Of a DNA stretch of 64,000 nucleotides, positions 1 through 64,000 are shown in pieces. A program made the position numbers and the translations under genes. The notes under the pieces were generated by a model that did not search any database, was not told the origin of the DNA, and saw only the letters and a program-made list of their open reading frames with translations. Origin of the DNA: Streptococcaceae bacterium ESL0729 (GTDB lineage Bacteria; Bacillota; Bacilli; Lactobacillales; Streptococcaceae); assembly GCA_029391995.1 (NCBI GenBank), contig CP113924.1, forward strand, positions 651,001-715,000, read 5' to 3'. Every line of letters begins with the position of its first letter. The stretch's first letter is position 1.

Positions 1-159
1 TCATATGCTGATCATATTATCGCCATGAAGGGTGGGCAAATTTTCAAGGAAGGAAAAACTCCCGATATTATCAGGGAAGATATTTTAAGCGACCTCTATG
101 ATATGGACATTCAAGTCCATCAAATAATGGGCAAACCATTTTGCCTCTACTTTAATTAA
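1..159 (+). CDS. Siderophore ABC transporter ATP-binding protein, C-terminal end (partial)
   Basis: The frame is open from base 1 and ends at TAA 157-159, giving the last 52 residues of a protein that begins outside the window. The segment starts SYADHIIAMKGGQI and continues with FKEGKTPDII, the usual tail of FhuC/FepC-type ATPases after the H-loop (Y-A-D-H-I-I-A-M-K-x-G). This cytoplasmic subunit powers iron-siderophore import. The next gene, 23 bp downstream on the same strand, is the substrate-binding lipoprotein, so both probably belong to one operon. The family is supported by context and tail sequence only; the Walker motifs lie outside. Confidence 0.75.
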   Translation, partial: SYADHIIAMKGGQIFKEGKTPDIIREDILSDLYDMDIQVHQIMGKPFCLYFN

Positions 160-182
160 TAAATTTACGGAGAATAATAATT

Positions 183-1142
183 ATGAAAAAAATGCTGTCA
201 GCACTTGTTGTCCTAGTAGCTCTTACAGGACTTGTAGCTTGTGGAAGTAAGGATACAAGTAAGTCATCAGAAGCAAGCTCAAGTGCTCAATCAGAGGCAA
301 GTAGCCAAAAAACCATCAAGATTAAAGATTCTAATGGCGAAAAAGAAGTTCCTTATAACCCTCAAAAAGTTGTTGTCTTTGATTTCAGCTCCCTTGATAC
401 CATGGACTCACTTGGCCTTAAGGACCGTGTAACAGGACTTCCAACAAGCTCTCTACCAAGCTATCTTGACCAGTACAAGGATATTACATCAGTTGGTGGG
501 GTAAAAGAACCTGATTTAGAGAAGGTTAACCAGCTTAAACCTGATTTAATTATTATTGCAGGTCGTCAAAAGGACTATGAAGAGCAATTATCTAAAATTG
601 CCCCAACTGTCTTCTTCGCACCAGACAGCAAAACTCCTTGGGAATCAACCCAAGAAAGCATCAAGGAGCTTGCTAAAATCTTTGGTAAGGAAAAAGAAGC
701 TGACGAAAAGATTGCTAAAATCCAAAAATCAATGGACAGCATGAAGGCAGCCAATGAAAAATCAGATAAGAAAGCTATGATTATCATGGCAAGTGAAGGA
801 AGTCTTTCAACCTACGGTAAGGGTTCACGTTTTGGAATCGTCTATGACTCATACGGCTTTAAACCAGCTGATGAAGATGTTAAGGCAAGCACCCACGGAC
901 AAAATGTCTCATATGAGTACATTGCTGAGAAAAATCCAGATATCATCTTTGTAATTGACCGTACCAAGGCTATTGGTGGTGATGATTCAAAAAATGATCT
1001 AGCTGCAAATGACCTAGTTAAGGAAACTAAGGCTGGTAAAAACAATCAAGTAATAAGCCTTGATCCACAAGTTTGGTATTTGGCAGGTTCAGGTCTTGAA
1101 TCTCTTGATGTGATGACAAGTGACTTGCAAAAGGCAGAATAA
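183..1142 (+). CDS. Siderophore ABC transporter substrate-binding lipoprotein (YclQ/FatB/CeuE-like)
   Basis: This 319-residue lipoprotein captures ferric siderophore outside the membrane and hands it to the ABC permease. It begins MKKMLSALVV and has a lipobox ending L-V-A-C with Cys20 as the lipidated residue. A Ser-rich linker (about 24-43) leads into a PBP-II/FecB-type fold: the early motif KVVVFDFSSLDTMDSLGL, the KPDLIIIAGR block and the NPDIIFVIDR block are typical of the YclQ/FatB group. A GGAG Shine-Dalgarno lies upstream of ATG 183. It follows the ATPase gene closely and is closed by a terminator, so it is the last gene of the uptake operon. The exact siderophore cannot be read from sequence. 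Confidence 0.85.
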   Translation: MKKMLSALVVLVALTGLVACGSKDTSKSSEASSSAQSEASSQKTIKIKDSNGEKEVPYNPQKVVVFDFSSLDTMDSLGLKDRVTGLPTSSLPSYLDQYKDITSVGGVKEPDLEKVNQLKPDLIIIAGRQKDYEEQLSKIAPTVFFAPDSKTPWESTQESIKELAKIFGKEKEADEKIAKIQKSMDSMKAANEKSDKKAMIIMASEGSLSTYGKGSRFGIVYDSYGFKPADEDVKASTHGQNVSYEYIAEKNPDIIFVIDRTKAIGGDDSKNDLAANDLVKETKAGKNNQVISLDPQVWYLAGSGLESLDVMTSDLQKAE

Positions 1143-1150
1143 ATCCTATA

Positions 1151-1190
1151 AAAAATAAAAAATCTCCAATCATGGAGATTTTTTATTTTT
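1151..1190. terminator. Bidirectional rho-independent terminator
   Basis: AAAAATCTCCA, a short loop and TGGAGATTTTT form a strong hairpin with T runs readable on both strands. It ends the siderophore operon (+) and the dacA gene (-), which converge here. Confidence 0.85.
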
Positions 1191-2515
1191 TATAATTTGA
1201 ATAGAAGGCAGGCCAGTAAGATTAAAAGGAGGCTAATTGCTAAAAGGCCAGCCAGTAAGTAAAGACTAAGGTTTGAAGTCTTGGCTACAGGCTCCTTTGC
1301 CGCCTGGTATGATTTTTTAGTCAAATTTGACTTGGGCTTAGAATAAGTGGTGGCGATGGGCGAAAAATTCTTACCAACAAGTGGTAAAGCATTACTTAGA
1401 ATAAGTTGATTATTTTCTGTCTTAAAGCTTGGCTTAGCTTCCTTCTTGGTAACGGCTCTTAACTCCTGGTTAACTGTAATTTTTTGGTCGTTGATGATAC
1501 TTTCCCCAGGGCTTAAAAGTGGGGTCATGGCATAATCGGCATAGATTTTATCAAGGAGGGCGTTACCAAAGAGGTGTCTGATGAACTCACTGGGCTCATC
1601 ATCCCAATCTCCAACCCCCATGATGATTTCAATAACTCGCATGCCATCCTTATTACAGGTGGCAGTATAGTTGTAGGCTCCTTCAGGACTTGAGCCTGTC
1701 TTTAAGCCATCAACACCCACGTAACCATAGGCAGCACCAGTCTTGGTACCAGGAAGGGAGTAGTTGTAATTTTCAAAGCTATCCTCATAGGGGGTTCCCT
1801 TCATGGTTGTGGCTAGGGCCTGGCTTGTAAAGTCAAGAACCTGCGGGTATTCCTTTAAGATGTGGTAGGCTAGGATGGCAAAATCTCTGGCTGTGGTCGC
1901 ATTTCCCTTGTAGGGGTCGTAGCCCTCTGGATTATAAAGGCCACTAAAGGCTATGGCCTCAGCTCCACCTGCATTATTGAAGTGGGTATTTGCCATTCCT
2001 ATCTCCTCGGCCTTGGCATTCATCAGGTCAACGAATTTACCGCTATCTCCCTCGGCAACAAGATTTCCAAGCATAATGGTTGAGACATTCGATGAAGGAA
2101 CCAGGGTCATGGTCGCAAGCTCTTTGACGGGATAGTCCACTCCAGCTACGATGCTAGCATTACTAACGGCATAAAGCTTACTGATATCTTGGTCGAGCTT
2201 ACTTGCTGTAACCGTACTTTCCATGCTGAATTTACCCTGATTTATGGCCTCAAAAACCAGGTACATGGTCATAAGTTTGGACATGCTGGCTGGATTTCTA
2301 ATCTCATCTGGATTATCCTGCCAAAGAATCTGACCATCCTTGGCATCAATTACAATTGATGACTTGGGCTTATAATGCTCCGTAACCTGATAGCCTAGGT
2401 CTTGAGCAATTTTTACAAGGTCACCTGTTGGTCCCAAGGTATCATCAGCGAGGATTTTAGTGGGCCAGCTTAAAAATAAACAGGTAAATAATAACAAATA
2501 GATAAATTTCTTCAA
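1190..2515 (-). CDS. dacA: D-alanyl-D-alanine carboxypeptidase (PBP5/PBP3-like)
   Basis: A membrane-anchored low-molecular-weight penicillin-binding protein that trims the terminal D-Ala from peptidoglycan stem peptides. With a TTG start at 2515 (AAGGAG five bases upstream) the product is 441 residues with a signal peptide (about 1-24). The three catalytic motifs are S77-M-S-K80, S141-S-N143 and K272-T-G. A C-terminal beta domain is followed by a hydrophobic anchor at the very end (LLAGLLAISLLLILLACL). The frame stays open 49 codons further upstream, but that stretch lacks a good Shine-Dalgarno and looks like untranslated leader. It is divergent from rsuA. Family assignment is firm; the choice of start is inference. 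Confidence 0.88.
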   Translation of the reverse strand: MKKFIYLLLFTCLFLSWPTKILADDTLGPTGDLVKIAQDLGYQVTEHYKPKSSIVIDAKDGQILWQDNPDEIRNPASMSKLMTMYLVFEAINQGKFSMESTVTASKLDQDISKLYAVSNASIVAGVDYPVKELATMTLVPSSNVSTIMLGNLVAEGDSGKFVDLMNAKAEEIGMANTHFNNAGGAEAIAFSGLYNPEGYDPYKGNATTARDFAILAYHILKEYPQVLDFTSQALATTMKGTPYEDSFENYNYSLPGTKTGAAYGYVGVDGLKTGSSPEGAYNYTATCNKDGMRVIEIIMGVGDWDDEPSEFIRHLFGNALLDKIYADYAMTPLLSPGESIINDQKITVNQELRAVTKKEAKPSFKTENNQLILSNALPLVGKNFSPIATTYSKPKSNLTKKSYQAAKEPVAKTSNLSLYLLAGLLAISLLLILLACLLFKL

Positions 2516-2682
2516 AACATCTCCTTTATAGTATTTTTGGGCATATAAGGCCATTCTAGCATAGTTTGACTCCTCTCCTCTAGTATTTTTGCCATATAAG
2601 TTGAAAATTTCTGAAAAAAGGAAAAAAGAGGCAATAAAATGATAAAATATGACTACAAACATTGAAGAAAGTGGAAATAGAC

Positions 2683-3402
2683 ATGCGTTTAGATAAATTT
2701 TTAGCCAATATGAATCTGGGATCTCGCTCCGAGGTCAAAAAGGATATAAAAAAAGGCCAGGTAAAGGTCAATGGCCAGGTGATAAAGTCAGACAAGTATC
2801 AAATTGATGAAAACCACGACCAGATTAGCTTTAAGGGTCAATTAATTACCTATCAAAAATATTTTTACTACCTCCTTAATAAGCCCAAAGGCTATCTTTC
2901 AGCCAAGACAGATAGCAGGGACAAGACTATTATGGATTTATTTAAGGCTTCTGATCGAAGGGAGGACCTTTTTCCTGTGGGAAGGCTTGATAAGGACACG
3001 GAAGGTCTTTTACTGGTCACCAATGATGGAGATATGGCCCACAGACTGCTTTCGCCTAAAAAACACGTGCCCAAGCTTTACCAGGCCAGGGTGGCAGGAA
3101 TCATGACGCTTGATGATGTTAGGCTTTTTGCAGAAGGAATTACGATTGATGGAGGTGAGAGCTGCCTTCCTGCAGAGCTTGAGCTTGTAGCAGTCGATGA
3201 AGCCCAAGATACCACCCTTATCAGGCTGACCCTTCATGAGGGAAAATATCATCAGGTTAAGCGAATGGTCAAGGCCGTGGGTAAAGAAGTTCTGTACCTA
3301 GAGAGGCTTGGTATGGGGAAATTATTCCTTGATGACAAACTAGGGCGAGGAAGCTATAAGATTTTGTCAGAGCAGGAGCTTGAAAAAATTAATGCAAAAT
3401 AA
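2683..3402 (+). CDS. rsuA: Ribosomal small-subunit pseudouridine synthase A family
   Basis: RsuA-type synthases isomerise a uridine of 16S rRNA (U516 in E. coli). The 239-residue product has an N-terminal S4 RNA-binding domain (about 1-50, starting MRLDKFLANM), the LLNKPKGYLSA motif near 64-74, and the catalytic motif G100-R-L-D103-K-D-T-E-G with Asp103 as nucleophile; E-G-K-Y-H-Q-V-K-R-M lies in the C-terminal part. The start is ATG 2683 with a moderate AGTGGA upstream; the frame is also open to TTG 2662. It is a single gene closed by its own terminator. Confidence 0.88.
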   Translation: MRLDKFLANMNLGSRSEVKKDIKKGQVKVNGQVIKSDKYQIDENHDQISFKGQLITYQKYFYYLLNKPKGYLSAKTDSRDKTIMDLFKASDRREDLFPVGRLDKDTEGLLLVTNDGDMAHRLLSPKKHVPKLYQARVAGIMTLDDVRLFAEGITIDGGESCLPAELELVAVDEAQDTTLIRLTLHEGKYHQVKRMVKAVGKEVLYLERLGMGKLFLDDKLGRGSYKILSEQELEKINAK

Positions 3403-3426
3403 AAGCAAGCCCAGCTTGCTTTTTGA
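3401..3426 (+). terminator. Terminator after rsuA
   Basis: AAAAGCAAGC, CCA loop, GCTTGCTTTT: a 9-10 bp hairpin with a T run starting at the rsuA stop codon. It also sits just beyond the stop of the converging 3433-3819 gene. Confidence 0.8.
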
Positions 3427-3432
3427 TTATAA

Positions 3433-3819
3433 CTAAATACTTCCAAGGTAGAGGCCACTCAGACACAGCTGCCACAAGTAGTAAGTAAGCAGGATAAAGA
3501 GGACTTCTACAAGAAAGATATAAATGCCTTTAATGGGGAATTTTTTTGACTGAAAGTAGGCATGAATTCCAATAAGATAGGGTAAAAAACTTAGAGGTAT
3601 CATAATTTTTACCAGACCTACCAGTTGAAGGAGGTTGTCATTATTTAATTTCTTGTAAAATTTGAGATTATAGTAGGAAATAAAGGCTAAAAAAACAATT
3701 GAGGCAAGACCCATTAGGATTTTTCTGTACTTAAATGATTTACTGATAAAATAAAGGCCAAGAATATAGAGGATTAGGCAGATTATACTGACCAAAATTG
3801 ACGATTGGGCAAGTGGCAT
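3433..3819 (-). CDS. Hypothetical membrane protein, four predicted helices
   Basis: A 128-residue protein with a clear AAAGGAG upstream of its ATG (start MPLAQSSILV). Four hydrophobic segments are visible, around residues 7-27, 33-50, 66-86 and 99-121, with Lys/Arg-rich loops, so it should be an integral membrane protein with both ends on the same side. No family motif is recognised. It is a lone gene between rsuA (convergent) and the SMEX-type gene (divergent), with its promoter region shared with the tandem hairpins at 3889-3938. Confidence 0.7.
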   Translation of the reverse strand: MPLAQSSILVSIICLILYILGLYFISKSFKYRKILMGLASIVFLAFISYYNLKFYKKLNNDNLLQLVGLVKIMIPLSFLPYLIGIHAYFQSKKFPIKGIYIFLVEVLFILLTYYLWQLCLSGLYLGSI

Positions 3820-3888
3820 AGGATTCTCCTTTTTACTTTTTGTTTATTTTATTATAACAAATTTTTATCCATCTTTTTCCTGGCTAGA

Positions 3889-3938
3889 AAATCAAGAAGG
3901 ACTTGATTTCAGACCCTTAAAATGGTAACTTTAAGGGT
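3889..3938. repeat. Two tandem perfect hairpins upstream of the SMEX-type gene
   Basis: Hairpin 1 is AAATCAAG (3889-3896) / CTTGATTT (3902-3909) with a 5-nt loop. Hairpin 2 is ACCCTTAAA (3913-3921) / TTTAAGGGT (3930-3938) with an 8-nt loop. Neither is followed by a T run, so they are not terminators in the plus direction. They lie 33 bp upstream of the start at 3971 and could be operators or a leader RNA structure. Confidence 0.55.
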
Positions 3939-3970
3939 AGCTTGTGAATAAAATATATAAAGGAAATAAA

Positions 3971-4474
3971 ATGGTTGAAGTAGTAATCGAATTTTTTAAG
4001 CAGTATCTAGGCCCTAAGATGATGGTCTTTATAATTTCAGTCCTTCCTGTCTTAGAACTTAGGGGAGGGCTTGTGGCAGCAAGACTTTTAGACTTACCCT
4101 GGTATCAGGCTGGCCCAATTGCCATTTTAGGAACCATGTTGCCAGTACCCTTTATCATCTTCTTTATTGAGAAAATCCTTGATTTCTTAAGTAGCCACGG
4201 TCCCATTAAGGGACTGGCTAAAAAGATTGTTAAGGAGGGACGAGAAGGGGGAGAAAAACTTAAGCGTAAGTATCCAAACAGCCTAAATATCGGTCTCCTT
4301 CTGTTTGCGGCCATCCCCTTCCCTGGTTTTGGTGCCTGGACGGGAGCCTTGATTGCAGCCCTTTTAGGGATGTCCCCTAAGAAGTCTCTTCCCGCAATCT
4401 TTGCAGGAACAGTCATAGCAGCAGTCCTCATGCTTCTTTTGGCCTATCTCATGCCTGGCCTTCTGATAAAATAA
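3971..4474 (+). CDS. Small multidrug export (SMEX, COG2426) family membrane protein
   Basis: This 167-residue integral membrane protein belongs to the COG2426/Sm_multidrug_ex family, judged by the conserved stretch S-V-L-P-V-L-E-L-R-G-G near the N-terminus, P-V-P-F-I-I-F-F in the second helix and the P-F-P-G-F-G-A-W-T-G-A motif near residue 118. About four to five hydrophobic helices are visible, ending in a Leu-rich helix. The start is ATG 3971 with AAAGGA 8 bases upstream; the frame is open to GTG 3944. The export role of the family is poorly proven, so the substrate is unknown. Tandem hairpins precede it and a terminator follows. Confidence 0.75.
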   Translation: MVEVVIEFFKQYLGPKMMVFIISVLPVLELRGGLVAARLLDLPWYQAGPIAILGTMLPVPFIIFFIEKILDFLSSHGPIKGLAKKIVKEGREGGEKLKRKYPNSLNIGLLLFAAIPFPGFGAWTGALIAALLGMSPKKSLPAIFAGTVIAAVLMLLLAYLMPGLLIK

Positions 4475-4486
4475 GTATTAATTATA

Positions 4487-4525
4487 AAAATAAGTCCCTT
4501 ATTTAAAGTGGGCTTATTTATTTTC
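4487..4525 (+). terminator. Terminator after SMEX-type gene
   Basis: AAATAAGTCCC pairs with GGGCTTATTT (one bulged T) across a 10-nt loop, followed by ATTTT. Confidence 0.65.
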
Positions 4526-4545
4526 TAAGAAGATGATATAAATTT

Positions 4546-4596
4546 TTGCAAAAAAATCTGAAAAGGGATACAATGACCTTGTTAAGCAATTGCTTA
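4546..4596 (+). promoter_or_regulatory. Promoter with a 14-bp palindrome at the predicted transcription start
   Basis: The -35 is TTGCAA (4546-4551), the spacer is 17 bp and the -10 is TACAAT (4569-4574). TAAGCAATTGCTTA (4583-4596) is a perfect palindrome right where transcription of the coiled-coil gene should begin, a classical place for a repressor operator. The cognate regulator is unknown. Confidence 0.6.
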
Positions 4597-4626
4597 TTCT
4601 TTATTAAAAATTTGGAGGGTCTCAAA

Positions 4627-4902
4627 ATGGCAGATTATACTGAAAAACAAGAAAAAGTTTTAGAAAAAATTTCACATGTTCTAACAAAACTAGATGAAAC
4701 TGTTGATAAATACAGTGAGTTAGAAGAAAGTGGAAAATCACACCGCATTAGGGAATGGATTGAAGAGAAAAAAGCTATCCATGAAATCAAAAAAATCTTA
4801 AAAGAAGTTGATAAATATTCTGACAATGCAGACCGTGAATATGATAAAGAACTTGCTCAGGTTCAAGAATACGTTGAATCTATTGAGGACCAAATCGGAT
4901 AG
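4627..4902 (+). CDS. Small charged helical protein of unknown function
   Basis: A 91-residue, Glu/Lys-rich protein starting MADYTEKQEK behind a strong GGAGGG. Heptad-like spacing of Leu/Ile/Val over nearly the whole length suggests an extended helix or coiled coil, and no membrane segment is seen. It has its own promoter (4546-4574) and terminator, so it is monocistronic. No family is recognised. The strong start signals and operator-like palindrome suggest a regulated, well expressed small protein; a stress role is only a guess from its position next to clpB. Confidence 0.75.
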   Translation: MADYTEKQEKVLEKISHVLTKLDETVDKYSELEESGKSHRIREWIEEKKAIHEIKKILKEVDKYSDNADREYDKELAQVQEYVESIEDQIG

Positions 4903-4926
4903 ATTTATTTAAAAACAAGCTTAAGT

Positions 4927-4964
4927 AAGGGGCAGGGATGGGTTAATCCTTGTCCCTTCTTTAA
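4927..4964 (+). terminator. Probable terminator before clpB
   Basis: AAGGGGCAGGG pairs imperfectly with CCTTGTCCCTT, followed by CTTT. It separates the small helical gene from clpB. Confidence 0.55.
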
Positions 4965-4980
4965 GATATTAGCTAGTTTC

Positions 4981-5072
4981 TATAAAATTTGCAGGCAGGG
5001 AAGATTATTCTTGCCTCGTATCTCACAGTAAGGAGGACTTATGGTTTTCTTTAAGTGAGTAGGAGAGTAGAT
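4981..5072 (+). promoter_or_regulatory. clpB leader: -10 box, hairpin and five-codon reading frame
   Basis: TATAAA (4981-4986) is a likely -10. AGGCAGGGA (4993-5001) pairs with TTCTTGCCT (5008-5016), nine pairs with two G-U. AGGAGG (5031-5036) then precedes ATG 5041, opening a five-codon frame (MVFFK, stop TGA 5056-5058) that ends three bases before the clpB Shine-Dalgarno AGGAG (5061-5065). No CIRCE element and no tandem GGTCAAA CtsR heptads were found, although lactococcal clpB genes are usually under CtsR. Confidence 0.45.
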
Positions 5073-7682
5073 ATGAATATTGAAAAAATGACCACAACCG
5101 TGCAAGATGCTCTGGGTGAAGCCCAAGGAATTGCTGTAACCAGGCACAATCAAGCCATTGATACAGCCCATCTTTGGAAGATTTTTGTCCAACCCAACCA
5201 TTTTGCAAGGAATTTTTATACTGATTTAGGTATTGACCTTGAAGGGTTTGAGGGACTGATTGACAAGCAGATAGATGCCCTGCCAAGTATTACGGGCTCA
5301 AATGTTGAATATGGTCAAAGTATCAGTCAGGATTTATTTAATATTTTTAATGAGGCTGATAAGCTAAGGGAAGAATTTAAGGATGACTATCTTTCAACTG
5401 AAATTGTTCTTTTAGCCCTCATGAAGGTAAAAAACAACAAGCTAACAAACTACCTTTTGAGCCAGGGGCTTACAGAAGGTGAGATGAAAAAAGCAATTGA
5501 AGAATTGAGAGGAGGAGAAAGAGTGACTTCACAAAATCAAGAGGAGCAATATGATGCCCTTGAGAAATATGCCACTGACCTGATTGAAGATGTCAAAAGT
5601 GGTAAGATGGACCCAGTGATTGGTCGAGATGAAGAAATTCGTGATGTAATCAGGATTTTATCTCGTAAAACTAAAAATAATCCTGTTTTAATCGGTGAGC
5701 CTGGTGTTGGTAAAACAGCTATTGTTGAAGGCTTGGCCCAAAGGATTGTCCGCAAGGATGTGCCTGAAAACTTAAAAAATAAGAGAATCTTCTCACTGGA
5801 CATGGGTGCCTTGATTGCTGGTGCTAAGTTCCGCGGAGAGTTTGAAGAAAGACTTAAGGCCGTTCTTAAAGAAGTAGAAAAATCTGAAGGACAAATCATC
5901 CTTTTCATTGATGAAATCCATAATATTGTTGGAGCTGGTAAAACAGAAGGAAGCATGGATGCCGGAAACCTTTTAAAACCCATGCTTGCCCGGGGTGAGC
6001 TTAACGTAGTTGGGGCAACAACCCTTGATGAATACCGCCAGTACATGGAAAAGGATAAGGCTCTTGAGCGTCGTTTCCAAAAGGTTTTGGTTAAAGAACC
6101 AACAGTTGATGATGCCATTTCAATCCTTCGTGGTCTTAAAGAGCGTTTTGAAATCCACCACGGAGTTAACATCCATGACAATGCCCTTGTCGCGGCAACT
6201 CAACTGTCAGATCGCTATATTACAGACCGCTATCTACCAGACAAGGCCATTGACCTAGTCGATGAAGCCTGTGCAAGTATCCGTGTTGAGATGAACTCAA
6301 TGCCGACTGAGCTTGACCAGGTTACCCGCCGCCTCCTTCAACTTGAGATTGAAGAGTCTGCCCTTAAAAAAGAAAGTGATGACGCTTCTAAGAAACGCCT
6401 AGATACTCTTCGTGGTGAGCTTGCTGACCTGCGTGAGGAAGCAAATACCCTTAAGATGAAGTGGGAGACTGAAAAAGAAGAGGTCAATGCCGTTTCAAAT
6501 AAAAGGTCTGAAATTGATAAGGCCAAACATGAACTTGAAGATGCTGAAAACAATTATGACCTTGAGCGGGCAGCTGTCCTTCGCCATGGTACAATTCCAG
6601 AGCTTGAAAAAGAGCTTGCTAAACTAGAGCAAAAAGCTGCTGGTGACAATAGTGATAAGCTGGTTCAAGAGTCTGTGACTGAGGATTCAATTGCAGAAGT
6701 TGTCGGTCGTCTGACAGGTATCCCAGTCAAGAAACTTGTTGAAAGTGACCGCGAAAAACTAATGACCCTCAATCAAACCCTCCACAAACGTGTTATTGGG
6801 CAAGATGAAGCAGTGGACGCTGTATCTGATGCAGTAATTAGGTCGCGGGCAGGACTGCAAGACCCCAACCGTCCGATTGGATCATTCCTCTTCTTGGGGC
6901 CTACAGGGGTTGGTAAGACAGAGCTTGCCAAGGCCTTGGCTGAAAGCCTGTTTGATTCGGAAGATAACATGGTTCGGATTGACATGAGTGAGTACATGGA
7001 AAAACATGCTGTATCTCGTTTAGTTGGGGCCCCTCCAGGATACATTGGTTATGAAGAAGGTGGTCAGCTTACTGAAGCGGTGCGTCGCAATCCTTATACC
7101 ATTGTCCTTCTTGATGAGATTGAAAAAGCCCATCCAGATGTCTTTAATATTCTCCTTCAAGTTCTTGATGATGGTCGTTTGACTGACTCTAAGGGGCGTG
7201 TGGTTGACTTCAAGAACACAGTCATGATTATGACAAGTAACATCGGCTCTCAACTCCTCCTTGAAGGAGTGAGCTCAGAAGGTGAGATTTCTGAAGAGAC
7301 CAAGGAGCAGGTTCTTGATATCCTCCGTGGAAACTTCAAGCCAGAATTCCTCAACAGGATTGATGACACCATCCTCTTTACACCACTTAGCCTAAATGAT
7401 GTTAAGGGAATTGTTGACAAGATGGTAGCTTCTGTTGCTAAACGCTTAGAACATCAAGACATTAGCCTTAAAATAAGTGATGAGGCTAAAACCTTTATTG
7501 CTGAAAGTGCTTATGAACCAGCTTATGGTGCTCGTCCACTTCGCCGTTATATTACCCGTGAAGTTGAAACTCCTCTTGCCAAAGAGATTGTTTCAGGTAG
7601 GGTCACTGGAAAATCTGATGTTGTAATCGATCTTCTAGCTGATAAACTTAACTTTAAAGCCAATAAAAAAGTAGAAGACTAA
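5073..7682 (+). CDS. clpB: ATP-dependent disaggregase ClpB
   Basis: An 869-residue AAA+ chaperone that threads aggregated proteins through a hexameric ring together with DnaK. Order of parts: Clp N-domain (1-150), first AAA+ module with G-E-P-G-V-G-K-T near 209-216 and Walker B I-I-L-F-I-D-E, an inserted coiled-coil middle domain (about 390-520, Lys/Glu-rich), second AAA+ module with G-P-T-G-V-G-K-T near 609-616, and the D2-small domain. The middle domain and full length distinguish ClpB from ClpC/ClpE/ClpL. ATG 5073 is chosen for the AGGAG seven bases upstream; GTG 5055 overlaps the stop of the small leader frame. Confidence 0.95.
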
Positions 7683-7685
7683 TTA

Positions 7686-7718
7686 AATGAGTGAATCTTT
7701 TGGGATTCACTCATTTTT
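7686..7718 (+). terminator. Terminator after clpB
   Basis: TGAGTGAATC, TTTTG loop, GGATTCACTCA, then TTTTTT: a strong hairpin starting just after the clpB stop. Confidence 0.9.
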
Positions 7719-7749
7719 TAATATTATTTGCAGAAAAGTTAGTTAATTT

Positions 7750-7778
7750 TTGACAAAATGTATCCGTTTTCATAAGAT
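7750..7778 (+). promoter_or_regulatory. Promoter of the phosphatase-like lipoprotein gene
   Basis: TTGACA (7750-7755), 17-bp spacer, TAAGAT (7773-7778), 38 bp before ATG 7817. Confidence 0.7.
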
Positions 7779-7816
7779 AAATATAAGGGTTATCTTTAAT
7801 TAAAAGGAGGATTTAT

Positions 7817-8617
7817 ATGAAGAAGAAGATTACACTTGGAATGCTTTTAGTTTTTTTACTGGTGCTTGTTGGCTGCGGTAAGGAAAGTAGTAGCAAGGCA
7901 AAAGAAAATAGTCAGGATCCAAAGGAGGTTGTTTTATATGTTACCCGTCACGGGAAGACCATGTTTAACAGCGTTCATAGGGCACAGGGATGGTCAGATA
8001 CGCCCCTGACAGCACCTGGGGTTGAAGTGGCTGAGCAGTTGGGACGAGGTTTTAAAAAAGATAATATTGAATTTGTTTCTGCTTATTCAAGCGATTTAGG
8101 TCGTGCCCGTCAGACAGCCAACTATGCTTTAAGTAACAATGGTCAAAGCGACCTTGCCATCAAGGAAAGTGAAAAGCTAAGAGAAGTCTGCTTTGGTTCT
8201 TATGAGGGCGAAACAGATGAGGTTATGTGGGGTGATACAGGACGTGACCAGGGTTATGATACCTATGATGACTTCATGTCAGCAGTTATTGGTGGAGAAT
8301 CTTCGATTGCAGCCATGCTAACTTCCCTTAAAAAACTTGACAGCTCAAATATGTCTGAAGACTGGGATAGTGTCGGCAACCGGATGCGAGAAGAACTTAC
8401 AGAAATTGCTCAAAAAACCGAAGAAGCTGGTGGGGGAAATGTCCTTGTTGTAGCTCACGGAATGTCAATCCTTGCCATGATTTCTGAAATGACTGATCAA
8501 AAACCAGCAGGTGGTCAACTACCAAATGCAAGCGTTACAAAGATTGTCTACAAGGACGGCAAATTTGATGTAAAAGAACTTGGAAACCTTGAATATGTTG
8601 AAAAAGGTGCAGCCTAA
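7817..8617 (+). CDS. Histidine phosphatase (phosphoglycerate mutase-like) family lipoprotein
   Basis: A 266-residue lipoprotein with a signal peptide ending L-V-G-C (Cys20) followed by a histidine-phosphatase fold: catalytic R44-H45-G46 in V-T-R-H-G-K-T, the S-D-L-G-R-A-R-Q-T-A block, the acidic segment L-R-E-V-C-F-G-S-Y-E-G, and the second His in V-V-A-H-G-M-S. All key residues of the family are present, so it should be an active phosphatase outside the cell membrane; the substrate is unknown. AAAGGAGG precedes the ATG. The gene has its own promoter and terminator. Confidence 0.85.
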   Translation: MKKKITLGMLLVFLLVLVGCGKESSSKAKENSQDPKEVVLYVTRHGKTMFNSVHRAQGWSDTPLTAPGVEVAEQLGRGFKKDNIEFVSAYSSDLGRARQTANYALSNNGQSDLAIKESEKLREVCFGSYEGETDEVMWGDTGRDQGYDTYDDFMSAVIGGESSIAAMLTSLKKLDSSNMSEDWDSVGNRMREELTEIAQKTEEAGGGNVLVVAHGMSILAMISEMTDQKPAGGQLPNASVTKIVYKDGKFDVKELGNLEYVEKGAA

Positions 8618-8630
8618 GAATACCCTAAAA

Positions 8631-8664
8631 GAAAAAGACTAACTAAGTGTTAGTCTTTTTTTAT
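8631..8664. terminator. Bidirectional terminator between convergent genes
   Basis: AAAAAGACTAAC / GTTAGTCTTTTTTT with a 5-nt loop. The stop codon of the MFS gene (8639-8641) lies inside the stem. Confidence 0.9.
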
Positions 8665-10057
8665 TAAAGTGATTCATGCTATTAAAGAAGATGGCAATCA
8701 GACAGAAGAGGCTTGCAATTAAAAATGAGTCATGCATGGCTCTTACAAAGTAGGTCGGATTGCTGGCTATATCATTAACGTGATGACCTGCTTGATTTGC
8801 GACCAAAAGATTCATGCTAAGAGTTGAAACAGCCACACCAATAACCATTCCAAGGTTTCTAGCTAGAGCATTTAGGGCACCTGCGATTCCAAGGTCTTGA
8901 GCTTCGACTGAACTCATGACGATTGTATTATTAGGTGCTTGGAAGAGGGCATTACCAAGGGCTGTAACAGCAACGGAGATGACAATAATCATAAGGTCAG
9001 TGTCTCTTTTCCAGAAGCTGTAGGTAAAGATTCCAGCAGATAGAAGGATGAGTCCAATCAAGGTAAGTTTTTGACGGTCATACTTGTCAGCAAGAATTCC
9101 TGCTACCGGCGAAAAGACAATCTGAACTAGGGGCATAACCATCATAATCATCCCAGCCTGGCTAGGATTTAGTCCCTTAACTTCTTGAAGGTAAAAGGGC
9201 ATAATCATGGTGTAGAAAAAGGCAGCAATAAAGATGAAAAGAGCACTTAATAAGCTTCCTGAAAAAAGTTTATTTTTAAATAATCTTAGATTAACCAAAG
9301 GACTTTCTATTCTTTTTTCAAGGCTGATAAAGATATAGAAGGTGGCAAGAGTTACTAGGAGAAAGGCAAGGGTTAGAAGATTGGCAAGACCCTTATCCTG
9401 TACAAGGGTAATGAAAGCGTAGAAGCTTAGGATTAAAACTGAAAGGATAAGACTTCCCTTGTAGTCGATTTTTGTGCTTGTGGCCTTCTTCTTATTTTTA
9501 AGAATCAACTGGCTGCTCAAAATTCCTACAAGACCAATGGGAATATTAATGAGGAAGATATAATGCCATGATAGGTGGTTCAAGATGAATCCACCAAGTC
9601 CTGGGCCTGCGATAGCTCCAATTGAGACAAAGGCTGCTACACTTCCAAGGGCCCGTCCCCTTGTTTTTTCAGAAAAGGTTTCAGTAATAATCCCGCTGTT
9701 GGTACTCATGGTCATTCCTGAACCAATGGCTTGAATGATTCGGGCAACAATCAGCATAAAGAGGCTGCTACTGATCCCGCAAAGGAGGGAACCTATAACA
9801 AAGACAATACCTCCCAGCTTGAAGACCCTTGATTTACCGTAAATGTCGCCAAGTTTACCAAAGGGCAACAGGCTACAGCAGATGACTAGTAAGTAGCTTG
9901 ATACAATAAGGCTCCCCTTATCTTGGCCAATATTTAACTCCCTACAGATGGTCGGTAGGGCAATATTTACGATACTTGAGTCAAGCGTTGACATGAGGGT
10001 AAAGACACAGACGGTCACAAGAATTATAATTTCTTTTAAATTGGATTTTTCCTGCAA
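8639..10057 (-). CDS. DHA2-type MFS drug exporter (EmrB/QacA family)
   Basis: A 472-residue, very hydrophobic protein with about 14 predicted transmembrane helices, as in the DHA2 drug:H+ antiporters. The N-terminal helix carries the motif L-D-S-S-I-V-N-I-A-L-P (motif D1); G-K-L-G-D-I-Y-G-K-S follows helix 2 (motif A); G-A-I-A-G-P-G-L-G-G in helix 5 is the antiporter motif C. It starts at TTG 10057 with AAGGAG upstream. The gene stands alone with no regulator gene beside it. The substrate cannot be deduced. Confidence 0.85.
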   Translation of the reverse strand: MQEKSNLKEIIILVTVCVFTLMSTLDSSIVNIALPTICRELNIGQDKGSLIVSSYLLVICCSLLPFGKLGDIYGKSRVFKLGGIVFVIGSLLCGISSSLFMLIVARIIQAIGSGMTMSTNSGIITETFSEKTRGRALGSVAAFVSIGAIAGPGLGGFILNHLSWHYIFLINIPIGLVGILSSQLILKNKKKATSTKIDYKGSLILSVLILSFYAFITLVQDKGLANLLTLAFLLVTLATFYIFISLEKRIESPLVNLRLFKNKLFSGSLLSALFIFIAAFFYTMIMPFYLQEVKGLNPSQAGMIMMVMPLVQIVFSPVAGILADKYDRQKLTLIGLILLSAGIFTYSFWKRDTDLMIIVISVAVTALGNALFQAPNNTIVMSSVEAQDLGIAGALNALARNLGMVIGVAVSTLSMNLLVANQAGHHVNDIASNPTYFVRAMHDSFLIASLFCLIAIFFNSMNHFNKKRLTLS

Positions 10058-10262
10058 TTTAAATCTCCTTAATTTATTTTATTTTATTCATCTATTTTCT
10101 TATGGAATCTACCTGGGTAAAATTCCAGCAAGAACAATCTTAACAGACCTAGGCACCAGATTCAAGGTAATTTTTGAAAAAGCTCTTCTTGCTTGTTATA
10201 AACTTAAAAAAAATTGTGATTTTTACCTAGTAAAAACGTATACAAATATATAGACAAAGTAA

Positions 10263-10291
10263 TTGAACAAGTGTCCAATTTTTTATATAAT
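10263..10291 (+). promoter_or_regulatory. Promoter of the secreted peptidoglycan hydrolase gene
   Basis: TTGAAC (10263-10268), 17-bp spacer, TATAAT (10286-10291). The rest of the 10058-10324 gap shows no further gene; it is AT-rich and also contains the upstream region of the leftward MFS gene. Confidence 0.75.
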
Positions 10292-10324
10292 AAAGTAGAG
10301 TATACACTAGGAGGGCGATAAACA

Positions 10325-12541
10325 TTGGCTAATAATAAAAAAATAAAAAAATATATCTCATCAACGAGCTTAGCTTTGATTCTTTTCTCACAAGCTGCAC
10401 CTGTTCTTGCAGCAGCTGACTCAGTTAATCAAAGTAAGCAGGAGGGTTCAAAAGTAAAGGAAGAAGTAACCCCCGCACCTGCACCGGTAGCTTCTTCAAA
10501 TGTCCAGACATCTAGTGCTCAGGTACCTGTAAATGTTGAAGTGCCTGTCGTATCACAGGAGCAAACACCTGCCGTTAGTGAGCCAAAGCCTGTTGAATCG
10601 CAAGTCCCTACGTCTTCTGAGGCACCAGTAGCTTCTAGCGAAAGCCCAAGTAACGGGGCAACATCTGAATCCCCTGAGGCAAGTAGCACAAGTGGCGAGT
10701 CTTCAGCAGAAGCAAGCTCTGAGCAGGCTCCTTCATCATCTGGAGGATCAACTGACACCCAACCATCTGTCCCTTCTTCTAGTACGAGTGAGTCAACCTC
10801 GGTAGATACAAGTTCTAGCAGCGAAAAACCAAGTGATAACAATCATGGAGCTGAAGGCCAAACCCCTGCAGTCGAAAAACCATCAACTGGTTCAGACCAA
10901 ATCATATCTAAACCTGCAAGTAGCAGTAAGTTTGAAACAGAGGTTACTCCTCATATTATCGGCCCTGTTAAGGACAGCACCATCTCCCAAGACCTTTTAG
11001 TTGATAGCATTACTAAATCAACTCTGAATGGATATGAGCTTCCCCTACTGACTAGCCTAGATAATAAGGAGCAGGCAGCCATCATTGTTGAAGCCCTTAA
11101 ACAGCTAAATAAACCTTATGCATACGATGCTAAGGCTGATGAGAGCTTTAACAATCTACATTTGGTAAATTATGTTTATGAGCAGGTTTTTGCCAGCAAA
11201 TTAGGTGATGATTTTGATCAAGTGACTAAATCAGGTGAGCAGGTAGAGGTATCAAAAGCTCAAGTTGGGGATATCCTGGTTTGGAAGGATAGCCAAAAAT
11301 TTGCCATTTACCTGGGTAATAATAAATTTATCATGGCCGATAACTTCCCAGAAGAGCCAGCCAAGGAAGTAGCAAATACTGACGGGTCAGCTAAAACCGA
11401 AGAGCAAAAGGCTCAAGAAAGCAAGCCTTCGGCTGTTAAAATCTTTACCTTAAATACTAGAAAAACAGAATCAAAGGACAAGGATACAGACCTAAAATAT
11501 GATAATCTGCCAACCGCTGATTATGCTATCAAGGCTTCGGCTGGTAAGACTTTGACCTCTTATGGTCAAGATTTGGTCAAGAATTATGCAGCTTCAATGG
11601 ATGTAAAACCAGCCCAAGTTACCAAGGATTTCATTGAAAGTATCGGTGACAGTGCCCGTGATTTGGGGCAAAAATACAATGTTTTTGCTTCAGTTATGAT
11701 TGCTCAAGCTATTTTGGAAAGTGGGTCAGGATCAAGTGGTCTAGCCCGTGCTCCTTATAATAACCTCTTTGGAATCAAGGGTAGTGCAGGTATCTCATCT
11801 GTTGTCTTTTCAACCCAAGAGGATGCAGGGAATGGACAGATGTACTCAATCCAGGCTCCATTTAGGGTTTATGGTAGTTCAGCCCAGTCGCTTGAGGACT
11901 ATGTTGGTCTAATCCGCAACGGAATTAGTGGTAATAGCGAAATCTACAAGGGTGTTTGGAGGTCAGAAGCTAAGAATTACTTGCAGGCAACTGACTATCT
12001 AACAGGGCGCTATGCTACAGACACCCAGTACAGCAACAAGCTTAATTCCATTATCGCAGCCTACAATTTGACACGATTTGATGAGCCAAAGGCTGATCCT
12101 GGTGTCGTTATTCAAGATGTTAAAAATATTCCAAGTGAATACAAGGATGCCATGGAATTTACAAGCTACAATGGCTTTAACTACAACTTGAGTGGCTCAT
12201 ACCAGATTGGTCAATGTACTTGGTATACTTACAACCGTATCAAGCAACTTGGTGGAAATGTTGGTGATTATATGGGTAATGGGGGCGACTGGGGGATTAA
12301 TGCCATGCGTCTTGGCTACAAAACTTCAACGACTCCACAAGCAGGATACGCTATAAGCTTTAAGCCAGGTGTGGCTGGAGCTGATGGTACCTATGGTCAC
12401 GTAGCCTTTGTTGAGGCGGTTACTCCTGATGGAATCCTTGTATCTGAAAGCAATGTTGTTAACTTGCAGACAGTATCTTACAGGGTTATTCCAAATGAAG
12501 TGGCCCTATCTAGCGGGGTTATGTACATCGCACCAAAATAA
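10325..12541 (+). CDS. Secreted peptidoglycan hydrolase: glucosaminidase plus CHAP domain
   Basis: A 738-residue exported protein starting at TTG 10325 (AGGAGGG nine bases upstream). Parts in order: signal peptide (1-30, ending V-L-A-A-A); a Ser/Pro/Thr/Glu-rich low-complexity linker (about 31-215); an NlpC/P60-like domain (about 245-355) in which the Cys position is Asn277 and the His position is Lys325; a LytG-type N-acetylglucosaminidase domain (about 430-590) with catalytic Glu465 in A-Q-A-I-L-E-S-G and Y-N-N-L-F-G-I-K-G; and a C-terminal CHAP domain with Cys631 in G-Q-C-T-W-Y and His692 in Y-G-H-V-A-F. It should cut both glycan and peptide bonds, probably in cell separation. The long linker may span the wall. 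Confidence 0.85.
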   Translation: MANNKKIKKYISSTSLALILFSQAAPVLAAADSVNQSKQEGSKVKEEVTPAPAPVASSNVQTSSAQVPVNVEVPVVSQEQTPAVSEPKPVESQVPTSSEAPVASSESPSNGATSESPEASSTSGESSAEASSEQAPSSSGGSTDTQPSVPSSSTSESTSVDTSSSSEKPSDNNHGAEGQTPAVEKPSTGSDQIISKPASSSKFETEVTPHIIGPVKDSTISQDLLVDSITKSTLNGYELPLLTSLDNKEQAAIIVEALKQLNKPYAYDAKADESFNNLHLVNYVYEQVFASKLGDDFDQVTKSGEQVEVSKAQVGDILVWKDSQKFAIYLGNNKFIMADNFPEEPAKEVANTDGSAKTEEQKAQESKPSAVKIFTLNTRKTESKDKDTDLKYDNLPTADYAIKASAGKTLTSYGQDLVKNYAASMDVKPAQVTKDFIESIGDSARDLGQKYNVFASVMIAQAILESGSGSSGLARAPYNNLFGIKGSAGISSVVFSTQEDAGNGQMYSIQAPFRVYGSSAQSLEDYVGLIRNGISGNSEIYKGVWRSEAKNYLQATDYLTGRYATDTQYSNKLNSIIAAYNLTRFDEPKADPGVVIQDVKNIPSEYKDAMEFTSYNGFNYNLSGSYQIGQCTWYTYNRIKQLGGNVGDYMGNGGDWGINAMRLGYKTSTTPQAGYAISFKPGVAGADGTYGHVAFVEAVTPDGILVSESNVVNLQTVSYRVIPNEVALSSGVMYIAPK

Positions 12542-12550
12542 AGGAAATAT

Positions 12551-12590
12551 AAAAAAGTCGCATCCTAAAGTAGGACGCGACTTTTTTTGT
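12551..12590. terminator. Strong terminator between convergent genes
   Basis: AAAAAAGTCGC-ATCCTA pairs with TAGGA-C-GCGACTTTTTTT; long stem, usable on both strands. Confidence 0.9.
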
Positions 12591-12595
12591 TGGTT

Positions 12596-13624
12596 CTAGT
12601 TCATAATGTAAGCCATGACTAAATCATAGGTATTTTTTAGGGCATCAATATGAGTTCTTTCCATACCGTGGCTGCTTGCAACACCAGGACCGATTAGGGC
12701 TGCCCTGATATTTGCTCCCCCACTTAGGGCAGCAGAAGCGTCACTTCCGTACATTGGGTAGATATCAACAGCATAGCTGAGCTCCCCTTCTTGAGCCAGA
12801 TTTATTAATCTACTTGTAAGCTCATAGTCATAAGGTCCTGATGAATCCTTGGCACAGATTGAAACATCATATTCAGTACAAGCCAGGTCAAGACCAATAC
12901 ATCCCATGTCAACAGCCAGAAGTTCTGTGATATCTTCTGGAATCCATGAAGCTCCGTGGCCAACTTCTTCATAGGTTGAAAAGATAAAGGTTAAGTTTGT
13001 TTTTGGCTTAAGATTATTTTCCTTAAGTTCTTTTAAGAGGCTAAAAAGAATGGCAACTGAAGCCTTATCGTCAAGGAAGCGTGACTTAACAAAACCAGAT
13101 TCTGTAACTTGAACCTTGGTATCATAAGCCACAATATCACCGTTTTGGATGCCAAGTTTCTTAACTTCATCCTTTGATTTTACTCGCTCATCAATTTTTA
13201 CTACCAGGCTATCAATATCACGTTCCTTGGTTGATGCATCAGGGAAAACGTGAATTGACGGAGTTTTTGAAAGAACTGTCCCTGTATAAACCTTACCTGA
13301 ACGGGTAATGATATTACAGTATTCTCCGTCAAGGGTTGGAGTTAGTGGCCCCCCAAGTTTTGTAAGTGAGAGTGTTCCATCATCGTTGATTGATCTGACC
13401 ATAAGACCCAAGGTGTCAACGTGGGCACTTAGACCGCGAGTTTGGCTGGTGTCTTCTCCCTCAAGGTGAACTAAAAGATTTCCCTTGGGAGTTATCATGG
13501 GCTCATAGCCTAAATCATTAAGGCTTTGGCCCAAAAAATCAATGGCATTTCTGGTATAACCGCTTGGGCTATCAATTGAGAGTAGGTCAACTAGGAAGGG
13601 AATGGTTTCATCTTTTTTAAACAT
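12596..13624 (-). CDS. M42-family metallo-aminopeptidase
   Basis: A 342-residue cytosolic, self-compartmentalising zinc/cobalt aminopeptidase of the FrvX/YsdC/PepA (M42) group. Metal ligands and catalytic residues are visible in S-A-H-V-D-T-L-G, R-F-L-D-D-K-A-S, the catalytic T-Y-E-E-V-G-H-G, A-V-D-M-G and near the C-terminus S-S-H-G-M-E-R-T-H. The length matches the family. It is monocistronic, converging on the hydrolase gene; its Shine-Dalgarno is weak. It probably releases amino acids from peptides for nutrition. Confidence 0.87.
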   Translation of the reverse strand: MFKKDETIPFLVDLLSIDSPSGYTRNAIDFLGQSLNDLGYEPMITPKGNLLVHLEGEDTSQTRGLSAHVDTLGLMVRSINDDGTLSLTKLGGPLTPTLDGEYCNIITRSGKVYTGTVLSKTPSIHVFPDASTKERDIDSLVVKIDERVKSKDEVKKLGIQNGDIVAYDTKVQVTESGFVKSRFLDDKASVAILFSLLKELKENNLKPKTNLTFIFSTYEEVGHGASWIPEDITELLAVDMGCIGLDLACTEYDVSICAKDSSGPYDYELTSRLINLAQEGELSYAVDIYPMYGSDASAALSGGANIRAALIGPGVASSHGMERTHIDALKNTYDLVMAYIMN

Positions 13625-13729
13625 AATACATCTTGTAAGTAAAATTCTTACAACCTTTCTAAATTATTCTTCTCTAAATTATAACATGAAAAAGCCCCAT
13701 TTTTTTAATAGGACTTAGTTTTTTAATAC

Positions 13730-14317
13730 TTAGTAGTTACTTTTGGTAATGAGACCATTGGTCACAATGGATATGGGGGCAAGACTATTATCGGGGTCGA
13801 CAACAACGAAATAAAGGTCGACGCCTGCTGGCACGTAATTTTTCATGACCGTTTTTGAATAATCGCTAAGAAGCCCATTGACAGAGTCAAGAAGCTTTTT
13901 TCTTTCCTGGTCGGTGTGCTCCCTAGATGCCTAGCTTAAATAATCGTGCATCTTATTAACGGCAATAAGGTGATATTCATTGAAAGTATTATCATACTCC
14001 ACCCTAAAATTATCCTTTAAGCCTTCAATGGTAGTCAGGCCACGGGCGATTTCTAGGGCATGTTCTTCCTTAATTTTTGTTTCAGTCATTTGATTTTGGT
14101 TGGTAGTTGCTGGAGGATTTACTGGTGCCAGTGAAGCTTCAACTTGCTTACCAGTAGGCTTAATAGTTGAGCTATCATGCTTTTGAATTTTAAAGGTCAG
14201 AAGAAGCAGTATAAGAGCTCCTATAGGCAGCATAGATAGCCAGAAGCCAATTTTTTTGTACCAAGGTCGATACAAAACATACAGTTTTCCGTCCCCTCCT
14301 CTAGTTTTTTGAACCAT
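13730..14317 (-). pseudogene. Hypothetical membrane protein gene interrupted by an in-frame TAG
   Basis: The reading frame starts MVQKTRGGDG, has one membrane helix (about residues 28-41, W-L-S-M-L-P-I-G-A-L-I-L-L-L) and a Thr/Asn/Pro-rich linker, then a folded outer domain. TAG at 13931-13933 stops it after 128 residues, but the same frame continues for 66 more codons as protein-like sequence (S-R-E-H-T-D-Q-E-R-K-K-L-L-D, then V-D-L-Y-F-V-V-V-D-P-D-N) to TAA 13730-13732. A single substitution therefore explains the break. No family is recognised. The shortened product may still be made. Confidence 0.65.
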
Positions 14318-14440
14318 AGCTCAATCTCCTATTGTAATAATTTTTCAGACAACATCATAAACATTGTAAGGTTTTCTGAAAGATTTTGCAAAAAAAAGAA
14401 CTGCCAGGCTTTTCCTTAAGGGGTATTTTTTGTGAAATTT

Positions 14441-15409
14441 TTATTTTTGAGCTATTTTAGCCGTTAGTCTATGCCAATTTTCAGGAAATCCTAGGCAGGC
14501 TAAAATTTTGTTGATGGAGATTGATTTTAAACGATTATCGAGGGTATTGATTCTTTTGTGGATAGTATTATGAAGGATGGCATACTGCGTTTGACTAAGA
14601 AAGCATTGGAGGATAATAAGGGCTGTATAGACACTATTTTGAGACTCGCCAACTGAAATGTCATATCGCTCATGTAATTCTGGGAAGTATTTAACGGAAC
14701 CATGCCAGGAAAAACCAAGAAGCTGATTGTTATGGGCACAAACATTTCTAACCCTTCTTAGGTGTTCTAAAAAGGAAATCAATACATTTGGATAAAATGG
14801 ATCTTTAAGGGGAGTCGGAGCATTGGCATTGATAAAACTTGTAAGGCTAAAGGCAATTTTATTTTGGAGATTTTCTGGTAGGTAAATAATAATTTTTGCG
14901 GTTTGGCCAAAAGTTAAGTAGTCTATCAAAACCCAAATGGGAACCTCTTGTCCATGTTCTTCTGAATAATCTTTAAGGGAATTATTTGCTTTTTCATTGT
15001 TGATATTTGATCTTAAAGTATCCTTTAGATTGTTAATTAAATACTTTAAATCAGAATCTGACTTACTATAAGAGCCTTCATCAAGATAGGCTGAAATATT
15101 TAGTGGGTGCTCTTCAGCAAAATTGTAAGCTAGAATGCTTTTTATGTGATGTTCTGTCTCAGCTAGGGCATTAAACAAGGCACTCTTGATTTCTTTTTCG
15201 AATATATAAAGGTGGGTAATCTCGTCAAAAGTGGCATGTTCAATGTATGTTTTTTCATCATCAAGCATGAAAAATTTGCTATAGCCATTGATAATAGTGT
15301 GATAATTATTGGTCAAAAGGTAATCACGAGCCCTATTATCATCATCTATTATGAGCCCTCGATTTCTAAGTATCGATAATTGATCATCCAAATTTCTAAA
15401 ATTTTGCAA
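14441..15409 (-). CDS. abiF: Abi_2/AbiF-type abortive infection protein with HEPN motif
   Basis: A 322-residue Abi_2 (PF07751-like) protein. The N-terminal pattern L-D-D-Q-L-S-I-L-R-N-R-G-L-I-I-D-D, then L-T-N-N-Y-H-T-I-I-N-G-Y, is the typical Abi_2 start. R221-N-V-C-A-H226 near the C-terminus is an RX4H motif of HEPN ribonucleases. Such proteins act as RNA-cutting toxins that stop growth during phage infection; members have been linked to neighbouring RNA antitoxins and to Cas13 ancestry (recalled from literature, not checked). TTG 15409 is chosen because GGAGG lies seven bases upstream; ATG 15433 is in frame but falls inside the terminator hairpin with no Shine-Dalgarno. Which Abi_2 subfamily it belongs to is not certain. 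Confidence 0.8.
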   Translation of the reverse strand: MQNFRNLDDQLSILRNRGLIIDDDNRARDYLLTNNYHTIINGYSKFFMLDDEKTYIEHATFDEITHLYIFEKEIKSALFNALAETEHHIKSILAYNFAEEHPLNISAYLDEGSYSKSDSDLKYLINNLKDTLRSNINNEKANNSLKDYSEEHGQEVPIWVLIDYLTFGQTAKIIIYLPENLQNKIAFSLTSFINANAPTPLKDPFYPNVLISFLEHLRRVRNVCAHNNQLLGFSWHGSVKYFPELHERYDISVGESQNSVYTALIILQCFLSQTQYAILHNTIHKRINTLDNRLKSISINKILACLGFPENWHRLTAKIAQK

Positions 15410-15410
15410 G

Positions 15411-15441
15411 AAAAAACCTCCATGTAAGTCCATGGAGGTTT
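15411..15441 (-). terminator. Terminator hairpin that buries the abiF Shine-Dalgarno
   Basis: On the minus strand AAACCTCCATG pairs perfectly over 11 bp with CATGGAGGTTT (6-nt loop), followed by a T run. GGAGG in the 3' arm is the only ribosome binding site for abiF, so read-through RNA would carry it in a closed form. Confidence 0.8.
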
Positions 15442-15479
15442 CGCGGTGGTCCTCGTAAGGATTACACCACTATCTCTAT
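15411..15479 (-). ncRNA. Candidate RNA antitoxin/leader upstream of abiF
   Basis: A promoter (15486-15514) would start a transcript near 15479. The RNA folds as GTGGT-GTAA-TCC-TTAC with a bulged GAGG and closing ACCAC, then a CGCG stretch and a terminator hairpin with six Ts at 15411-15416. It is about 69 nt long and ends right at the abiF start. The abiF Shine-Dalgarno GGAGG is the 3' arm of that terminator. The bulged GAGG can alternatively pair with CCTC of the terminator 5' arm, so the structure could switch. The RNA is inferred from sequence only. Confidence 0.6.
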
Positions 15480-15485
15480 GGAGCA

Positions 15486-15514
15486 ATGATAGTAAAAATA
15501 AAATAATTTGTCAA
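15486..15514 (-). promoter_or_regulatory. Promoter of the abiF-associated RNA
   Basis: Minus strand: TTGACA (15514-15509), 17-bp spacer, TATCAT (15491-15486). A near-consensus vegetative promoter pointing into the 69-nt RNA and abiF. Confidence 0.75.
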
Positions 15515-15700
15515 ATTTTTGATAGATTAAATATACAATTAATATCCGGTTATTGCAAAAAAAATATTTTTTTGTGATTTTTTATTTAAATATTAAAGTG
15601 AGTTTGAAAAATTAGTATTTATATATGTTATACTTTAATGGAATATTTATGGTTTTATTTTATTATAAATTGTATGCATGTATAGAATGGGGAAATATTA

Positions 15701-15982
15701 ATGGATATTTATAATGATATTCTAGCCGAACATGAACGTGATTTACGTGAGTTTGAAATAGTTGAACATATTACCTTTATTAATTCAAGATTACCCGAAG
15801 GTGAAAAACTGACACGTCAGGAACTTAACGGTATTAGGGATTCTCTTGATGATTTTTTTGAAAGAATTAATTATAGACAAAATCCAATTCGTTATATTTT
15901 TAATAATATAGAAAAAATTAGACCTGATATTCGTGAGGTAGAAAAACTTAAGCTTTTAGCTATAAATATTGATTATTTATGA
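15701..15982 (+). CDS. Small hypothetical protein upstream of the RNA polymerase-like gene
   Basis: A 93-residue acidic protein starting MDIYNDILAE; helical character with many Glu/Arg and no membrane segment. It resembles no family I recognise. Its stop TGA (15980-15982) overlaps ATG 15979 of the next frame (ATGA), a sign of translational coupling to the RNA-polymerase-like gene. Base composition is AT-rich with GAT/GGT/CGT-heavy codons, unlike neighbouring housekeeping genes, suggesting transfer. The upstream 15541-15700 stretch is strongly AT-rich; TTGAAA near 15604 may be a -35 box. Confidence 0.6.
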   Translation: MDIYNDILAEHERDLREFEIVEHITFINSRLPEGEKLTRQELNGIRDSLDDFFERINYRQNPIRYIFNNIEKIRPDIREVEKLKLLAINIDYL

Positions 15983-16092
15983 GTGACAATAAAGAGTTAA
16001 AAGCATAGGGTATTTCTAATCTACAGCGTCTTCATGATTCAGCTACAGCTGTTGCGGTTGCTGATCCTCGTCTTGATATTAATGAATGTGCT
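15979..16092 (+). other. 5' part of the polymerase-like reading frame, containing a TAG codon
   Basis: ATG 15979 overlaps the upstream stop. It encodes MSDNKELKA, then TAG (16006-16008), then GISNLQRLHDSATAVAV and more protein-like sequence running in the same frame into ATG 16093. The continuity shows that the real gene began at or before 15979 and that one in-frame TAG now interrupts it. Confidence 0.6.
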
Positions 16093-17592
16093 ATGGATAA
16101 AGAAATGATGACAGCTTTAAATGTCAAAGAGGGTGATGTTGTTATGGCTTTCCGTGACCCAGTACTTCGGGATGGGGCTGTACGTGCTTATACTGTTAAA
16201 TTTGATGATTCAGTACACGGTATAGCTGTTAACCCACTTGCTGATAAAAGTCATGATATGGACTTTGATGGTGACACAATGGGTATTAAAAAGTTAAACA
16301 GTAAGGCTGCTATTGAAGAACTTAAAGCTAAGTTCTCACATGTTAATAATATGGTTGATAAGGGTGCTGGTAAAGATGAAAATGGTCTATATCCACTTTA
16401 TTTCCAAAGTGGTATGGATATATCAAGCGCTATAGCCTTCCAAAAAGAGAATAATGATGGTGTAAGTGAGATTGAAGAACTTCTTGAAACTATTAAAATT
16501 CAGGCTAATTCATCATCTGAAAAAATACGTTCAGCAGGACTTCGTAAATTTAATGAATTTAGTAAAAAAGTATTTCGTGAGGTTGGATTTGGTACTGAAC
16601 ATATCGACCTTACAAGTAATCAAACGGTAATGAATTCATATACAAGTATTGTTCGTAATAAAGCTAAGGGAAACCCCGCAAAACTTAAAGAAGTTGCTGA
16701 CTATAATGGTTATAAACTAGATGTAGAAGGTGGTGATGATAAAGAAGTAATTCAAAGTATTGCTGATATGTTAAAAGAAGGTCGAGAAATTGTAATCAAG
16801 GAGGTATGTGAACACTCACTTATGGGTGAAAAAGAAGCTCGGGATATTCAGTTTGCGTCAGGTATTAAGAGTGATGATACAGGACTTGCTGGTTCTACGT
16901 CACAACGTGCTGTAGCCACATTTAGGAATCGTGGATTAACTGAAGTTCTTGAGATAACATATCCCATTACCCAAGGTACACTTCAAATTAAACATGATGC
17001 TGCAAAAGCCAATACAGTTAACGTTGCTTTGTCTATTAAACTTAAAAATTTATATGACGGTAAATCAGCTGATGGTGTGCAAAGTGATTTGTTAGTTGAA
17101 GATTGGAAGGGTGAGATGGCTAAGTTGTTTACAGATGAATTAGATGTTGATTATAATGAGGAATATTTAGACACATTAGCAAATATGCTTAGTGATGGTT
17201 ATGGTCGTGTGATGTCACTTGCTAAAGCTACAGAACTATATGGTTCGCCATTTGATAGAATTGCCTATGGACAAAATGGTTACGAAATGCTTAATGAGTT
17301 TGCCTTGCAAAATCGTAATATTCTTGAGGGGGTACATATCGGAGAAATTGCACCAACTAAGATTCGTGAAGCTTATGATAATAGTAAATTTGCAATAGCA
17401 GAACGTATAGTAAATGAACCAACACCTGTAGTTAAAGATCCATATGATGATATTGACTATGATTATTTTGATCGTAATACTAAAGGTGGTAGTGATGAGC
17501 CTAAACCACGTGAGGAACCTAAGTTTAAAGACGCTGATTTAAAACCTAACATGAAAAAAGTAGATGATCATGATATTGAGATTGATTTCTAA
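16093..17592 (+). CDS. RNA polymerase beta'-like protein (DFDGD motif), N-terminus cut by TAG
   Basis: Coding sequence of 499 residues from the first ATG after the TAG; the frame itself continues from 15979. D57-F-D59-G-D61 in H-D-M-D-F-D-G-D-T-M-G matches the catalytic NADFDGD metal-binding motif of RNA polymerase beta' subunits and of DPBB-type polymerases such as phage SP-beta YonO. T293-Q-G-T-L-Q-I-K-H301 resembles the trigger-loop TQLTMRTFH motif. No beta-type half is seen, so it is either half of a polymerase or 5'-truncated. The C-terminal 60 residues are acidic and disordered. Codon use differs from flanking chromosomal genes. Whether it still polymerises RNA is unknown. Confidence 0.6.
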   Translation: MDKEMMTALNVKEGDVVMAFRDPVLRDGAVRAYTVKFDDSVHGIAVNPLADKSHDMDFDGDTMGIKKLNSKAAIEELKAKFSHVNNMVDKGAGKDENGLYPLYFQSGMDISSAIAFQKENNDGVSEIEELLETIKIQANSSSEKIRSAGLRKFNEFSKKVFREVGFGTEHIDLTSNQTVMNSYTSIVRNKAKGNPAKLKEVADYNGYKLDVEGGDDKEVIQSIADMLKEGREIVIKEVCEHSLMGEKEARDIQFASGIKSDDTGLAGSTSQRAVATFRNRGLTEVLEITYPITQGTLQIKHDAAKANTVNVALSIKLKNLYDGKSADGVQSDLLVEDWKGEMAKLFTDELDVDYNEEYLDTLANMLSDGYGRVMSLAKATELYGSPFDRIAYGQNGYEMLNEFALQNRNILEGVHIGEIAPTKIREAYDNSKFAIAERIVNEPTPVVKDPYDDIDYDYFDRNTKGGSDEPKPREEPKFKDADLKPNMKKVDDHDIEIDF

Positions 17593-17600
17593 TAATGATA

Positions 17601-17630
17601 AAAGAGACCTTTAGGTCTCTTTATTTTGTT
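17601..17630 (+). terminator. Terminator after the polymerase-like gene
   Basis: AAAGAGACC, TTTA loop, GGTCTCTTT, then ATTTT. The following 17631-17788 gap is AT-rich and probably holds the promoter of the next gene. Confidence 0.8.
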
Positions 17631-17788
17631 ACATATATTAGGCACTCATATTGTCATATATGTTATAATAATAGTAATATAAGATAAACGGAGTTTATAC
17701 GTGATAATGTAAATGATTTATTCAATATTTTTATAGGCACGTAGTGAGACGTTTATGATTAATGAAATTTAATTAAAAGGGGTTTAAT

Positions 17789-18499
17789 ATGGCAACCAAA
17801 CGAAAAAAATACTTAAATGATGATGTACCAGCTAGTTATCAAATGTTTTTACGTGAAAATGAGTATGAACCTGATTATTACTCGCTTGAAGAATATGAAG
17901 ACGCTTTAGATTATTTATTTAATAATAGTTATTCGCAATACGTACTTAATCAAGGTGTTACCTTTGACCGTAAGAGTCGATTGATACGAGGTATACACTA
18001 TACGCTTGAATCACTTAATGATTTTTATAGACAGTCCGATGCTGAATATATTAAACATTCATTACCATCTCAATTAGATTTGAAAATGCGTGATTTAAAC
18101 GGTATTAAAAGCCTTGATGATTCTAAATCAGGTGGTGTTGAAGCTGCTGTGATTAATGTTGTAAATAATCCACGAATAATGGGTAATTTTACTACAGCCT
18201 TAGGTATGCAACTTGATTTAACTAGTGAAGAATATGATTTTTATATAAAAAGTAAAGGTAAAGCCATTACTCAAGAAGCATTTGATTTTTATGAATATAC
18301 TAATAATACGCAGACTAAACGAAAGACTAAATCTAATGATTTTGAAGATCTAGGACTTGATTATAGCGACCCTAATTTTGCATCTAACAATGGACTTTTT
18401 GTTGATAAAAATAAAAGCATATTTGATTACGAAAGCTTTCTTAAAGGAGACTTTGGGGATGGCTTTGAGAATATTTTTGGGTCATTTTTTACTGATTAA
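17789..18499 (+). CDS. Hypothetical acidic protein of the polymerase-like cluster
   Basis: A 236-residue soluble protein starting MATKRKKYLN behind AAAAGGGG. It is rich in Asp, Tyr and Asn and ends in a Phe/Gly/Asp-rich tail (D-F-G-D-G-F-E-N-I-F-G-S-F-F-T-D). No motif is recognised. AT-rich composition and codon use match the polymerase-like gene upstream, so both were probably acquired together; a role as its partner is only inference. It ends about 145 bp before guaA. Confidence 0.6.
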   Translation: MATKRKKYLNDDVPASYQMFLRENEYEPDYYSLEEYEDALDYLFNNSYSQYVLNQGVTFDRKSRLIRGIHYTLESLNDFYRQSDAEYIKHSLPSQLDLKMRDLNGIKSLDDSKSGGVEAAVINVVNNPRIMGNFTTALGMQLDLTSEEYDFYIKSKGKAITQEAFDFYEYTNNTQTKRKTKSNDFEDLGLDYSDPNFASNNGLFVDKNKSIFDYESFLKGDFGDGFENIFGSFFTD

Positions 18500-18593
18500 A
18501 TTTAAAATAGTCTTTTTATTATTCCTATAGGCCTTAATCTATTACCTAAAACAGTGTTTTTCAATATTTTGGTTAAAGCTCTGTAAATTCCAT

Positions 18594-18618
18594 CTATTCT
18601 GTGATAAGATTAGAATAG
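18594..18618 (+). promoter_or_regulatory. Hairpin in the guaA leader
   Basis: CTATTCT (18594-18600) pairs with AGAATAG (18612-18618) just upstream of the guaA ribosome binding site. No T run follows; its role is unknown. No purine riboswitch was seen. Confidence 0.35.
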
Positions 18619-18643
18619 TTATTAAATATTAGGAGGACTAGAC

Positions 18644-20200
18644 TTGACTACAAACTTGAGCATTGCTGATGCTATGCAAAAGATTATCGTATTAGATTAC
18701 GGTAGCCAATATAACCAATTAATTACCCGCCGTATTCGTGAATTTGGTGTGTTTTCTGAGCTTTTAAGCCACAAGGTTACGGCTCGTGAAATTCGTGAAA
18801 TTGACCCAATTGGTATCATCCTTTCAGGTGGGCCAAACTCTGTTTATGATGAGGGAGCTTTTGGGATTGACCAAGAGATTTTTGAGCTTGGGATTCCAAT
18901 TCTTGGTATCTGTTACGGAATGCAGCTAATTACTGACCGCCTTGGTGGTAAGGTTGAGTCAGCCAACAACAGCGAGTACGGAAAAGCTATCCTTAAGCAT
19001 GCTGATGAGGCTGTTCTCTTTTCAAGTACTCCAAGTGAGCAACAAGTTTGGATGAGTCACGGGGACTTGGTTACTAAGCTTCCAGAAGACTTTGAGACTG
19101 TAGCGACAAGTTCAGACTGTCCGATTGCTGCCATCCAAAATACTGTAACCAACATGTACGGTGTGCAGTTCCACCCAGAGGTTACCAACTCAATCTACGG
19201 AAATGACCTTCTTAAACACTTCGCCTTTGACGTATGTAAGGCGCGTGGTGACTGGTCAATGGATAACTTCATCGAGATGGAAGTTCAAAAAATCCGCGAA
19301 AAAGTTGGCGACAAGAAGGTTCTTCTTGGTCTTTCAGGTGGAGTTGACTCATCAGTTGTAGGTGTTCTTTTACAGCGTGCTATCGGTGATCAATTGACTT
19401 CAATCTTCGTTGACCACGGACTTCTTCGTAAGGGTGAAGCTGAGCAAGTTATGGATACTCTTGGTGGAAAATTCGGACTTAATATCATCAAGGTTGATGC
19501 AAAAGACCGTTTCATGGACAAGCTTGCTGGTGTTGATGACCCTGAGAAAAAACGTAAAATCATTGGTAATGAGTTTGTTTATGTTTTTGATGACGAAGCA
19601 ACAAAACTTAAGGGTGTTGACTTCCTAGCTCAAGGAACTCTTTATACTGACGTAATTGAATCAGGTACTGATACAGCTCAAACAATCAAGAGCCACCACA
19701 ATGTTGGCGGACTTCCTGAAGACATGCAGTTTGAGTTAATCGAGCCTTTAAATACTCTATTTAAAGATGAGGTGCGTGCTCTAGGTATCCAACTTGGTAT
19801 GCCAGAGGAAATCGTTTGGCGTCAGCCTTTCCCAGGACCAGGTCTTGCTATCCGTGTTATGGGTGCCATCACTGAAGACAAGCTTGAGATCGTGCGTGAG
19901 TCAGACGCTATCCTTCGTGAGGAGATTGTAAAAGCAGGTCTTGACCGTGATATCTGGCAGTATTTCACAGTAAATACTGGTGTTAAATCAGTTGGTGTTA
20001 TGGGTGACGGCCGTACCTATGACTACACAGTAGCCATTCGTGCCATTACCTCAATTGATGGAATGACAGCAGACTTTGCCCAAATTCCTTGGGACATCCT
20101 CCAAAAAATCTCAGTTCGTATCGTAAATGAAGTTGACCACGTCAACCGCATAGTCTACGACATTACGAGCAAACCACCAGCAACTGTTGAGTGGGAATAG
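18644..20200 (+). CDS. guaA: GMP synthase (glutamine-hydrolysing)
   Basis: Converts XMP to GMP with glutamine and ATP, the last step of GMP synthesis. In the 518-residue product the class I amidotransferase domain has the nucleophile in G-I-C-Y-G-M and the His/Glu pair in F-H-P-E-V; the PP-loop ATP pyrophosphatase motif is L-S-G-G-V-D-S-S; the C-terminal dimerisation domain ends [12 protein letters not shown] 18644 is used (AGGAGG seven bases upstream). The last codons E-W-E-stop form the left attachment core of the downstream element, yet the gene stays intact. Confidence 0.95.
20188..20199 (+). repeat. Left attachment core (attL/R copy 1) in the guaA 3' end
   Basis: TGAGTGGGAATA, repeated exactly at 25956-25967. 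It covers the E-W-E codons and most of the guaA stop, so insertion restores the gene end. Confidence 0.7.
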
Positions 20201-20213
20201 AGTTTATAAAAGC

Positions 20214-20250
20214 AAAAAGCCAATAACCATAAGGTTACTGGCTTTTTTAG
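20214..20250 (+). terminator. Terminator after guaA
   Basis: AAAAAGCCAATAACC pairs with GGTTACTGGCTTTTTT, one mismatch, loop ATAA. It lies inside the element's left end. Confidence 0.85.
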
Positions 20251-20256
20251 ATACAC

Positions 20257-20280
20257 TCTGACAACAGTATGACAACTAAA
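20257..20280 (+). repeat. Integrase arm-type repeats, left end
   Basis: TCTGACAACAGTATGACAAC followed by TAAA: two direct TGACAAC units 13 bp apart. The same arrangement occurs at 25844-25867 near the other end, differing in few bases. Confidence 0.6.
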
Positions 20281-20300
20281 TGTAAGAATAATACCTGCTC

Positions 20301-20319
20301 GTCAGCTCTTCGAGCTGAC
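20301..20319. repeat. Perfect 8-bp hairpin near the element's left end
   Basis: GTCAGCTC, TTC, GAGCTGAC. It lies between the arm repeats and the integrase terminator; perhaps a protein binding site. Confidence 0.45.
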
Positions 20320-20339
20320 CACTGTCACGTGGGGTGAGC

Positions 20340-20384
20340 AAAGAAAAGAATGGTTAAATTGTAAATTTAACCATTCTTTTCTTT
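20340..20384 (-). terminator. Very long terminator stem at the integrase 3' end
   Basis: A perfect 21-bp inverted repeat (20340-20360 with 20364-20384, loop GTA) of the form AAAGAAAAGAATGG...; the integrase stop codon (20367-20369) is inside the stem. On the minus strand the arm ends in CTTT rather than a pure T run, so termination is likely but not certain. Confidence 0.6.
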
Positions 20385-21548
20385 ATTATTCTTAGTGTGT
20401 TGATTGCCATTAAATTTTGGCTTGTATACGCGATCACCACTTACAGAAATCTGACCAAAAAATTTATTTGCTACCTCTTTCATAGCATTCGGACGAAGAT
20501 GAGAGTAGGTGCCTAATGTAGTCTTAATATCGGCATGCCCTAACCTATTTTGCATTTCTAGACTATTCATACCTAATTCAAGCATTAAACTAGCATGAGA
20601 ATGTCTTAAATCATGTACCCTAATTTTTTTAACACCTGCAAATTCTGCATGAATAGATATAATTCTTGAGAGAGTAGATTTTACTAGGGGTAAGCCTGTT
20701 AAAGAAAATATGAAATCTATATTACCTACCTCCTTTTGTCTTTCTTTCCACTCCATCATATAATTTATAGTATCCTTATCTAAATACAATAATCTAGTGC
20801 TTGATAAAGTTTTAGTATCATTGATTGTGTACTCATCTTTATTTTTGTAATACATAGATTTATGAACATAAATTGTTTCATTTTTAAAATCTAAATCTGA
20901 CCAAGTCAATGCTTGCAACTCACTAGTCCTAATACCTGTCATAAAGAAGAACCAGAAAATGATAAATTTCTGATACTCTAGCAAATCACTTTTATCAAAA
21001 GTATTAATAAATCGTTGAAATTCCTCTCTTGTCCAAAAATCTACTTTTGGTTTTTCTTTTTTTACATTACCAACTATTTTGGCAGCATTTTTATTTAAGT
21101 ACCCTAATTTAATAGCTAAATCAAATACTTGTTGTAAAATTTGATGAACAGATCTAATATAATTATTTGAAAGTCCCTCTAAATACAAGTCATTCTGAAA
21201 TTTTTTAACCAATGCAGGAGTTATTTCATCAAGCCTTTTTTTATCAAAGAATTTAAGACGTTTTAATTTAGATTTTGTCATATCATATGTCCTAGCTTGA
21301 ACGCTTTGACGATAATCTGGAATAAAATATTCATTTAAAAAATATTTAAAATTAATATTACCTTGCCTACTAATATCCACGTGTTGTAATTTGTATTCAT
21401 CATGCCACTTTTTAGCTTCCTTTTGAGTAGTAAAACCTCGCTTAGTCTTAGATATTCGCTTTCCTGTTAAATCATCAGTGCCTAAAGATACAATTGTATA
21501 ATATGTTCCACGTTCCTTATCTTGATAAACATTTGAAATTTTAGGCAT
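20367..21548 (-). CDS. int: Tyrosine recombinase integrase of the guaA element
   Basis: A 393-residue site-specific recombinase. It has an N-terminal AP2-like arm-binding region (about 8-55, G-T-Y-Y-T-I-V-S-L-G), a SAM-like core-binding domain (about 65-165) and a catalytic domain with R207 in T-G-I-R-T-S-E-L, H312-D-L-R315, H338 in L-G-H-A-D and nucleophile Y348 in G-T-Y-S-H-L. All catalytic residues are present, so it should be active. It begins at ATG 21548 and overlaps the DUF3173 gene by 8 bp. It presumably recombines the 12-bp core found at both ends. Confidence 0.92.
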   Translation of the reverse strand: MPKISNVYQDKERGTYYTIVSLGTDDLTGKRISKTKRGFTTQKEAKKWHDEYKLQHVDISRQGNINFKYFLNEYFIPDYRQSVQARTYDMTKSKLKRLKFFDKKRLDEITPALVKKFQNDLYLEGLSNNYIRSVHQILQQVFDLAIKLGYLNKNAAKIVGNVKKEKPKVDFWTREEFQRFINTFDKSDLLEYQKFIIFWFFFMTGIRTSELQALTWSDLDFKNETIYVHKSMYYKNKDEYTINDTKTLSSTRLLYLDKDTINYMMEWKERQKEVGNIDFIFSLTGLPLVKSTLSRIISIHAEFAGVKKIRVHDLRHSHASLMLELGMNSLEMQNRLGHADIKTTLGTYSHLRPNAMKEVANKFFGQISVSGDRVYKPKFNGNQHTKNNKEKNG

Positions 21549-21744
21549 GTTCTTTTAGCTCTTCAACATTAATTTTTGTACCAAGTAATTCTTCGGCTAT
21601 TTCTAGTGGAATATATCCAACTCCATTTGAGCGGTAAAGTAATACTCCTCTTTGAACCATTAAATGTTTACCTTGTCTAATTAAATCCTCAGACTGCCAT
21701 TTTGTTAATCCTAGTTTCATTAATAAATCCTTTTTTATTAACAT
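21541..21744 (-). CDS. DUF3173 family protein, putative excisionase/integration helper
   Basis: A 67-residue protein starting MLIKKDLLMKLGL at ATG 21744, with GAGG upstream. The pattern L-T-K-W-Q-S-E-D-L-I-R-Q-G-K, then V-Q-R-G-V-L-L-Y-R and the G-Y-I-P-L-E-I-A-E-E-L-L-G end match DUF3173, a small winged-helix-like family almost always encoded next to tyrosine integrases of ICEs and IMEs. It probably directs excision. It lies between its upstream partner (stop two bases before) and int (8-bp overlap), so they form one transcript. The frame is open further upstream, but that part overlaps the preceding gene. Confidence 0.78.
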   Translation of the reverse strand: MLIKKDLLMKLGLTKWQSEDLIRQGKHLMVQRGVLLYRSNGVGYIPLEIAEELLGTKINVEELKEHA

Positions 21745-21745
21745 A

Positions 21746-22003
21746 TCATACCTCGTCGTCAGTTTCTTTAAAAAATGTAATAGGTAAAGTATCATCTTTA
21801 CCGTCCCAAGCATAAGCATGTGATGCCCAGCGATCAGTATCTTCTTGCATAGTTAGTTTCATAATTAATTCAAATACCTCTTTTTGATTTTCTTCTGAAA
21901 GCATTGCTAGAAATGATATAGCTTCAGCTTGTTCCCTTGTTTCAAAAGTTACTGGTACGTCAAATCCTCTTGTTTCGCTTGTTTCAAATTTAAATCCACG
22001 CAT
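21746..22003 (-). CDS. Small hypothetical element protein
   Basis: An 85-residue soluble protein starting MRGFKFETSE behind GGAG, one base after the rep stop codon. It is acidic, with a central helical part (E-Q-A-E-A-I-S-F-L-A-M-L) and an aromatic segment (D-R-W-A-S-H-A-Y-A-W-D-G). No family is recognised. Tight spacing to rep and the DUF3173 gene shows it belongs to the rep-int operon. Confidence 0.65.
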   Translation of the reverse strand: MRGFKFETSETRGFDVPVTFETREQAEAISFLAMLSEENQKEVFELIMKLTMQEDTDRWASHAYAWDGKDDTLPITFFKETDDEV

Positions 22004-22004
22004 T

Positions 22005-23357
22005 TTAGTTCTCCATTTTCGTAATTTTATTTTTTAAGAAGTCAAAATCTTCTTTTGTTTTAGGGTATATTCTTGGGAATATACGTTCTTTAAGTGTTTT
22101 GTCAATAAATTTATTTCTATCATTATCTGAATACAATTCCTTAAAATCATATTTTAAAGTTATAAAATCGTCATCTGAAATCTGTTTTTCCCTCGGAGTT
22201 TCTAACTTGCAAGTTTTAGATAGGGTAAAAGTTTTTCCAAAAAGTTCCAAGCCTTTTTTCTCTTCTTCAATTTTAGTACCATAATTTACTCGACGTATAA
22301 ATTGGTTTATATCTTCACCAATTAAATTCGCAAAGAAATTTTCTGCCTTTTGATAGTTTGACATTATTATTATTCTAGGAACAACTAATTTATTTTTATA
22401 TCTAGCAGACATTTTTGCAGTGTTTAATGGATCAAATACTTTTAACCAGTCTGAAGGTGTTATTGAGTCAAAACGTAAATCGTCTAAAATCATAATATCC
22501 TCCCCATAATAATCATCAAAAGGATTAGTAGAACCTGCAGAAAATATATTACTATCAAACCCATTAGTAATCCCATATTCTTTAATTTTTTGTGCTATTT
22601 ATCTAGCAAAATATGTTTTTCCAACTCCTGGACTACCTTCAATGTAAAGAACGGTTAAATCATATTTTTTATTTTTAAGTTCCTCTAATCTTAAAACAGC
22701 AGATACCTCACCATAAAAATTTAAAGCATCTCTAATTTGATTTTGATTATTTCTAAACATAAATCTTAAATTAGGATCTTTTATCAAATCTAAGTATTTT
22801 AATTTACCACTATCAATTTCTTCAAGTATGTAATCAAGGGATAGATTAGAATTTTTACGCTTAACAACAGCCTTTCGATTAATCCATTCTTGAGATTTTA
22901 AGTTATAATATTTGATATAATCAAAAGTGTCAAAAGTTTTAACCTCTTTAGGATCATACATATGTTTATCAGGATTTTTAGCATGAATAAGGTAGGCAAG
23001 TAAGTTGTCCTTATTATGAGGACCTCTACTAGGTTTCTTGATAAATTGAGGTTCAATTCCAAGTACATTCGATAGCTTAGATATACTGGTCTTACCTTTA
23101 AACTCAATGAAAACATGGACATGAGGATATACCGGTAAATCATTAATTCCACTCACATCTTTATCGTGTATAATCATACCTGTAGCAAAGTCTTCATACG
23201 AACTCGCCAGTCTGTTATAAATTTCTTCGAGTATAGAATCCTTGTTTAATTCAATATCCTCAAATAATTTAGTTTTATTAATATCCCAATCCCAATACTT
23301 AGCTTTTAATTGTTGTTCAAAACTTAATATTTTATATCTATCTGTTTTGGTAGCCAT
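22005..23357 (-). pseudogene. rep: Rolling-circle Rep (HUH endonuclease plus SF3 helicase) split by an in-frame TAA
   Basis: The frame runs 450 codons from ATG 23357 (AAGGAG upstream) with a single TAA at 22599-22601. First part (252 residues): motif I I-I-H-D-K-D, HUH motif P-H79-V-H81-V-F, catalytic Y122-L-I-H, and Walker A G-S-P-G-V-G-K-T at 241-248. After the stop, the same frame encodes Walker B I-M-I-L-D-D-L-R and the SF3 motif C-like I-I-I-M-S-N. This is the Rep_2/CRESS-like plan of a nicking domain fused to a helicase. Without read-through, the nicking part would lose most of the helicase. An internal ATG (22493) could start the C-terminal piece. Confidence 0.75.
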
Positions 23358-23380
23358 TAATAACTCCTTTAAGAAAATAA

Positions 23381-23587
23381 GTGTCTATTTAAGAGAATAA
23401 AGCGTCTATTTAGCTCACTTTTTTTCTAAATAGACACCTAAGTAGACGCCTACCAAGCCTTTATTTCACAAAGATACCCATTTTTAGGTTATACCCAAGG
23501 GTCCAATAACCATAGGGGTTTTGGTGGTCAACAAGCTCTCAAAACCCCGTGCGTTAGAATGGATTTGTGAAGCAAAGTGTCTATTTA
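23381..23587. repeat. Iteron-type replication origin of the element
   Basis: Five copies of GTGTCTATTTA or close variants: 23381-23391 and 23402-23412 (direct, 21 bp apart), 23427-23437 and 23439-23449 (inverted, 12 bp apart) and 23577-23587 (direct). Between them GGGGTTTT (23515-23522) and AAAACCCC (23541-23548) frame an 18-nt loop, a candidate nick-site hairpin. The array lies immediately upstream of rep, where a double-strand origin is expected. Confidence 0.65.
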
Positions 23588-23613
23588 GCACCTGTTTTCA
23601 AAAAACTCTTTGA

Positions 23614-23737
23614 CTTAACTTCCAGTTGGTCGTGAGCAAACGATTAGCATAGCTTTTTGGTAGCATGAGCTTACTGCCTTTTTAGGGCAACGCTCACGCT
23701 ACCAAAACCATGTTTGCTCTACTTGCTGGAAGTTAAG
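23614..23737. repeat. 124-bp nested hairpin: candidate single-strand origin or oriT
   Basis: Four nested stems: CTTAACTTCCAG (23614-23625)/CTGGAAGTTAAG (23726-23737), GAGCAAAC (23634-23641)/GTTTGCTC (23712-23719), TTTTGGTAGC (23655-23664)/GCTACCAAAA (23698-23707), TGAGC/GCTCA (23666-23670/23692-23696), closed by TGCC/GGCA. Such long imperfect folds are typical of single-strand origins of rolling-circle replicons. It overlaps the end of the next gene by three bases. Confidence 0.6.
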
Positions 23738-24179
23738 CTTTAGAGCTTTCAGAAGTAGTAGTAGTGATCTTAGAAACGCCATCAACAACAAGTTTTAGTT
23801 TCTTAAAAGAACCACTCTGTCCCATTGTTACCCACAAAGGCTTGACAACTGGATTAATAAATTTTACTAAACCTATATAGTTGGAATCAACCAAATCAGC
23901 TACAGTATCAAAATCTTTAACAACTTCAATAACAATACCATTTACTTGAGATATATCAGCTCCTACACTTTCTAAAGCTCTTACTACATTTACATCTATA
24001 CCTTTTAAAACATATTTAGCAATTTCATCTGTTTTATTCCTATCTTTATAGATATAGGTTGGTTTCACATCAACAAAATCAATGTAAAGTTCAGTAGGAA
24101 TATCAAATTGTTTTGAATCAAAAACTAATTCTCCTAATTTAATATCTCCTAGAAGTGATACTTTAGTATTTTCAGTCAT
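23733..24179 (-). CDS. Hypothetical protein of the element
   Basis: A 148-residue soluble protein (start MTENTKVSLL, GAGGAA eight bases upstream), rich in Val, Asp and Lys with alternating hydrophobic residues suggesting beta structure, and a Thr/Ser-rich end. No family motif recognised. It lies directly upstream of the origin region in the leftward operon, where small rep-accessory genes are common; a replication or copy-control role is inference only. Its stop codon lies inside the long hairpin. Confidence 0.6.
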   Translation of the reverse strand: MTENTKVSLLGDIKLGELVFDSKQFDIPTELYIDFVDVKPTYIYKDRNKTDEIAKYVLKGIDVNVVRALESVGADISQVNGIVIEVVKDFDTVADLVDSNYIGLVKFINPVVKPLWVTMGQSGSFKKLKLVVDGVSKITTTTSESSKA

Positions 24180-24197
24180 GAAAAGTTCCTCTTTTTT

Positions 24198-24650
24198 TTA
24201 TTTAAATATTCTGCTAAAGCCTTTTTTATTTTCTAAGACTTCTAATCTGTTTTGTAATTCATTAATTTTTTTTGATTGAACACTCACTTGTTTAGTCAGA
24301 CTGGCGAGTTCAGTCTGAAGATTTTTACCATTATGGAAAAGTTTTCTTAAACTATCGTCAAGAAATCTTTCTGATTTTGCTTTTTTTGATTCTTCAATAT
24401 TTCCAAATATTTCACTAATGGCTTGTTCTTTTGTTTTTCCAGAATCAATCATTTCTGCCATGTCTTTGAAACAATCAAGATCATCCTCTGTAAAGTAGTA
24501 GATAGTACGATTTTTTCTTCCTCTACCGTTTATGACCTTTGTACGCTTAAACTCATAGCCCGATATTCTAGTAATATCAGAACGCCATTTACGAATAGTA
24601 TCGTATGAACGACCTAACTCTTTAGAAAGTGCAGCATAATTATAATTCAT
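24198..24650 (-). CDS. DNA-binding protein with N-terminal HTH and C-terminal coiled coil
   Basis: A 150-residue protein. Residues 1-60 (Y-A-A-L-S-K-E-L-G-R-S-Y-D-T-I-R-K-W) look like a MerR/RacA-like winged helix, with R-K-N-R-T-I-Y-Y-F-T-E-D-D-L-D at its edge. From about residue 110 a coiled coil with regular Leu/Val/Ile (L-T-K-Q-V-S-V-Q-S-K-K-I-N-E-L) runs almost to the end. Proteins of this plan serve in plasmid replication control or partition. Its ATG overlaps the end of the preceding 80-residue gene, indicating translational coupling. Confidence 0.68.
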   Translation of the reverse strand: MNYNYAALSKELGRSYDTIRKWRSDITRISGYEFKRTKVINGRGRKNRTIYYFTEDDLDCFKDMAEMIDSGKTKEQAISEIFGNIEESKKAKSERFLDDSLRKLFHNGKNLQTELASLTKQVSVQSKKINELQNRLEVLENKKGFSRIFK

Positions 24651-24882
24651 TAATCAAATCTATAACTTTAAGTTTTTGCCTTGACTGTTTTAATTCTAAT
24701 TCTCCCCCTTTTTCAAGAAGCGTAGAAGCATACTGTTCAGTCATTTCTGCCAAGGAAACATATAAATCTATCGTATTAGCATATTTAATTTCTTCTACCG
24801 ATTTTCCTATCAGTAAAACGTTAGCTATTACATTTATACCACCTAATAAATCATTCAAATCAAAATTTTCATTGCTAATCAT
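24640..24882 (-). CDS. Small hypothetical protein, first gene of the leftward element operon
   Basis: An 80-residue acidic, Leu-rich, probably helical protein (start MISNENFDLN; AGAAGAAG upstream). No domain is recognised. It overlaps the HTH/coiled-coil gene by 11 bp and is the first gene transcribed from the divergent promoter region next to the XRE repressor, a position often held by small regulatory proteins of satellites. Confidence 0.55.
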   Translation of the reverse strand: MISNENFDLNDLLGGINVIANVLLIGKSVEEIKYANTIDLYVSLAEMTEQYASTLLEKGGELELKQSRQKLKVIDLINEL

Positions 24883-25109
24883 TTATCTTCTTCTTTCTTT
24901 TTGTTACAATTGCAGTAGTTAATTTACAGAATCGTCTTTCTTGCAGGTTGGACGATTTATTTATATTATTCCCCCTTCACGTTTTTAATTCACTAAATTA
25001 GTTTTAACTTGTATTAATGAATCTAAATTTAATTTACAGCAAATTAATTATTTTGTCAAGGTATAAGTTGTAAAAATGAATTTAAACTTGGAAAAGGAAA
25101 GGTACAAGT
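24883..25109. promoter_or_regulatory. Divergent control region of the element
   Basis: A 227-bp AT-rich gap between the leftward rep operon and the rightward repressor. AATCGTC (24930-24936) / GACGATT (24951-24957) forms a hairpin, and TTAATTTACAG occurs twice (about 24919 and 25027), candidate operator half-sites for the XRE protein. No clear consensus promoter was fixed. Confidence 0.4.
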
Positions 25110-25739
25110 ATGGAAGAAAAGTATTTTATTCAAAATTTTGGTAGTAATCTAGCCAGACTGCGAAAAGAAAGAGATGTTAAACAAGAAGAGTTAGCTAATG
25201 CAATTGGTGTAAGTAAAAATTCTATATCCAATATTGAAAAAGGAAAGGCATATCCTACTTTTAATAATTTAGACAAGATTGCTAAGTTTTTTAGGGCTAC
25301 CCCTACTCAACTTTTTGGTACCAATCAAGATATTGAATTAGAAATAAGTGCAGAAAACATTGATGAATACAATGAGAAAGCATTAAATATTTTGAAAGCA
25401 AATAAAATTGTCAATGATTATTATAAAGAAATGATTGATTTAGAAAACGGTAAGGGAGATCCAATTTTTGGCGAAACAGTTCATGCAATATTTTTAGCAT
25501 CGTCACTTATGAGAAAAGACCAAGCTACTACTGACGATGGAACACTTATTTATAAAAATTCTGTCACAGGAAAAATGATGCCAGTTAGTGATTGGAGCGA
25601 TGAGTATACAATTCCAGTTAAAGAGCCAAGCAAATTAGAACAATTATTAAGTAAAAAAGATGAATTGTTAGAAATTGCTAATCTAATTGACTACATAAAG
25701 GAAAATGAAGGAGTACTCAATCATGGAAAAGAAAACTAA
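25110..25739 (+). CDS. XRE-family transcriptional repressor of the element
   Basis: A 209-residue regulator with an N-terminal helix-turn-helix (about 10-65: L-A-R-L-R-K-E-R-D-V-K-Q-E-E-L-A-N-A-I-G-V-S, then S-I-S-N-I-E-K-G-K-A-Y-P-T). The C-terminal part has no visible LexA-type Ser/Lys protease pair, so it is not clearly an SOS-cleaved repressor. It is divergent from the rep-int operon and should hold it silent. AAAGG lies upstream of ATG 25110. Confidence 0.8.
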   Translation: MEEKYFIQNFGSNLARLRKERDVKQEELANAIGVSKNSISNIEKGKAYPTFNNLDKIAKFFRATPTQLFGTNQDIELEISAENIDEYNEKALNILKANKIVNDYYKEMIDLENGKGDPIFGETVHAIFLASSLMRKDQATTDDGTLIYKNSVTGKMMPVSDWSDEYTIPVKEPSKLEQLLSKKDELLEIANLIDYIKENEGVLNHGKEN

Positions 25740-25888
25740 TCTAACACAAGAAGTAGCAAGTGAAATAAGGGTGAACAACATATACTAAGTGGGAAAAAGG
25801 TGATAGAGAACCAGAAAAAATAGATAAAGAAATAAAAAACATATCTGACAACAATTTGACAACAAAAGAACTAGAACAGAACAAATAA
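25723..25888 (+). pseudogene. Decayed HTH-protein fragment
   Basis: ATG 25723 opens MEKKTNLTQEVASEIR and soon stops. One frame over, TKWEKGDREPEK follows and runs to TAA 25888. L-T-Q-E and K-W-E-K-G-D-R-E-P are hallmarks of XRE helix-turn-helix proteins, so this looks like a second regulator gene broken by a frameshift and a deletion. The call rests on short motifs only. The rest of 25740-26148 holds the right arm repeats, the right core, a terminator and a PurBox. Confidence 0.35.
25844..25867 (+). repeat. Integrase arm-type repeats, right end
   Basis: TCTGACAACAATTTGACAAC followed by AAAA, the partner of the pair at 20257-20280 and in the same orientation. Confidence 0.6.
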
Positions 25889-25955
25889 GCTATTATGTAT
25901 TGTATTACTATCCACTAAAAATAAGAGTTTAAACCAACTCAAAAATATATATTAG

Positions 25956-25967
25956 TGAGTGGGAATA
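25956..25967 (+). repeat. Right attachment core of the guaA element
   Basis: Second exact copy of TGAGTGGGAATA; defines the right boundary 5,768 bp from the first copy. Confidence 0.7.
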
Positions 25968-25971
25968 AAAT

Positions 25972-25997
25972 AAAAAACCTCCTAGGAGGTTTTTTTG
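25972..25997. terminator. Palindromic terminator just outside the element
   Basis: AAAAAACCTCC, TA, GGAGGTTTTTT; near-perfect and bidirectional, four bases after the right core. Confidence 0.8.
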
Positions 25998-26006
25998 TTT
26001 GTTGGT

Positions 26007-26083
26007 ACATACGAACATTAGCAGCAAATCAATACTTATTTACACAGATATGATTTACATCTCTTTTCTTATACTGGTATGCT
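26007..26083 (+). promoter_or_regulatory. PurBox and extended -10 promoter of the HAD-deaminase pair
   Basis: ACATACGAACATT (26007-26019) is a PurBox-like site. TGG-TATGCT (26075-26083) is an extended -10 giving a start near 26090, so the PurBox centre is about 77 bp upstream, the same distance as at purE and purC in this window. This suggests activation by PurR. Confidence 0.5.
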
Positions 26084-26148
26084 AAAGTTGTGATATATAA
26101 AACAATTAGGAATTTACACTCTTAAGTTGTAGGGGAGATAATAAGCAT

Positions 26149-26934
26149 ATGATTCACGTTTTTGACCTTGATGGAACTTTGGTTTTTAATGGGGTAAGTT
26201 TTAGAGAAGACATAAAAGATGCCCTCAATCAGCTAATTGATGAGGGACAGGAGGTAATTTTTGCCTCAGCTCGTCCAATCAGGGACATGCTACCACTTTT
26301 GGAAGACTTTTCAAGTGCCCATTTTATTGGTGGCAATGGTTTAATTATTAAAGATAAAAAAGGAAATATTGAGGTTCTTGCGGCCATTAATGAGGAAGCA
26401 ACTCAAAGGATAGAAGAGATTATTAGTAACTATCAAGTAAGTTATCTGATTGATGGAAGCTTTGACTATGCAGCAAGCATTCCTGATAGTCATCCTATAA
26501 AGAAGCAAGTTGATCCTGGGAATTTGGCTCAAAAGGTGGAGAGAAAAAAGATATCACCTGCAATTAAGATACTTTTACTTGATTTAAAAGATGATATTTA
26601 TGAGGCAGTGTACCGGGAGCTTACGGATAATTTTGATGGGGAGCTTGAAATTTATAAGCACAGGGCTGAAGGAGGCATAGATATAAGTGCGGCAGGTGTT
26701 AATAAATATTCAAGTCTTAAAAGATACCTGCCAGAAGGTGCCGCATACACCGCTTGGGGAAATGATGCTAATGATATTAAGCTCATAAACAATGCCAGTA
26801 GGGCCTATTTGGTCAATCCCGCAGGGGAAGTGTTAAAAGAATGCCAGCACCATGAAAACTTAACCATTATTCCTGGACAAGATTATGTGGCTGGGAGTAT
26901 TTTGGACAACCAAAGGAAATGTTATAATATCTGA
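26149..26934 (+). CDS. HAD-IIB (Cof-type) sugar/nucleotide phosphatase
   Basis: A 261-residue haloacid-dehalogenase-like hydrolase. Motif I D5-L-D-G-T holds the nucleophile Asp, motif II is F-A-S-A-R-P, the motif III Lys sits in A-A-G-V-N-K-Y-S-S-L, and motif IV is G-N-D-A-N-D. The C2B cap lies between motifs II and III, as in Cof/YbiV proteins that dephosphorylate sugar phosphates, FMN or nucleotides. It precedes a deaminase gene by about 50 bp on the same strand and probably shares a PurBox promoter, which hints at a purine-related substrate; that is inference. Confidence 0.82.
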   Translation: MIHVFDLDGTLVFNGVSFREDIKDALNQLIDEGQEVIFASARPIRDMLPLLEDFSSAHFIGGNGLIIKDKKGNIEVLAAINEEATQRIEEIISNYQVSYLIDGSFDYAASIPDSHPIKKQVDPGNLAQKVERKKISPAIKILLLDLKDDIYEAVYRELTDNFDGELEIYKHRAEGGIDISAAGVNKYSSLKRYLPEGAAYTAWGNDANDIKLINNASRAYLVNPAGEVLKECQHHENLTIIPGQDYVAGSILDNQRKCYNI

Positions 26935-26985
26935 TATTAAGTATCGGATAGTGGGTGGGGTATATTAAATTTGGAGGAATTACAG

Positions 26986-27447
26986 ATGAATGATGAATTT
27001 TATATGGAAAAGGCAATTGAACTTTCAAAACTTGCTGTTATCCACGGGAATGAACCGTTTGGAGCAGTATTAGTAAAGGACGGGGAGATTGTATATACAA
27101 ATGAAAATCAGATACATACAATGCATGATCCGTCTTTTCACGGGGAAACTGGACTGATTAGGAGATTTTGTACAGAAACAGGCATCATGGACCTGTCTGA
27201 TTACACCATGTATTCAAATTGTGAGCCTTGTTTTATGTGTAGTGGTGCTATGGTTTGGGCAAAACTTGGTAGGCTTGTTTATGCAGCCAGTAATATTGAC
27301 CTTGAACATATTTTGGGAAGCCAAGGATGTAAATGCAGCGAGATTGTTTTTGAAAATTCATTCCACAAACCCCAAGTAACATCAAGTATCTTACGAGAAA
27401 AAAGCCTTGAAGTGCTAGATTCTTATTTTGGGAATGGAGTAAATTAA
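26986..27447 (+). CDS. Nucleobase/nucleoside deaminase, probably guanine deaminase-like
   Basis: A 153-residue cytidine/deoxycytidylate deaminase-fold protein. Zinc ligands are His52 and the catalytic Glu54 in F-H-G-E, and Cys82 and Cys85 in E-P-C-F-M-C. The overall pattern (M-E-K-A-I-E-L-S, N-E-P-F-G-A-V-L-V-K-D-G) is that of GuaD/TadA-like deaminases acting on guanine or related bases. ATG 26986 is chosen for the GGAGG eight bases upstream. Operon with the HAD phosphatase and a terminator behind it. The exact substrate cannot be decided from sequence. Confidence 0.78.
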   Translation: MNDEFYMEKAIELSKLAVIHGNEPFGAVLVKDGEIVYTNENQIHTMHDPSFHGETGLIRRFCTETGIMDLSDYTMYSNCEPCFMCSGAMVWAKLGRLVYAASNIDLEHILGSQGCKCSEIVFENSFHKPQVTSSILREKSLEVLDSYFGNGVN

Positions 27448-27471
27448 TACCTACCGGATAAACAAATAAAT

Positions 27472-27498
27472 AAAAACCTCCGTTGGAGGCTTTTTATT
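27472..27498 (+). terminator. Terminator after the deaminase gene
   Basis: AAAAACCTCC, GTT, GGAGGCTTTTTA. It sits before the convergent gene at 27579. Confidence 0.75.
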
Positions 27499-27578
27499 TT
27501 ATAATAAGGTACTTTAGTCCCAAGAATTACAAAGTATTTTTTCCAAAATTATGAATATTTCAAGGCAGAGTTCTATTT

Positions 27579-28394
27579 TTAAAATTCAATTATCTCATGG
27601 AAACCATTCCTATTTTTACAAAGCTCTATTAATTTTGTTTTAGCTATTATAATATTGTAGGGCTGTTCTGCTAAAAAGTGCGAATAGTATAATTTAGGGA
27701 GTGAAATTTTGTTTTTTTCCCCATATTCTTTTGGGGAAGAGAGAGAAAGTTGAGCAGATATTAAATCTCCTTTAATATTTCTAGCGATTTTCATTTTATA
27801 TTCATCCTTCCCTTCAGGAGAATTTATAATCCTGTTAAGATGACCGTTAAAGTTTTTAATTAATTTTTCAACTTTCTCAAAATTTTTAATATTAAATTCA
27901 TCCCTTAAATAATCATGTATATCTTTTTTTCCAACTAGGAGGAGTTCTATTTGTGAAATATCTTTTTCTGATAATTGCACAGAATACTTCGTTTTTTCAG
28001 ATGTTTTAACCCAAATCCAAGAAAGTAAATAATAATCCGGCAAATCATATTGTTCCCCGAAGAGCCATCCTGGCTTCATTTCTCTGTTTTTGTTTAAGAA
28101 CGCCAGCTCAAAAGCGAAAGTAGGGAGTCCGGGTTCACCTTTTATTTTTCTATAATTAGCTGCAGTTTTCAAATCTATATGATGAAGAATATCATCTCCA
28201 AATAGTTCTTTTGAAACTAATTCAATATCTGATCCACGCAAATCATGAGCTTTGTTCGAAACTTCAAGATGTGAAATAAGTGGAGATTTTTTAAGATGTT
28301 CTACTACAATTTTTTTTATGACTTTTTCATTATCTAAATCGTAATTTATACGAGATTTTTGTTGCGTGTTCTTTAAATTTAATCTATTATTCAT
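27579..28394 (-). CDS. Hypothetical protein with a nuclease-like (PD-(D/E)XK-type) motif
   Basis: A 271-residue protein starting MNNRLNLKNT. A pattern suited to a PD-(D/E)XK nuclease core is visible near the N-terminal third: G-S-D-I-E-L-V, then after about 15 residues H-I-D-L-K-T-A. No other domain is recognised, and the family is unknown to me; restriction-like folds are diverse, so the nuclease assignment is tentative. The start overlaps the stop of the upstream (frameshifted) gene by 8 bp, so the two form one cassette. AT-rich, unlike the flanking chromosome. Confidence 0.5.
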   Translation of the reverse strand: MNNRLNLKNTQQKSRINYDLDNEKVIKKIVVEHLKKSPLISHLEVSNKAHDLRGSDIELVSKELFGDDILHHIDLKTAANYRKIKGEPGLPTFAFELAFLNKNREMKPGWLFGEQYDLPDYYLLSWIWVKTSEKTKYSVQLSEKDISQIELLLVGKKDIHDYLRDEFNIKNFEKVEKLIKNFNGHLNRIINSPEGKDEYKMKIARNIKGDLISAQLSLSSPKEYGEKNKISLPKLYYSHFLAEQPYNIIIAKTKLIELCKNRNGFHEIIEF

Positions 28395-28921
28395 ATCTAT
28401 ATTGAATTACCTTATTGTTGCCAAGAATTTTTTCATCTGCTAAACCATATACACGGATTGAGCAGCCTTCATAATCTGCAAGTTCATTCCACATAACTGC
28501 AAAATTGAACATGTCAAGTAAGCTTGGTTTTTCATTCAAAGTTAAAAATAGTGTTTCATATTTATTTTCTTGATGTGTGTAAAACTCCATTAATTGATGT
28601 GAAGCAGCGACAAACCATTTATCTATTTGCTCTTCAGTGAGATTTGCTTTTCCTTCTAAGCCATCGTCTTTTGTTAAATAAATCAAAGCCTTTCCATCTC
28701 TTTCAAAAACTCCCCTTGCTTTACAGGGTTGCCCCCCCTAAATTTAGCCATTGACCAAAACACATTAGGGATTCTAAGTATTGAATTCCGAAAGCCAAAA
28801 CTCTATCTTCTCCTTCTCCAACGGTATAGGTCAATCCTACCTCACCAGATATTTTATCCAAAAGATATTCTAATTCCTTTTGTCTTTCTAAATTAAATCG
28901 TGAAGCGTATCTCCTAATCAT
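28387..28921 (-). pseudogene. Hypothetical gene frameshifted in a G7 tract (possible phase-variable partner)
   Basis: ATG 28921 (GAGGAGAT upstream) opens MIRRYASRFN and runs to L-N-L-G-G-A-T-L at a run of seven G (about 28732-28738 on the minus strand), stopping at 28721. With one G fewer, translation would continue as G-G-Q-P-C-K-A-R-G-V-F-E-R-D-G-K-A-L-I-Y into the frame that ends at 28387, giving one protein of about 178 residues. Both halves look like real coding sequence. The break may be a slipped-strand phase switch, a mutation or a base-calling error. Function unknown. Confidence 0.6.
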
Positions 28922-29047
28922 ATGTAATAATCTCCTCTTATATTTGGTATATAGCACTAAAGTTACATAAATATTGTAACATTATTTTCAATATTTAGTG
29001 ATAAGATAATAGATAATTGAAAAAATTTTACTTTGTTCAAAAAAATA

Positions 29048-29626
29048 TTACAAATGCACATACCTGTAAATTTGAAAAAGAATAAGGAGGATTAGAAGGA
29101 TTAGAAAGAAGAGGTCGAGGGCGTAGTTCTTGAAAATCAGGAAGATGATGTCTGGTTTGTTCTTTAAGTGTCCTTTGAGAATCCTGTAGCGGTAATTCCT
29201 TAGGGGGATACCTATCTGCCTACAGTTTCTGTCATATCTGGTTGAAAATTGCTGGGAAAAATCAAGCCAGGCTGTTTGGTAGTTGCTAGCTGTAGCATCA
29301 ATTAAGTTATGAGCATAGACCTTGATGAAGGGGTGGTAGTAGTTTTCGGCTTTTTCACAGATTTCAAGGATTTTTTGCCCAAGCTCCTGAACCTCCTCAA
29401 GGGTTAAATCCTCGTAAAAAAGGAGGTCTTCCACTAGGGTATAGATTTTTGAGTAGCAGGTGTCAAAAATCCTTCGCTCGGTTATTTGTTTTTGCGGCTT
29501 TCCCGTATAGTAGACGGCCGCAGTGGCTGATATGATGGCCACAAGGATTGTGATAATCGAGTCAATATAAGCCAGGATATCATCAAGAGATAGGCTTGAA
29601 TTTGTAAGCAGGTAAAAAATATTCAT
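29048..29626 (-). CDS. Hypothetical membrane protein with two terminal helices
   Basis: A protein of 192 residues from ATG 29626 (AAAGGGTG upstream; GTG 29635 is an alternative). One hydrophobic helix lies near residues 17-40 (I-T-I-L-V-A-I-I-S-A-T-A-A-V), a charged cytoplasmic or outer middle follows, and a strong C-terminal helix ends the chain (L-F-F-L-I-L-L-I-L-L-I-L-F). No family recognised. The central Glu-rich helices could be a binding module. Monocistronic and divergent from the HicB-like gene. Confidence 0.65.
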   Translation of the reverse strand: MNIFYLLTNSSLSLDDILAYIDSIITILVAIISATAAVYYTGKPQKQITERRIFDTCYSKIYTLVEDLLFYEDLTLEEVQELGQKILEICEKAENYYHPFIKVYAHNLIDATASNYQTAWLDFSQQFSTRYDRNCRQIGIPLRNYRYRILKGHLKNKPDIIFLIFKNYALDLFFLILLILLILFQIYRYVHL

Positions 29627-29754
29627 GGGCGGCACCCTTTCTCTTTCTATTCTTATAAGTATTATAGCAGAAAGACCGTAGATTATAAGAAAGTTAGGGC
29701 TTGGGACTTAAAGATGGTAAAATAAAGGAAGACACAAAAGACAAGGAGAAAAGA

Positions 29755-30141
29755 ATGGATAATTTTTTTGTTTGCCCAGTAATTATTAGCGAAGAAAAGG
29801 GAGAAATAAAGCCCTACCTAACATATATTCCTGCTATTGACATCTATATTCAAGCCAATTCAGTGGCTGAGTCAATGGAGCTTGCCAGAAATACCTTGGG
29901 CGAATACAGCCTAAAAAATGAATTACCAGCCTCAAGCTATGAACTCCCGCAAGCTTCTGGTGAGGACGACTTGGTGACCTTGATTGATGTTGATGTAAGA
30001 GCCTATAAGGCTAAGTATGACACAAGGCCAGTCAAGAAAACGGTCAATATTCCCAAATACCTGAATGATTTGGGAATGGAGAGGAAACTTAATTTTTCAG
30101 ACCTATTAAAAAGGGCTCTGATTGATGAGTTAAGACTTTAG
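29755..30141 (+). CDS. HicB-family protein without a HicA partner
   Basis: A 128-residue protein with a partial RNase-H-like HicB fold at the N-terminus (F-F-V-C-P-V-I-I, L-T-Y-I-P-A-I-D, A-N-S-V-A-E-S-M-E-L-A) and a DNA-binding ribbon-helix-helix-like end (K-K-T-V-N-I-P-K-Y-L-N-D-L, N-F-S-D-L-L-K-R-A-L). HicB proteins neutralise the RNA-cutting toxin HicA and repress their operon. No HicA-sized frame was found next to it, so it is an orphan, perhaps kept as a regulator. ATG 29755 follows AAGGAG. Confidence 0.7.
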   Translation: MDNFFVCPVIISEEKGEIKPYLTYIPAIDIYIQANSVAESMELARNTLGEYSLKNELPASSYELPQASGEDDLVTLIDVDVRAYKAKYDTRPVKKTVNIPKYLNDLGMERKLNFSDLLKRALIDELRL

Positions 30142-30194
30142 GGTTTTAATTTTAGGGTTATATTAGGGTTATATAAATAGAGAAGGGGTTTATC

Positions 30195-31046
30195 ATGAAA
30201 AATATTAAAAAAATTGCTGTCTTCCTCACCATAAGTTCCATCCTTGTTCTAGTAGTTTACGGGGCTTTGTCTTATCTGAAAAAGCCATCCTATGCTTATA
30301 ATCCCGTACCCACCTTTTACTTTCATGGCTACAGCGGGACTAAAAACTCAACTGCTTCGATGATTGCTTATGCCCAAAAGAACTACGGGGCTACCAAGGT
30401 GTTTACGGCTAGAGTGGGAAGTGATGGGGGTGTTACGCTTGATGGAGATTGGGGGGCTGATATTGATAAGCCTCTCATTCAGGTTGTTTTGGACGACAAC
30501 ACTAACGCTGACATGGATCTACTTGCGGTCTGGTATGCGAATGTTATTGACAAGGTGAGAAGGGAGCATGCCTTTGATAGCTATAATACGGTGGCCCATT
30601 CCATGGGGAATTCTGCCCTTCAGTACCTTCTTCTTAAGGAGGGAGCGAATGAAGATTTTCCCAAGCTTTCCAAGGAAGTTGCTCTTGCGGCTCCCATTAA
30701 TGGGGTCATAGGACTTGATGACCAGCTGCACGAAAATTACCTTGAGGCAAATGGATATCCTAAGATTATTAGTGGTAATTATGCCTACTATCTTGATCAG
30801 ATAAATAATTTTCCCAAAAATCAAATTGATATCTTAAATATTTACGGAAACTTGGATGATGGGACTGATTCCGATGGAAGTGTGACCACGGTTTCAGCAA
30901 AATCACTTAAGTACTTGGCCAGTAAATATGCCAAATCCTACCAAGAGGTGGAAATCAAGGGCGAAGACGGCCAGCACAGCAAGCTTCATGAAAACAGCCA
31001 GGTCGATAAGATGATTTGTTCTTTCTTGTGGCAGGAGAAGGAGTAA
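30195..31046 (+). CDS. DUF915 alpha/beta hydrolase, membrane-anchored or secreted
   Basis: A 283-residue protein with an N-terminal hydrophobic signal/anchor (about 7-27) and a DUF915-type alpha/beta hydrolase domain: F-H-G-Y-S-G-T-K-N-S oxyanion region, the nucleophile elbow A-H-S-M-G-N, the acid region G-N-L-D-D-G-T-D-S-D-G-S-V and the catalytic His in G-Q-H-S-K-L-H-E-N. Complete catalytic triad visible. Substrate unknown; relatives are often described as esterase-like surface proteins. It is the last gene before a bidirectional terminator. Confidence 0.82.
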   Translation: MKNIKKIAVFLTISSILVLVVYGALSYLKKPSYAYNPVPTFYFHGYSGTKNSTASMIAYAQKNYGATKVFTARVGSDGGVTLDGDWGADIDKPLIQVVLDDNTNADMDLLAVWYANVIDKVRREHAFDSYNTVAHSMGNSALQYLLLKEGANEDFPKLSKEVALAAPINGVIGLDDQLHENYLEANGYPKIISGNYAYYLDQINNFPKNQIDILNIYGNLDDGTDSDGSVTTVSAKSLKYLASKYAKSYQEVEIKGEDGQHSKLHENSQVDKMICSFLWQEKE

Positions 31047-31047
31047 A

Positions 31048-31078
31048 ATAAAAAAACCTGAATAAATCAGGTTTTTTT
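31048..31078. terminator. Bidirectional terminator
   Basis: AAAAAAACCTGA / TCAGGTTTTTTT, separating the DUF915 gene (+) and the metal ATPase gene (-). Confidence 0.85.
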
Positions 31079-31079
31079 A

Positions 31080-32963
31080 TTATTTTTGGTAGTCTCTTTT
31101 GAGAATGCGGATGGTGTTTAAAACGGCGATGACTGTGACTCCAACGTCTGCAAATACTGCCTCCCACATGCTTGCAATCCCAAAGGTACCAAGGATGATG
31201 AAGAGAAGTTTGACACCAAGGGCAAAGACAATATTTTGGATAACGATTTTACGGGTGAAACTTGCGATTTTGATGGTTGTAGGAATCTTTGATGGCTGGT
31301 CTTTCATGATAACAATATCAGAGGCTTCAACGGCCGCATCACTTCCGACACCACCCATTGAGATACCAATGTCCGCAAGGGTCAAGGCTGGGGCATCATT
31401 AATTCCGTCTCCTGTGAAGATAATTTTTTTATTTTTAACGTGAGATTTTTCCTTTAATTTTTCTAAAATCTCAACCTTATCTTCAGGCAGAAGTCCTGCA
31501 TAAACCTGACTTAGACCAAGTTGGCTGGCAATATCTTTTGCGACCTTCTCATTATCACCTGTAAGCATGACAAGATTTGTAATGCCAAGTTTTTTAAGGT
31601 TGTCAATGGCAAGCTTAGCGTCATCCTTAATCTTGTCTGAGACGGTTATAATTCCTAGGAATTTGCCATCAAGGGCCACATAGATAAGGGTTCCGCTACT
31701 TGTACTAGCCGTAACCTTTAGACCAAGAGCTTCCATGGCCTTCATATTACCTACAACAAGCTCTTGTCCGTTGACAAGTCCCTTCATACCGTGACCTGCA
31801 ACCTCTTCAATTCCTTCAGTCCTATAGTTACTTAAATCAATCTTATTATAGGCTAAGACTGACCTAGCAATAGGGTGATTAGATTCTTTTTCAAGGGCTG
31901 CCACAAGAGCCAGTAAATCCTGGTCAGATAGCTTGCTGTGGTTTTCAATCCTTGTTACTTCAAAGACTCCCTCGGTAAGGGTTCCTGTCTTGTCAAAAAC
32001 AACTGTATCGACATCATTGAGGGCTTCAAGGAAGTTACTTCCCTTTACCAGGACACCGTGCTTAGATGAGGCACCAATCCCTGCAAAGAAGCTTAAAGGA
32101 ACAGAGATGACAAGGGCACAAGGGCATGAGATAACCAGAAAGACTAGAGATCTTCTAAACCAAACCATCCAGTCGCCACCAGCTAAAAGGGGAGGAAGAA
32201 TGGCAATTAGTACGGCCGCAAGAACTACCAAAGGAGTGTAGTAGCGGGCAAACTTACTGATGAATTTTTCAGTCGGAGCCTTAGAGTCGCTCGCATTTTC
32301 GACCAAATCAAGAATCTTGGCCACGGCTGAGTCCTCATAGACCTTGCTTGCCTTAAGAGTAATTAGTCCTTCTTGGTTGATGGAACCACTAAGGACTTGG
32401 TCTCCCTTGGCTACTGAGACTGGAAGAGATTCCCCGGTCAAAGCAGCGGTATTGACGCTTGATTTTCCATCAATAATGACTCCATCAACTGGCACCTTCT
32501 CTCCAGCCCTAACGACAAAGATATCACCGACCTTTAGAAGGCTTGGGTCTACTGTTTTAATTCCAGCGTCAGTCTTTAGATTGGCAAATTCTGGTTTGGC
32601 TTCAAGAAGGCCTGAAATAGAGCGTTTTGAGCGGTCAACTGCCATATCTTCAATGATATCACCAATTTCATAAAGAACCATTACGGCAACAGCCTCAGGA
32701 TACTCTCCGATTAGGAGGGCTCCAATGGTAGCAATGGACATGAGCATGTTTTCGCTGAAAAAATCTCCTGTCATAATATTTTTAAAGGTCTTCCTTAGGA
32801 CTCCTTGGGCCGCAATCAGATAAGAGAGCAGGAAGATTCCTGTACTTAGGGCCTGGTTGCTTGACTTAAAGAAGATGGCCAGGATACAAAAGGCAATACT
32901 TGTCAAGATAAGGCTTGCCTTTTGTTGGGCTTCCTTATCAAGCCTGAGATTGAAATTTTTCAT
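31080..32963 (-). CDS. Zn/Cd-type heavy-metal P1B ATPase
   Basis: A 627-residue metal exporter. There is no N-terminal HMA domain; the chain begins MKNFNLRLDK and goes straight into the membrane. Markers: T-G-E-S in the actuator domain, the metal-site motif S-C-P-C-A-L-V-I-S-V-P-L in the sixth helix (Cys-Pro-Cys of Zn2+/Cd2+/Pb2+ pumps), D-K-T-G-T phosphorylation site, H-P in S-N-H-P-I-A, and T-G-D-G-I-N-D-A-P-A. ATG 32963 has GGAG eight bases upstream; a promoter TTGACT-16-TAAAAT lies before it. Whether it is under the CzrA-type repressor at 49863 is not shown. Confidence 0.88.
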   Translation of the reverse strand: MKNFNLRLDKEAQQKASLILTSIAFCILAIFFKSSNQALSTGIFLLSYLIAAQGVLRKTFKNIMTGDFFSENMLMSIATIGALLIGEYPEAVAVMVLYEIGDIIEDMAVDRSKRSISGLLEAKPEFANLKTDAGIKTVDPSLLKVGDIFVVRAGEKVPVDGVIIDGKSSVNTAALTGESLPVSVAKGDQVLSGSINQEGLITLKASKVYEDSAVAKILDLVENASDSKAPTEKFISKFARYYTPLVVLAAVLIAILPPLLAGGDWMVWFRRSLVFLVISCPCALVISVPLSFFAGIGASSKHGVLVKGSNFLEALNDVDTVVFDKTGTLTEGVFEVTRIENHSKLSDQDLLALVAALEKESNHPIARSVLAYNKIDLSNYRTEGIEEVAGHGMKGLVNGQELVVGNMKAMEALGLKVTASTSSGTLIYVALDGKFLGIITVSDKIKDDAKLAIDNLKKLGITNLVMLTGDNEKVAKDIASQLGLSQVYAGLLPEDKVEILEKLKEKSHVKNKKIIFTGDGINDAPALTLADIGISMGGVGSDAAVEASDIVIMKDQPSKIPTTIKIASFTRKIVIQNIVFALGVKLLFIILGTFGIASMWEAVFADVGVTVIAVLNTIRILKRDYQK

Positions 32964-33058
32964 AATATATTCTCCAAACATGATATTTAATTCATATGTA
33001 AATTTTATCATACGAGTTTTGAAAGTCAAATAATAAGTCAGATAATTGCAGGTAATCA

Positions 33059-33092
33059 AAAAAGACCTGGTAGCTACCAGATCTTTTTTAAG
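33059..33092. terminator. Terminator after the CHY zinc finger gene
   Basis: A long stem around CTGGTAGCTACCAG flanked by A and T runs. The stop of the CHY gene (33088) is in its edge. Confidence 0.8.
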
Positions 33093-33411
33093 TTTCCTCA
33101 TAGGAACAATAAATATCCTTATGGAGGCTACATTTGGGATTAAAGGGCGATTTGCAGTTCCTACAAGCTAAAAGTTTGCTGTATTCCTTGTAGCTATATT
33201 CACGCCCGCACAAGGAGCACATGGTAGATAGATCATGGCCCATATAGGGAAAACCGATAAATTTATGATTTTCCAAGGAATCATGACAGAGGTAGCAGGC
33301 AAAAAATTTTTGACAGAAGCTACATTTATTGGCGACGATATCTAAATGGCTACTGTAATGAATGCAGCTACCATTTGCTTCTACAGATAGGCCGTGGATG
33401 ACTTGTTTCAT
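33088..33411 (-). CDS. CHY zinc finger protein
   Basis: A 107-residue protein with many Cys/His pairs in the CHY arrangement: C-I-H-Y, C-S-F-C, C-Y-L-C-H, C-S-L-C-G, C-R-N-C and C-S-L-H near the end. It should bind two to three zinc ions. In bacteria the role is unknown; in eukaryotes the domain belongs to ubiquitin ligases. It directly follows bioY (ATG next to the bioY stop), so it is co-transcribed with it. Confidence 0.85.
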   Translation of the reverse strand: MKQVIHGLSVEANGSCIHYSSHLDIVANKCSFCQKFFACYLCHDSLENHKFIGFPYMGHDLSTMCSLCGREYSYKEYSKLLACRNCKSPFNPKCSLHKDIYCSYEET

Positions 33412-33957
33412 CTACTGCCTACCAGTTAGCTTTTTGGGTAGGAAGACATAGACTAGGCTAGCAAGTAGGGCCTTAATTGTGTCACCTGGGATGAAGGTAA
33501 TCTGCAAGTAGATGGCTTTTAAAAGGGGCATCTTGCTTGCTGGTGATAGATGAAGTCCAAGGGCACCTAGGAAGTCAAGTAAGAGAACTCCAAAGATAAA
33601 GGAGATGACAAAGGTCTTTAACAGGGTAATTGGCTGGGGAAGTTTTTCAATTGAATAAGAGATGAGAAAGGCACATAGGGGATAGGCAAAGAGATAGCCT
33701 GCAGTGGGACCTATAAATGATGCTGCATTTCCCTTGCCACCTGCTAGCAGGGGAAGTCCGATTGCTACCATCAGAAGAAAGACTGTAACAACGGTAAAAG
33801 ATTCCTTCTTGTTAAGCAGAAGACCCGTAAGAATAATGGCTAGGTTTTGGATGATGAGAGGAGCCGGAATAAAGGCCAGGGGAACTGATGGGAAGAAGCC
33901 AAGAACGATAATCAGGGCAAGCATCATGGCAGAAATGGTCAATCTTTTTGTTTTCAA
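33412..33957 (-). CDS. bioY: Biotin transporter substrate-binding subunit BioY (ECF type)
   Basis: A 181-residue membrane protein with about six helices. It begins with the ECF S-component signature K-R-L-T-I-S-A-M-M-L-A-L and has the BioY core motif G-K-G-N-A-A-S-F-I-G-P-T-A-G-Y-L-F-A-Y-P. It binds biotin and works with a shared ECF energising module encoded elsewhere. TTG 33957 with TAGGAG upstream is used. A BirA-type operator at 33976-34006 indicates repression when biotin is plentiful. Confidence 0.9.
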   Translation of the reverse strand: MKTKRLTISAMMLALIIVLGFFPSVPLAFIPAPLIIQNLAIILTGLLLNKKESFTVVTVFLLMVAIGLPLLAGGKGNAASFIGPTAGYLFAYPLCAFLISYSIEKLPQPITLLKTFVISFIFGVLLLDFLGALGLHLSPASKMPLLKAIYLQITFIPGDTIKALLASLVYVFLPKKLTGRQ

Positions 33958-33975
33958 AATAAAATCTCCTATATT

Positions 33976-34006
33976 TGTTAACTAACTTCATTGATATAGG
34001 GTAACA
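33976..34006 (-). promoter_or_regulatory. BirA-type operator of bioY
   Basis: TGTTAAC (33976-33982) and GGTAACA (34000-34006) form an inverted repeat with a 17-bp gap; with flanking bases the arms extend to TATATTTGTTA and TAACAAATATA. This matches the known layout of biotin-repressor sites in Firmicutes (TGTTAAC, spacer, GTTAACA). Confidence 0.7.
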
Positions 34007-34057
34007 AATATAAGAACATTTAGCAAGATAATTTTTTAATGGTATATCAGATGAAAT

Positions 34058-34126
34058 AAAAAAATAGGAATGACCCACCTCCTACCGCAGTACAACTGTT
34101 TCAAGGGGAGTTAGACCATCCCTGCG
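34058..34126 (-). ncRNA. Small RNA gene 1 of a homologous tandem pair
   Basis: Minus strand: TATAAT (34138-34133) gives a start near 34126 and a T7 run ends the RNA at 34058. The RNA contains TACCGCAG/CTGCGGTA and shares with its neighbour the cores CTAACTCCC and GGAGGTGGG in the same order and spacing. No reading frame is visible. It lies upstream of bioY on the same strand, but the BirA operator lies between them, so it appears to be an independent transcript. No Rfam family is recognised. Confidence 0.55.
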
Positions 34127-34159
34127 GTACCCATTATACAAGATTTTAATTCTTAACAC

Positions 34160-34233
34160 AAAAAATAGGTAGAAGCGTCCCACCTCCTCCACAGTCTGAC
34201 TGCTTCATGGGAGTTAGAAGGCTTCTACCTACG
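34160..34233 (-). ncRNA. Small RNA gene 2 of a homologous tandem pair
   Basis: Minus strand promoter TTGTAT (34268-34263), 17 bp, TATAAT (34245-34240); start near 34233. The 5' end GGTAGAAGC pairs with GCTTCTACC near the 3' end, followed by A and T6 (34165-34160), so the whole RNA is closed by its own terminator stem. Cores CTAACTCCC, TGAAG, CAGT and GGAGGTGGG are shared with RNA 1. About 74 nt. Confidence 0.6.
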
Positions 34234-34455
34234 AATTTGATTATATAGCATTTGAGTTTTTAATACAAATGGGAATTATCAATCAGCTAAGGAATATATA
34301 CTTATTAGCACTTGAATCTTGATTACAACAAAGTAAAATCACAGAAGTTACTTTTTTGCTATAAATAGGACCCAGGCTACCTAATTTTGATTTACTTTAC
34401 TAAAGCTTGGAAAGGTATTATAGTAAGGTAGATATTTACATAGAAGGAGGATGCA

Positions 34456-35316
34456 ATGAAAATTGGATTTATTGGAATGGGTGTCATGGGACATGCCATT
34501 GTGAGACATTTTATGGCGGGAGGACATGAGGTTTTTATCTACAGTCGGACAAAGGCTAAGGCTTATGACCTGCTTGAAGAGGGAGCTAAGTGGGAAGATA
34601 ATCCACTTGAGCTTACCAACCATTCAGATGTTGTCTTTACCATGGTCGGATACCCTCAAGACGTAGAGGAGATTTATTATGGGCCCAAGGGGATTTTTGA
34701 AGGGGATGTTAAGGGTAAGCTACTGGTCGACTTAACTACCAGTACGCCAAGCCTGGCTGAAAAAATCCATGAAAGAGCCCGCGACTTGGGGGCAGAGTCC
34801 CTTGATGCTCCGGTATCCGGTGGGGACTTAGGAGCCAAGAATGCCAGCCTGTCAATTATGGCCGGAGGGGATGAAGAATCTTTTGAAAGAGCCCTACCCT
34901 TATTTAAACTAATTGGGAAAACATTCAGTTATCAAGGGACTGCTGGTAAAGGGCAGCATACCAAGATGGCCAATCAAATCATGATTGCAGGGACAATGAC
35001 TGGAATGACAGAACTTCTAGTTTATGCACAAGGAGCAGGTCTTGACCTTGAAAAAGTAATTGAAACAGTAGGTGGTGGTGCTGCTGGAAACTGGTCTCTA
35101 ACAAACTACTCACCAAGGATTCTTAGAGGAGACTTTAGCCCAGGGTTTTTTGTAAAGCATTTTATTAAGGATCTGGGTATTGCCCTTGATGAGGCAGATA
35201 AAATGGGTCTTGATCTACCAGCGACAAGTCTTGCCAAAAAATTATATGATGACCTAGCTAATCAGGGCTTTGAAAACGATGGAACCCAGGCCTTGATTAA
35301 ATTGTGGTGGAAGTAG
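34456..35316 (+). CDS. 3-hydroxyisobutyrate dehydrogenase-family NAD(P)-dependent oxidoreductase
   Basis: A 286-residue beta-hydroxyacid dehydrogenase. Rossmann motif G-F-I-G-M-G-V-M-G at residues 4-12, the substrate-binding D-A-P-V-S-G-G, and the catalytic Lys region K-M-A-N-Q-I-M-I follow the GarR/MmsB/GLYR pattern, and the length fits. The reaction is reduction or oxidation of a 3-hydroxy acid such as tartronate semialdehyde or succinic semialdehyde; substrate undetermined. Good AAGGAGG upstream; monocistronic. Confidence 0.87.
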   Translation: MKIGFIGMGVMGHAIVRHFMAGGHEVFIYSRTKAKAYDLLEEGAKWEDNPLELTNHSDVVFTMVGYPQDVEEIYYGPKGIFEGDVKGKLLVDLTTSTPSLAEKIHERARDLGAESLDAPVSGGDLGAKNASLSIMAGGDEESFERALPLFKLIGKTFSYQGTAGKGQHTKMANQIMIAGTMTGMTELLVYAQGAGLDLEKVIETVGGGAAGNWSLTNYSPRILRGDFSPGFFVKHFIKDLGIALDEADKMGLDLPATSLAKKLYDDLANQGFENDGTQALIKLWWK

Positions 35317-35329
35317 GAAATGGAAGAAG

Positions 35330-35360
35330 AAAAGAGATATTAATCAATATCTCTTTTTAT
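35330..35360. terminator. Bidirectional terminator
   Basis: AAAGAGATATT, AATC loop, AATATCTCTTTTT between convergent oxidoreductase genes; the stop of the minus-strand gene lies in the stem. Confidence 0.85.
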
Positions 35361-36479
35361 ATATGTAGTTATGTCCTTCTGGTAGGAATTGTTTGCTTCA
35401 TCCCACTGGCCACTATTACAGTAATCAGCTATTTTATAGCCCATGTATGGTCCTGTTGTAAGACCTGATGATCCAAGGCCACTTGCTGCAATGATATTAG
35501 GATTATCGGTTAGGGGAGAAAAGAAGGGGGCAAAATCACCAGTGTAAGCCCGAGTTCCCACCCTAAATTCATGGGGGGCATCAAATAATTCCTGGGCCAG
35601 ATTTTGATCAAGAAATTGTTTGGCATAGGTGGTTAAATGAAGGTAGGCTTCTTCGGTTGGTGCAAGATCCCAGCCGCCATCATTTTCATGGGTGGCACCT
35701 AGAATTATCTTTCCGTGGGGGAAGGGGATTAAATCAGCCTCTCCGTCAAGAACAACCACCGGCCATTCATGATTATCTTTAAAGCCTGTCTGGTAGACAA
35801 GAAGTTGCCCCTTTTGGGGTCTGATATCCACCTGATAACCTAGAGGAGCTAATAAATCTTTAAGGTGGGGCCCAGGGCTTAGGATAACATAATCAAAGCC
35901 CTCCCTTTTAGTCTGACTTGTAACCATGATTTTTTCATCATCGTCATTTTCTTCATTTGTAAGAAGGCTGGCTCTTTCCTTGATTATTTGGGCTCCATTT
36001 TGCTTGATTATCTCTTGCATCCTATTCAAATAATTAAGCCCATCCAAACGGCCACCACCGGAAATCTTAAGGGAAGCCTGCTCCTTTAAAAGAGGGACTT
36101 CTTTTTTAGTTTCCTCAGGACTAAGAAGGCTAATTTGACCAATCTCTGGAGCCTGCTCCCTTTTTTCGCGGGCAAATTCTTCAAGCTTTTTAAGACTTTT
36201 CTCAGGACGGATAATCAGGGTTCCTGACTTTTGATAGATGGATGAGTCAAGGCCGAAGTCAGTGACTAATTTTTCATAAAAATGTGCCCCGTCCTTGGCC
36301 AGTTGATACCACTTTTTGTTCCGTCTTTTAGACAACCAAGGGGAGATGATTCCAGCACTTGCCTTGGTCGCTTGTCCCAATCCTTCATCAAAGACAGTTA
36401 CTTGGAATTTTTCAGGGTCCAAGTAGGCAGCAGCAGTCATTCCGATAATTCCACCACCAATTATAGCTATTTTTTTCAT
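35340..36479 (-). CDS. DadA/ThiO-like FAD-dependent amino-acid oxidoreductase
   Basis: A 379-residue flavoprotein of the DAO family. The N-terminal FAD-binding motif is I-G-G-G-I-I-G-M-T-A-A; A-S-A-G-I-I-S-P-W follows; the C-terminal FAD contact G-L-G-S-S-G-L-T-T-G-P-Y is clear. Members oxidise D-amino acids, glycine or sarcosine-like amines. No partner gene reveals the substrate. Starts at ATG 36479. Confidence 0.83.
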   Translation of the reverse strand: MKKIAIIGGGIIGMTAAAYLDPEKFQVTVFDEGLGQATKASAGIISPWLSKRRNKKWYQLAKDGAHFYEKLVTDFGLDSSIYQKSGTLIIRPEKSLKKLEEFAREKREQAPEIGQISLLSPEETKKEVPLLKEQASLKISGGGRLDGLNYLNRMQEIIKQNGAQIIKERASLLTNEENDDDEKIMVTSQTKREGFDYVILSPGPHLKDLLAPLGYQVDIRPQKGQLLVYQTGFKDNHEWPVVVLDGEADLIPFPHGKIILGATHENDGGWDLAPTEEAYLHLTTYAKQFLDQNLAQELFDAPHEFRVGTRAYTGDFAPFFSPLTDNPNIIAASGLGSSGLTTGPYMGYKIADYCNSGQWDEANNSYQKDITTYIKRDID

Positions 36480-36628
36480 AGGTCTCCTTTCAAGTTCAAC
36501 ACCCTTATTTTCTCACAAACTATAAGTAAACACCAGACATCAGAAGCCAAGCCTAGTAATTTTTGAGTCAGCTTTTATGTGCTATAATACTAGCAAGCTC
36601 AATAAACTGATGGACGAGAGGATTAACA

Positions 36629-37894
36629 ATGAATGAAGTAGAGTTTAGCCTAATAGGTCTAATTATTTTTTTATTAATAATGGCCACAACCTTATTTACC
36701 CTTAAGAAATTCAAGGATATTGAGTCCATGGGACGGGCTGAAAAGGCCATGAAAGAACAACTTGAAGCAGATAAAGACTTGGAAGACTTCGAGGCCCATT
36801 TACTGGTCGAAGAACTTACAAAAGATGATTTTGAAGCTCTTGATCTGGTAGAAATTAAAGACCAGAGTGTGGTCATGACCATAACAGATTTGATGACAAA
36901 CTTTTGGGCTGATTCCCTAGTCAAGGGAAAAATCGAGGGACAGGCAGATTTTTACAAAATAGTCCTACCTACCAGCTTGAATCAGGCTGGTGGCCAGGCA
37001 AGTACTACACCCGTCCAGGGTATCTATAAGGGTCTTGACGGAAAAAGTAATCAAGCTATTTTTCAAAAGGTTGATACAAAAGCCCTCAAGCCGTCTCTCA
37101 TAAGTCTAAGCTCTCTTATGTCCCTATCGTCTTTGATTGTTGGCCAGTATTACATGGATGAGATAAACAAAAGATTAAATTCCATAAATGAGGCTGTTTC
37201 AAGGATTAATGATTTTCAGGAGAGGGAATTTAAAAGTCGCATTATGACCCTCTTACTTCGAATCGGAAAGATAAATCATTTCAGCTCTGAAATTATTAGT
37301 AATGAAAGTTTGAGGCAAAATAAAATTGTTAACTTGGAGGCTTTAGAAGGGGAAGGGGCCCAGTTGCTCCAGCAGGTAAATCTAACCATATCAGATTTAA
37401 TAAAAAAGGGACTGGCTGAAAGCTTTAAGACCTATGAGAAGAAGACCCAAGAGCTTGCCCTCATGCTTGACTACCAGGAGATACTCCTAGCCATCTTGGG
37501 TGAAATTAGTAAGTTAACCCAGCTTTTGGGAAATGGCCAAATTTCTGATGAAATCAGCTTTGACCTTTATGAAAAGTATAAGGAGCAGTCAGCCAAGCTT
37601 GTGACCAGCCTTTCTGACTGGCAAAAGACCCAGCTTGACCTTTTAGAGATTGATCTTAATCAGGCCAAAAGGAAGAAGCAAGATCTGATAGGAATGACCC
37701 AGGGGGCGATTAAGGACAAGTGGAGATACAAGGAGGTTAGCAAGCAAACAGTTGAGCAGATAAGAAGGCAGCTCAACTATGAACTTTTAAGTATCGACCA
37801 GCCCAAGGAATTTGATGATGAGGATTTAGAAATTATCGTTGATAATGGCCACTATTATTACCTGGACCGTTTGGATGATTCAAGTAATAGTTAG
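36629..37894 (+). CDS. Hypothetical membrane-anchored protein with long helical domain
   Basis: A 421-residue protein (start MNEVEFSLIG, GAGAGG upstream) with one N-terminal membrane helix (about 7-24) and a large, mainly helical rest with coiled-coil character (about 180-380: Leu/Ile every three to four residues, many Gln/Glu/Lys). A second weaker hydrophobic stretch S-L-S-S-L-M-S-L-S-S-L-I-V-G lies near residue 166. No family is recognised. Single gene between its own promoter region and the terminator before purE. Confidence 0.65.
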   Translation: MNEVEFSLIGLIIFLLIMATTLFTLKKFKDIESMGRAEKAMKEQLEADKDLEDFEAHLLVEELTKDDFEALDLVEIKDQSVVMTITDLMTNFWADSLVKGKIEGQADFYKIVLPTSLNQAGGQASTTPVQGIYKGLDGKSNQAIFQKVDTKALKPSLISLSSLMSLSSLIVGQYYMDEINKRLNSINEAVSRINDFQEREFKSRIMTLLLRIGKINHFSSEIISNESLRQNKIVNLEALEGEGAQLLQQVNLTISDLIKKGLAESFKTYEKKTQELALMLDYQEILLAILGEISKLTQLLGNGQISDEISFDLYEKYKEQSAKLVTSLSDWQKTQLDLLEIDLNQAKRKKQDLIGMTQGAIKDKWRYKEVSKQTVEQIRRQLNYELLSIDQPKEFDDEDLEIIVDNGHYYYLDRLDDSSNS

Positions 37895-37905
37895 ATTAAA
37901 CAGGG

Positions 37906-37934
37906 GAGAGTAGTTGTGGCTACTCTCTTTTATT
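37906..37934 (+). terminator. Terminator immediately before the purE PurBox
   Basis: GAGAGTAG, TTGTGG, CTACTCTC, then TTTTATTT. The T-rich tail overlaps the first base pairs of the PurBox. Confidence 0.75.
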
Positions 37935-38008
37935 TACGAACATTAATAGTATTAATTTATATATAATTCGTAAATACTTTTGACATTGATTTTTTTCCTT
38001 GTTAAAAT
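37932..38008 (+). promoter_or_regulatory. Two PurBoxes and promoter of purEK
   Basis: PurBox 1 is ATTTACGAACATT (37932-37944). PurBox 2, on the other strand, is ATTTACGAATTAT (37963-37975); 18 bp lie between. The promoter is TTGACA (37980-37985), 17 bp, TAAAAT (38003-38008), start near 38015. PurBox 1 is thus centred about 77 bp upstream, as described for PurR-activated lactococcal promoters. Confidence 0.75.
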
Positions 38009-38034
38009 AAGGGAAAATATTAGGAGGTTTGATT

Positions 38035-38529
38035 TTGACTAAGAATCCACTTGTTGCTGTAATTATGGGGAGTACATCGGATTGGGAAACCATGAAGCTT
38101 GCTTGTAATATTCTTGATGAGCTAGAAATTCCTTATGAGAAGAAGGTTGTCTCAGCTCATAGGACACCAGATTACATGTTTGAATTTGCGGAAGAGGCAC
38201 GCGGGCGTGGTCTTAAGGTAATTATTGCTGGTGCTGGAGGGGCAGCCCATTTGCCAGGAATGGTTGCTGCTAAGACGACACTACCAGTTATAGGGGTTCC
38301 TGTTAAAAGCCGAACATTAAACGGCCTTGACTCTCTTTTATCAATCGTTCAAATGCCTGGGGGAATTCCAGTAGCAACAACAGCCATTGGACAGGCAGGA
38401 GCGACCAATGCAGGCCTTTTAGCTGCTCAAATTCTTTCAATAAATGACCTTGACCTAGCTCAAAAACTTGACCAAAGACGTGACAGCTTAAGGGAGCTTG
38501 TTTTAGAAAGTAGTGACCAACTTGACTAA
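38035..38529 (+). CDS. purE: N5-carboxyaminoimidazole ribonucleotide mutase
   Basis: PurE converts N5-CAIR to CAIR in purine synthesis. The 164-residue product has the substrate motif M-G-S-T-S-D-W, V-S-A-H-R-T-P and the glycine-rich [14 protein letters not shown] 38035 is used because AGGAGG ends seven bases upstream; TTG 38029 would be too close. It works as a pair with PurK, whose gene follows without a gap. Confidence 0.93.
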
Positions 38530-38530
38530 G

Positions 38531-39637
38531 ATGATACTACCAAGAGCAAAAATTGGGATTATAGGCGGCGGCCAATTGGGTCAAATGATGATTTTTTCGG
38601 CCAAGGAAATGGGCTATCAAACAATCGTCTTAGACCCTGATGAGACCTGTCCAGCTGGTCAGGTTGCTGATGAACAGATTGTGGCTTCTTATGACGACTT
38701 TACAGGCCTAAAGGACTTGGCCAAAAAATCAGACCTTCTGACCTATGAATTTGAAAATGTCTCAGTTGAGGCCTTGGAAAAATTAGGGCAGGACATCAAC
38801 CTCCCCCAGGGAGTCAATCTTTTAGCCAAAACACAGGACAGGCTGGCTGAGAAGGATTTCTTAGAGAGCTGTCAGATTAAGATTGCCCCCTATAGGAGGA
38901 TTGAAACGGAAGCTGACCTTAGAAAAGCTCTAAATGATTTGGGCTATCCTTCTGTCTTAAAGACTAGCCGCGGTGGTTATGACGGGAAGGGACAGCTTGT
39001 TTTAAGGGAAAAAGAAGATTTTGAAGAAGCCAAAAGCCTGCTTAAGCTTGGAACTTGCGTGCTTGAGGCTTGGATTCCCTTTGAAAGGGAAATCTCGGTC
39101 ATCGTTGCAGGAAATGGCTATGACTATAAAACCTTTCCTGTAGCTGAAAACATCCATGTTAACAACATCCTTCATGAAAGCCTAGTTCCAGCAAGGATAA
39201 GTGGTCAGCTGGAAGATAATGCCAAGAAAATGGCCCTAATCATTGCAAATAAACTTAAACTAAGGGGCGTTTTGGCCATTGAGATGTTTGTCGGCCGTAA
39301 GGGTGAGCTTTATGTTAATGAACTTGCTCCAAGACCTCATAATTCTGGCCATTATACAATCGAAGCCTGCGATTTTAGTCAATTTGATGCCCACATAAGA
39401 GGGGTTCTAGGCCTTCCTCTAGCTGATATTAAGCTCTTATCAAGGGCAATCATGATTAATGTTTTGGGTGAGAAGTTATCAGCCTCCTATGAGCTTATGA
39501 AAGAAAAGGATGATTGGCATTTTCACTATTACGGTAAAAAAGAAGCGAAAGTCGGTAGAAAAATGGGGCACATTACTATTTTGACTGATGACCTTTCGAC
39601 TAGCATGGATGAGATAGACAGAACTAATATCTGGTAA
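38531..39637 (+). CDS. purK: 5-(carboxyamino)imidazole ribonucleotide synthase
   Basis: PurK uses ATP and bicarbonate to make N5-CAIR from AIR. The protein (about 368 residues) has the N-terminal I-G-I-I-G-G-G-Q-L-G-Q-M-M motif, the ATP-grasp segment L-K-T-S-R-G-G-Y-D-G-K-G and the metal/ATP-binding E-L-A-P-R-P-H-N-S-G-H. The start ATG 38531 lies one base after the purE stop and lacks a good Shine-Dalgarno, so translation is probably coupled; TTG 38522 and GTG 38513 are in frame. A terminator ends the two-gene unit. Confidence 0.92.
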   Translation: MILPRAKIGIIGGGQLGQMMIFSAKEMGYQTIVLDPDETCPAGQVADEQIVASYDDFTGLKDLAKKSDLLTYEFENVSVEALEKLGQDINLPQGVNLLAKTQDRLAEKDFLESCQIKIAPYRRIETEADLRKALNDLGYPSVLKTSRGGYDGKGQLVLREKEDFEEAKSLLKLGTCVLEAWIPFEREISVIVAGNGYDYKTFPVAENIHVNNILHESLVPARISGQLEDNAKKMALIIANKLKLRGVLAIEMFVGRKGELYVNELAPRPHNSGHYTIEACDFSQFDAHIRGVLGLPLADIKLLSRAIMINVLGEKLSASYELMKEKDDWHFHYYGKKEAKVGRKMGHITILTDDLSTSMDEIDRTNIW

Positions 39638-39650
39638 ATCTTAATATTTG

Positions 39651-39686
39651 AAAAAGCACCTAGTTTAAACTGGGTGCTCTTTTTGA
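39651..39686 (+). terminator. Terminator after purK
   Basis: AAAAAGCACC-T-AGTT pairs with ACT-GGGTGCTCTTTTT; separates purEK from the purC operon. Confidence 0.8.
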
Positions 39687-39786
39687 TAGCAGTCATTTTC
39701 AAAAAATTCGATAAAGAAAACATATAAAAAATAAGCTTAAATATATGATTTTAGAAAGTTTTTTATTATATATGAGCTTTAAGGAT

Positions 39787-39862
39787 AATTACGAACGTTA
39801 AGATAAAAAACTTAGATAATATTCAATAATTAATTGACGGAGATATTTTTCTGGTGTTATAC
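39787..39862 (+). promoter_or_regulatory. PurBox and promoter of the purCSQLFMNHD operon
   Basis: PurBox AATTACGAACGTT (39787-39799); promoter TTGACG (39834-39839), 17 bp, TTATAC (39857-39862), start near 39869, putting the PurBox centre about 76 bp upstream. A weaker AAAACGAATATT (39874-39885) lies downstream of the start. Confidence 0.75.
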
Positions 39863-39926
39863 TTTACCCATAGAAAACGAATATTACCTGAAATACTTTA
39901 TTTAAAATTAAGATTATGGAGAAAAA

Positions 39927-40640
39927 ATGAAAAAAGGTGAATTACTCTATCAAGGAAAAGCTAAAGAACTTTATTCTACAGACCAAGATAATACCTTGTG
40001 GGTAGAATATCTGGATCAGGCAACTGCCCTTAACGGTGTAAAAAAAGACCAGATTATTGGTAAGGGACAGATGAATAATCAAATAACAAGTCTAATATTT
40101 GATGTTCTTACTGATAGAGGTATCGAAAGTCATTTTATTGAAAAAATTTCAAAAACCGAACAATTAATCAAAGAAGTTCAAATCATTCCTTTAGAGGTTG
40201 TTGTCAGAAATTTTGCTGCTGGAAGTTTTTCACGAAGATTAAATGTTGAAGAGGGCACTGAATTAGCCTTTCCAATTGTTGAATTTTACTATAAGGATGA
40301 CGCCCTTGATGATCCATTCATCAACGATGAGCACGTTAAAATTTTAGATATTGCAAATGCTGGTGAGATTGCTGAAATCAAGGAACTTGCCTTAAGAGTC
40401 AATGAAGAGCTTAAAAAACTTTTTGCAGGCATCAATATTAAATTAATTGATTTTAAAATTGAAGTGGGACGCGACATTAACGGAGAAATCCTTCTAGCTG
40501 ACGAAATTTCACCTGACACTTGTCGCCTATGGGACATGGATACAAATGACCACCTAGATAAGGATATCTACCGCCGTGACTTAGGTGATTTAATTCCAGT
40601 TTACCAAGAAGTACTTGATCGTTTAGAGCAGTTGAAGTAA
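39927..40640 (+). CDS. purC: Phosphoribosylaminoimidazole-succinocarboxamide (SAICAR) synthase
   Basis: PurC joins aspartate to CAIR with ATP. The 237-residue protein starts [16 protein letters not shown] and has [11 protein letters not shown] and [12 protein letters not shown], all family signatures. GGAG precedes ATG 39927. It is the first gene of the operon behind the PurBox promoter, with a 64-bp leader. Confidence 0.95.
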
Positions 40641-40670
40641 AAGTTTATTAATAAAGGGAGAAAAAAGAAA

Positions 40671-40925
40671 ATGTATTTTGTAAAAGTTTATGTAACCTAT
40701 AAGGAATCAGTTTTAGACCCTCAAGGAGAGGCTGTTAAAGGAGCCATCCACCGCTTGGGTTATGATGAGATTGAAGAAGTTAGGATTGGTAAATACTTCG
40801 AGCTTAAGGTTGCTAAATCAGACCGCGATATTGAGCCTGTAATTGAAGAAATCTGTGACAAGCTTCTTGCCAATGTCAACATGGAAACCTACCGTTATGA
40901 AGTTGAACTAGTGGAGGAAGCCTAG
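40671..40925 (+). CDS. purS: FGAM synthase subunit PurS
   Basis: PurS is the 84-residue small subunit that bridges PurL and PurQ. It starts [19 protein letters not shown] and contains [15 protein letters not shown], the usual pattern. GGGAG upstream; two bases separate its stop from purQ. Confidence 0.93.
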
Positions 40926-40927
40926 GA

Positions 40928-41602
40928 ATGAAATTCGCTGTTATTGTTTTTCCAGGCTCAAACTGTGATATGGACCTTTTATGGGCTGTAAAGGACATCA
41001 TGGGAGCTGAAGCTGAGTATGTTCGCCACGATGCAACAAGCCTTGAAGGTTTTGACGGAGTCTTACTACCCGGTGGTTTCTCTTACGGCGACTACCTACG
41101 TTGCGGGTCCATTGCTCGCTTTTCATCAATCATGGATGAGGTTATCCGCTTTGCCGAAGAAGGAAAACCCGTCTTTGGTACCTGTAATGGATTTCAAGTT
41201 CTTACAGAAGCAGGCCTTCTACCAGGAGTGCTTCTAAGAAACGAGTCCCTTCATTTCATCTGTAAACCAACCCCATTAAAGGTTGCAAATAACAAGAGTA
41301 AATTCACCAGCGAATATGAGGAAAATGAGATTATCAATATTCCCGTTGCTCACGGTGAAGGAAACTACTACTGTGATGATGAGACCCTTGAAGAACTTAA
41401 GAAAAATAATCAAATTATTTTTACTTATGAGGGTGAAAACATCAACGGAAGCCGCGAAAATATTGCGGGAATTACAAATAAGGCCGGAAATGTTCTTGGG
41501 ATGATGCCTCACCCAGAACGTGCCATGGAAGAATTACTTGGGTCAGTTGACGGTAAGAATTTTTTCAAATCAATTTTGAAGAACTTTGGAAAGGTGCAAT
41601 AA
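40928..41602 (+). CDS. purQ: FGAM synthase glutaminase subunit PurQ
   Basis: PurQ releases ammonia from glutamine for PurL. The 224-residue class I amidotransferase has V-F-P-G-S-N-C-D, the nucleophile Cys in F-G-T-C-N-G-F-Q and the His/Glu pair in M-P-H-P-E-R. Its Shine-Dalgarno GGAGGAAG lies within the end of purS, so the two are coupled. Confidence 0.95.
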
Positions 41603-41606
41603 ACTA

Positions 41607-43829
41607 ATGGTAAAAATGATCGAACCAACAGCAGAAGAAATCAGAGACAAGAAAATTTATGCTGAATGGGGTCTGACTGATGAAGAATATCGCATGATTT
41701 CTGAGGATATCCTAAAACGTCTGCCAAATTACACAGAAACAGGTCTATTCTCTGTTATGTGGAGTGAGCACTGCTCTTATAAAAATTCTAAGCCAGTCCT
41801 AAGAAAATTCCCAACCTCAGGCCCTCAAGTACTTCAAGGTCCTGGTGAGGGAGCTGGGATTGTTGATATTGGTGATGGACAAGCTGTCGTTTTCAAGGCT
41901 GAAAGCCACAACCACCCATCAGCTGTTGAACCTTATGAGGGAGCAGCAACAGGTGTTGGTGGAATTATCCGCGACATCTTCTCAATGGGTGCTCGTCCTT
42001 TAGCCATCCTTGATTCCCTAAGATTTGGCGAACTTAACAATCCACGCACCAAGTATCTACTTGAAGAAGTAGTTGCAGGGATTTCAGGCTACGGAAACTG
42101 TATCGGAATTCCAACAGTTGGTGGGGAAGTAGCCTTTGATGAATGTTATGAAGGAAATCCTCTAGTTAATGCCATGTGTGTGGGCTTAATCGACCACAAG
42201 GACATCCAAAAAGGTCAAGCCAAGGGTGTTGGAAATTCAATCATGTATGTTGGAGCAAAAACGGGACGTGATGGCATTCACGGGGCAACATTTGCCTCTG
42301 AAGAATTTGTAGAAGGTGAAGAACAACAAAGGTCTGCTGTTCAAGTAGGTGACCCTTTTATGGAAAAACTTCTTCTTGAAGCCTGTCTTGAACTTATTTT
42401 AAATCATTCAGACATCCTAGTTGGTATCCAGGATATGGGAGCAGCTGGTCTTGTCTCATCAAGTTCTGAGATGGCCTCAAAAGCTGGAAGCGGTCTAAAA
42501 CTTTACCTGGATGATGTTCCCCAACGTGAAACAAACATGACTCCTTACGAGATGATGCTTTCAGAATCACAAGAAAGAATGCTTATCTGTGTTAAAAAAG
42601 GCCATGAAGCAGAAGTCGTTGAGCTCTTTAAATTATATGATTTAGATGCTGTAACCATTGGTCATGTAACAGACGACGGTCAATATCGCCTCTTCCACCA
42701 AGGAGTTGAAGTGGCAAACCTTCCAGTTGATGCCCTTGCAGAAGATGCACCAGAATACATGAAAGACAAGGTTGAGCCAGCCCGTATTAAGGAATTTGCT
42801 GGGCTTGAAAACTTCCTTCCTAAAGTTGAGGATGCTACAGCAACCCTAATTGAACTCCTCCAACAACCAACCATCGCCTCTAAAAAATCAATTTATGAGA
42901 CATATGACTCACAAGTTTTAACCAACACAGTTGTTAGACCTGGAAGTGATGCCGCAGTCATTCGTGTCCGTGGTACCCGTAAGGCTCTTGCTATGACAAC
43001 CGATTGTAATGCCCGTTACCTCTATCTCAATCCAGAGGTTGGCGGACAGATGGCAGTGGCCGAAGCAGCAAGGAATATCGTAGCCTCAGGCGGACAACCC
43101 CTTGCCATTACAGATTGTTTGAACTACGGATCTCCTGATAAGCCAGAGGGGTTCTGGGAGCTTTGGACATCTGCAGATGGAATCTCTGAAGCATGTAGGG
43201 TTCTTAACACACCAGTAATCTCAGGGAATGTTTCCATGTATAACGAAACAAATGGCCGTGCCATTTACCCAACTCCTGTAATCGGAATGGTTGGACTAAT
43301 TGAAGATGTGGACCATATCACAACTCAAGACTTTAAAGAAGCAGGTGACTTAATCTACCTACTTGGTCAAACTCAAGCTGACTTCAATGGATCTGAAATC
43401 CAAAAAATGCAGTTGGGCCGCATTGAAGGTAAATTAATGGACTTTGACCTGGCTCATGAAAAAGCCATGCAAGATTTAGTTCTTTCAGCCATCAAAGAGG
43501 GGCTTCTTGCCAGTGCCCATGACCTATCAGAAGGTGGACTTGCTGTTGGTCTGGTTGAATCAGCCTTTAAAAATGGTCTTGGTTTAGATGTTGAAGTTAA
43601 TATGCCAGCAAGGGATCTCTTCTCTGAAAGCCAGTCCCGCTTTGTTCTTTCAATCAAAGAAGAAAACAAGGCTAGGTTTGAAGCTCTAGTAGGAGATAAG
43701 GCAAGCTACCTTGGTCGTGTAACAGATAGTGGACAAATTAACATCAAGGCCTGTGATGACACAGTAGCACTAGCAAGTAAGACTGCTAAAAACCTATGGG
43801 AGGAAGCAATTCCATGTCTTATGAAGTAA
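41607..43829 (+). CDS. purL: FGAM synthase large subunit PurL
   Basis: Catalyses ATP-dependent amidation of FGAR in the PurSQL complex. The 740-residue size is that of the small (three-subunit) type. It has [14 protein letters not shown], the active-site A-E-S-H-N-H-P-S-A and V-G-G-I-I-R-D. ATG 41607 (G-G-A-A-A-G-G-T-G upstream) is preferred; the frame opens at 41586 inside purQ. The 3' end overlaps purF by 16 bp. Confidence 0.95.
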
Positions 43830-45253
43830 AAAGTTTAAATGAAGAATGTGGAGTCTTCGGAGTATGGGGGCATGATGACGCAAGTCGCATCACCTACTTT
43901 GGCCTTCATAGCCTTCAACACAGGGGACAAGAAGGAGCAGGAATTGTCTCAAATGACCAAGGAAAATTACTTGGTTATAGAAATCTTGGCCTCCTGTCAG
44001 AAGTTTTTTCTGATGATAATACAATTGACCAACTAAGCGGTCAAAGTGCCATTGGTCATGTTCGCTATGCGACAGCTGGTAATGGGAGTGTCGACAACAT
44101 CCAACCCTTCCTCTTTAATTTTTATGATGGACAAGTAGCTCTTGCCCACAACGGAAACCTGACAAATGCCAAAAGTCTTCGCCGTAAACTTGAAGAGGTA
44201 GGAGCAATCTTTCACTCAAATTCTGATACAGAGATTTTAATGCATCTAATCAGACTGTCTCAAGCAGAAAGCTTCCTGGGTAAACTTAAGGAGTCATTAA
44301 ATACAGTTAAGGGAGGCTTTGCCTATGTTCTTCTGACTGATGACGCCCTTTATGCAGCCCTAGATCCAAATGGTTTTAGACCCCTATCAATTGGTCAAAT
44401 GAAGAGTGGTGCCTATGTGGTAGCCTCTGAAACTTGTGCCCTTGATTCAGTTGGTGCTGACTTTGTAAGGCATGTCAATCCAGGTGAGGTTATCATCATT
44501 AATGACCAAGGAATCACCATCGACAGCTTCACAGATGAGGTAAATCCATCAATCTGCTCGATGGAGTATATCTACTTTGCACGGCCTGACTCAAATATTG
44601 CAGGTGTCAATGTCCACACTGCCCGTAAAAATATGGGACGGGCCTTGGCTCGTGAGGCTTATGTCGATGCAGACATGGTTATCGGTGTTCCAAACTCTTC
44701 TCTTTCTGCGGCTAGTGGATATGCTGAGGAATCTGGTATTTCCTACGAGCTTGGTCTGGTTAAAAATCAATATGTAGCCAGAACCTTTATTCAACCGACT
44801 CAGGAATTACGCGAGCAGGGTGTTCGTATGAAACTTTCTGCTGTGCGTGGAGTTGTTGAAGGTAAGAGGGTCATCATGGTTGATGACTCAATTGTCCGCG
44901 GGACTACATCAGGTAGGATTGTAAAACTTCTTAAAGAAGCTGGAGCCAAAGAGGTTCACGTGAGGATTGCTTCTCCCCCTCTTAAATACCCATGCTTCTA
45001 CGGAATCGACATTCAGTCTCGTCATGAATTAATTGCAGCCAATCACAGCATTGAAGAAATTCGTGAGTATATTGGGGCAGATTCACTTAGCTTTTTAAGT
45101 GTTGACGGTGTAGTCGAATCAGTAGGACTTGACTATGATGCTCCTTACGGGGGATTATGTATGGCTTACTTTAATGGTGATTTCCCAACTCCCTTGTATG
45201 ATTACGAGGAAGAATATGAAAAGTCACTTGAAGAAACAACGAAATTTTTCTAG
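43814..45253 (+). CDS. purF: Amidophosphoribosyltransferase
   Basis: PurF makes phosphoribosylamine from PRPP and glutamine, the first committed step. In the 479-residue product the short propeptide [11 protein letters not shown] precedes nucleophile Cys12 (E-C-G-V-F-G-V). The C-terminal phosphoribosyltransferase loop is [13 protein letters not shown]. Four-Cys residues for an Fe-S cluster cannot be confirmed by eye. ATG 43814 follows GGGAGGAAG and overlaps the purL end. Confidence 0.94.
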
Positions 45254-45262
45254 GAGGAAATC

Positions 45263-46309
45263 ATGGCAAATGAATATGCAAAAGCTGGCGTCGATGTCGA
45301 AGCTGGTTATGAGGTAGTTGAGCGTATTAAAAAACACGCAAAACGTACAGAACGTAAGGGTGTTATGGGAGCTCTTGGTGGTTTTGGTGGCTGCTTTGAC
45401 TTAAGCCAGTACGAGCTTAAGGAACCTGTCCTTGTTTCAGGTACAGACGGAGTTGGTACCAAGTTAATGCTTGCCATTAAAGAAGATAGGCATGACACTA
45501 TTGGTATCGACTGTGTTGCCATGTGTGTTAATGACATCGTAGCCCAGGGGGCAGAACCCCTTTACTTCCTCGACTATATTGCTACAGGAAAAAATGTTCC
45601 TGAACGCTTAGAGCAGGTTGTTGCTGGAGTAAGCCAAGGTTGTCTTCAAGCTGGTGCTGCCTTAATTGGTGGGGAAACAGCTGAAATGCCTGGTATGTAT
45701 GATGTAGACGACTATGATCTAGCAGGTTTTGCGGTCGGTATTGCTGAGAAGAGCCAACTAGTAACTGGTGAAAAAATCAAGGAAGGACATGTCCTTTTAG
45801 GTCTTCCTTCAAGCGGAATCCATTCAAATGGTTATTCCCTAGTTCGTAAGGTTTTCTTCCAGTCTAACAATTTTTCAGGCACTAGCCTTCTACCTGAACT
45901 TGATGGTCAAAAGCTGGCTGATGCCCTACTTGAACCAACAAAAATCTATGTGGAAGAGCTACTACCTCTTGTAAAAAATAATCTGGTTGATGGAATCTCT
46001 CACATCACAGGTGGTGGTTTCCTTGAAAACATTCCGCGGATGCTACCTGACAATCTAGCTGCTCAAATTGAACTTGGTTCATGGCCAGTCCTTAATATTT
46101 TCAAAGCCCTTGAAAAATATGGTCAAATTCCACCAATGGAAATGTATGAAATCTTTAATATGGGACTTGGAATGGTCCTTGCAGTTGATCCGTCAAAACT
46201 TGAAGCAGTTAAGGAACAACTAGCTATGATTAATGCACCCTTCTATCAAATTGGATCAGTTACTGAAAAAGTTGACCAGGCAGTTGTTTTCTTAGGAGAT
46301 GAGGCATGA
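45263..46309 (+). CDS. purM: Phosphoribosylformylglycinamidine cyclo-ligase (AIR synthase)
   Basis: Closes the imidazole ring of FGAM to AIR with ATP. The 348-residue product has [19 protein letters not shown] and G-G-E-T-A-E-M-P-G, all typical. AGGAGG upstream of ATG 45263. Its stop overlaps the purN start (ATGA). Confidence 0.95.
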
Positions 46310-46875
46310 GGGTTGCTGTATTAGCTTCTGGAAGCGGAAGTAATTTTGAAGCTATTGCCCAGGCTGTAGAGGCAGGAAGGCTTGACTGCAATCTTGCCCT
46401 TGTCTTCTCAGATAAAAAAGATGCCTATGTCCATGAAAGAGCCAAAAAGTTTGGGATTGAATCCCTTAGTTTTTCGCCCAAAGACTTTGCCTCAAAAGCC
46501 GATTACGAAGCAGAACTTTTGACCCTTTTAAAAAACAAGGAAATTGATCTATTAATTTTAGCAGGTTACATGCGTCTGATTGGAAGGGACATTTTAGAAG
46601 CCTTCCCTAATAAAATAATCAACATCCATCCATCACTTCTACCAGCCTTCCCTGGCCTTCATGGTATCCGTGATGCCTATGACTACGGAGTTAAATATAC
46701 TGGTGTTACAGTTCATTATATTGACGCTGGAATTGACACAGGGGCCATCATTGATCAGGCTGTTGTTGAAATTAAAGAAGATGATACCCTAGAGAGTTTG
46801 GAAAACCGCATTCATCAAATTGAACATATTTTATATCCCCAAACCCTCGAAAAATTAATCAATAACAACAAATAA
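46306..46875 (+). CDS. purN: Phosphoribosylglycinamide formyltransferase
   Basis: Transfers a formyl group from 10-formyl-THF to GAR. The 189-residue product has the N-terminal L-A-S-G-S-G-S-N-F, the catalytic segment [10 protein letters not shown] with Asn/His, and D-T-G-A-I-I-D-Q with Asp. It starts in a 4-bp overlap with purM, so translation is coupled. Confidence 0.94.
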
Positions 46876-46885
46876 GGAGAATATT

Positions 46886-48430
46886 TTGTCTAAAAGAGCA
46901 CTAATTAGCGTATCTGATAAAGCTGGTATTGTAGAATTTGCCAAGAAACTTGCAAGCCTTGATTTTGAAATCATCTCAACTGGTGGAACAAAAAAAGCAC
47001 TCGATGAGGCTGGTCTAGCAACTATTGCCATCGATACGGTGACAGAATTTCCAGAAATGATGGATGGTCGTGTAAAAACCCTTCACCCTAAAATTCATGG
47101 GGGTCTTCTTGCAAGAAGAGATGATGAAAACCACCTCAAGGCCATGGAAGAAAATGATATCCAGGCCATTGACCTGGTTGTTGTTAATCTTTATCCTTTC
47201 AAGGAAACCATCCTCAAAGAGGGAGTTACAGAGGCAGAAGCCATTGAAAACATTGATATCGGTGGGCCAAGCATGATCCGCTCAGCTGCTAAAAATAGCC
47301 AGGACGTAACTGTCTTAGTCGATCCTGTTGATTATGAAAAAGTTTTAGAAGAACTTGCAAAAGAAGGTGCAACAAGCCTTTCAACTAGGAAGAAGCTAGC
47401 AGCCAAGGCATTTAGACATACTGCGGCATACGACGCTTTAATTGCAGGTTATTTGACTGAAAAAGTTGGTCTTGAAAGACCTGAAAAATTAACTTTGACC
47501 TATGATTTAAAAGAATCATTAAGGTACGGGGAAAACAGCCACCAAAGGGCAGCCTTTTATGAAAATCCCCTTCCGGTAGCCTACTCAATTGCCCAAGCTA
47601 AACAACTCCACGGAAAAAAACTTTCATATAATAATATCAAGGATGCGGATGCTGCCATCAAAATTTCTCGTGAATATACAAAACCTACAGTCGTAGCCTT
47701 AAAACACATGAACCCTTGCGGAATTGGAACAGCCTGTGACATTGATACTGCCTTTGATCTAGCCTATGATGCAGACCCACTTTCAATCTTCGGCGGAATC
47801 ATTGTCTTAAACCGTGAGGTTGATAGTGTAACAGCTGAAAAAATGAGCAAAATCTTCCTTGAGATTATCATTGCACCAAGCTTTAGCCAAGCAGCCCTTG
47901 AGATTTTAAGTCGTAAGAAGAATATCCGCCTGTTAACCCTTGATTTTTCAAGCACTAAAACAAGTGATAGGGAGACCGTCTCTGTCTTAGGTGGCCTTTT
48001 GATTCAGGACCAAGACTTGCCAGAAAGTGACCTCGTTCAAAATTGGCATGTCGTTACTGACCGTAAACCAACCAATGAAGAGCTTGAAGCCCTTGAATTT
48101 GCTTGGAATGCTGTTAAGCATGTTAAATCAAATGCCATTTTACTTGCTAGTAAGGAGCAAACAGTAGGTATCGGTGCAGGTCAAATGAACCGTGTTGGTT
48201 CAGTTAAAATCGCTGTTGAACAAGCCCAAGAAAGCGGTAAGCTTGAAGGAGCAGTTCTTGCAAGTGATGCCTTCTTCCCCATGGATGACTCAGTTGAATT
48301 TGCCGGTGAAAATGGCATTAAAGCCATTATTCAACCAGGAGGATCAATTAAGGACCAGGATTCCATTGATATGGCTAACAAATACGGCATTGCCATGATC
48401 TTTACTGACGTTCGTCATTTTAGACATTAA
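46886..48430 (+). CDS. purH: Bifunctional AICAR formyltransferase / IMP cyclohydrolase
   Basis: Last two steps to IMP. The 514-residue protein starts at TTG 46886 (AAGGAG). The N-terminal MGS-like cyclohydrolase domain has S-T-G-G-T and the [13 protein letters not shown] motif; the C-terminal transformylase domain has [12 protein letters not shown] and G-A-G-Q-M-N-R-V. Confidence 0.95.
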
Positions 48431-48443
48431 GAAGGAGTTAGCT

Positions 48444-49709
48444 TTGAAGTTACTAGTAATTGGAAGCGGTGGTCGTGAACACGCCCTTGCTAAAAAATTT
48501 TTAGAAGATGATAAGGTCACTCAGGTTTTTTGTGCCAAGGGTAACCCCGGTATGAAAAAAGACGGAATTACTCTTGTTGATATTCCAGAAGATGACCACT
48601 CAAGCTTAATCGCCTTTGCTCAAAAAAATGATGTAGCATGGACCTTTGTAGGGCCAGAAATCCCGCTTGCAAATGGAATTGTTGATGATTTTCAGCAGGC
48701 AGGACTTAAGATTTTTGGGCCAGATAAGGCGGCAGCTCAGATTGAAGGGTCTAAGGACTTTGCCAAGAAACTCATGGACAACTACAAGATTCCAACAGCA
48801 GCCTATGCGACCTTTACAGACCTTGATCAGGCCAAGAAATACGTCGAGGAAAAGGGTGCCCCAATTGTAATTAAGGCAGATGGGCTTGCAGCTGGTAAAG
48901 GTGTTGTTGTTGCCTTGGATATGGCAACGGCCCTAGAGGCTCTTGAAGACATGCTTGAAGGTAATAAATTTGGGCAATCAGGATCTAAGGTTGTCGTTGA
49001 AGACTTCCTTGAAGGAGAAGAGTTCTCCCTACTAGCCTTTGTCAGAAATGAGAAGGTTTATCCCATGGTTATCTCTCAAGACCACAAAAGAGCCTATGAT
49101 GGTGATCTAGGACCTAATACTGGCGGGATGGGAGCCTACTCACCAGTGCCCCAGATTTCTAAGGAGACTGTTGATCTTGCCATTAAAGAAGTCCTTCTTC
49201 CTGCCGCCTCTGGCATGGTGGCTAATGGCACGCCCTTTACTGGTATCTTGTATGCAGGACTTATTGCAAGCCAAGACGGCCCTAAGGTCATTGAATTTAA
49301 TGCCCGCTTTGGTGACCCCGAAACCCAAGTAGTCCTTCCAAGGCTTGAAAGTAGCCTGGTTGATATTATCACTAATCTTTTGGCCGACAAGGAACCTCTT
49401 TTGGCTTGGAATAATCAAGTGACCCTGGGTGTAGTTCTTGCAGCCGAAGGATATCCTGGGACTCACAAGAAAGGAATGATTCTTCCTGACTTTAAGTCTG
49501 ATTCTGTTAATGTTTATTATGCAGGTGTTGCTGAGAATCAGGCAGGGAAACTTACTGCAAATGGTGGACGAATTCTTCTCTTACAAGCCTCAGGAGAAAG
49601 TCTTGAAGAAGCTCAGGCTGAGATTTATGGCCTACTAGCAGAAACTCCACTAGAGCACATGTTTTACCGTAAGGATATTGGCTTTAAGGCACAAGCCAAG
49701 AATTTATAA
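48444..49709 (+). CDS. purD: Phosphoribosylamine-glycine ligase (GAR synthetase)
   Basis: Joins glycine to phosphoribosylamine with ATP. The 421-residue ATP-grasp enzyme begins at TTG 48444 (AAGGAG) with L-V-I-G-S-G-G-R-E-H-A-L, and has K-A-D-G-L-A-A-G-K-G-V and F-N-A-R-F-G-D-P-E-T-Q. Last gene of the purine operon; a terminator follows. Confidence 0.95.
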   Translation: MKLLVIGSGGREHALAKKFLEDDKVTQVFCAKGNPGMKKDGITLVDIPEDDHSSLIAFAQKNDVAWTFVGPEIPLANGIVDDFQQAGLKIFGPDKAAAQIEGSKDFAKKLMDNYKIPTAAYATFTDLDQAKKYVEEKGAPIVIKADGLAAGKGVVVALDMATALEALEDMLEGNKFGQSGSKVVVEDFLEGEEFSLLAFVRNEKVYPMVISQDHKRAYDGDLGPNTGGMGAYSPVPQISKETVDLAIKEVLLPAASGMVANGTPFTGILYAGLIASQDGPKVIEFNARFGDPETQVVLPRLESSLVDIITNLLADKEPLLAWNNQVTLGVVLAAEGYPGTHKKGMILPDFKSDSVNVYYAGVAENQAGKLTANGGRILLLQASGESLEEAQAEIYGLLAETPLEHMFYRKDIGFKAQAKNL

Positions 49710-49712
49710 GCT

Positions 49713-49756
49713 TAAAAGCCATAAGGGAGTAGTTAGTATCCCTTGTGGCTTTTATT
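49713..49756 (+). terminator. Terminator of the purine operon
   Basis: AAAGCCATAAGGGA pairs with TCCCTTGTGGCTTTTA (10-nt loop). Confidence 0.82.
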
Positions 49757-49793
49757 ATGGTCTTTATTAATTCCAAGGCTAGATTTCCCAGGT

Positions 49794-49836
49794 TTTACAT
49801 TGGACACCAAAGGTGTATAATATAACTACTATATTA
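49794..49836 (+). promoter_or_regulatory. Promoter and inverted-repeat operator of the CzrA-like gene
   Basis: TTTACA (49794-49799), 16 bp, TATAAT (49816-49821). TAATATA (49818-49824), ACTAC, TATATTA (49830-49836) is a perfect 7-bp inverted repeat overlapping the -10 box. ACACC-AAA-GGTGT (49804-49816) is a second palindrome within the spacer. Either could be the autoregulatory site. Confidence 0.55.
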
Positions 49837-49862
49837 GAGAACTTTTAAGAATGGAGGTTCGT

Positions 49863-50171
49863 ATGTCTGAGGCAAAAAAAATTAATGCAAAAACGCTTGA
49901 AGAGGCCAATAAAATATTTAAGTTGATGGGTAATCCCATTCGTTTGCAGATTCTTCACCTTCTTTCCCAGCAGGAACTTAATGTTGGAAAGATTGGTTCA
50001 ATCCTAGGCCTTGAACAGTCGGCTGTGTCCCATCAATTGTCGCTTCTTAAGGAGGAGCAATTGGTCAGCTCAAAGAGAGAGGGAAAATCAGTCTACTATC
50101 AACTAGATGATAAGCATGTAGCCCATGTTATTAATGATACCATTGAACACGTTGAGCATATGTCCAAATAA
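49863..50171 (+). CDS. czrA: ArsR/SmtB-family metal-sensing repressor with a CzrA-type site
   Basis: A 102-residue winged-helix repressor. The recognition region is L-G-L-E-Q-S-A-V-S-H-Q-L-S-L-L. In the C-terminal alpha5 helix D83-x-H85 and H96-x-x-H99 have exactly the spacing of the Zn(II)/Co(II) site of CzrA (D84, H86, H97, H100), so it should release DNA when zinc rises. ATG 49863 with GGAGG upstream. No exporter gene is adjacent; the P-type ATPase at 31080 is a possible target elsewhere in the window. Confidence 0.8.
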   Translation: MSEAKKINAKTLEEANKIFKLMGNPIRLQILHLLSQQELNVGKIGSILGLEQSAVSHQLSLLKEEQLVSSKREGKSVYYQLDDKHVAHVINDTIEHVEHMSK

Positions 50172-50209
50172 AAGAACCCATCCTTTCTTTAAAAAGGGGA
50201 TGGGTTTTA
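50170..50209. terminator. Terminator between czrA and coaA (convergent)
   Basis: AACCCATCC pairs with GGGATGGGTT, followed by TTATAA; usable by the plus-strand gene. Confidence 0.7.
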
Positions 50210-50216
50210 TAATTGT

Positions 50217-51140
50217 CTAGTATTTTTTAAGGTAGATGGTGTCAATGAAGTGGTTAGATGACTTATGAAGGATCACATCAGCTCGATTTCTTGTGGGTCT
50301 AATATAATTCCTCAAGTTGACGAGATTTACTTCCTGCCAGGTGCTTTTGGCCAAGTCTTCTGCTTTTTCTCTGGGCCACTTGGCAAACTGGTGGTAGTAG
50401 TTCTTGGAATCGTTTTTGGCAAGCTCTAGGAGGCTGTTGAAACGTTCCAAATACCAATCTTCAATATCTTCTTCATCAGCGTCAACATAGATTGAAAAAT
50501 CAAAGAAGTCAGACATGTAGAGGAGATCATTTTGCTGATTCTGAAAGACATTAATCCCCTCTAAAATCAAGATATCAGGTTTTTCAAGGACAAGCCTTTG
50601 ATCAGGGATAATATCATAAATTTCATGCGAATAAAGGGGGACTGAAACTGATTTTTTCCCACTTTTTATGTCATATAAAAAATTAAGGATGGCTTCCATA
50701 TCGTAAGATTCTGGAAATCCCTTGCGGTGCATGAGCTTGTTTTCCTTGAGGTAGGCATTGGGGTACAAAAAACCATCAGTTGTCACAAGGTCAACCTTGG
50801 TGTTTTTAAAAACCCGGGCCAAGAGAGTCTGCATTAGCCTTGCTGTGGTGCTCTTACCGACAGCAACACTTCCTGATATTCCAATAATCAGGGTGGGAGT
50901 TTCATTTATCTTTTGGAGGAAGAGCCCTTTTGAGAAGGTCATATCATCCAGGTTCTTTCGGTAGATACGTAAAAGATGAACCAGGGGATGGTAGACATCA
51001 ACTACATCCTGCATATTTATGCGGTCATTTAGGGAGCGAATGCTTTCAAGTTCTGCCTCAGTTAGTTTAGGAATGCTCTTCTTATACAAGTCTTGCCAGT
51101 CTTTACGGTCAATTCGGTCAAAATTAATAAATTCTCTCAT
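50217..51140 (-). CDS. coaA: Pantothenate kinase, type I
   Basis: First step of coenzyme A synthesis: phosphorylates pantothenate. The 307-residue protein has the P-loop G-I-S-G-S-V-A-V-G-K-S-T, T-T-D-G-F-L-Y-P-N, G-F-P-E-S-Y-D and L-E-G-I-N-V as in bacterial CoaA. ATG 51140 is chosen for a length matching the family; the frame extends seven codons upstream. GGAAAG lies just before it. Monocistronic. Confidence 0.92.
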   Translation of the reverse strand: MREFINFDRIDRKDWQDLYKKSIPKLTEAELESIRSLNDRINMQDVVDVYHPLVHLLRIYRKNLDDMTFSKGLFLQKINETPTLIIGISGSVAVGKSTTARLMQTLLARVFKNTKVDLVTTDGFLYPNAYLKENKLMHRKGFPESYDMEAILNFLYDIKSGKKSVSVPLYSHEIYDIIPDQRLVLEKPDILILEGINVFQNQQNDLLYMSDFFDFSIYVDADEEDIEDWYLERFNSLLELAKNDSKNYYHQFAKWPREKAEDLAKSTWQEVNLVNLRNYIRPTRNRADVILHKSSNHFIDTIYLKKY

Positions 51141-51375
51141 ATCTTTCCAATAATACCACAAAAAACGGTTACATGTTAAATAATATGTTAGAAATGTGTT
51201 AGAATAGATGAGTGTTATTTGCTTTAGGATATGGCTAGATTAGTGGATTTTTTGGTGGTTTTTTATAAATTGTGAACCTGCTAAACTTATCTTAACTACT
51301 AGCTAGATTTATAATGGGCAAATGCAGGTAGCTAGATTTAAGCCTAGCTAAAAAAAGAGAAAGAGGTTGAAGTAG

Positions 51376-51969
51376 TTGGCTAAAATGTACTTTGATGAAA
51401 ATCCAGATGCCAAGCATGACATTCATGAGTTGAAGGTAACTTTACTAGATGTACCCATGTCATTTTTGACTGATAGTGGTGTTTTTAGTAAGACACAGAT
51501 TGACTTTGGTAGTCGTGTCCTCCTTGACAATGTTTCCATGGAGGAGGGAAGTAGCCTGCTTGATGTAGGTTGTGGTTACGGGCCAATTGGCCTGACCCTT
51601 GCAAAAAAATACGGGGTAAATCCAACTTTAATTGATGTTAATGAGCGTGCCTTGGGTCTTGCCCAAAAAAATGCTGCAAGTAATCAAATCAAGGCTCAAA
51701 TCCTTAAGTCTGATGTCTACCAAGGAGTTTTGGGAGAAAAATTTAATCACATCGTTAGTAATCCACCCATTCGGGCAGGAAAAGCGGTGGTTCATTCAGT
51801 CCTAACAGGAGCCTATGACCATCTGAACCCTGGTGGTGATCTTGTAATTGTCATCCAGAAAAAACAAGGAGCTCCGTCAGCTCAGAAGAAAATGGAGGAA
51901 ACCTTTGGTAATGTTGAGGTTGTTGCCAAGGAAAAAGGATACTTTATCTTAAGGAGTGTAAAAGAATGA
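51376..51969 (+). CDS. Class I SAM-dependent methyltransferase, RsmC-like
   Basis: A 197-residue methyltransferase. SAM motif I is L-L-D-V-G-C-G-Y-G-P-I-G, and the catalytic motif V-S-N-P-P-I-R-A-G-K marks guanine-N2/RsmC-type enzymes of 16S rRNA. TTG 51376 has GAGG nine bases upstream. It is the first gene of the pdp-deoC-cdd operon and overlaps pdp by four bases (ATGA), a linkage common in streptococci. Confidence 0.82.
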   Translation: MAKMYFDENPDAKHDIHELKVTLLDVPMSFLTDSGVFSKTQIDFGSRVLLDNVSMEEGSSLLDVGCGYGPIGLTLAKKYGVNPTLIDVNERALGLAQKNAASNQIKAQILKSDVYQGVLGEKFNHIVSNPPIRAGKAVVHSVLTGAYDHLNPGGDLVIVIQKKQGAPSAQKKMEETFGNVEVVAKEKGYFILRSVKE

Positions 51970-53249
51970 CTTATAGGATGATTGATCTTATTCAGAAAAA
52001 AAGGGATGGATATGCTCTTGATCAAGCTGAAATCTACTGGTTGGTAGATAATTACGCCAAGGGTGTTGTTCCTGACTATCAAATGTCGGCTCTTGCCATG
52101 GCTATTTATTTTCAGGGTATGACTACAGATGAAACCCATCATTTAACCATGGCCATGGTTGATAGCGGTAAGCAGATTGACCTTTCTTCCATTGAGGGAG
52201 TCAAGGTTGACAAGCACTCAACAGGTGGAGTTGGGGACAAGGTGAGTATCATCTTAGGCCCTCTTGTGGCAAGTTTTGACGTTCCTGTTGCTAAGATGAG
52301 CGGGCGTGGTCTTGGTCATACTGGTGGTACCATTGATAAGCTTGAGTCAATTACAGGCTTTGAGACTGAACTTCCTGAGGAGCGTTTTATTAGCCAGGTT
52401 CAAGATATCAATCTTGCCATTATTTCCCAGTCAGATGAATTGGTTAAGGCTGATAAATTACTTTATGCCCTGCGAGATGTGACGGCAACGGTTGATATTA
52501 TACCCTTGATTGCAAGTTCTATCATGAGTAAGAAGATTGCGGCAGGAGCTGATGCCATCCTACTTGATGTGACAGTTGGAGATGGAGCCTTCATGAAGAA
52601 TCTTTCTGATGCTGAAACTCTTGCAAGAACCATGGTTGATCTTGGTAAGGCTGTTGGGCGTGATACAGTAGCTGTCTTGACTGATATGAGGGAGCCTTTG
52701 GGTTATACGATTGGTAATAAGCTTGAGATACTTGAAGCTATTGAGGTCATGGAAGGGCGTGGTAGTAAGGAATTAACTGACTTTATCTGCCAACTGGCTA
52801 AGATTATGCTTGCCCTTTCAGGACTTGAGAAGACTGAGCAAGAAATTCATGACCATCTGGTTAATGGAGCTGCCCTTAAAAAATTCGATGAATTTATAAG
52901 AGCCCAAGCTGGTGACCTTATAGACAGTAGAAAGCTTAATAAAACGAAGTATTCTTACGACTTTAAGGCGGATCATGCAGGATTCATTGAAGAACTTCCA
53001 GCAGATATTTTAGGTCGTTTGGCCATGAAGGCTGGAGCAGGGCGTGCGACAAAGGCTGATAAGATTGACATGGATGCAGGAATTGTCCTTAAAAAGAAAA
53101 TTGGCCATGCAGTAGAGGTGGGTGACATAGTCTTCACTATCTACTATAATAATAATCTGGCCCAATCTGATATTGAAGCCGTTCGTCCATCAATTAAGAT
53201 TGGCCCTAATAAAAAAGAAATAAAAGAAATTTTGGAGATTATCAAGTAA
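51966..53249 (+). CDS. pdp: Pyrimidine-nucleoside phosphorylase
   Basis: Splits uridine, thymidine and deoxyuridine with phosphate. The 427-residue protein has the signature [16 protein letters not shown], the phosphate-binding [10 protein letters not shown], and a C-terminal domain with [16 protein letters not shown] precedes ATG 51966. It feeds deoxyribose-1-phosphate towards DeoC, whose gene starts on the last base of the stop codon. Confidence 0.92.
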
Positions 53250-53914
53250 TGACTAAGTTAAACAAATACATTGACCATACGGTTTTAAAGGCTGATTCAG
53301 CCAAGGAAAAAGTAAGCCAAATCATTGAAGAGGCTAAAAAATATGACTTTAAGAGTGTCTGTATCAATCCTACATGGGTAGAATTTGCAGCCCAAGAGCT
53401 AAAAGACTCTGATGTTTTAGTATGTACAGTTATTGGCTTCCCTCTAGGGGCAAATACTCCTCAAACCAAGGCCTTTGAAACTTCAAATGCTGTAGCTAAC
53501 GGTGCTAATGAGGTTGACATGGTAATCAATATTGGTGCCCTTAAGTCAGGTGACCTTGATTTAGTTGAAGCTGACATCAAGGCTGTAGTTGATGCAAGTG
53601 GTGACGCCCTCACTAAGGTAATCATCGAAACTTCCCTTCTTACTGACCAAGAAAAAGTTACAGCTTGTAAGATTGCCAAAAAAGTAGGAGCTGATTTTGT
53701 TAAGACTTCAACTGGTTTTTCTACAGGTGGTGCAACAGTAGAAGATATCCGCCTCATGCGTGATACAGTAGGGCCTGACATGGGTGTTAAGGCAAGTGGT
53801 GGAATCTACAGTGCTGCTGACGCTGAAGCGATGATTGAAGCTGGAGCAACAAGAATTGGGACAAGTGCCGGAGTTGCCATTATGGAGGGTGAAAAAGCAA
53901 ACGATGGATATTAA
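53249..53914 (+). CDS. deoC: Deoxyribose-phosphate aldolase
   Basis: Cleaves deoxyribose-5-phosphate to glyceraldehyde-3-phosphate and acetaldehyde. The 221-residue TIM-barrel enzyme has Y-I-D-H-T-V-L-K, the Schiff-base lysine region D-F-V-K-T-S-T-G-F, and G-V-K-A-S-G-G-I. It starts in an overlap with pdp and overlaps cdd by 11 bp. Confidence 0.94.
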
Positions 53915-54302
53915 AAAGTTACAAGCTGCTGCTATTAATGCCAGTAAAAATGCCTATGTTCCTTACTCAGATTTTCCAGTAGGGGCTGCCCTTCTTACCA
54001 TTGATGGGAAAATTTACGAGGGCTGTAATATTGAGAACGCATCATTTGGCCTTACAAACTGTGCTGAAAGAACGGCTATTTTTAAGGCCATCAGTGAGGG
54101 ACAGGAGAAGGGCGAATTTGTTGCTCTTGCTGTTTACGGCGACAAGGCTGCAAAACCAATCTCACCTTGCGGAGCTTGCAGGCAGGTAATGGTTGAATTC
54201 TTTGACCGTGATTTTCCAGTTTATTTAATTTCTAATACTAACCAAGTTAAAAAAATTATGATAACCGACCTTTTACCCTATCAATTTGATGAATTAAGTT
54301 GA
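53904..54302 (+). CDS. cdd: Cytidine deaminase
   Basis: Deaminates cytidine and deoxycytidine to uridine forms. The 132-residue tetrameric zinc enzyme starts [10 protein letters not shown] at ATG 53904 inside the end of deoC. Zinc ligands and catalytic Glu are in N-C-A-E-R-T-A and S-P-C-G-A-C-R-Q. Together with pdp and deoC it forms a full pyrimidine salvage route. Confidence 0.94.
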
Positions 54303-54320
54303 TATGTTACAAAATTACTC

Positions 54321-54349
54321 TTGTAATTGTTAAATAAATGTAATATAAT
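54321..54349 (+). promoter_or_regulatory. Promoter of the first BMP lipoprotein gene
   Basis: TTGTAA (54321-54326), 17 bp, TATAAT (54344-54349). It lies within the gap after cdd, so this lipoprotein can be expressed apart from the salvage operon. Confidence 0.7.
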
Positions 54350-54405
54350 TATTACCTGTAGGCATTTTTATGCCATATAGAAATGGAAAAGGTGGAGTCA
54401 ATTTC

Positions 54406-55455
54406 ATGAACAAAAAAATCTTAGCAGCAAGTCTTGCAACTGGTGCAGTTTTAACCTTAACAGCATGTGGGTCTCGTGATGGTGGAGCTTCAAAATCAGG
54501 TGATACCGATGTAAAAGTCGCTATGGTAGCCGATACTGGAGGTATTGATGACCGTTCCTTTAACCAATCAGCTTGGGAAGGTCTTCAAGCTTGGGGTAAG
54601 GATCACAAACTTTCAAAAGATAAGGGCTTTACCTATTATAACTCAGGATCTGAAGCTGACTTTGCCAACAACTTCAGCCAGGCAGTAGCAAGTGGCTACA
54701 ACCTAATCTATGGTATCGGCTTTAAGTTGACTAAGGATTTAGAAGATGCTGCTAAAAATAATACAGATACTAAATTTGTTATTATTGATAATGAAATTGA
54801 CGGCCTAGACAACGTAGCAAGTGCAACATTTGCCGACCAAGAGGGGGCATATCTTGCAGGAGTAGCTGCCGCTAAAACTACTAAGACAAACAAGGTAGGA
54901 TTTATCGGTGGTGTGGAAAACGTTGTAATCAAACGTTTTGAAGCAGGTTTTGTGGCAGGTGTTAAATCAGTTAACCCTAATATTGATGTAAAAGTTGACT
55001 ATGCCGCAAGCTTCTCAGACGCTGCCAAAGGAAAATCAATTGCCTCAGCCCAATATGCAACTGGTGCAGATGTAATCTACCAGGCTGCAGGTGGGGTAGG
55101 AAACGGAGTTTTCTCTGCTGCTAAAGATGAAAATGAGAGAAAAGACGAAGCTGACAAGGTTTGGGTAATCGGAGTTGACCGCGACCAAAAAGATGAAGGT
55201 TCATACAAGTCTAAGGACGGTAAGGAATCTAACTTTGTTCTTGGTTCAACAATCAAGGAAGTTGGAAAAGTTATCCAAATCATTAGTGATGAGACAGTTA
55301 AAGGCAGCTTCCCTGGTGGAAAACACATCGCCTATGGTATCAAGGATGGATCAGTTGACTTTGCTCAAACAAACCTTTCAAATGATGCTAAAAAAGCTGT
55401 AGAAGATGCTCGTACTGAAATTAAAGATGGAAAAATTACAGTTCCAGAAAAATAA
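54406..55455 (+). CDS. BMP-family nucleoside-binding lipoprotein (paralogue 1)
   Basis: A 349-residue lipoprotein (lipobox L-T-L-T-A-C, Cys21) of the BmpA/PnrA type, the binding proteins of nucleoside ABC importers. Conserved blocks: V-A-M-V-A-D-T-G-G-I-D-D-R-S-F-N-Q-S, then V-G-F-I-G-G and Y-Q-A-A-G-G-V-G-N-G. ATG 54406 with GGTGGAG upstream. It is closely similar to the next gene and has its own terminator. It may feed the same NupABC transporter with a different nucleoside. Confidence 0.87.
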   Translation: MNKKILAASLATGAVLTLTACGSRDGGASKSGDTDVKVAMVADTGGIDDRSFNQSAWEGLQAWGKDHKLSKDKGFTYYNSGSEADFANNFSQAVASGYNLIYGIGFKLTKDLEDAAKNNTDTKFVIIDNEIDGLDNVASATFADQEGAYLAGVAAAKTTKTNKVGFIGGVENVVIKRFEAGFVAGVKSVNPNIDVKVDYAASFSDAAKGKSIASAQYATGADVIYQAAGGVGNGVFSAAKDENERKDEADKVWVIGVDRDQKDEGSYKSKDGKESNFVLGSTIKEVGKVIQIISDETVKGSFPGGKHIAYGIKDGSVDFAQTNLSNDAKKAVEDARTEIKDGKITVPEK

Positions 55456-55493
55456 AAAAAGAGATTAGGAAAATTCCTAATCTCTTTTTAATT
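55454..55493 (+). terminator. Terminator after BMP paralogue 1
   Basis: AAAAAGAGATTAGGAA, AA, TTCCTAATCTCTTTTTA: long perfect stem. Confidence 0.92.
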
Positions 55494-55538
55494 TGTTAAA
55501 TGGTAAACATTTGGGGCTCTTGGAAACTTTTTATGAAA

Positions 55539-55625
55539 AACGTTCGTTTTTTGCCCTTTTAGAAAACGTTTTCTATATATTAATCTTAAGATTATCTTGT
55601 AAAAATAAAAATAATGTACTATAAT
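55539..55625 (+). promoter_or_regulatory. Reversed PurBox, cre-like palindrome and promoter of bmpA
   Basis: AAAAACGAACGTT on the minus strand (55539-55551) is a PurBox in reverse orientation. TAGAAAACGTTTTCTA (55560-55575) is a perfect 16-bp palindrome matching the CcpA cre pattern. The promoter is TTGTAA (55597-55602), 17 bp, TATAAT (55620-55625). Start near 55632 puts the PurBox at about -87 and the palindrome centre at about -64. Confidence 0.6.
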
Positions 55626-55693
55626 TTACTTGAAAGTGATTGATAGCAATCATTAGCTAGGAAAGAATAAATTTTTGGAGGATTAACTTTATT

Positions 55694-56752
55694 ATGAACA
55701 AACGTGTTTTAGGTGCTGGTCTTGCAGCTACAGCCCTCTTATCGCTTACTGCTTGTGGTTCACGTGATGGAAAAGACTCATCAGCTAAGTCTGAGGGGAA
55801 AACAGACCTTAAAATTGCCATGATTACTGATACAGGTGGTGTTGATGATAAGTCATTCAACCAATCAGCCTGGGAAGGAATGCAAGCTTGGGGTAAAGAT
55901 CACGGTCTTTCAAAAGATAAGGGATATACTTACTTTGTTTCAACAAATGAATCAGACTTTGCCAACAACTTTGACACAGCAGTTGCTGACGGTTATGGCC
56001 TAATCTTCGGTGTAGGTTTCAAACTTCAAAAGGCTGTTGAAGAGGCTGCTGCTAAGAATACAAGCACTAAGTTTGTAATCATTGATGATGAAGTTACTGG
56101 TAAAGACAATGTAGCAAGTGCAACATTTGCCGATCAAGAAGCTGCATACCTTGCAGGAGTTGCTGCTGCTAAAACTACTAAGACAAACAAGGTAGGATTT
56201 ATCGGTGGTGTTGAAGGTACAGTAATCACTCGTTTTGAAAAAGGTTTTGTGGCTGGTGTTAAATCAGTAGACAAAAACATTGACGTAAAAGTTGACTACG
56301 CTGCTGACTTTGCTGATGCTTCAAAAGGTAGAACAATCGCTGCTGCTCAATACGCAAGTGGAGTTGATGTAATCTATCAAGCTGCTGGTGGAACTGGTGC
56401 TGGTGTCTTCTCTGCTGCTAAATCAGAAAATGAAAGAAAAGACGAAGCTGACAAGGTTTGGGTAATCGGAGTTGACCGTGACCAAGCTGATGAAGGTTCA
56501 TACAAGTCTAAAGATGGTAAAGAATCTAACTTCGTTCTAGGTTCATCTATCAAGGGTGTAGGTGCTGTTGTTAAGGCTCTTGCCAACGAAACAGTTGACG
56601 GAAAATTCCCTGGTGGAAAACACGAAGTATTTGGTATCAAAGACGGATCAGTTGACTTCGTTGAAACAAATCTTTCAGCTGACGCTAAAAAAGCTGTTGA
56701 CGCTGCTCGTACTGAAATCAAAGATGGTAAAGTAGAAGTTCCAGAAAAATAA
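55694..56752 (+). CDS. bmpA: Nucleoside-binding lipoprotein BmpA (paralogue 2)
   Basis: A 352-residue lipoprotein (lipobox L-S-L-T-A-C, Cys21), binding subunit of the nucleoside importer encoded just downstream. It shares long blocks with paralogue 1 (I-T-D-T-G-G-V-D-D-K-S-F-N-Q-S; V-G-F-I-G-G-V-E-G). GGAGG precedes ATG 55694. In L. lactis a BmpA-NupABC system of this gene order imports nucleosides; here the order bmpA-nupABC is the same. Confidence 0.9.
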   Translation: MNKRVLGAGLAATALLSLTACGSRDGKDSSAKSEGKTDLKIAMITDTGGVDDKSFNQSAWEGMQAWGKDHGLSKDKGYTYFVSTNESDFANNFDTAVADGYGLIFGVGFKLQKAVEEAAAKNTSTKFVIIDDEVTGKDNVASATFADQEAAYLAGVAAAKTTKTNKVGFIGGVEGTVITRFEKGFVAGVKSVDKNIDVKVDYAADFADASKGRTIAAAQYASGVDVIYQAAGGTGAGVFSAAKSENERKDEADKVWVIGVDRDQADEGSYKSKDGKESNFVLGSSIKGVGAVVKALANETVDGKFPGGKHEVFGIKDGSVDFVETNLSADAKKAVDAARTEIKDGKVEVPEK

Positions 56753-56763
56753 TGAAAATACCA

Positions 56764-56791
56764 TGAAAACGAGAATTATTCTCGTTTTTGT
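56764..56791 (+). terminator. Terminator or attenuator between bmpA and nupA
   Basis: AAAACGAGAAT, TA, TTCTCGTTTTT. Part of the transcripts probably read through into nupABC, allowing more binding protein than transporter. Confidence 0.75.
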
Positions 56792-56904
56792 GTGCCTAAA
56801 CTACTTACAAATAACCAGGGATTTTGATATAATTATAATCATCTATGCAAATGGAAAAGCAGATATCACTTCCATGGTAGGAATAAAAAGACGAGGAAAA
56901 ATTA

Positions 56905-58428
56905 ATGGCTGAAAATGTTATTGAAATGCGTAATGTCAGAAAAGTCTTTGGTAATTTTGTTGCTAATGATAATATCAATCTGACCCTTCGCAAGGGAGAA
57001 ATCCACGCCTTACTTGGTGAAAATGGAGCCGGAAAGTCAACCCTTATGAACATGCTTGCAGGACTTTTAGAGCCTACAAGTGGGGAGATTTTAATAAATG
57101 GTCAGGTTGAGAAGATTGACTCTCCGTCCAAGGCTACAAAACTGGGTATCGGAATGGTCCACCAGCACTTTATGCTGATTGATGCCTTTACGGTAACTGA
57201 GAATATCATCCTAGGTGATGAAAAGACATCAGGCCTAAAGCTCAATACTAAGGATGCGGCTAAAGAGATTGAAGCCCTGTCTAAAAGATATGGTCTTGAG
57301 GTGACACCTGATGCTTATGTCAGAGATATTGGTGTCGGCCAGCAACAAAGGGTTGAAATTATTAAAACTCTTTACCGTAAGGCTGATATCATCATCTTTG
57401 ATGAGCCAACAGCAGTTTTAACGCCTGCTGAAATTGGTGAGTTAATGCAAATCATGAAGGAGCTTGCTAAGGAAGGGAAATCAATCATTTTGATTACCCA
57501 CAAATTAGATGAAATTCGTGAGGTTGCTGATCGTGTGACTGTCATTAGACGTGGTCAAATGATTGATACAGTTAGCGTTGAAGGCCGTTCTAACCAAGAA
57601 CTGGCTGAAATGATGGTTGGACACAGCGTATCATTTAAGACTGATAAGATTGAGTCGACTCCAGGGGATGTTGTCCTTGAGATTGATTCTCTTGTGGTTA
57701 ATGAGGGACGCGGAGTGCCTGCTGTAAATAACCTAAGTCTTTCAGTAAGAGCTGGTGAGATTGTTGGGATTGCAGGTATTGACGGCAACGGTCAAAGTGA
57801 GTTAATTCAGGCTATTACAGGTCTTCGTAAGGTTGAAAGTGGCCTTATTAAGATTAAAGGGCATGAGGCAACTAACCTTACGCCACGTAAGATTACAGAA
57901 ATGGCTGTTGGTCACGTTCCTGAAGACCGTCACCGTGACGGTTTAGTTCTTGACATGACACTAGCTGAAAACATTGCCCTTCAAACTTACTATAAGTCAC
58001 CTTTAAGCAAGCACGGCTTCCTAAATTACAAGGAAATCAATGCCCATGCAAGGGAGTTGATTGAAGAGTTTGACGTAAGGACAGCTAGTGAGCTTGTAGC
58101 AGCAAGGTCTTTATCTGGTGGTAACCAGCAAAAGGCAATTATTGCTAGGGAGATTGACTTAAATCCTGACTTACTTATCGTCAGCCAGCCAACTCGTGGT
58201 CTTGACGTTGGTGCCATCGAATATATCCACAAACGTCTGATTCAGGCACGTGATGAAGGAAAGGCTGTACTTGTAGTAAGTTTTGAGCTAGATGAGATTT
58301 TAAATGTTTCAGATAGAATAGCTGTTATCCATAGTGGTAAGATACAAGGAATCGTTACTCCAAAAGATACCAACAAGCAAGAGCTTGGTATCCTGATGGT
58401 TGGCGGGAAAGGAGGAGAGACTAAGTAA
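56905..58428 (+). CDS. nupA: Nucleoside ABC transporter ATP-binding protein
   Basis: A 507-residue ATPase with two fused ABC modules, as in sugar/nucleoside (CUT2-like) importers. First module: Walker A G-E-N-G-A-G-K-S-T, signature V-G-Q-Q-Q-R and Walker B I-I-F-D-E-P-T. Second module: degenerate Walker A G-I-D-G-N-G-Q-S and signature L-S-G-G-N-Q-Q. GAGG precedes ATG 56905. Confidence 0.92.
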   Translation: MAENVIEMRNVRKVFGNFVANDNINLTLRKGEIHALLGENGAGKSTLMNMLAGLLEPTSGEILINGQVEKIDSPSKATKLGIGMVHQHFMLIDAFTVTENIILGDEKTSGLKLNTKDAAKEIEALSKRYGLEVTPDAYVRDIGVGQQQRVEIIKTLYRKADIIIFDEPTAVLTPAEIGELMQIMKELAKEGKSIILITHKLDEIREVADRVTVIRRGQMIDTVSVEGRSNQELAEMMVGHSVSFKTDKIESTPGDVVLEIDSLVVNEGRGVPAVNNLSLSVRAGEIVGIAGIDGNGQSELIQAITGLRKVESGLIKIKGHEATNLTPRKITEMAVGHVPEDRHRDGLVLDMTLAENIALQTYYKSPLSKHGFLNYKEINAHARELIEEFDVRTASELVAARSLSGGNQQKAIIAREIDLNPDLLIVSQPTRGLDVGAIEYIHKRLIQARDEGKAVLVVSFELDEILNVSDRIAVIHSGKIQGIVTPKDTNKQELGILMVGGKGGETK

Positions 58429-58449
58429 GATCTCTTCTTCCGCTTAGTC
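58419..58449 (+). promoter_or_regulatory. Hairpin between the Shine-Dalgarno and start codon of nupB
   Basis: GACTAAG (58419-58425) pairs with CTTAGTC (58443-58449). The purine-rich AAGGAGGAGA lies immediately before the stem and ATG 58459 nine bases after it, with no other Shine-Dalgarno near the ATG. Folding would bring the two to a normal distance. Confidence 0.5.
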
Positions 58450-58458
58450 TTAATTATT

Positions 58459-59523
58459 ATGAAAACATTTGACTTGAAGAAATTCTTAGTCCCAGTGGTG
58501 GCCGTGTTATTTGGTTTCCTATTTGGGGCCATCATCATGCTAATCTTTGGCTATAATCCTCTTTGGGGTTATGAAGATCTTTTAACTTCAGCCTTTGGGA
58601 CAACAAGAAGTATCGGTGAAATCTTTAGAAGTATGGGGCCTCTAATTCTTACGGCCTTGAGTTTTGCGGTCGCAAGTCAAGCTGGACTCTTCAATATCGG
58701 AATGAGTGGACAGGCCTTGTGCGGCTGGATGGCAAGCGTTTGGTTTGCCCTAAGCTTCCCAGATATTCCAAGACTTGTTATGATTCCTCTTTTAATCATC
58801 ATTGGTATGCTTGCAGGTGCTCTAGCCGCAGCTATTCCAGGGATTTTAAGGGCCTATCTTGGAACCAGCGAAGTTATTGTAACAATCATGCTTAACTACG
58901 TTGTTCTCTTTGTTTCTACTTATTTAATTCACTATAAATTTAGTAAAAATATTCTAGCTGAGAAGGATTCAACCCTCCAGGTTGGAGCTAATGCTACCTT
59001 TAGGACAGAGTGGCTATCATCAATTACCAATAATTCACGTTTGAACATTGGGATTTTCATCGCCCTCATTGTTTTAATCCTTGTCTACATTATGATGACT
59101 AAAACAACTCTTGGTTTTGAAATTCGCTCAGTTGGGCTAAATCCTTTTGCCAGCGAATATGCTGGTATGTCAAGTAAACGTATTGTTGTAAGCTCGATGC
59201 TTATCGCAGGAGCTCTTGCAGGACTTGGAGGTACAATCGAAGGACTTGGAACCTTCCAAAACTTCTTCGTTCAACCATCTAGTCCATCCATTGGTTTTGA
59301 CGGGATGGCTGTAGCCCTTCTGGGACAAAATAGCCCCCTTGGAATCCTCTTCTCATCATTCCTCTTCTCTATCCTAAAGGTTGGGGCACCAGGAATGAAC
59401 AAGACAGGAATTCCACCAGAAATCGTAAGTATTGTTATTGCAAGTATTATCTTCTTTGTGGGGATTAAATATGTAATTGAAAAAATAATCCCAAATTTCA
59501 AGGAAAAAGGAGGTAAGGCATAA
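58459..59523 (+). CDS. nupB: Nucleoside ABC transporter permease
   Basis: A 354-residue membrane protein of the BPD_transp_2 type with about nine helices; G-M-S-G-Q-A in the N-terminal half and the loop T-L-G-F-E-I-R-S-V-G-L-N-P-F-A-S-E-Y-A-G are typical of this permease family. ATG 58459 is the only suitable start; its ribosome binding site lies upstream of a hairpin. Partner of NupC in the membrane. Confidence 0.9.
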   Translation: MKTFDLKKFLVPVVAVLFGFLFGAIIMLIFGYNPLWGYEDLLTSAFGTTRSIGEIFRSMGPLILTALSFAVASQAGLFNIGMSGQALCGWMASVWFALSFPDIPRLVMIPLLIIIGMLAGALAAAIPGILRAYLGTSEVIVTIMLNYVVLFVSTYLIHYKFSKNILAEKDSTLQVGANATFRTEWLSSITNNSRLNIGIFIALIVLILVYIMMTKTTLGFEIRSVGLNPFASEYAGMSSKRIVVSSMLIAGALAGLGGTIEGLGTFQNFFVQPSSPSIGFDGMAVALLGQNSPLGILFSSFLFSILKVGAPGMNKTGIPPEIVSIVIASIIFFVGIKYVIEKIIPNFKEKGGKA

Positions 59524-60479
59524 TGGATTTAATAACTATCTTTCAATTATTGATTTCATCAATGCTCATCTATGCAACTCCCTTGATTCTAACAAGTCTT
59601 GGAGGAACCTTCTCTGAGCGTTCAGGAGTTGTTAATGTGGGTCTTGAAGGTATCATGGTCATGGGAGCTTTCTCAGCCATCGTCTTCAACCTAACTTTTA
59701 CAAACCAGCTTGGTGCAGCTACTCCTTGGATTGCCTGCCTGGCTGGAGGAGTGGTGGGTCTTCTTTTCTCACTAATCCATGCCCTAGCATCAGTATCTCT
59801 TCGTGCCAACCAAATTATCAGCGGTACAGTAATTAATCTGATGGCACCAGCATTAGCCGTTTTCCTAACAAAAATCCTTTACGGGAAGGGACAAACTGAT
59901 AACATTAGAGAGAGTTTTGGTTACTATGACTTCCCAGTCCTTGCAAAAATTCCTGTTATTGGTCCAATTTTCTTTGAAAAAACATCCCTTGTGGGTTATG
60001 TGGCCATCCTGATTTCCTTTGTTGCCTGGTATGTTCTCTTTAAAACACGCTTTGGCCTTCGTCTAAGAAGTGTGGGAGAAAACCCTCAAGCGGCTGATAC
60101 TCTTGGAATTAACGTTTATAAAATGCGTTACCTAGGAGTTATGATTTCAGGTTTTCTTGGAGGAATTGGGGGAGCAATCTTTGCTCAGTCAATCTCGGTT
60201 AACTTCAGCGGGACAACAATCGCAGGTCAAGGTTTCATCGCCATGGCAGCTATGATCTTTGGTAAGTGGAATCCAATCGGAGCCATGCTTGCCAGTCTCT
60301 TCTTTGGATTATCTCAAAGCTTGTCAGTAATCGGTGGTCAGCTTCCACTATTTGCTAATGTTCCTATTGTTTACTTGCAAATTGCACCTTACGTTCTTAC
60401 AATTGTCGTTCTTGCAGTTTTCCTTGGTAAGTCAACAGGACCAAAAGCTAACGGTGTTAACTACATCAAATCAAAATAA
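59523..60479 (+). CDS. nupC: Nucleoside ABC transporter permease
   Basis: A 318-residue membrane protein, second permease of the importer. It has G-G-T-F-S-E-R-S-G-V-V-N-V-G-L-E-G and R-S-V-G-E-N-P-Q-A-A-D-T-L-G, the usual signatures. ATG 59523 shares its A with the nupB stop, and GGAGG lies ahead of it. Terminator follows. Confidence 0.92.
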   Translation: MDLITIFQLLISSMLIYATPLILTSLGGTFSERSGVVNVGLEGIMVMGAFSAIVFNLTFTNQLGAATPWIACLAGGVVGLLFSLIHALASVSLRANQIISGTVINLMAPALAVFLTKILYGKGQTDNIRESFGYYDFPVLAKIPVIGPIFFEKTSLVGYVAILISFVAWYVLFKTRFGLRLRSVGENPQAADTLGINVYKMRYLGVMISGFLGGIGGAIFAQSISVNFSGTTIAGQGFIAMAAMIFGKWNPIGAMLASLFFGLSQSLSVIGGQLPLFANVPIVYLQIAPYVLTIVVLAVFLGKSTGPKANGVNYIKSK

Positions 60480-60483
60480 AAGT

Positions 60484-60519
60484 AGAACCAACAAATCTTC
60501 AAAAATTTGTTGGTTTTTA
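60484..60519 (+). terminator. Terminator after nupC
   Basis: AACCAACAAAT / ATTTGTTGGTTTTTA with a 9-nt loop. Confidence 0.88.
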
Positions 60520-60577
60520 TTTATCTTTATGGATTGAATGGTTATAATAGACTTAAAATAGCAGAGGAGGTAGTCAC

Positions 60578-61522
60578 GTGGAAGTTCAAAAAATAGAAAG
60601 TCATCAAGGAAGAGAGCTCCTGCTTTCAAATGAAATCACTGCCAATGTCCTTGAGAGCTTCATAAGCTACCTGGATACAAGTCCCAAAACAATTGAAACT
60701 TACACCAAGGCTCTTAGGCAGATGTTCAAATATTTTGCCTTAAATAATATAAAAAATCCGCAAAGAGTTGATATTTTGGCCTACCGAGAGGGACTTAAGG
60801 ATAGTGGACTTAAGCCTACAACTGTTCAAAACTATATTATGGCAGCAAGGATTTTCTTCCAGTGGACGGCTCAAGAGGGGATTTATCCCAATATTGCTGA
60901 CAGGATTAAGGGAGCAAAGCTTGATAAAAACCACAAAAAGGACTATCTCACAGCTGAGCAGGTTAAGCACATCATTGGAAGTATCAAGCAAGATACAGAA
61001 GAGGGTCTTAGGAATTATGCCATCTTTTCTTTGATGATTACAGGTGGTTTGAGGACTGTTGAAGTTTCAAGGGCCGATGTTAAGGATTTAAGAATTTTGG
61101 GTCGTAATACTGTTCTTTATGTCCAAGGTAAGGGGCGGGAGGAGAAGACCGAATACATCAAGGTTTCTCTTCCTGTCGAAAAGGCCATTAGGGATTACTT
61201 GGCCAAGCGTGAGGATTTAGGCGAAGACAGCCCACTTTTTGCTTCCACCAGTAATAACAGTCGTGGTAAGCGACTTACTACTAGGTCAATCTCAACTATT
61301 GCTAAAAAAATTATGAAAGAAGCAGGCTATAATAGCGAACGACTAACAGCCCACAGCCTCAGACATACTGCCGTAACCCTAGCCCTCCTTGCAGGACATG
61401 ATATAACAGAAGTACAGCAGTTTGCCAGACACTCAAGTCTCAACACAACCATGATTTACAACCATGCCCTTGACCGCGATAAAAATGGTTGCAGTGACGG
61501 AATATCGAACTCTATTTTTTGA
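60578..61522 (+). CDS. XerC/XerD-like tyrosine recombinase
   Basis: A 314-residue recombinase without an arm-binding domain. A SAM-like core-binding domain (about 20-105) precedes a catalytic domain with R159 in G-G-L-R-T-V-E, H259-S-L-R262-H, H285 in A-R-H-S-S and Y294 in M-I-Y-N-H, complete for activity. Starts at GTG 60578 with AGGAGG seven bases upstream. Lactococci and streptococci normally use XerS at dif, so this is a second, non-canonical recombinase. No integrated element lies next to it. Confidence 0.87.
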   Translation: MEVQKIESHQGRELLLSNEITANVLESFISYLDTSPKTIETYTKALRQMFKYFALNNIKNPQRVDILAYREGLKDSGLKPTTVQNYIMAARIFFQWTAQEGIYPNIADRIKGAKLDKNHKKDYLTAEQVKHIIGSIKQDTEEGLRNYAIFSLMITGGLRTVEVSRADVKDLRILGRNTVLYVQGKGREEKTEYIKVSLPVEKAIRDYLAKREDLGEDSPLFASTSNNSRGKRLTTRSISTIAKKIMKEAGYNSERLTAHSLRHTAVTLALLAGHDITEVQQFARHSSLNTTMIYNHALDRDKNGCSDGISNSIF

Positions 61523-61557
61523 TGGATCTGTACAATTTTGAAGGATTGGTGATGTAG

Positions 61558-61791
61558 ATGGAAGAACTTTTTAAAGAAGTTGAAGAAATAAAACATAAAT
61601 ATAAGAGCCATTTTAAAAGGGACATGCCTGATAAAATCATAGGTTGGTGGGATCCTGTTAATATTGCAAGTTATCCGAATGAGTTGAAAGATGGAGTTAG
61701 GAGAATGAATGAGGATGTTGAAAATGCTATAGCAACCAATACTCCCTTTCAATCAATACCAGATGATTTATGGGATGAAATTATTTTTTAA
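61558..61791 (+). CDS. Small hypothetical protein
   Basis: A 77-residue soluble, charged protein (start MEELFKEVEE) with Trp-rich stretches (G-W-W-D-P-V, D-D-L-W-D-E). It lies 35 bp behind the recombinase gene on the same strand and probably shares its transcript. No family recognised. The start signal is modest (AAGGATTGG), so it is less certain than its neighbours. Confidence 0.55.
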   Translation: MEELFKEVEEIKHKYKSHFKRDMPDKIIGWWDPVNIASYPNELKDGVRRMNEDVENAIATNTPFQSIPDDLWDEIIF

Positions 61792-61820
61792 GCATTAGTA
61801 TAAGCTAGTGCTTTTTTTGA
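61788..61820 (+). terminator. Terminator after the small gene
   Basis: AGCATTAG / CTAGTGCT (one G-U) followed by seven Ts. Confidence 0.7.
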
Positions 61821-62380
61821 TCTTTATTTACCTTTCAGCCATTTTTTCTTAAATTTTTTGATTTTGCTAAAAAATGCAGAGGGAAATGATGGAAGTTTTA
61901 TTTTTGGGCCAAAACAATTGATCTTTGTCATCTAGCCCAATTTTTTAAGAAAATATTTTTTTGCCTTCAACATTTACAAAAATTATAAAATATTTTCTTA
62001 AAATATAAATATTATTAATATACTTAAATATATAAAATATATTAATTAAAATAATAAAAAAATTAACTATATTAAATATATTTAAAAATAAATATTATAA
62101 TTAACATCTACTTCCGCAAATAAGCATTAGCGGAAGTAGAAAAGAAAACCAAAATTAAGATATGTAATATATATTATTTTACAAAATCAATTAGTAAAAA
62201 ACTTAAATATATAAAATAAATTAAATATTTAAATTAAATGCACAAAATAATAAATACTTATATTAAAATGTAAACTTTCAACTTTTTTCTTCTTTTCTTA
62301 AATAAAGTTGATAATACAAAAAAATCAATCTGTAAAATGCAGAAGAGAGATAAATGAAGTAGATTCTAAAAAATACAATA
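61820..62380. other. Extremely AT-rich intergenic region with a lone hairpin and an 18-bp direct repeat
   Basis: About 560 bp without a credible gene between convergent transcription units. From about 61970 to 62270 nearly every base is A or T. CTACTTCCGC (62108-62117) / GCGGAAGTAG (62130-62139) is a perfect 10-bp hairpin with GC-containing arms. ACTTAAATATATAAAATA occurs at 62022-62039 and 62201-62218, one copy on each side. No promoter or ORF of convincing quality. Confidence 0.6.
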
Positions 62381-62412
62381 AAAAACCTCCCTACACAAGT
62401 AGAGAGGTTAAT
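62381..62412 (-). terminator. Terminator after ldh
   Basis: Minus strand: AACCTCTCTAC, TTGT, GTAGGGAGGTTTTTT. Confidence 0.85.
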
Positions 62413-62431
62413 GTTAGTTATCGAATGACGA

Positions 62432-63439
<1,008 letters not shown>

Positions 63440-63450
63440 TTAATTTGGAT

Positions 63451-63510
63451 GGTTCTTGGAGAAAAACCATCAGACAGGTCAATTATACCACTTCGTTTAT
63501 GCTTTGTCAT
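63451..63510 (-). promoter_or_regulatory. ldh promoter and leader hairpin
   Basis: Minus strand: ATGACA (63510-63505), 17 bp, TATAAT (63487-63482). GATGGTT/AACCATC (63451-63473) forms a hairpin in the leader that may stabilise the mRNA. Confidence 0.65.
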
Positions 63511-63615
63511 TCGATTAACAAAGATTTTAAGTAGATTTTAAAGACAGCCTCAAAAAATTGTTATAAACAATTCACTTTATAATGCAACACCATACATAAT
63601 GCTAGGATGATAGGT

Positions 63616-64000
63616 TTAGCTTTCATCCTTCATTTCCTTGATTCTCTCAAGGTCAGGTGTAACCCGAAGGGTCTTTTGGCCAGTATAGGTGACAAAACCT
63701 GGAGCAGAGCCAGCAGGCTTATTTAATTTTTTAATCTCAATCATATCAACTTGGACCAGGTTTGACATTCTTGCCTTAGAGAAATAGGCAGCAAGCATGG
63801 CAGCTTCTGTAACGACCTCATCACTTGGACTAGGGTTATCTCTTAGGACAACATGACTTCCTGCAAGATCCTTGGCATGGAACCAAAGGTCATTTTTCCG
63901 GGCAATCTTATGGGTCAACTGCTCATTTTGCAGGTTGTTTTTCCCAACTAAGATTAGACTTCCATCACTTGCGATATATCGCTCAGGATCCTTAAGTTTC
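63616..64000 (-). CDS. rqcH: RqcH/FbpA (NFACT family) ribosome quality control protein, C-terminal part
   Basis: Open to the window edge; only about the last 128 residues are seen. The NFACT-R (DUF814) domain motif is complete: Y-I-A-S-D-G-S-L-I-L-V-G-K-N-N-L-Q-N-E, then A-R-K-N-D-L-W-F-H-A-K-D-L-A-G-S-H-V-V-L. RqcH adds alanine tails to chains on split large ribosomal subunits; older annotations call it fibronectin-binding protein A. It ends at 63616 in D-E-S. Confidence 0.88.
   Translation of the reverse strand, partial: KLKDPERYIASDGSLILVGKNNLQNEQLTHKIARKNDLWFHAKDLAGSHVVLRDNPSPSDEVVTEAAMLAAYFSKARMSNLVQVDMIEIKKLNKPAGSAPGFVTYTGQKTLRVTPDLERIKEMKDES

Follow-up and report, generated by a model that had tools for sequence, protein, structure and literature searches.

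The window analysed here, a 64,000-nucleotide stretch of the genome of Streptococcaceae bacterium ESL0729, contains an abiF gene preceded by a promoter, a predicted small RNA and an intrinsic terminator, all on the reverse strand (Table 1). The gene is the sole Abi_2 gene of the genome, and its product matches the Abi_2 domain PF07751 at 3e-34 (119 bits, cut-off 25.6) and the PADLOC AbiD model at 1.5e-50. A phmmer comparison relates it to PbAbiF of the PbAbiF-ncRNA complex 8vz6 (4.8e-8), and its AlphaFold2 model (pLDDT 89.8) matches 8vz6 with Z 23.4, 281 residues aligning at 2.5 A and 19% identity; the matches to Cas13d (Z 7.7-8.8) are middling for helical proteins and weak taken alone. The RX4H motif pointed out in the preliminary description (R221/H226) is well founded, as R221, N222, A225 and H226 are invariant among 17 aligned relatives. 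Domain, motif and predicted fold place the protein among the AbiF/Abi_2 HEPN toxins of the AbiD/F group, and it is presumably an RNase. A search with this protein alone found a single distant relative among viral sequences, and alignment A1 is too diverse to serve for a locus scan. Homologues begin at the position of the TTG codon at 15409, where MKPFK... aligns with MQNFR..., and an in-frame ATG at 15433 falls within the hairpin and has no Shine-Dalgarno sequence.

Three genes adjoin abiF at 15701-18499(+). The gene in the middle, 16093-17592(+), is similar to domain 2 of RNA polymerase beta' and has an HDMDFDGD motif; as an in-frame TAG lies just upstream of it, this gene may be a mobile-element fragment that has been truncated. 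The region 18644-25739 contains guaA, followed by a tyrosine integrase, small phage- or plasmid-type genes and lastly an XRE-like repressor, and has the appearance of an element inserted at the 3' end of guaA.

Table 1. Features of the abiF locus, and related RNAs on phage contigs
Feature	Coordinates	Strand	Remarks
-35 box TTGACA	15509..15514	-	Nearly all relatives have TTGACA or a close variant upstream
-10 box TATCAT	15486..15491	-	17-bp spacer from -35
Leader segment UCCAUAGAG	15474..15482	-	8/9 complementary to terminator 5' arm/loop CUCCAUGGA, one mismatch
Predicted AbiF antitoxin RNA, ~69 nt	15411..15479	-	Promoter and terminator geometry, comparative support
Conserved RNA motif	15441..15471	-	7-bp outer stem, short 5' bulge, 3-4-bp inner stem, UACG loop; R1 model
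Intrinsic terminator hairpin, then T tract to 15411	15413..15442	-	GAAACCTCCATG/GACTTA/CATGGAGGTTTT, about 11-12 bp
Shine-Dalgarno GGAGG in terminator 3' arm	15417..15421	-	7 nt before TTG 15409
AbiF/Abi_2 HEPN protein	14441..15409	-	322 aa, TTG start
HEPN RNase motif RNVCAH (R221, H226)	14732..14749	-	Alignments A1, A2, A7
Phage orphan RNA, L144	158-188		
Phage orphan RNA, L146	2845-2875		
Phage orphan RNA, L155	7775-7805		
Phage orphan RNA, L160	122-152		
Phage orphan RNA, L174	649-679		
Further phage orphan RNAs, L162, L163, L167, L172, L173, L175, L177, L158			

The promoter proposed in the preliminary description, TTGACA-17-TATCAT at 15514-15486(-), is the top promoter-like site of the region, scoring 11/12. 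Also borne out are a hairpin and T tract that end the RNA right at the abi start, and a GGAGG within the 3' arm of that hairpin seven bases before the TTG. The start (15479) and end (15411) of the RNA are predictions from sequence. The folding energy of the region is -32.5 kcal/mol, whereas shuffled sequences give -17.5 (z -4.7, 0/200 shuffles). With an RNA gene upstream of the toxin, a promoter before the RNA and a terminator between the two, the locus has the layout of a type III RNA toxin-antitoxin system. Type III antitoxin RNAs are built of tandem repeats, as in ToxI; the window RNA differs in having one motif copy only.

Inspection of the upstream regions of about 80 homologues showed the order promoter, RNA, terminator, gene at most loci. 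A large class of these shares a 31-nt bulged hairpin, in which AG and an outer stem are followed by a short bulge, a CUC-UACG-GRG-like inner hairpin and GCGGAAA, and then by the terminator. In an alignment that includes the window, two-sided changes in the stem number 56 where 21 are expected (0/500 shuffles), slid control alignments collapse, and the same picture is obtained from 20 relatives without the window. A covariance-model search of this kind had been suggested as a check on the RNA, and the model R1, built from those 20 relatives with the window excluded, picks out exactly 15471-15441(-) at 38.1 bits (E 1.3e-7), with compensatory changes. The next-best match across the 1.45-Mb genome scores 14.8 bits, so that the window RNA is the only real one. 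Applied to 400 genomes of the bacterial class R1 found only the genome to which the window belongs, and in 400 genomes of the phylum three more, counts that are not prevalence estimates because few candidates are scored when the fast filter is used.

Rfam scans of the window gave no match at gathering score and only chance-level ones with E up to 5. The abiF RNA family RF03085 has no match in the window up to E 5, and none at gathering score in relatives belonging to the same RNA class; a C. difficile phage RNA included as a control does match RF03085, at 37.6 bits. The window RNA therefore belongs to a class separate from the Rfam abiF RNA.

Two other arrangements were seen. A second layout of AbiF RNAs occurs upstream of abiF at L007, L008, L043 and L062: the RNA hairpin itself appears to act as the terminator, and a separate ribosome binding site serves the gene. 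In one bacterial genome the motif (L142, 1501-1531, 42.1 bits) has no AbiF match just downstream and the leader match is poor by eye; this copy is possibly a remnant.

That AbiF and an adjacent RNA might form a toxin-antitoxin pair related to Cas13, as the preliminary description noted, is published for relatives: AbiF with an upstream antitoxin RNA is established, and AbiF is a proposed ancestor of Cas13 (PMC12373285, PMC12737573). The AbiF-Cd/RCd22 locus of C. difficile resembles the window in having an Abi_2 HEPN toxin and the order SigA-type promoter, antitoxin RNA, terminator, toxin, and experiments show that RCd22 works both in cis, through termination, and in trans, through binding to AbiF (PMC12373285). 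However, there are two RF03085 motifs in RCd22, and its AGGTGA ribosome binding site is a separate one downstream, whereas the window RNA has one motif of another class and its Shine-Dalgarno sequence lies inside the terminator. PbAbiF-AbiFr (8vz6, Zilberzwige-Tal et al. 2025) shares its fold with the window AbiF model, as noted above; by the accounts in PMC12373285 and PMC12737573, its HEPN R and H are reported to be essential and one RNA is bound per monomer. AbiD1 of L. lactis is similar in that a ~50-nt RNA runs to a terminator before the gene, and its toxin is made by read-through with the ribosome binding site hidden by RNA structure; the 50-nt RNA, the terminator and the hidden site are all experimentally determined (PMC2661086). 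In abiD1 it is a second, AU-rich hairpin after the terminator that hides the site, whereas in the window the terminator itself holds it; abiD1 translation is activated by phage Orf1 or cold (PMC2661086). In these previously reported AbiF and abiD1 systems the ribosome binding site follows the terminator (PMC12373285, PMC2661086). An antitoxin RNA next to AbiF is already known from C. difficile RCd22, PbAbiF and L. lactis AbiD1. Relative to those reports the RNA class and the conserved Shine-Dalgarno inside the terminator are new, as are the leader-terminator complementarity and the lone phage copies described below, although earlier mention of any of these elsewhere is possible.

The locked Shine-Dalgarno is a common arrangement. 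The best Shine-Dalgarno sequence lies within the terminator 3' arm at 25 of 39 non-redundant loci, window included, and their start codons are mostly TTG, GTG or ATT at the end of the T tract. The loci come from Streptococcaceae, Lactobacillaceae, Enterococcus, Aerococcaceae and Selenomonadales, and those named include Streptococcus, Enterococcus, several lactobacilli, Aerococcus, Selenomonas and Acidaminococcus. We consider it likely that the window locus is an AbiF-type RNA toxin-antitoxin or abortive-infection module whose terminator doubles as a lock on the ribosome binding site. This reading is built on the protein family and predicted fold, the homology and covariation of the RNA, the position of the Shine-Dalgarno sequence and the complementarity; we infer from these the RNase activity, the antitoxin action, the efficiency of termination and the switch considered below. 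In such a module the strong local promoter would produce a short RNA, whose bulged hairpin would be the antitoxin; on the model of RCd22 and PbAbiFr, it would bind the AbiF dimer and block its HEPN RNase. Most transcripts would end at the terminator that directly precedes the toxin gene, and since its 3' arm is also the toxin's ribosome binding site, a read-through transcript would keep a closed start. One hairpin could in this way limit the toxin at both transcription and translation.

The alternative that this is an ordinary AbiF-RNA pair, in which the terminator merely insulates and its overlap with the Shine-Dalgarno sequence is incidental leader compaction of no regulatory role, seems to us unlikely, but not greatly so. 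The overlap is missing at 14 of the 39 loci, where for the most part a separate ribosome binding site and an ATG lie about 20 nt further on, so the module does not need it, and abiD1 was translated no more strongly once its terminator had been removed (PMC2661086). However, the overlap recurs in several families, mostly with a non-ATG start, and G.U pairs are kept in the terminator arms in such a way that a GGRGG-like Shine-Dalgarno sequence is preserved.

A further element of the locus lies near the transcription start. According to the preliminary description a bulged GAGG could compete for the CCTC of the terminator, but this candidate was rejected because its bases belong to the conserved inner stem of the RNA motif; the terminator 5' arm has its complement instead in 15482-15474 (UCCAUAGAG), a segment that straddles the transcription start and lies in part inside the RNA. 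The pairing in the window is worth -9.8 kcal/mol (p 0.011 against shuffled leaders). At most loci the terminator 5' arm finds its complement in a segment that covers the -10 box and discriminator, as where GCTAAGGACAGA pairs with TCTGTCCTTAG (L088) or AAATGGAGA with TCTCCATTT (L049). Over 50 loci the mean duplex energy is -10.9 kcal/mol for cognate and -5.9 for non-cognate leader and arm, and 0 of 50,000 permutations were as good, although such permutations leave some shared ancestry in place; with redundancy removed more strictly (32 loci) the result was unchanged, and three neighbouring control segments gave no signal comparable to that of the leader. Among the bases of the terminator loop, which are free of hairpin constraint, 55 of 87 match the leader against a background of 42% (p 7e-5). 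At four later loci the ranks are weaker, with 1, 7, 7 and 11 of 39 non-cognate arms equalling the cognate one.

This complementarity suggests, at the level of sequence comparison, a promoter-of-origin antiterminator. In folds of upstream-started RNAs that stop short of the 3' arm, the 5' arm and leader form 10.3 pairs, compared with 3.8 for shuffled leaders, whereas in the folded full-length RNA the terminator beats leader pairing at nearly all loci; the leader could therefore act only during transcription. Complementarity is also present at L005, L006, L011 and L041 despite their separate ribosome binding sites, and the terminator rather than the Shine-Dalgarno sequence thus seems to be its target. 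We put forward, tentatively and as a possibility short of a probable one, a three-strand switch in which promoter choice would set toxin or antitoxin. An RNA started at the local promoter would lack the leader, the terminator would form, and antitoxin alone would be made. Transcripts started upstream, for example from a prophage repressor operon, contain the leader, the segment just upstream of +1, and could therefore escape the terminator and expose the start: the leader would pair with the 5' arm, blocking termination and freeing the Shine-Dalgarno sequence for toxin synthesis. The nearest upstream genes at the loci compared are mostly co-directional, with no terminator-like site between. 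In the window, however, the nearest gene upstream of abiF is divergent, leaving the read-through step without an obvious source, and as the window pairing is also weaker, the switch is a class-level proposal and uncertain for the window itself. The folding of RNA according to the promoter that started it has a precedent in the protection of IS10 from outside promoters; there outside transcripts hide the start site, whereas the proposed AbiF switch would expose it. Read-through as a means of AbiF release has been raised as a speculation by the authors of the RCd22 study (PMC12373285).

Two other explanations of the complementarity were considered. Its coverage, in an alignment biased toward Watson-Crick pairs, peaks at -11 to -1 and has faded by +5, which coincides with the open-complex bubble, and the terminator 5' arm of the RNA might act on DNA by pairing with the open promoter, either repressing its own synthesis or guiding AbiF to leader-bearing transcripts. 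We judge this improbable: RCd22 supplied in trans left abiF expression unchanged (PMC12373285), although the C. difficile locus has no leader complementarity by sequence inspection, and several phage orphans that are without the full unit have none either, which links the complementarity to toxin expression and not to RNA synthesis. The second explanation, that the leader resembles another -10-like element, located in the 3' arm of the terminator (a site of sigma-dependent pausing or an internal promoter) rather than pairing as RNA, takes its appeal from the TAGAAT-like sequence often found in that arm, but appears very improbable. Of 83 positions where the two arms are not Watson-Crick paired, the leader is complementary to the 5' arm at 76 and has the base of the 3' arm at 5, a count somewhat biased because the alignment favours Watson-Crick pairs, and at L088 the leader pairs over 11-12 bp with the 5' arm while the 3' arm differs.

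Copies of the RNA are also found on phage genomes. Pattern scans of viral contigs, in which one exact RNA pattern gave no matches and looser patterns did, yielded many motif copies, most scoring 35-49 bits, of which a minority have abiF directly downstream. Four identical metagenomic matches at 20.8 bits (L154, L156, L157, L159) look like chance. There are about a dozen distinct orphans; several adjoin tRNA or tRNA-like genes and some are near terminase genes. Their stems are kept despite differing sequences, with 95.8% of cells paired and 15 two-sided changes (0/500 shuffles). No Abi_2 was found in five viral records and in one of the two S. agalactiae phage records searched, although viral records may be fragments.

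A weaker copy (29.3 bits) lies at 2496-2526 in the S. agalactiae phages Javan35, LF2 and phiGBSVK-D (L151-L153), directly after a tRNA-like gene (tRNA-Tyr in the LF2 annotation), with homing-endonuclease and packaging genes following downstream. Javan35 in addition has an Abi_2 gene at another position, downstream of the lysin gene. At L182, L183 and L184 the motif is accompanied by a Shine-Dalgarno-bearing terminator and a leader-like segment with no AbiF detected downstream, the toxin possibly having been lost or replaced.

The lone phage RNAs are candidate antitoxin mimics, perhaps disarming AbiF toxins. Antitoxin mimicry is known as counter-defence against other toxin-antitoxin systems (pseudo-ToxI, the DarTG mimic), and cyanophage S-CREM1 is already reported to carry an RF03085 RNA (PMC9964418).

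These data describe a class of AbiF-associated RNA missed by Rfam and present across several Bacillota families, in which one hairpin would couple termination with hiding of the start site. The complementarity between promoter and terminator offers a concrete, testable release mechanism for AbiF toxins, and the lone phage copies suggest that natural anti-AbiF RNAs exist.
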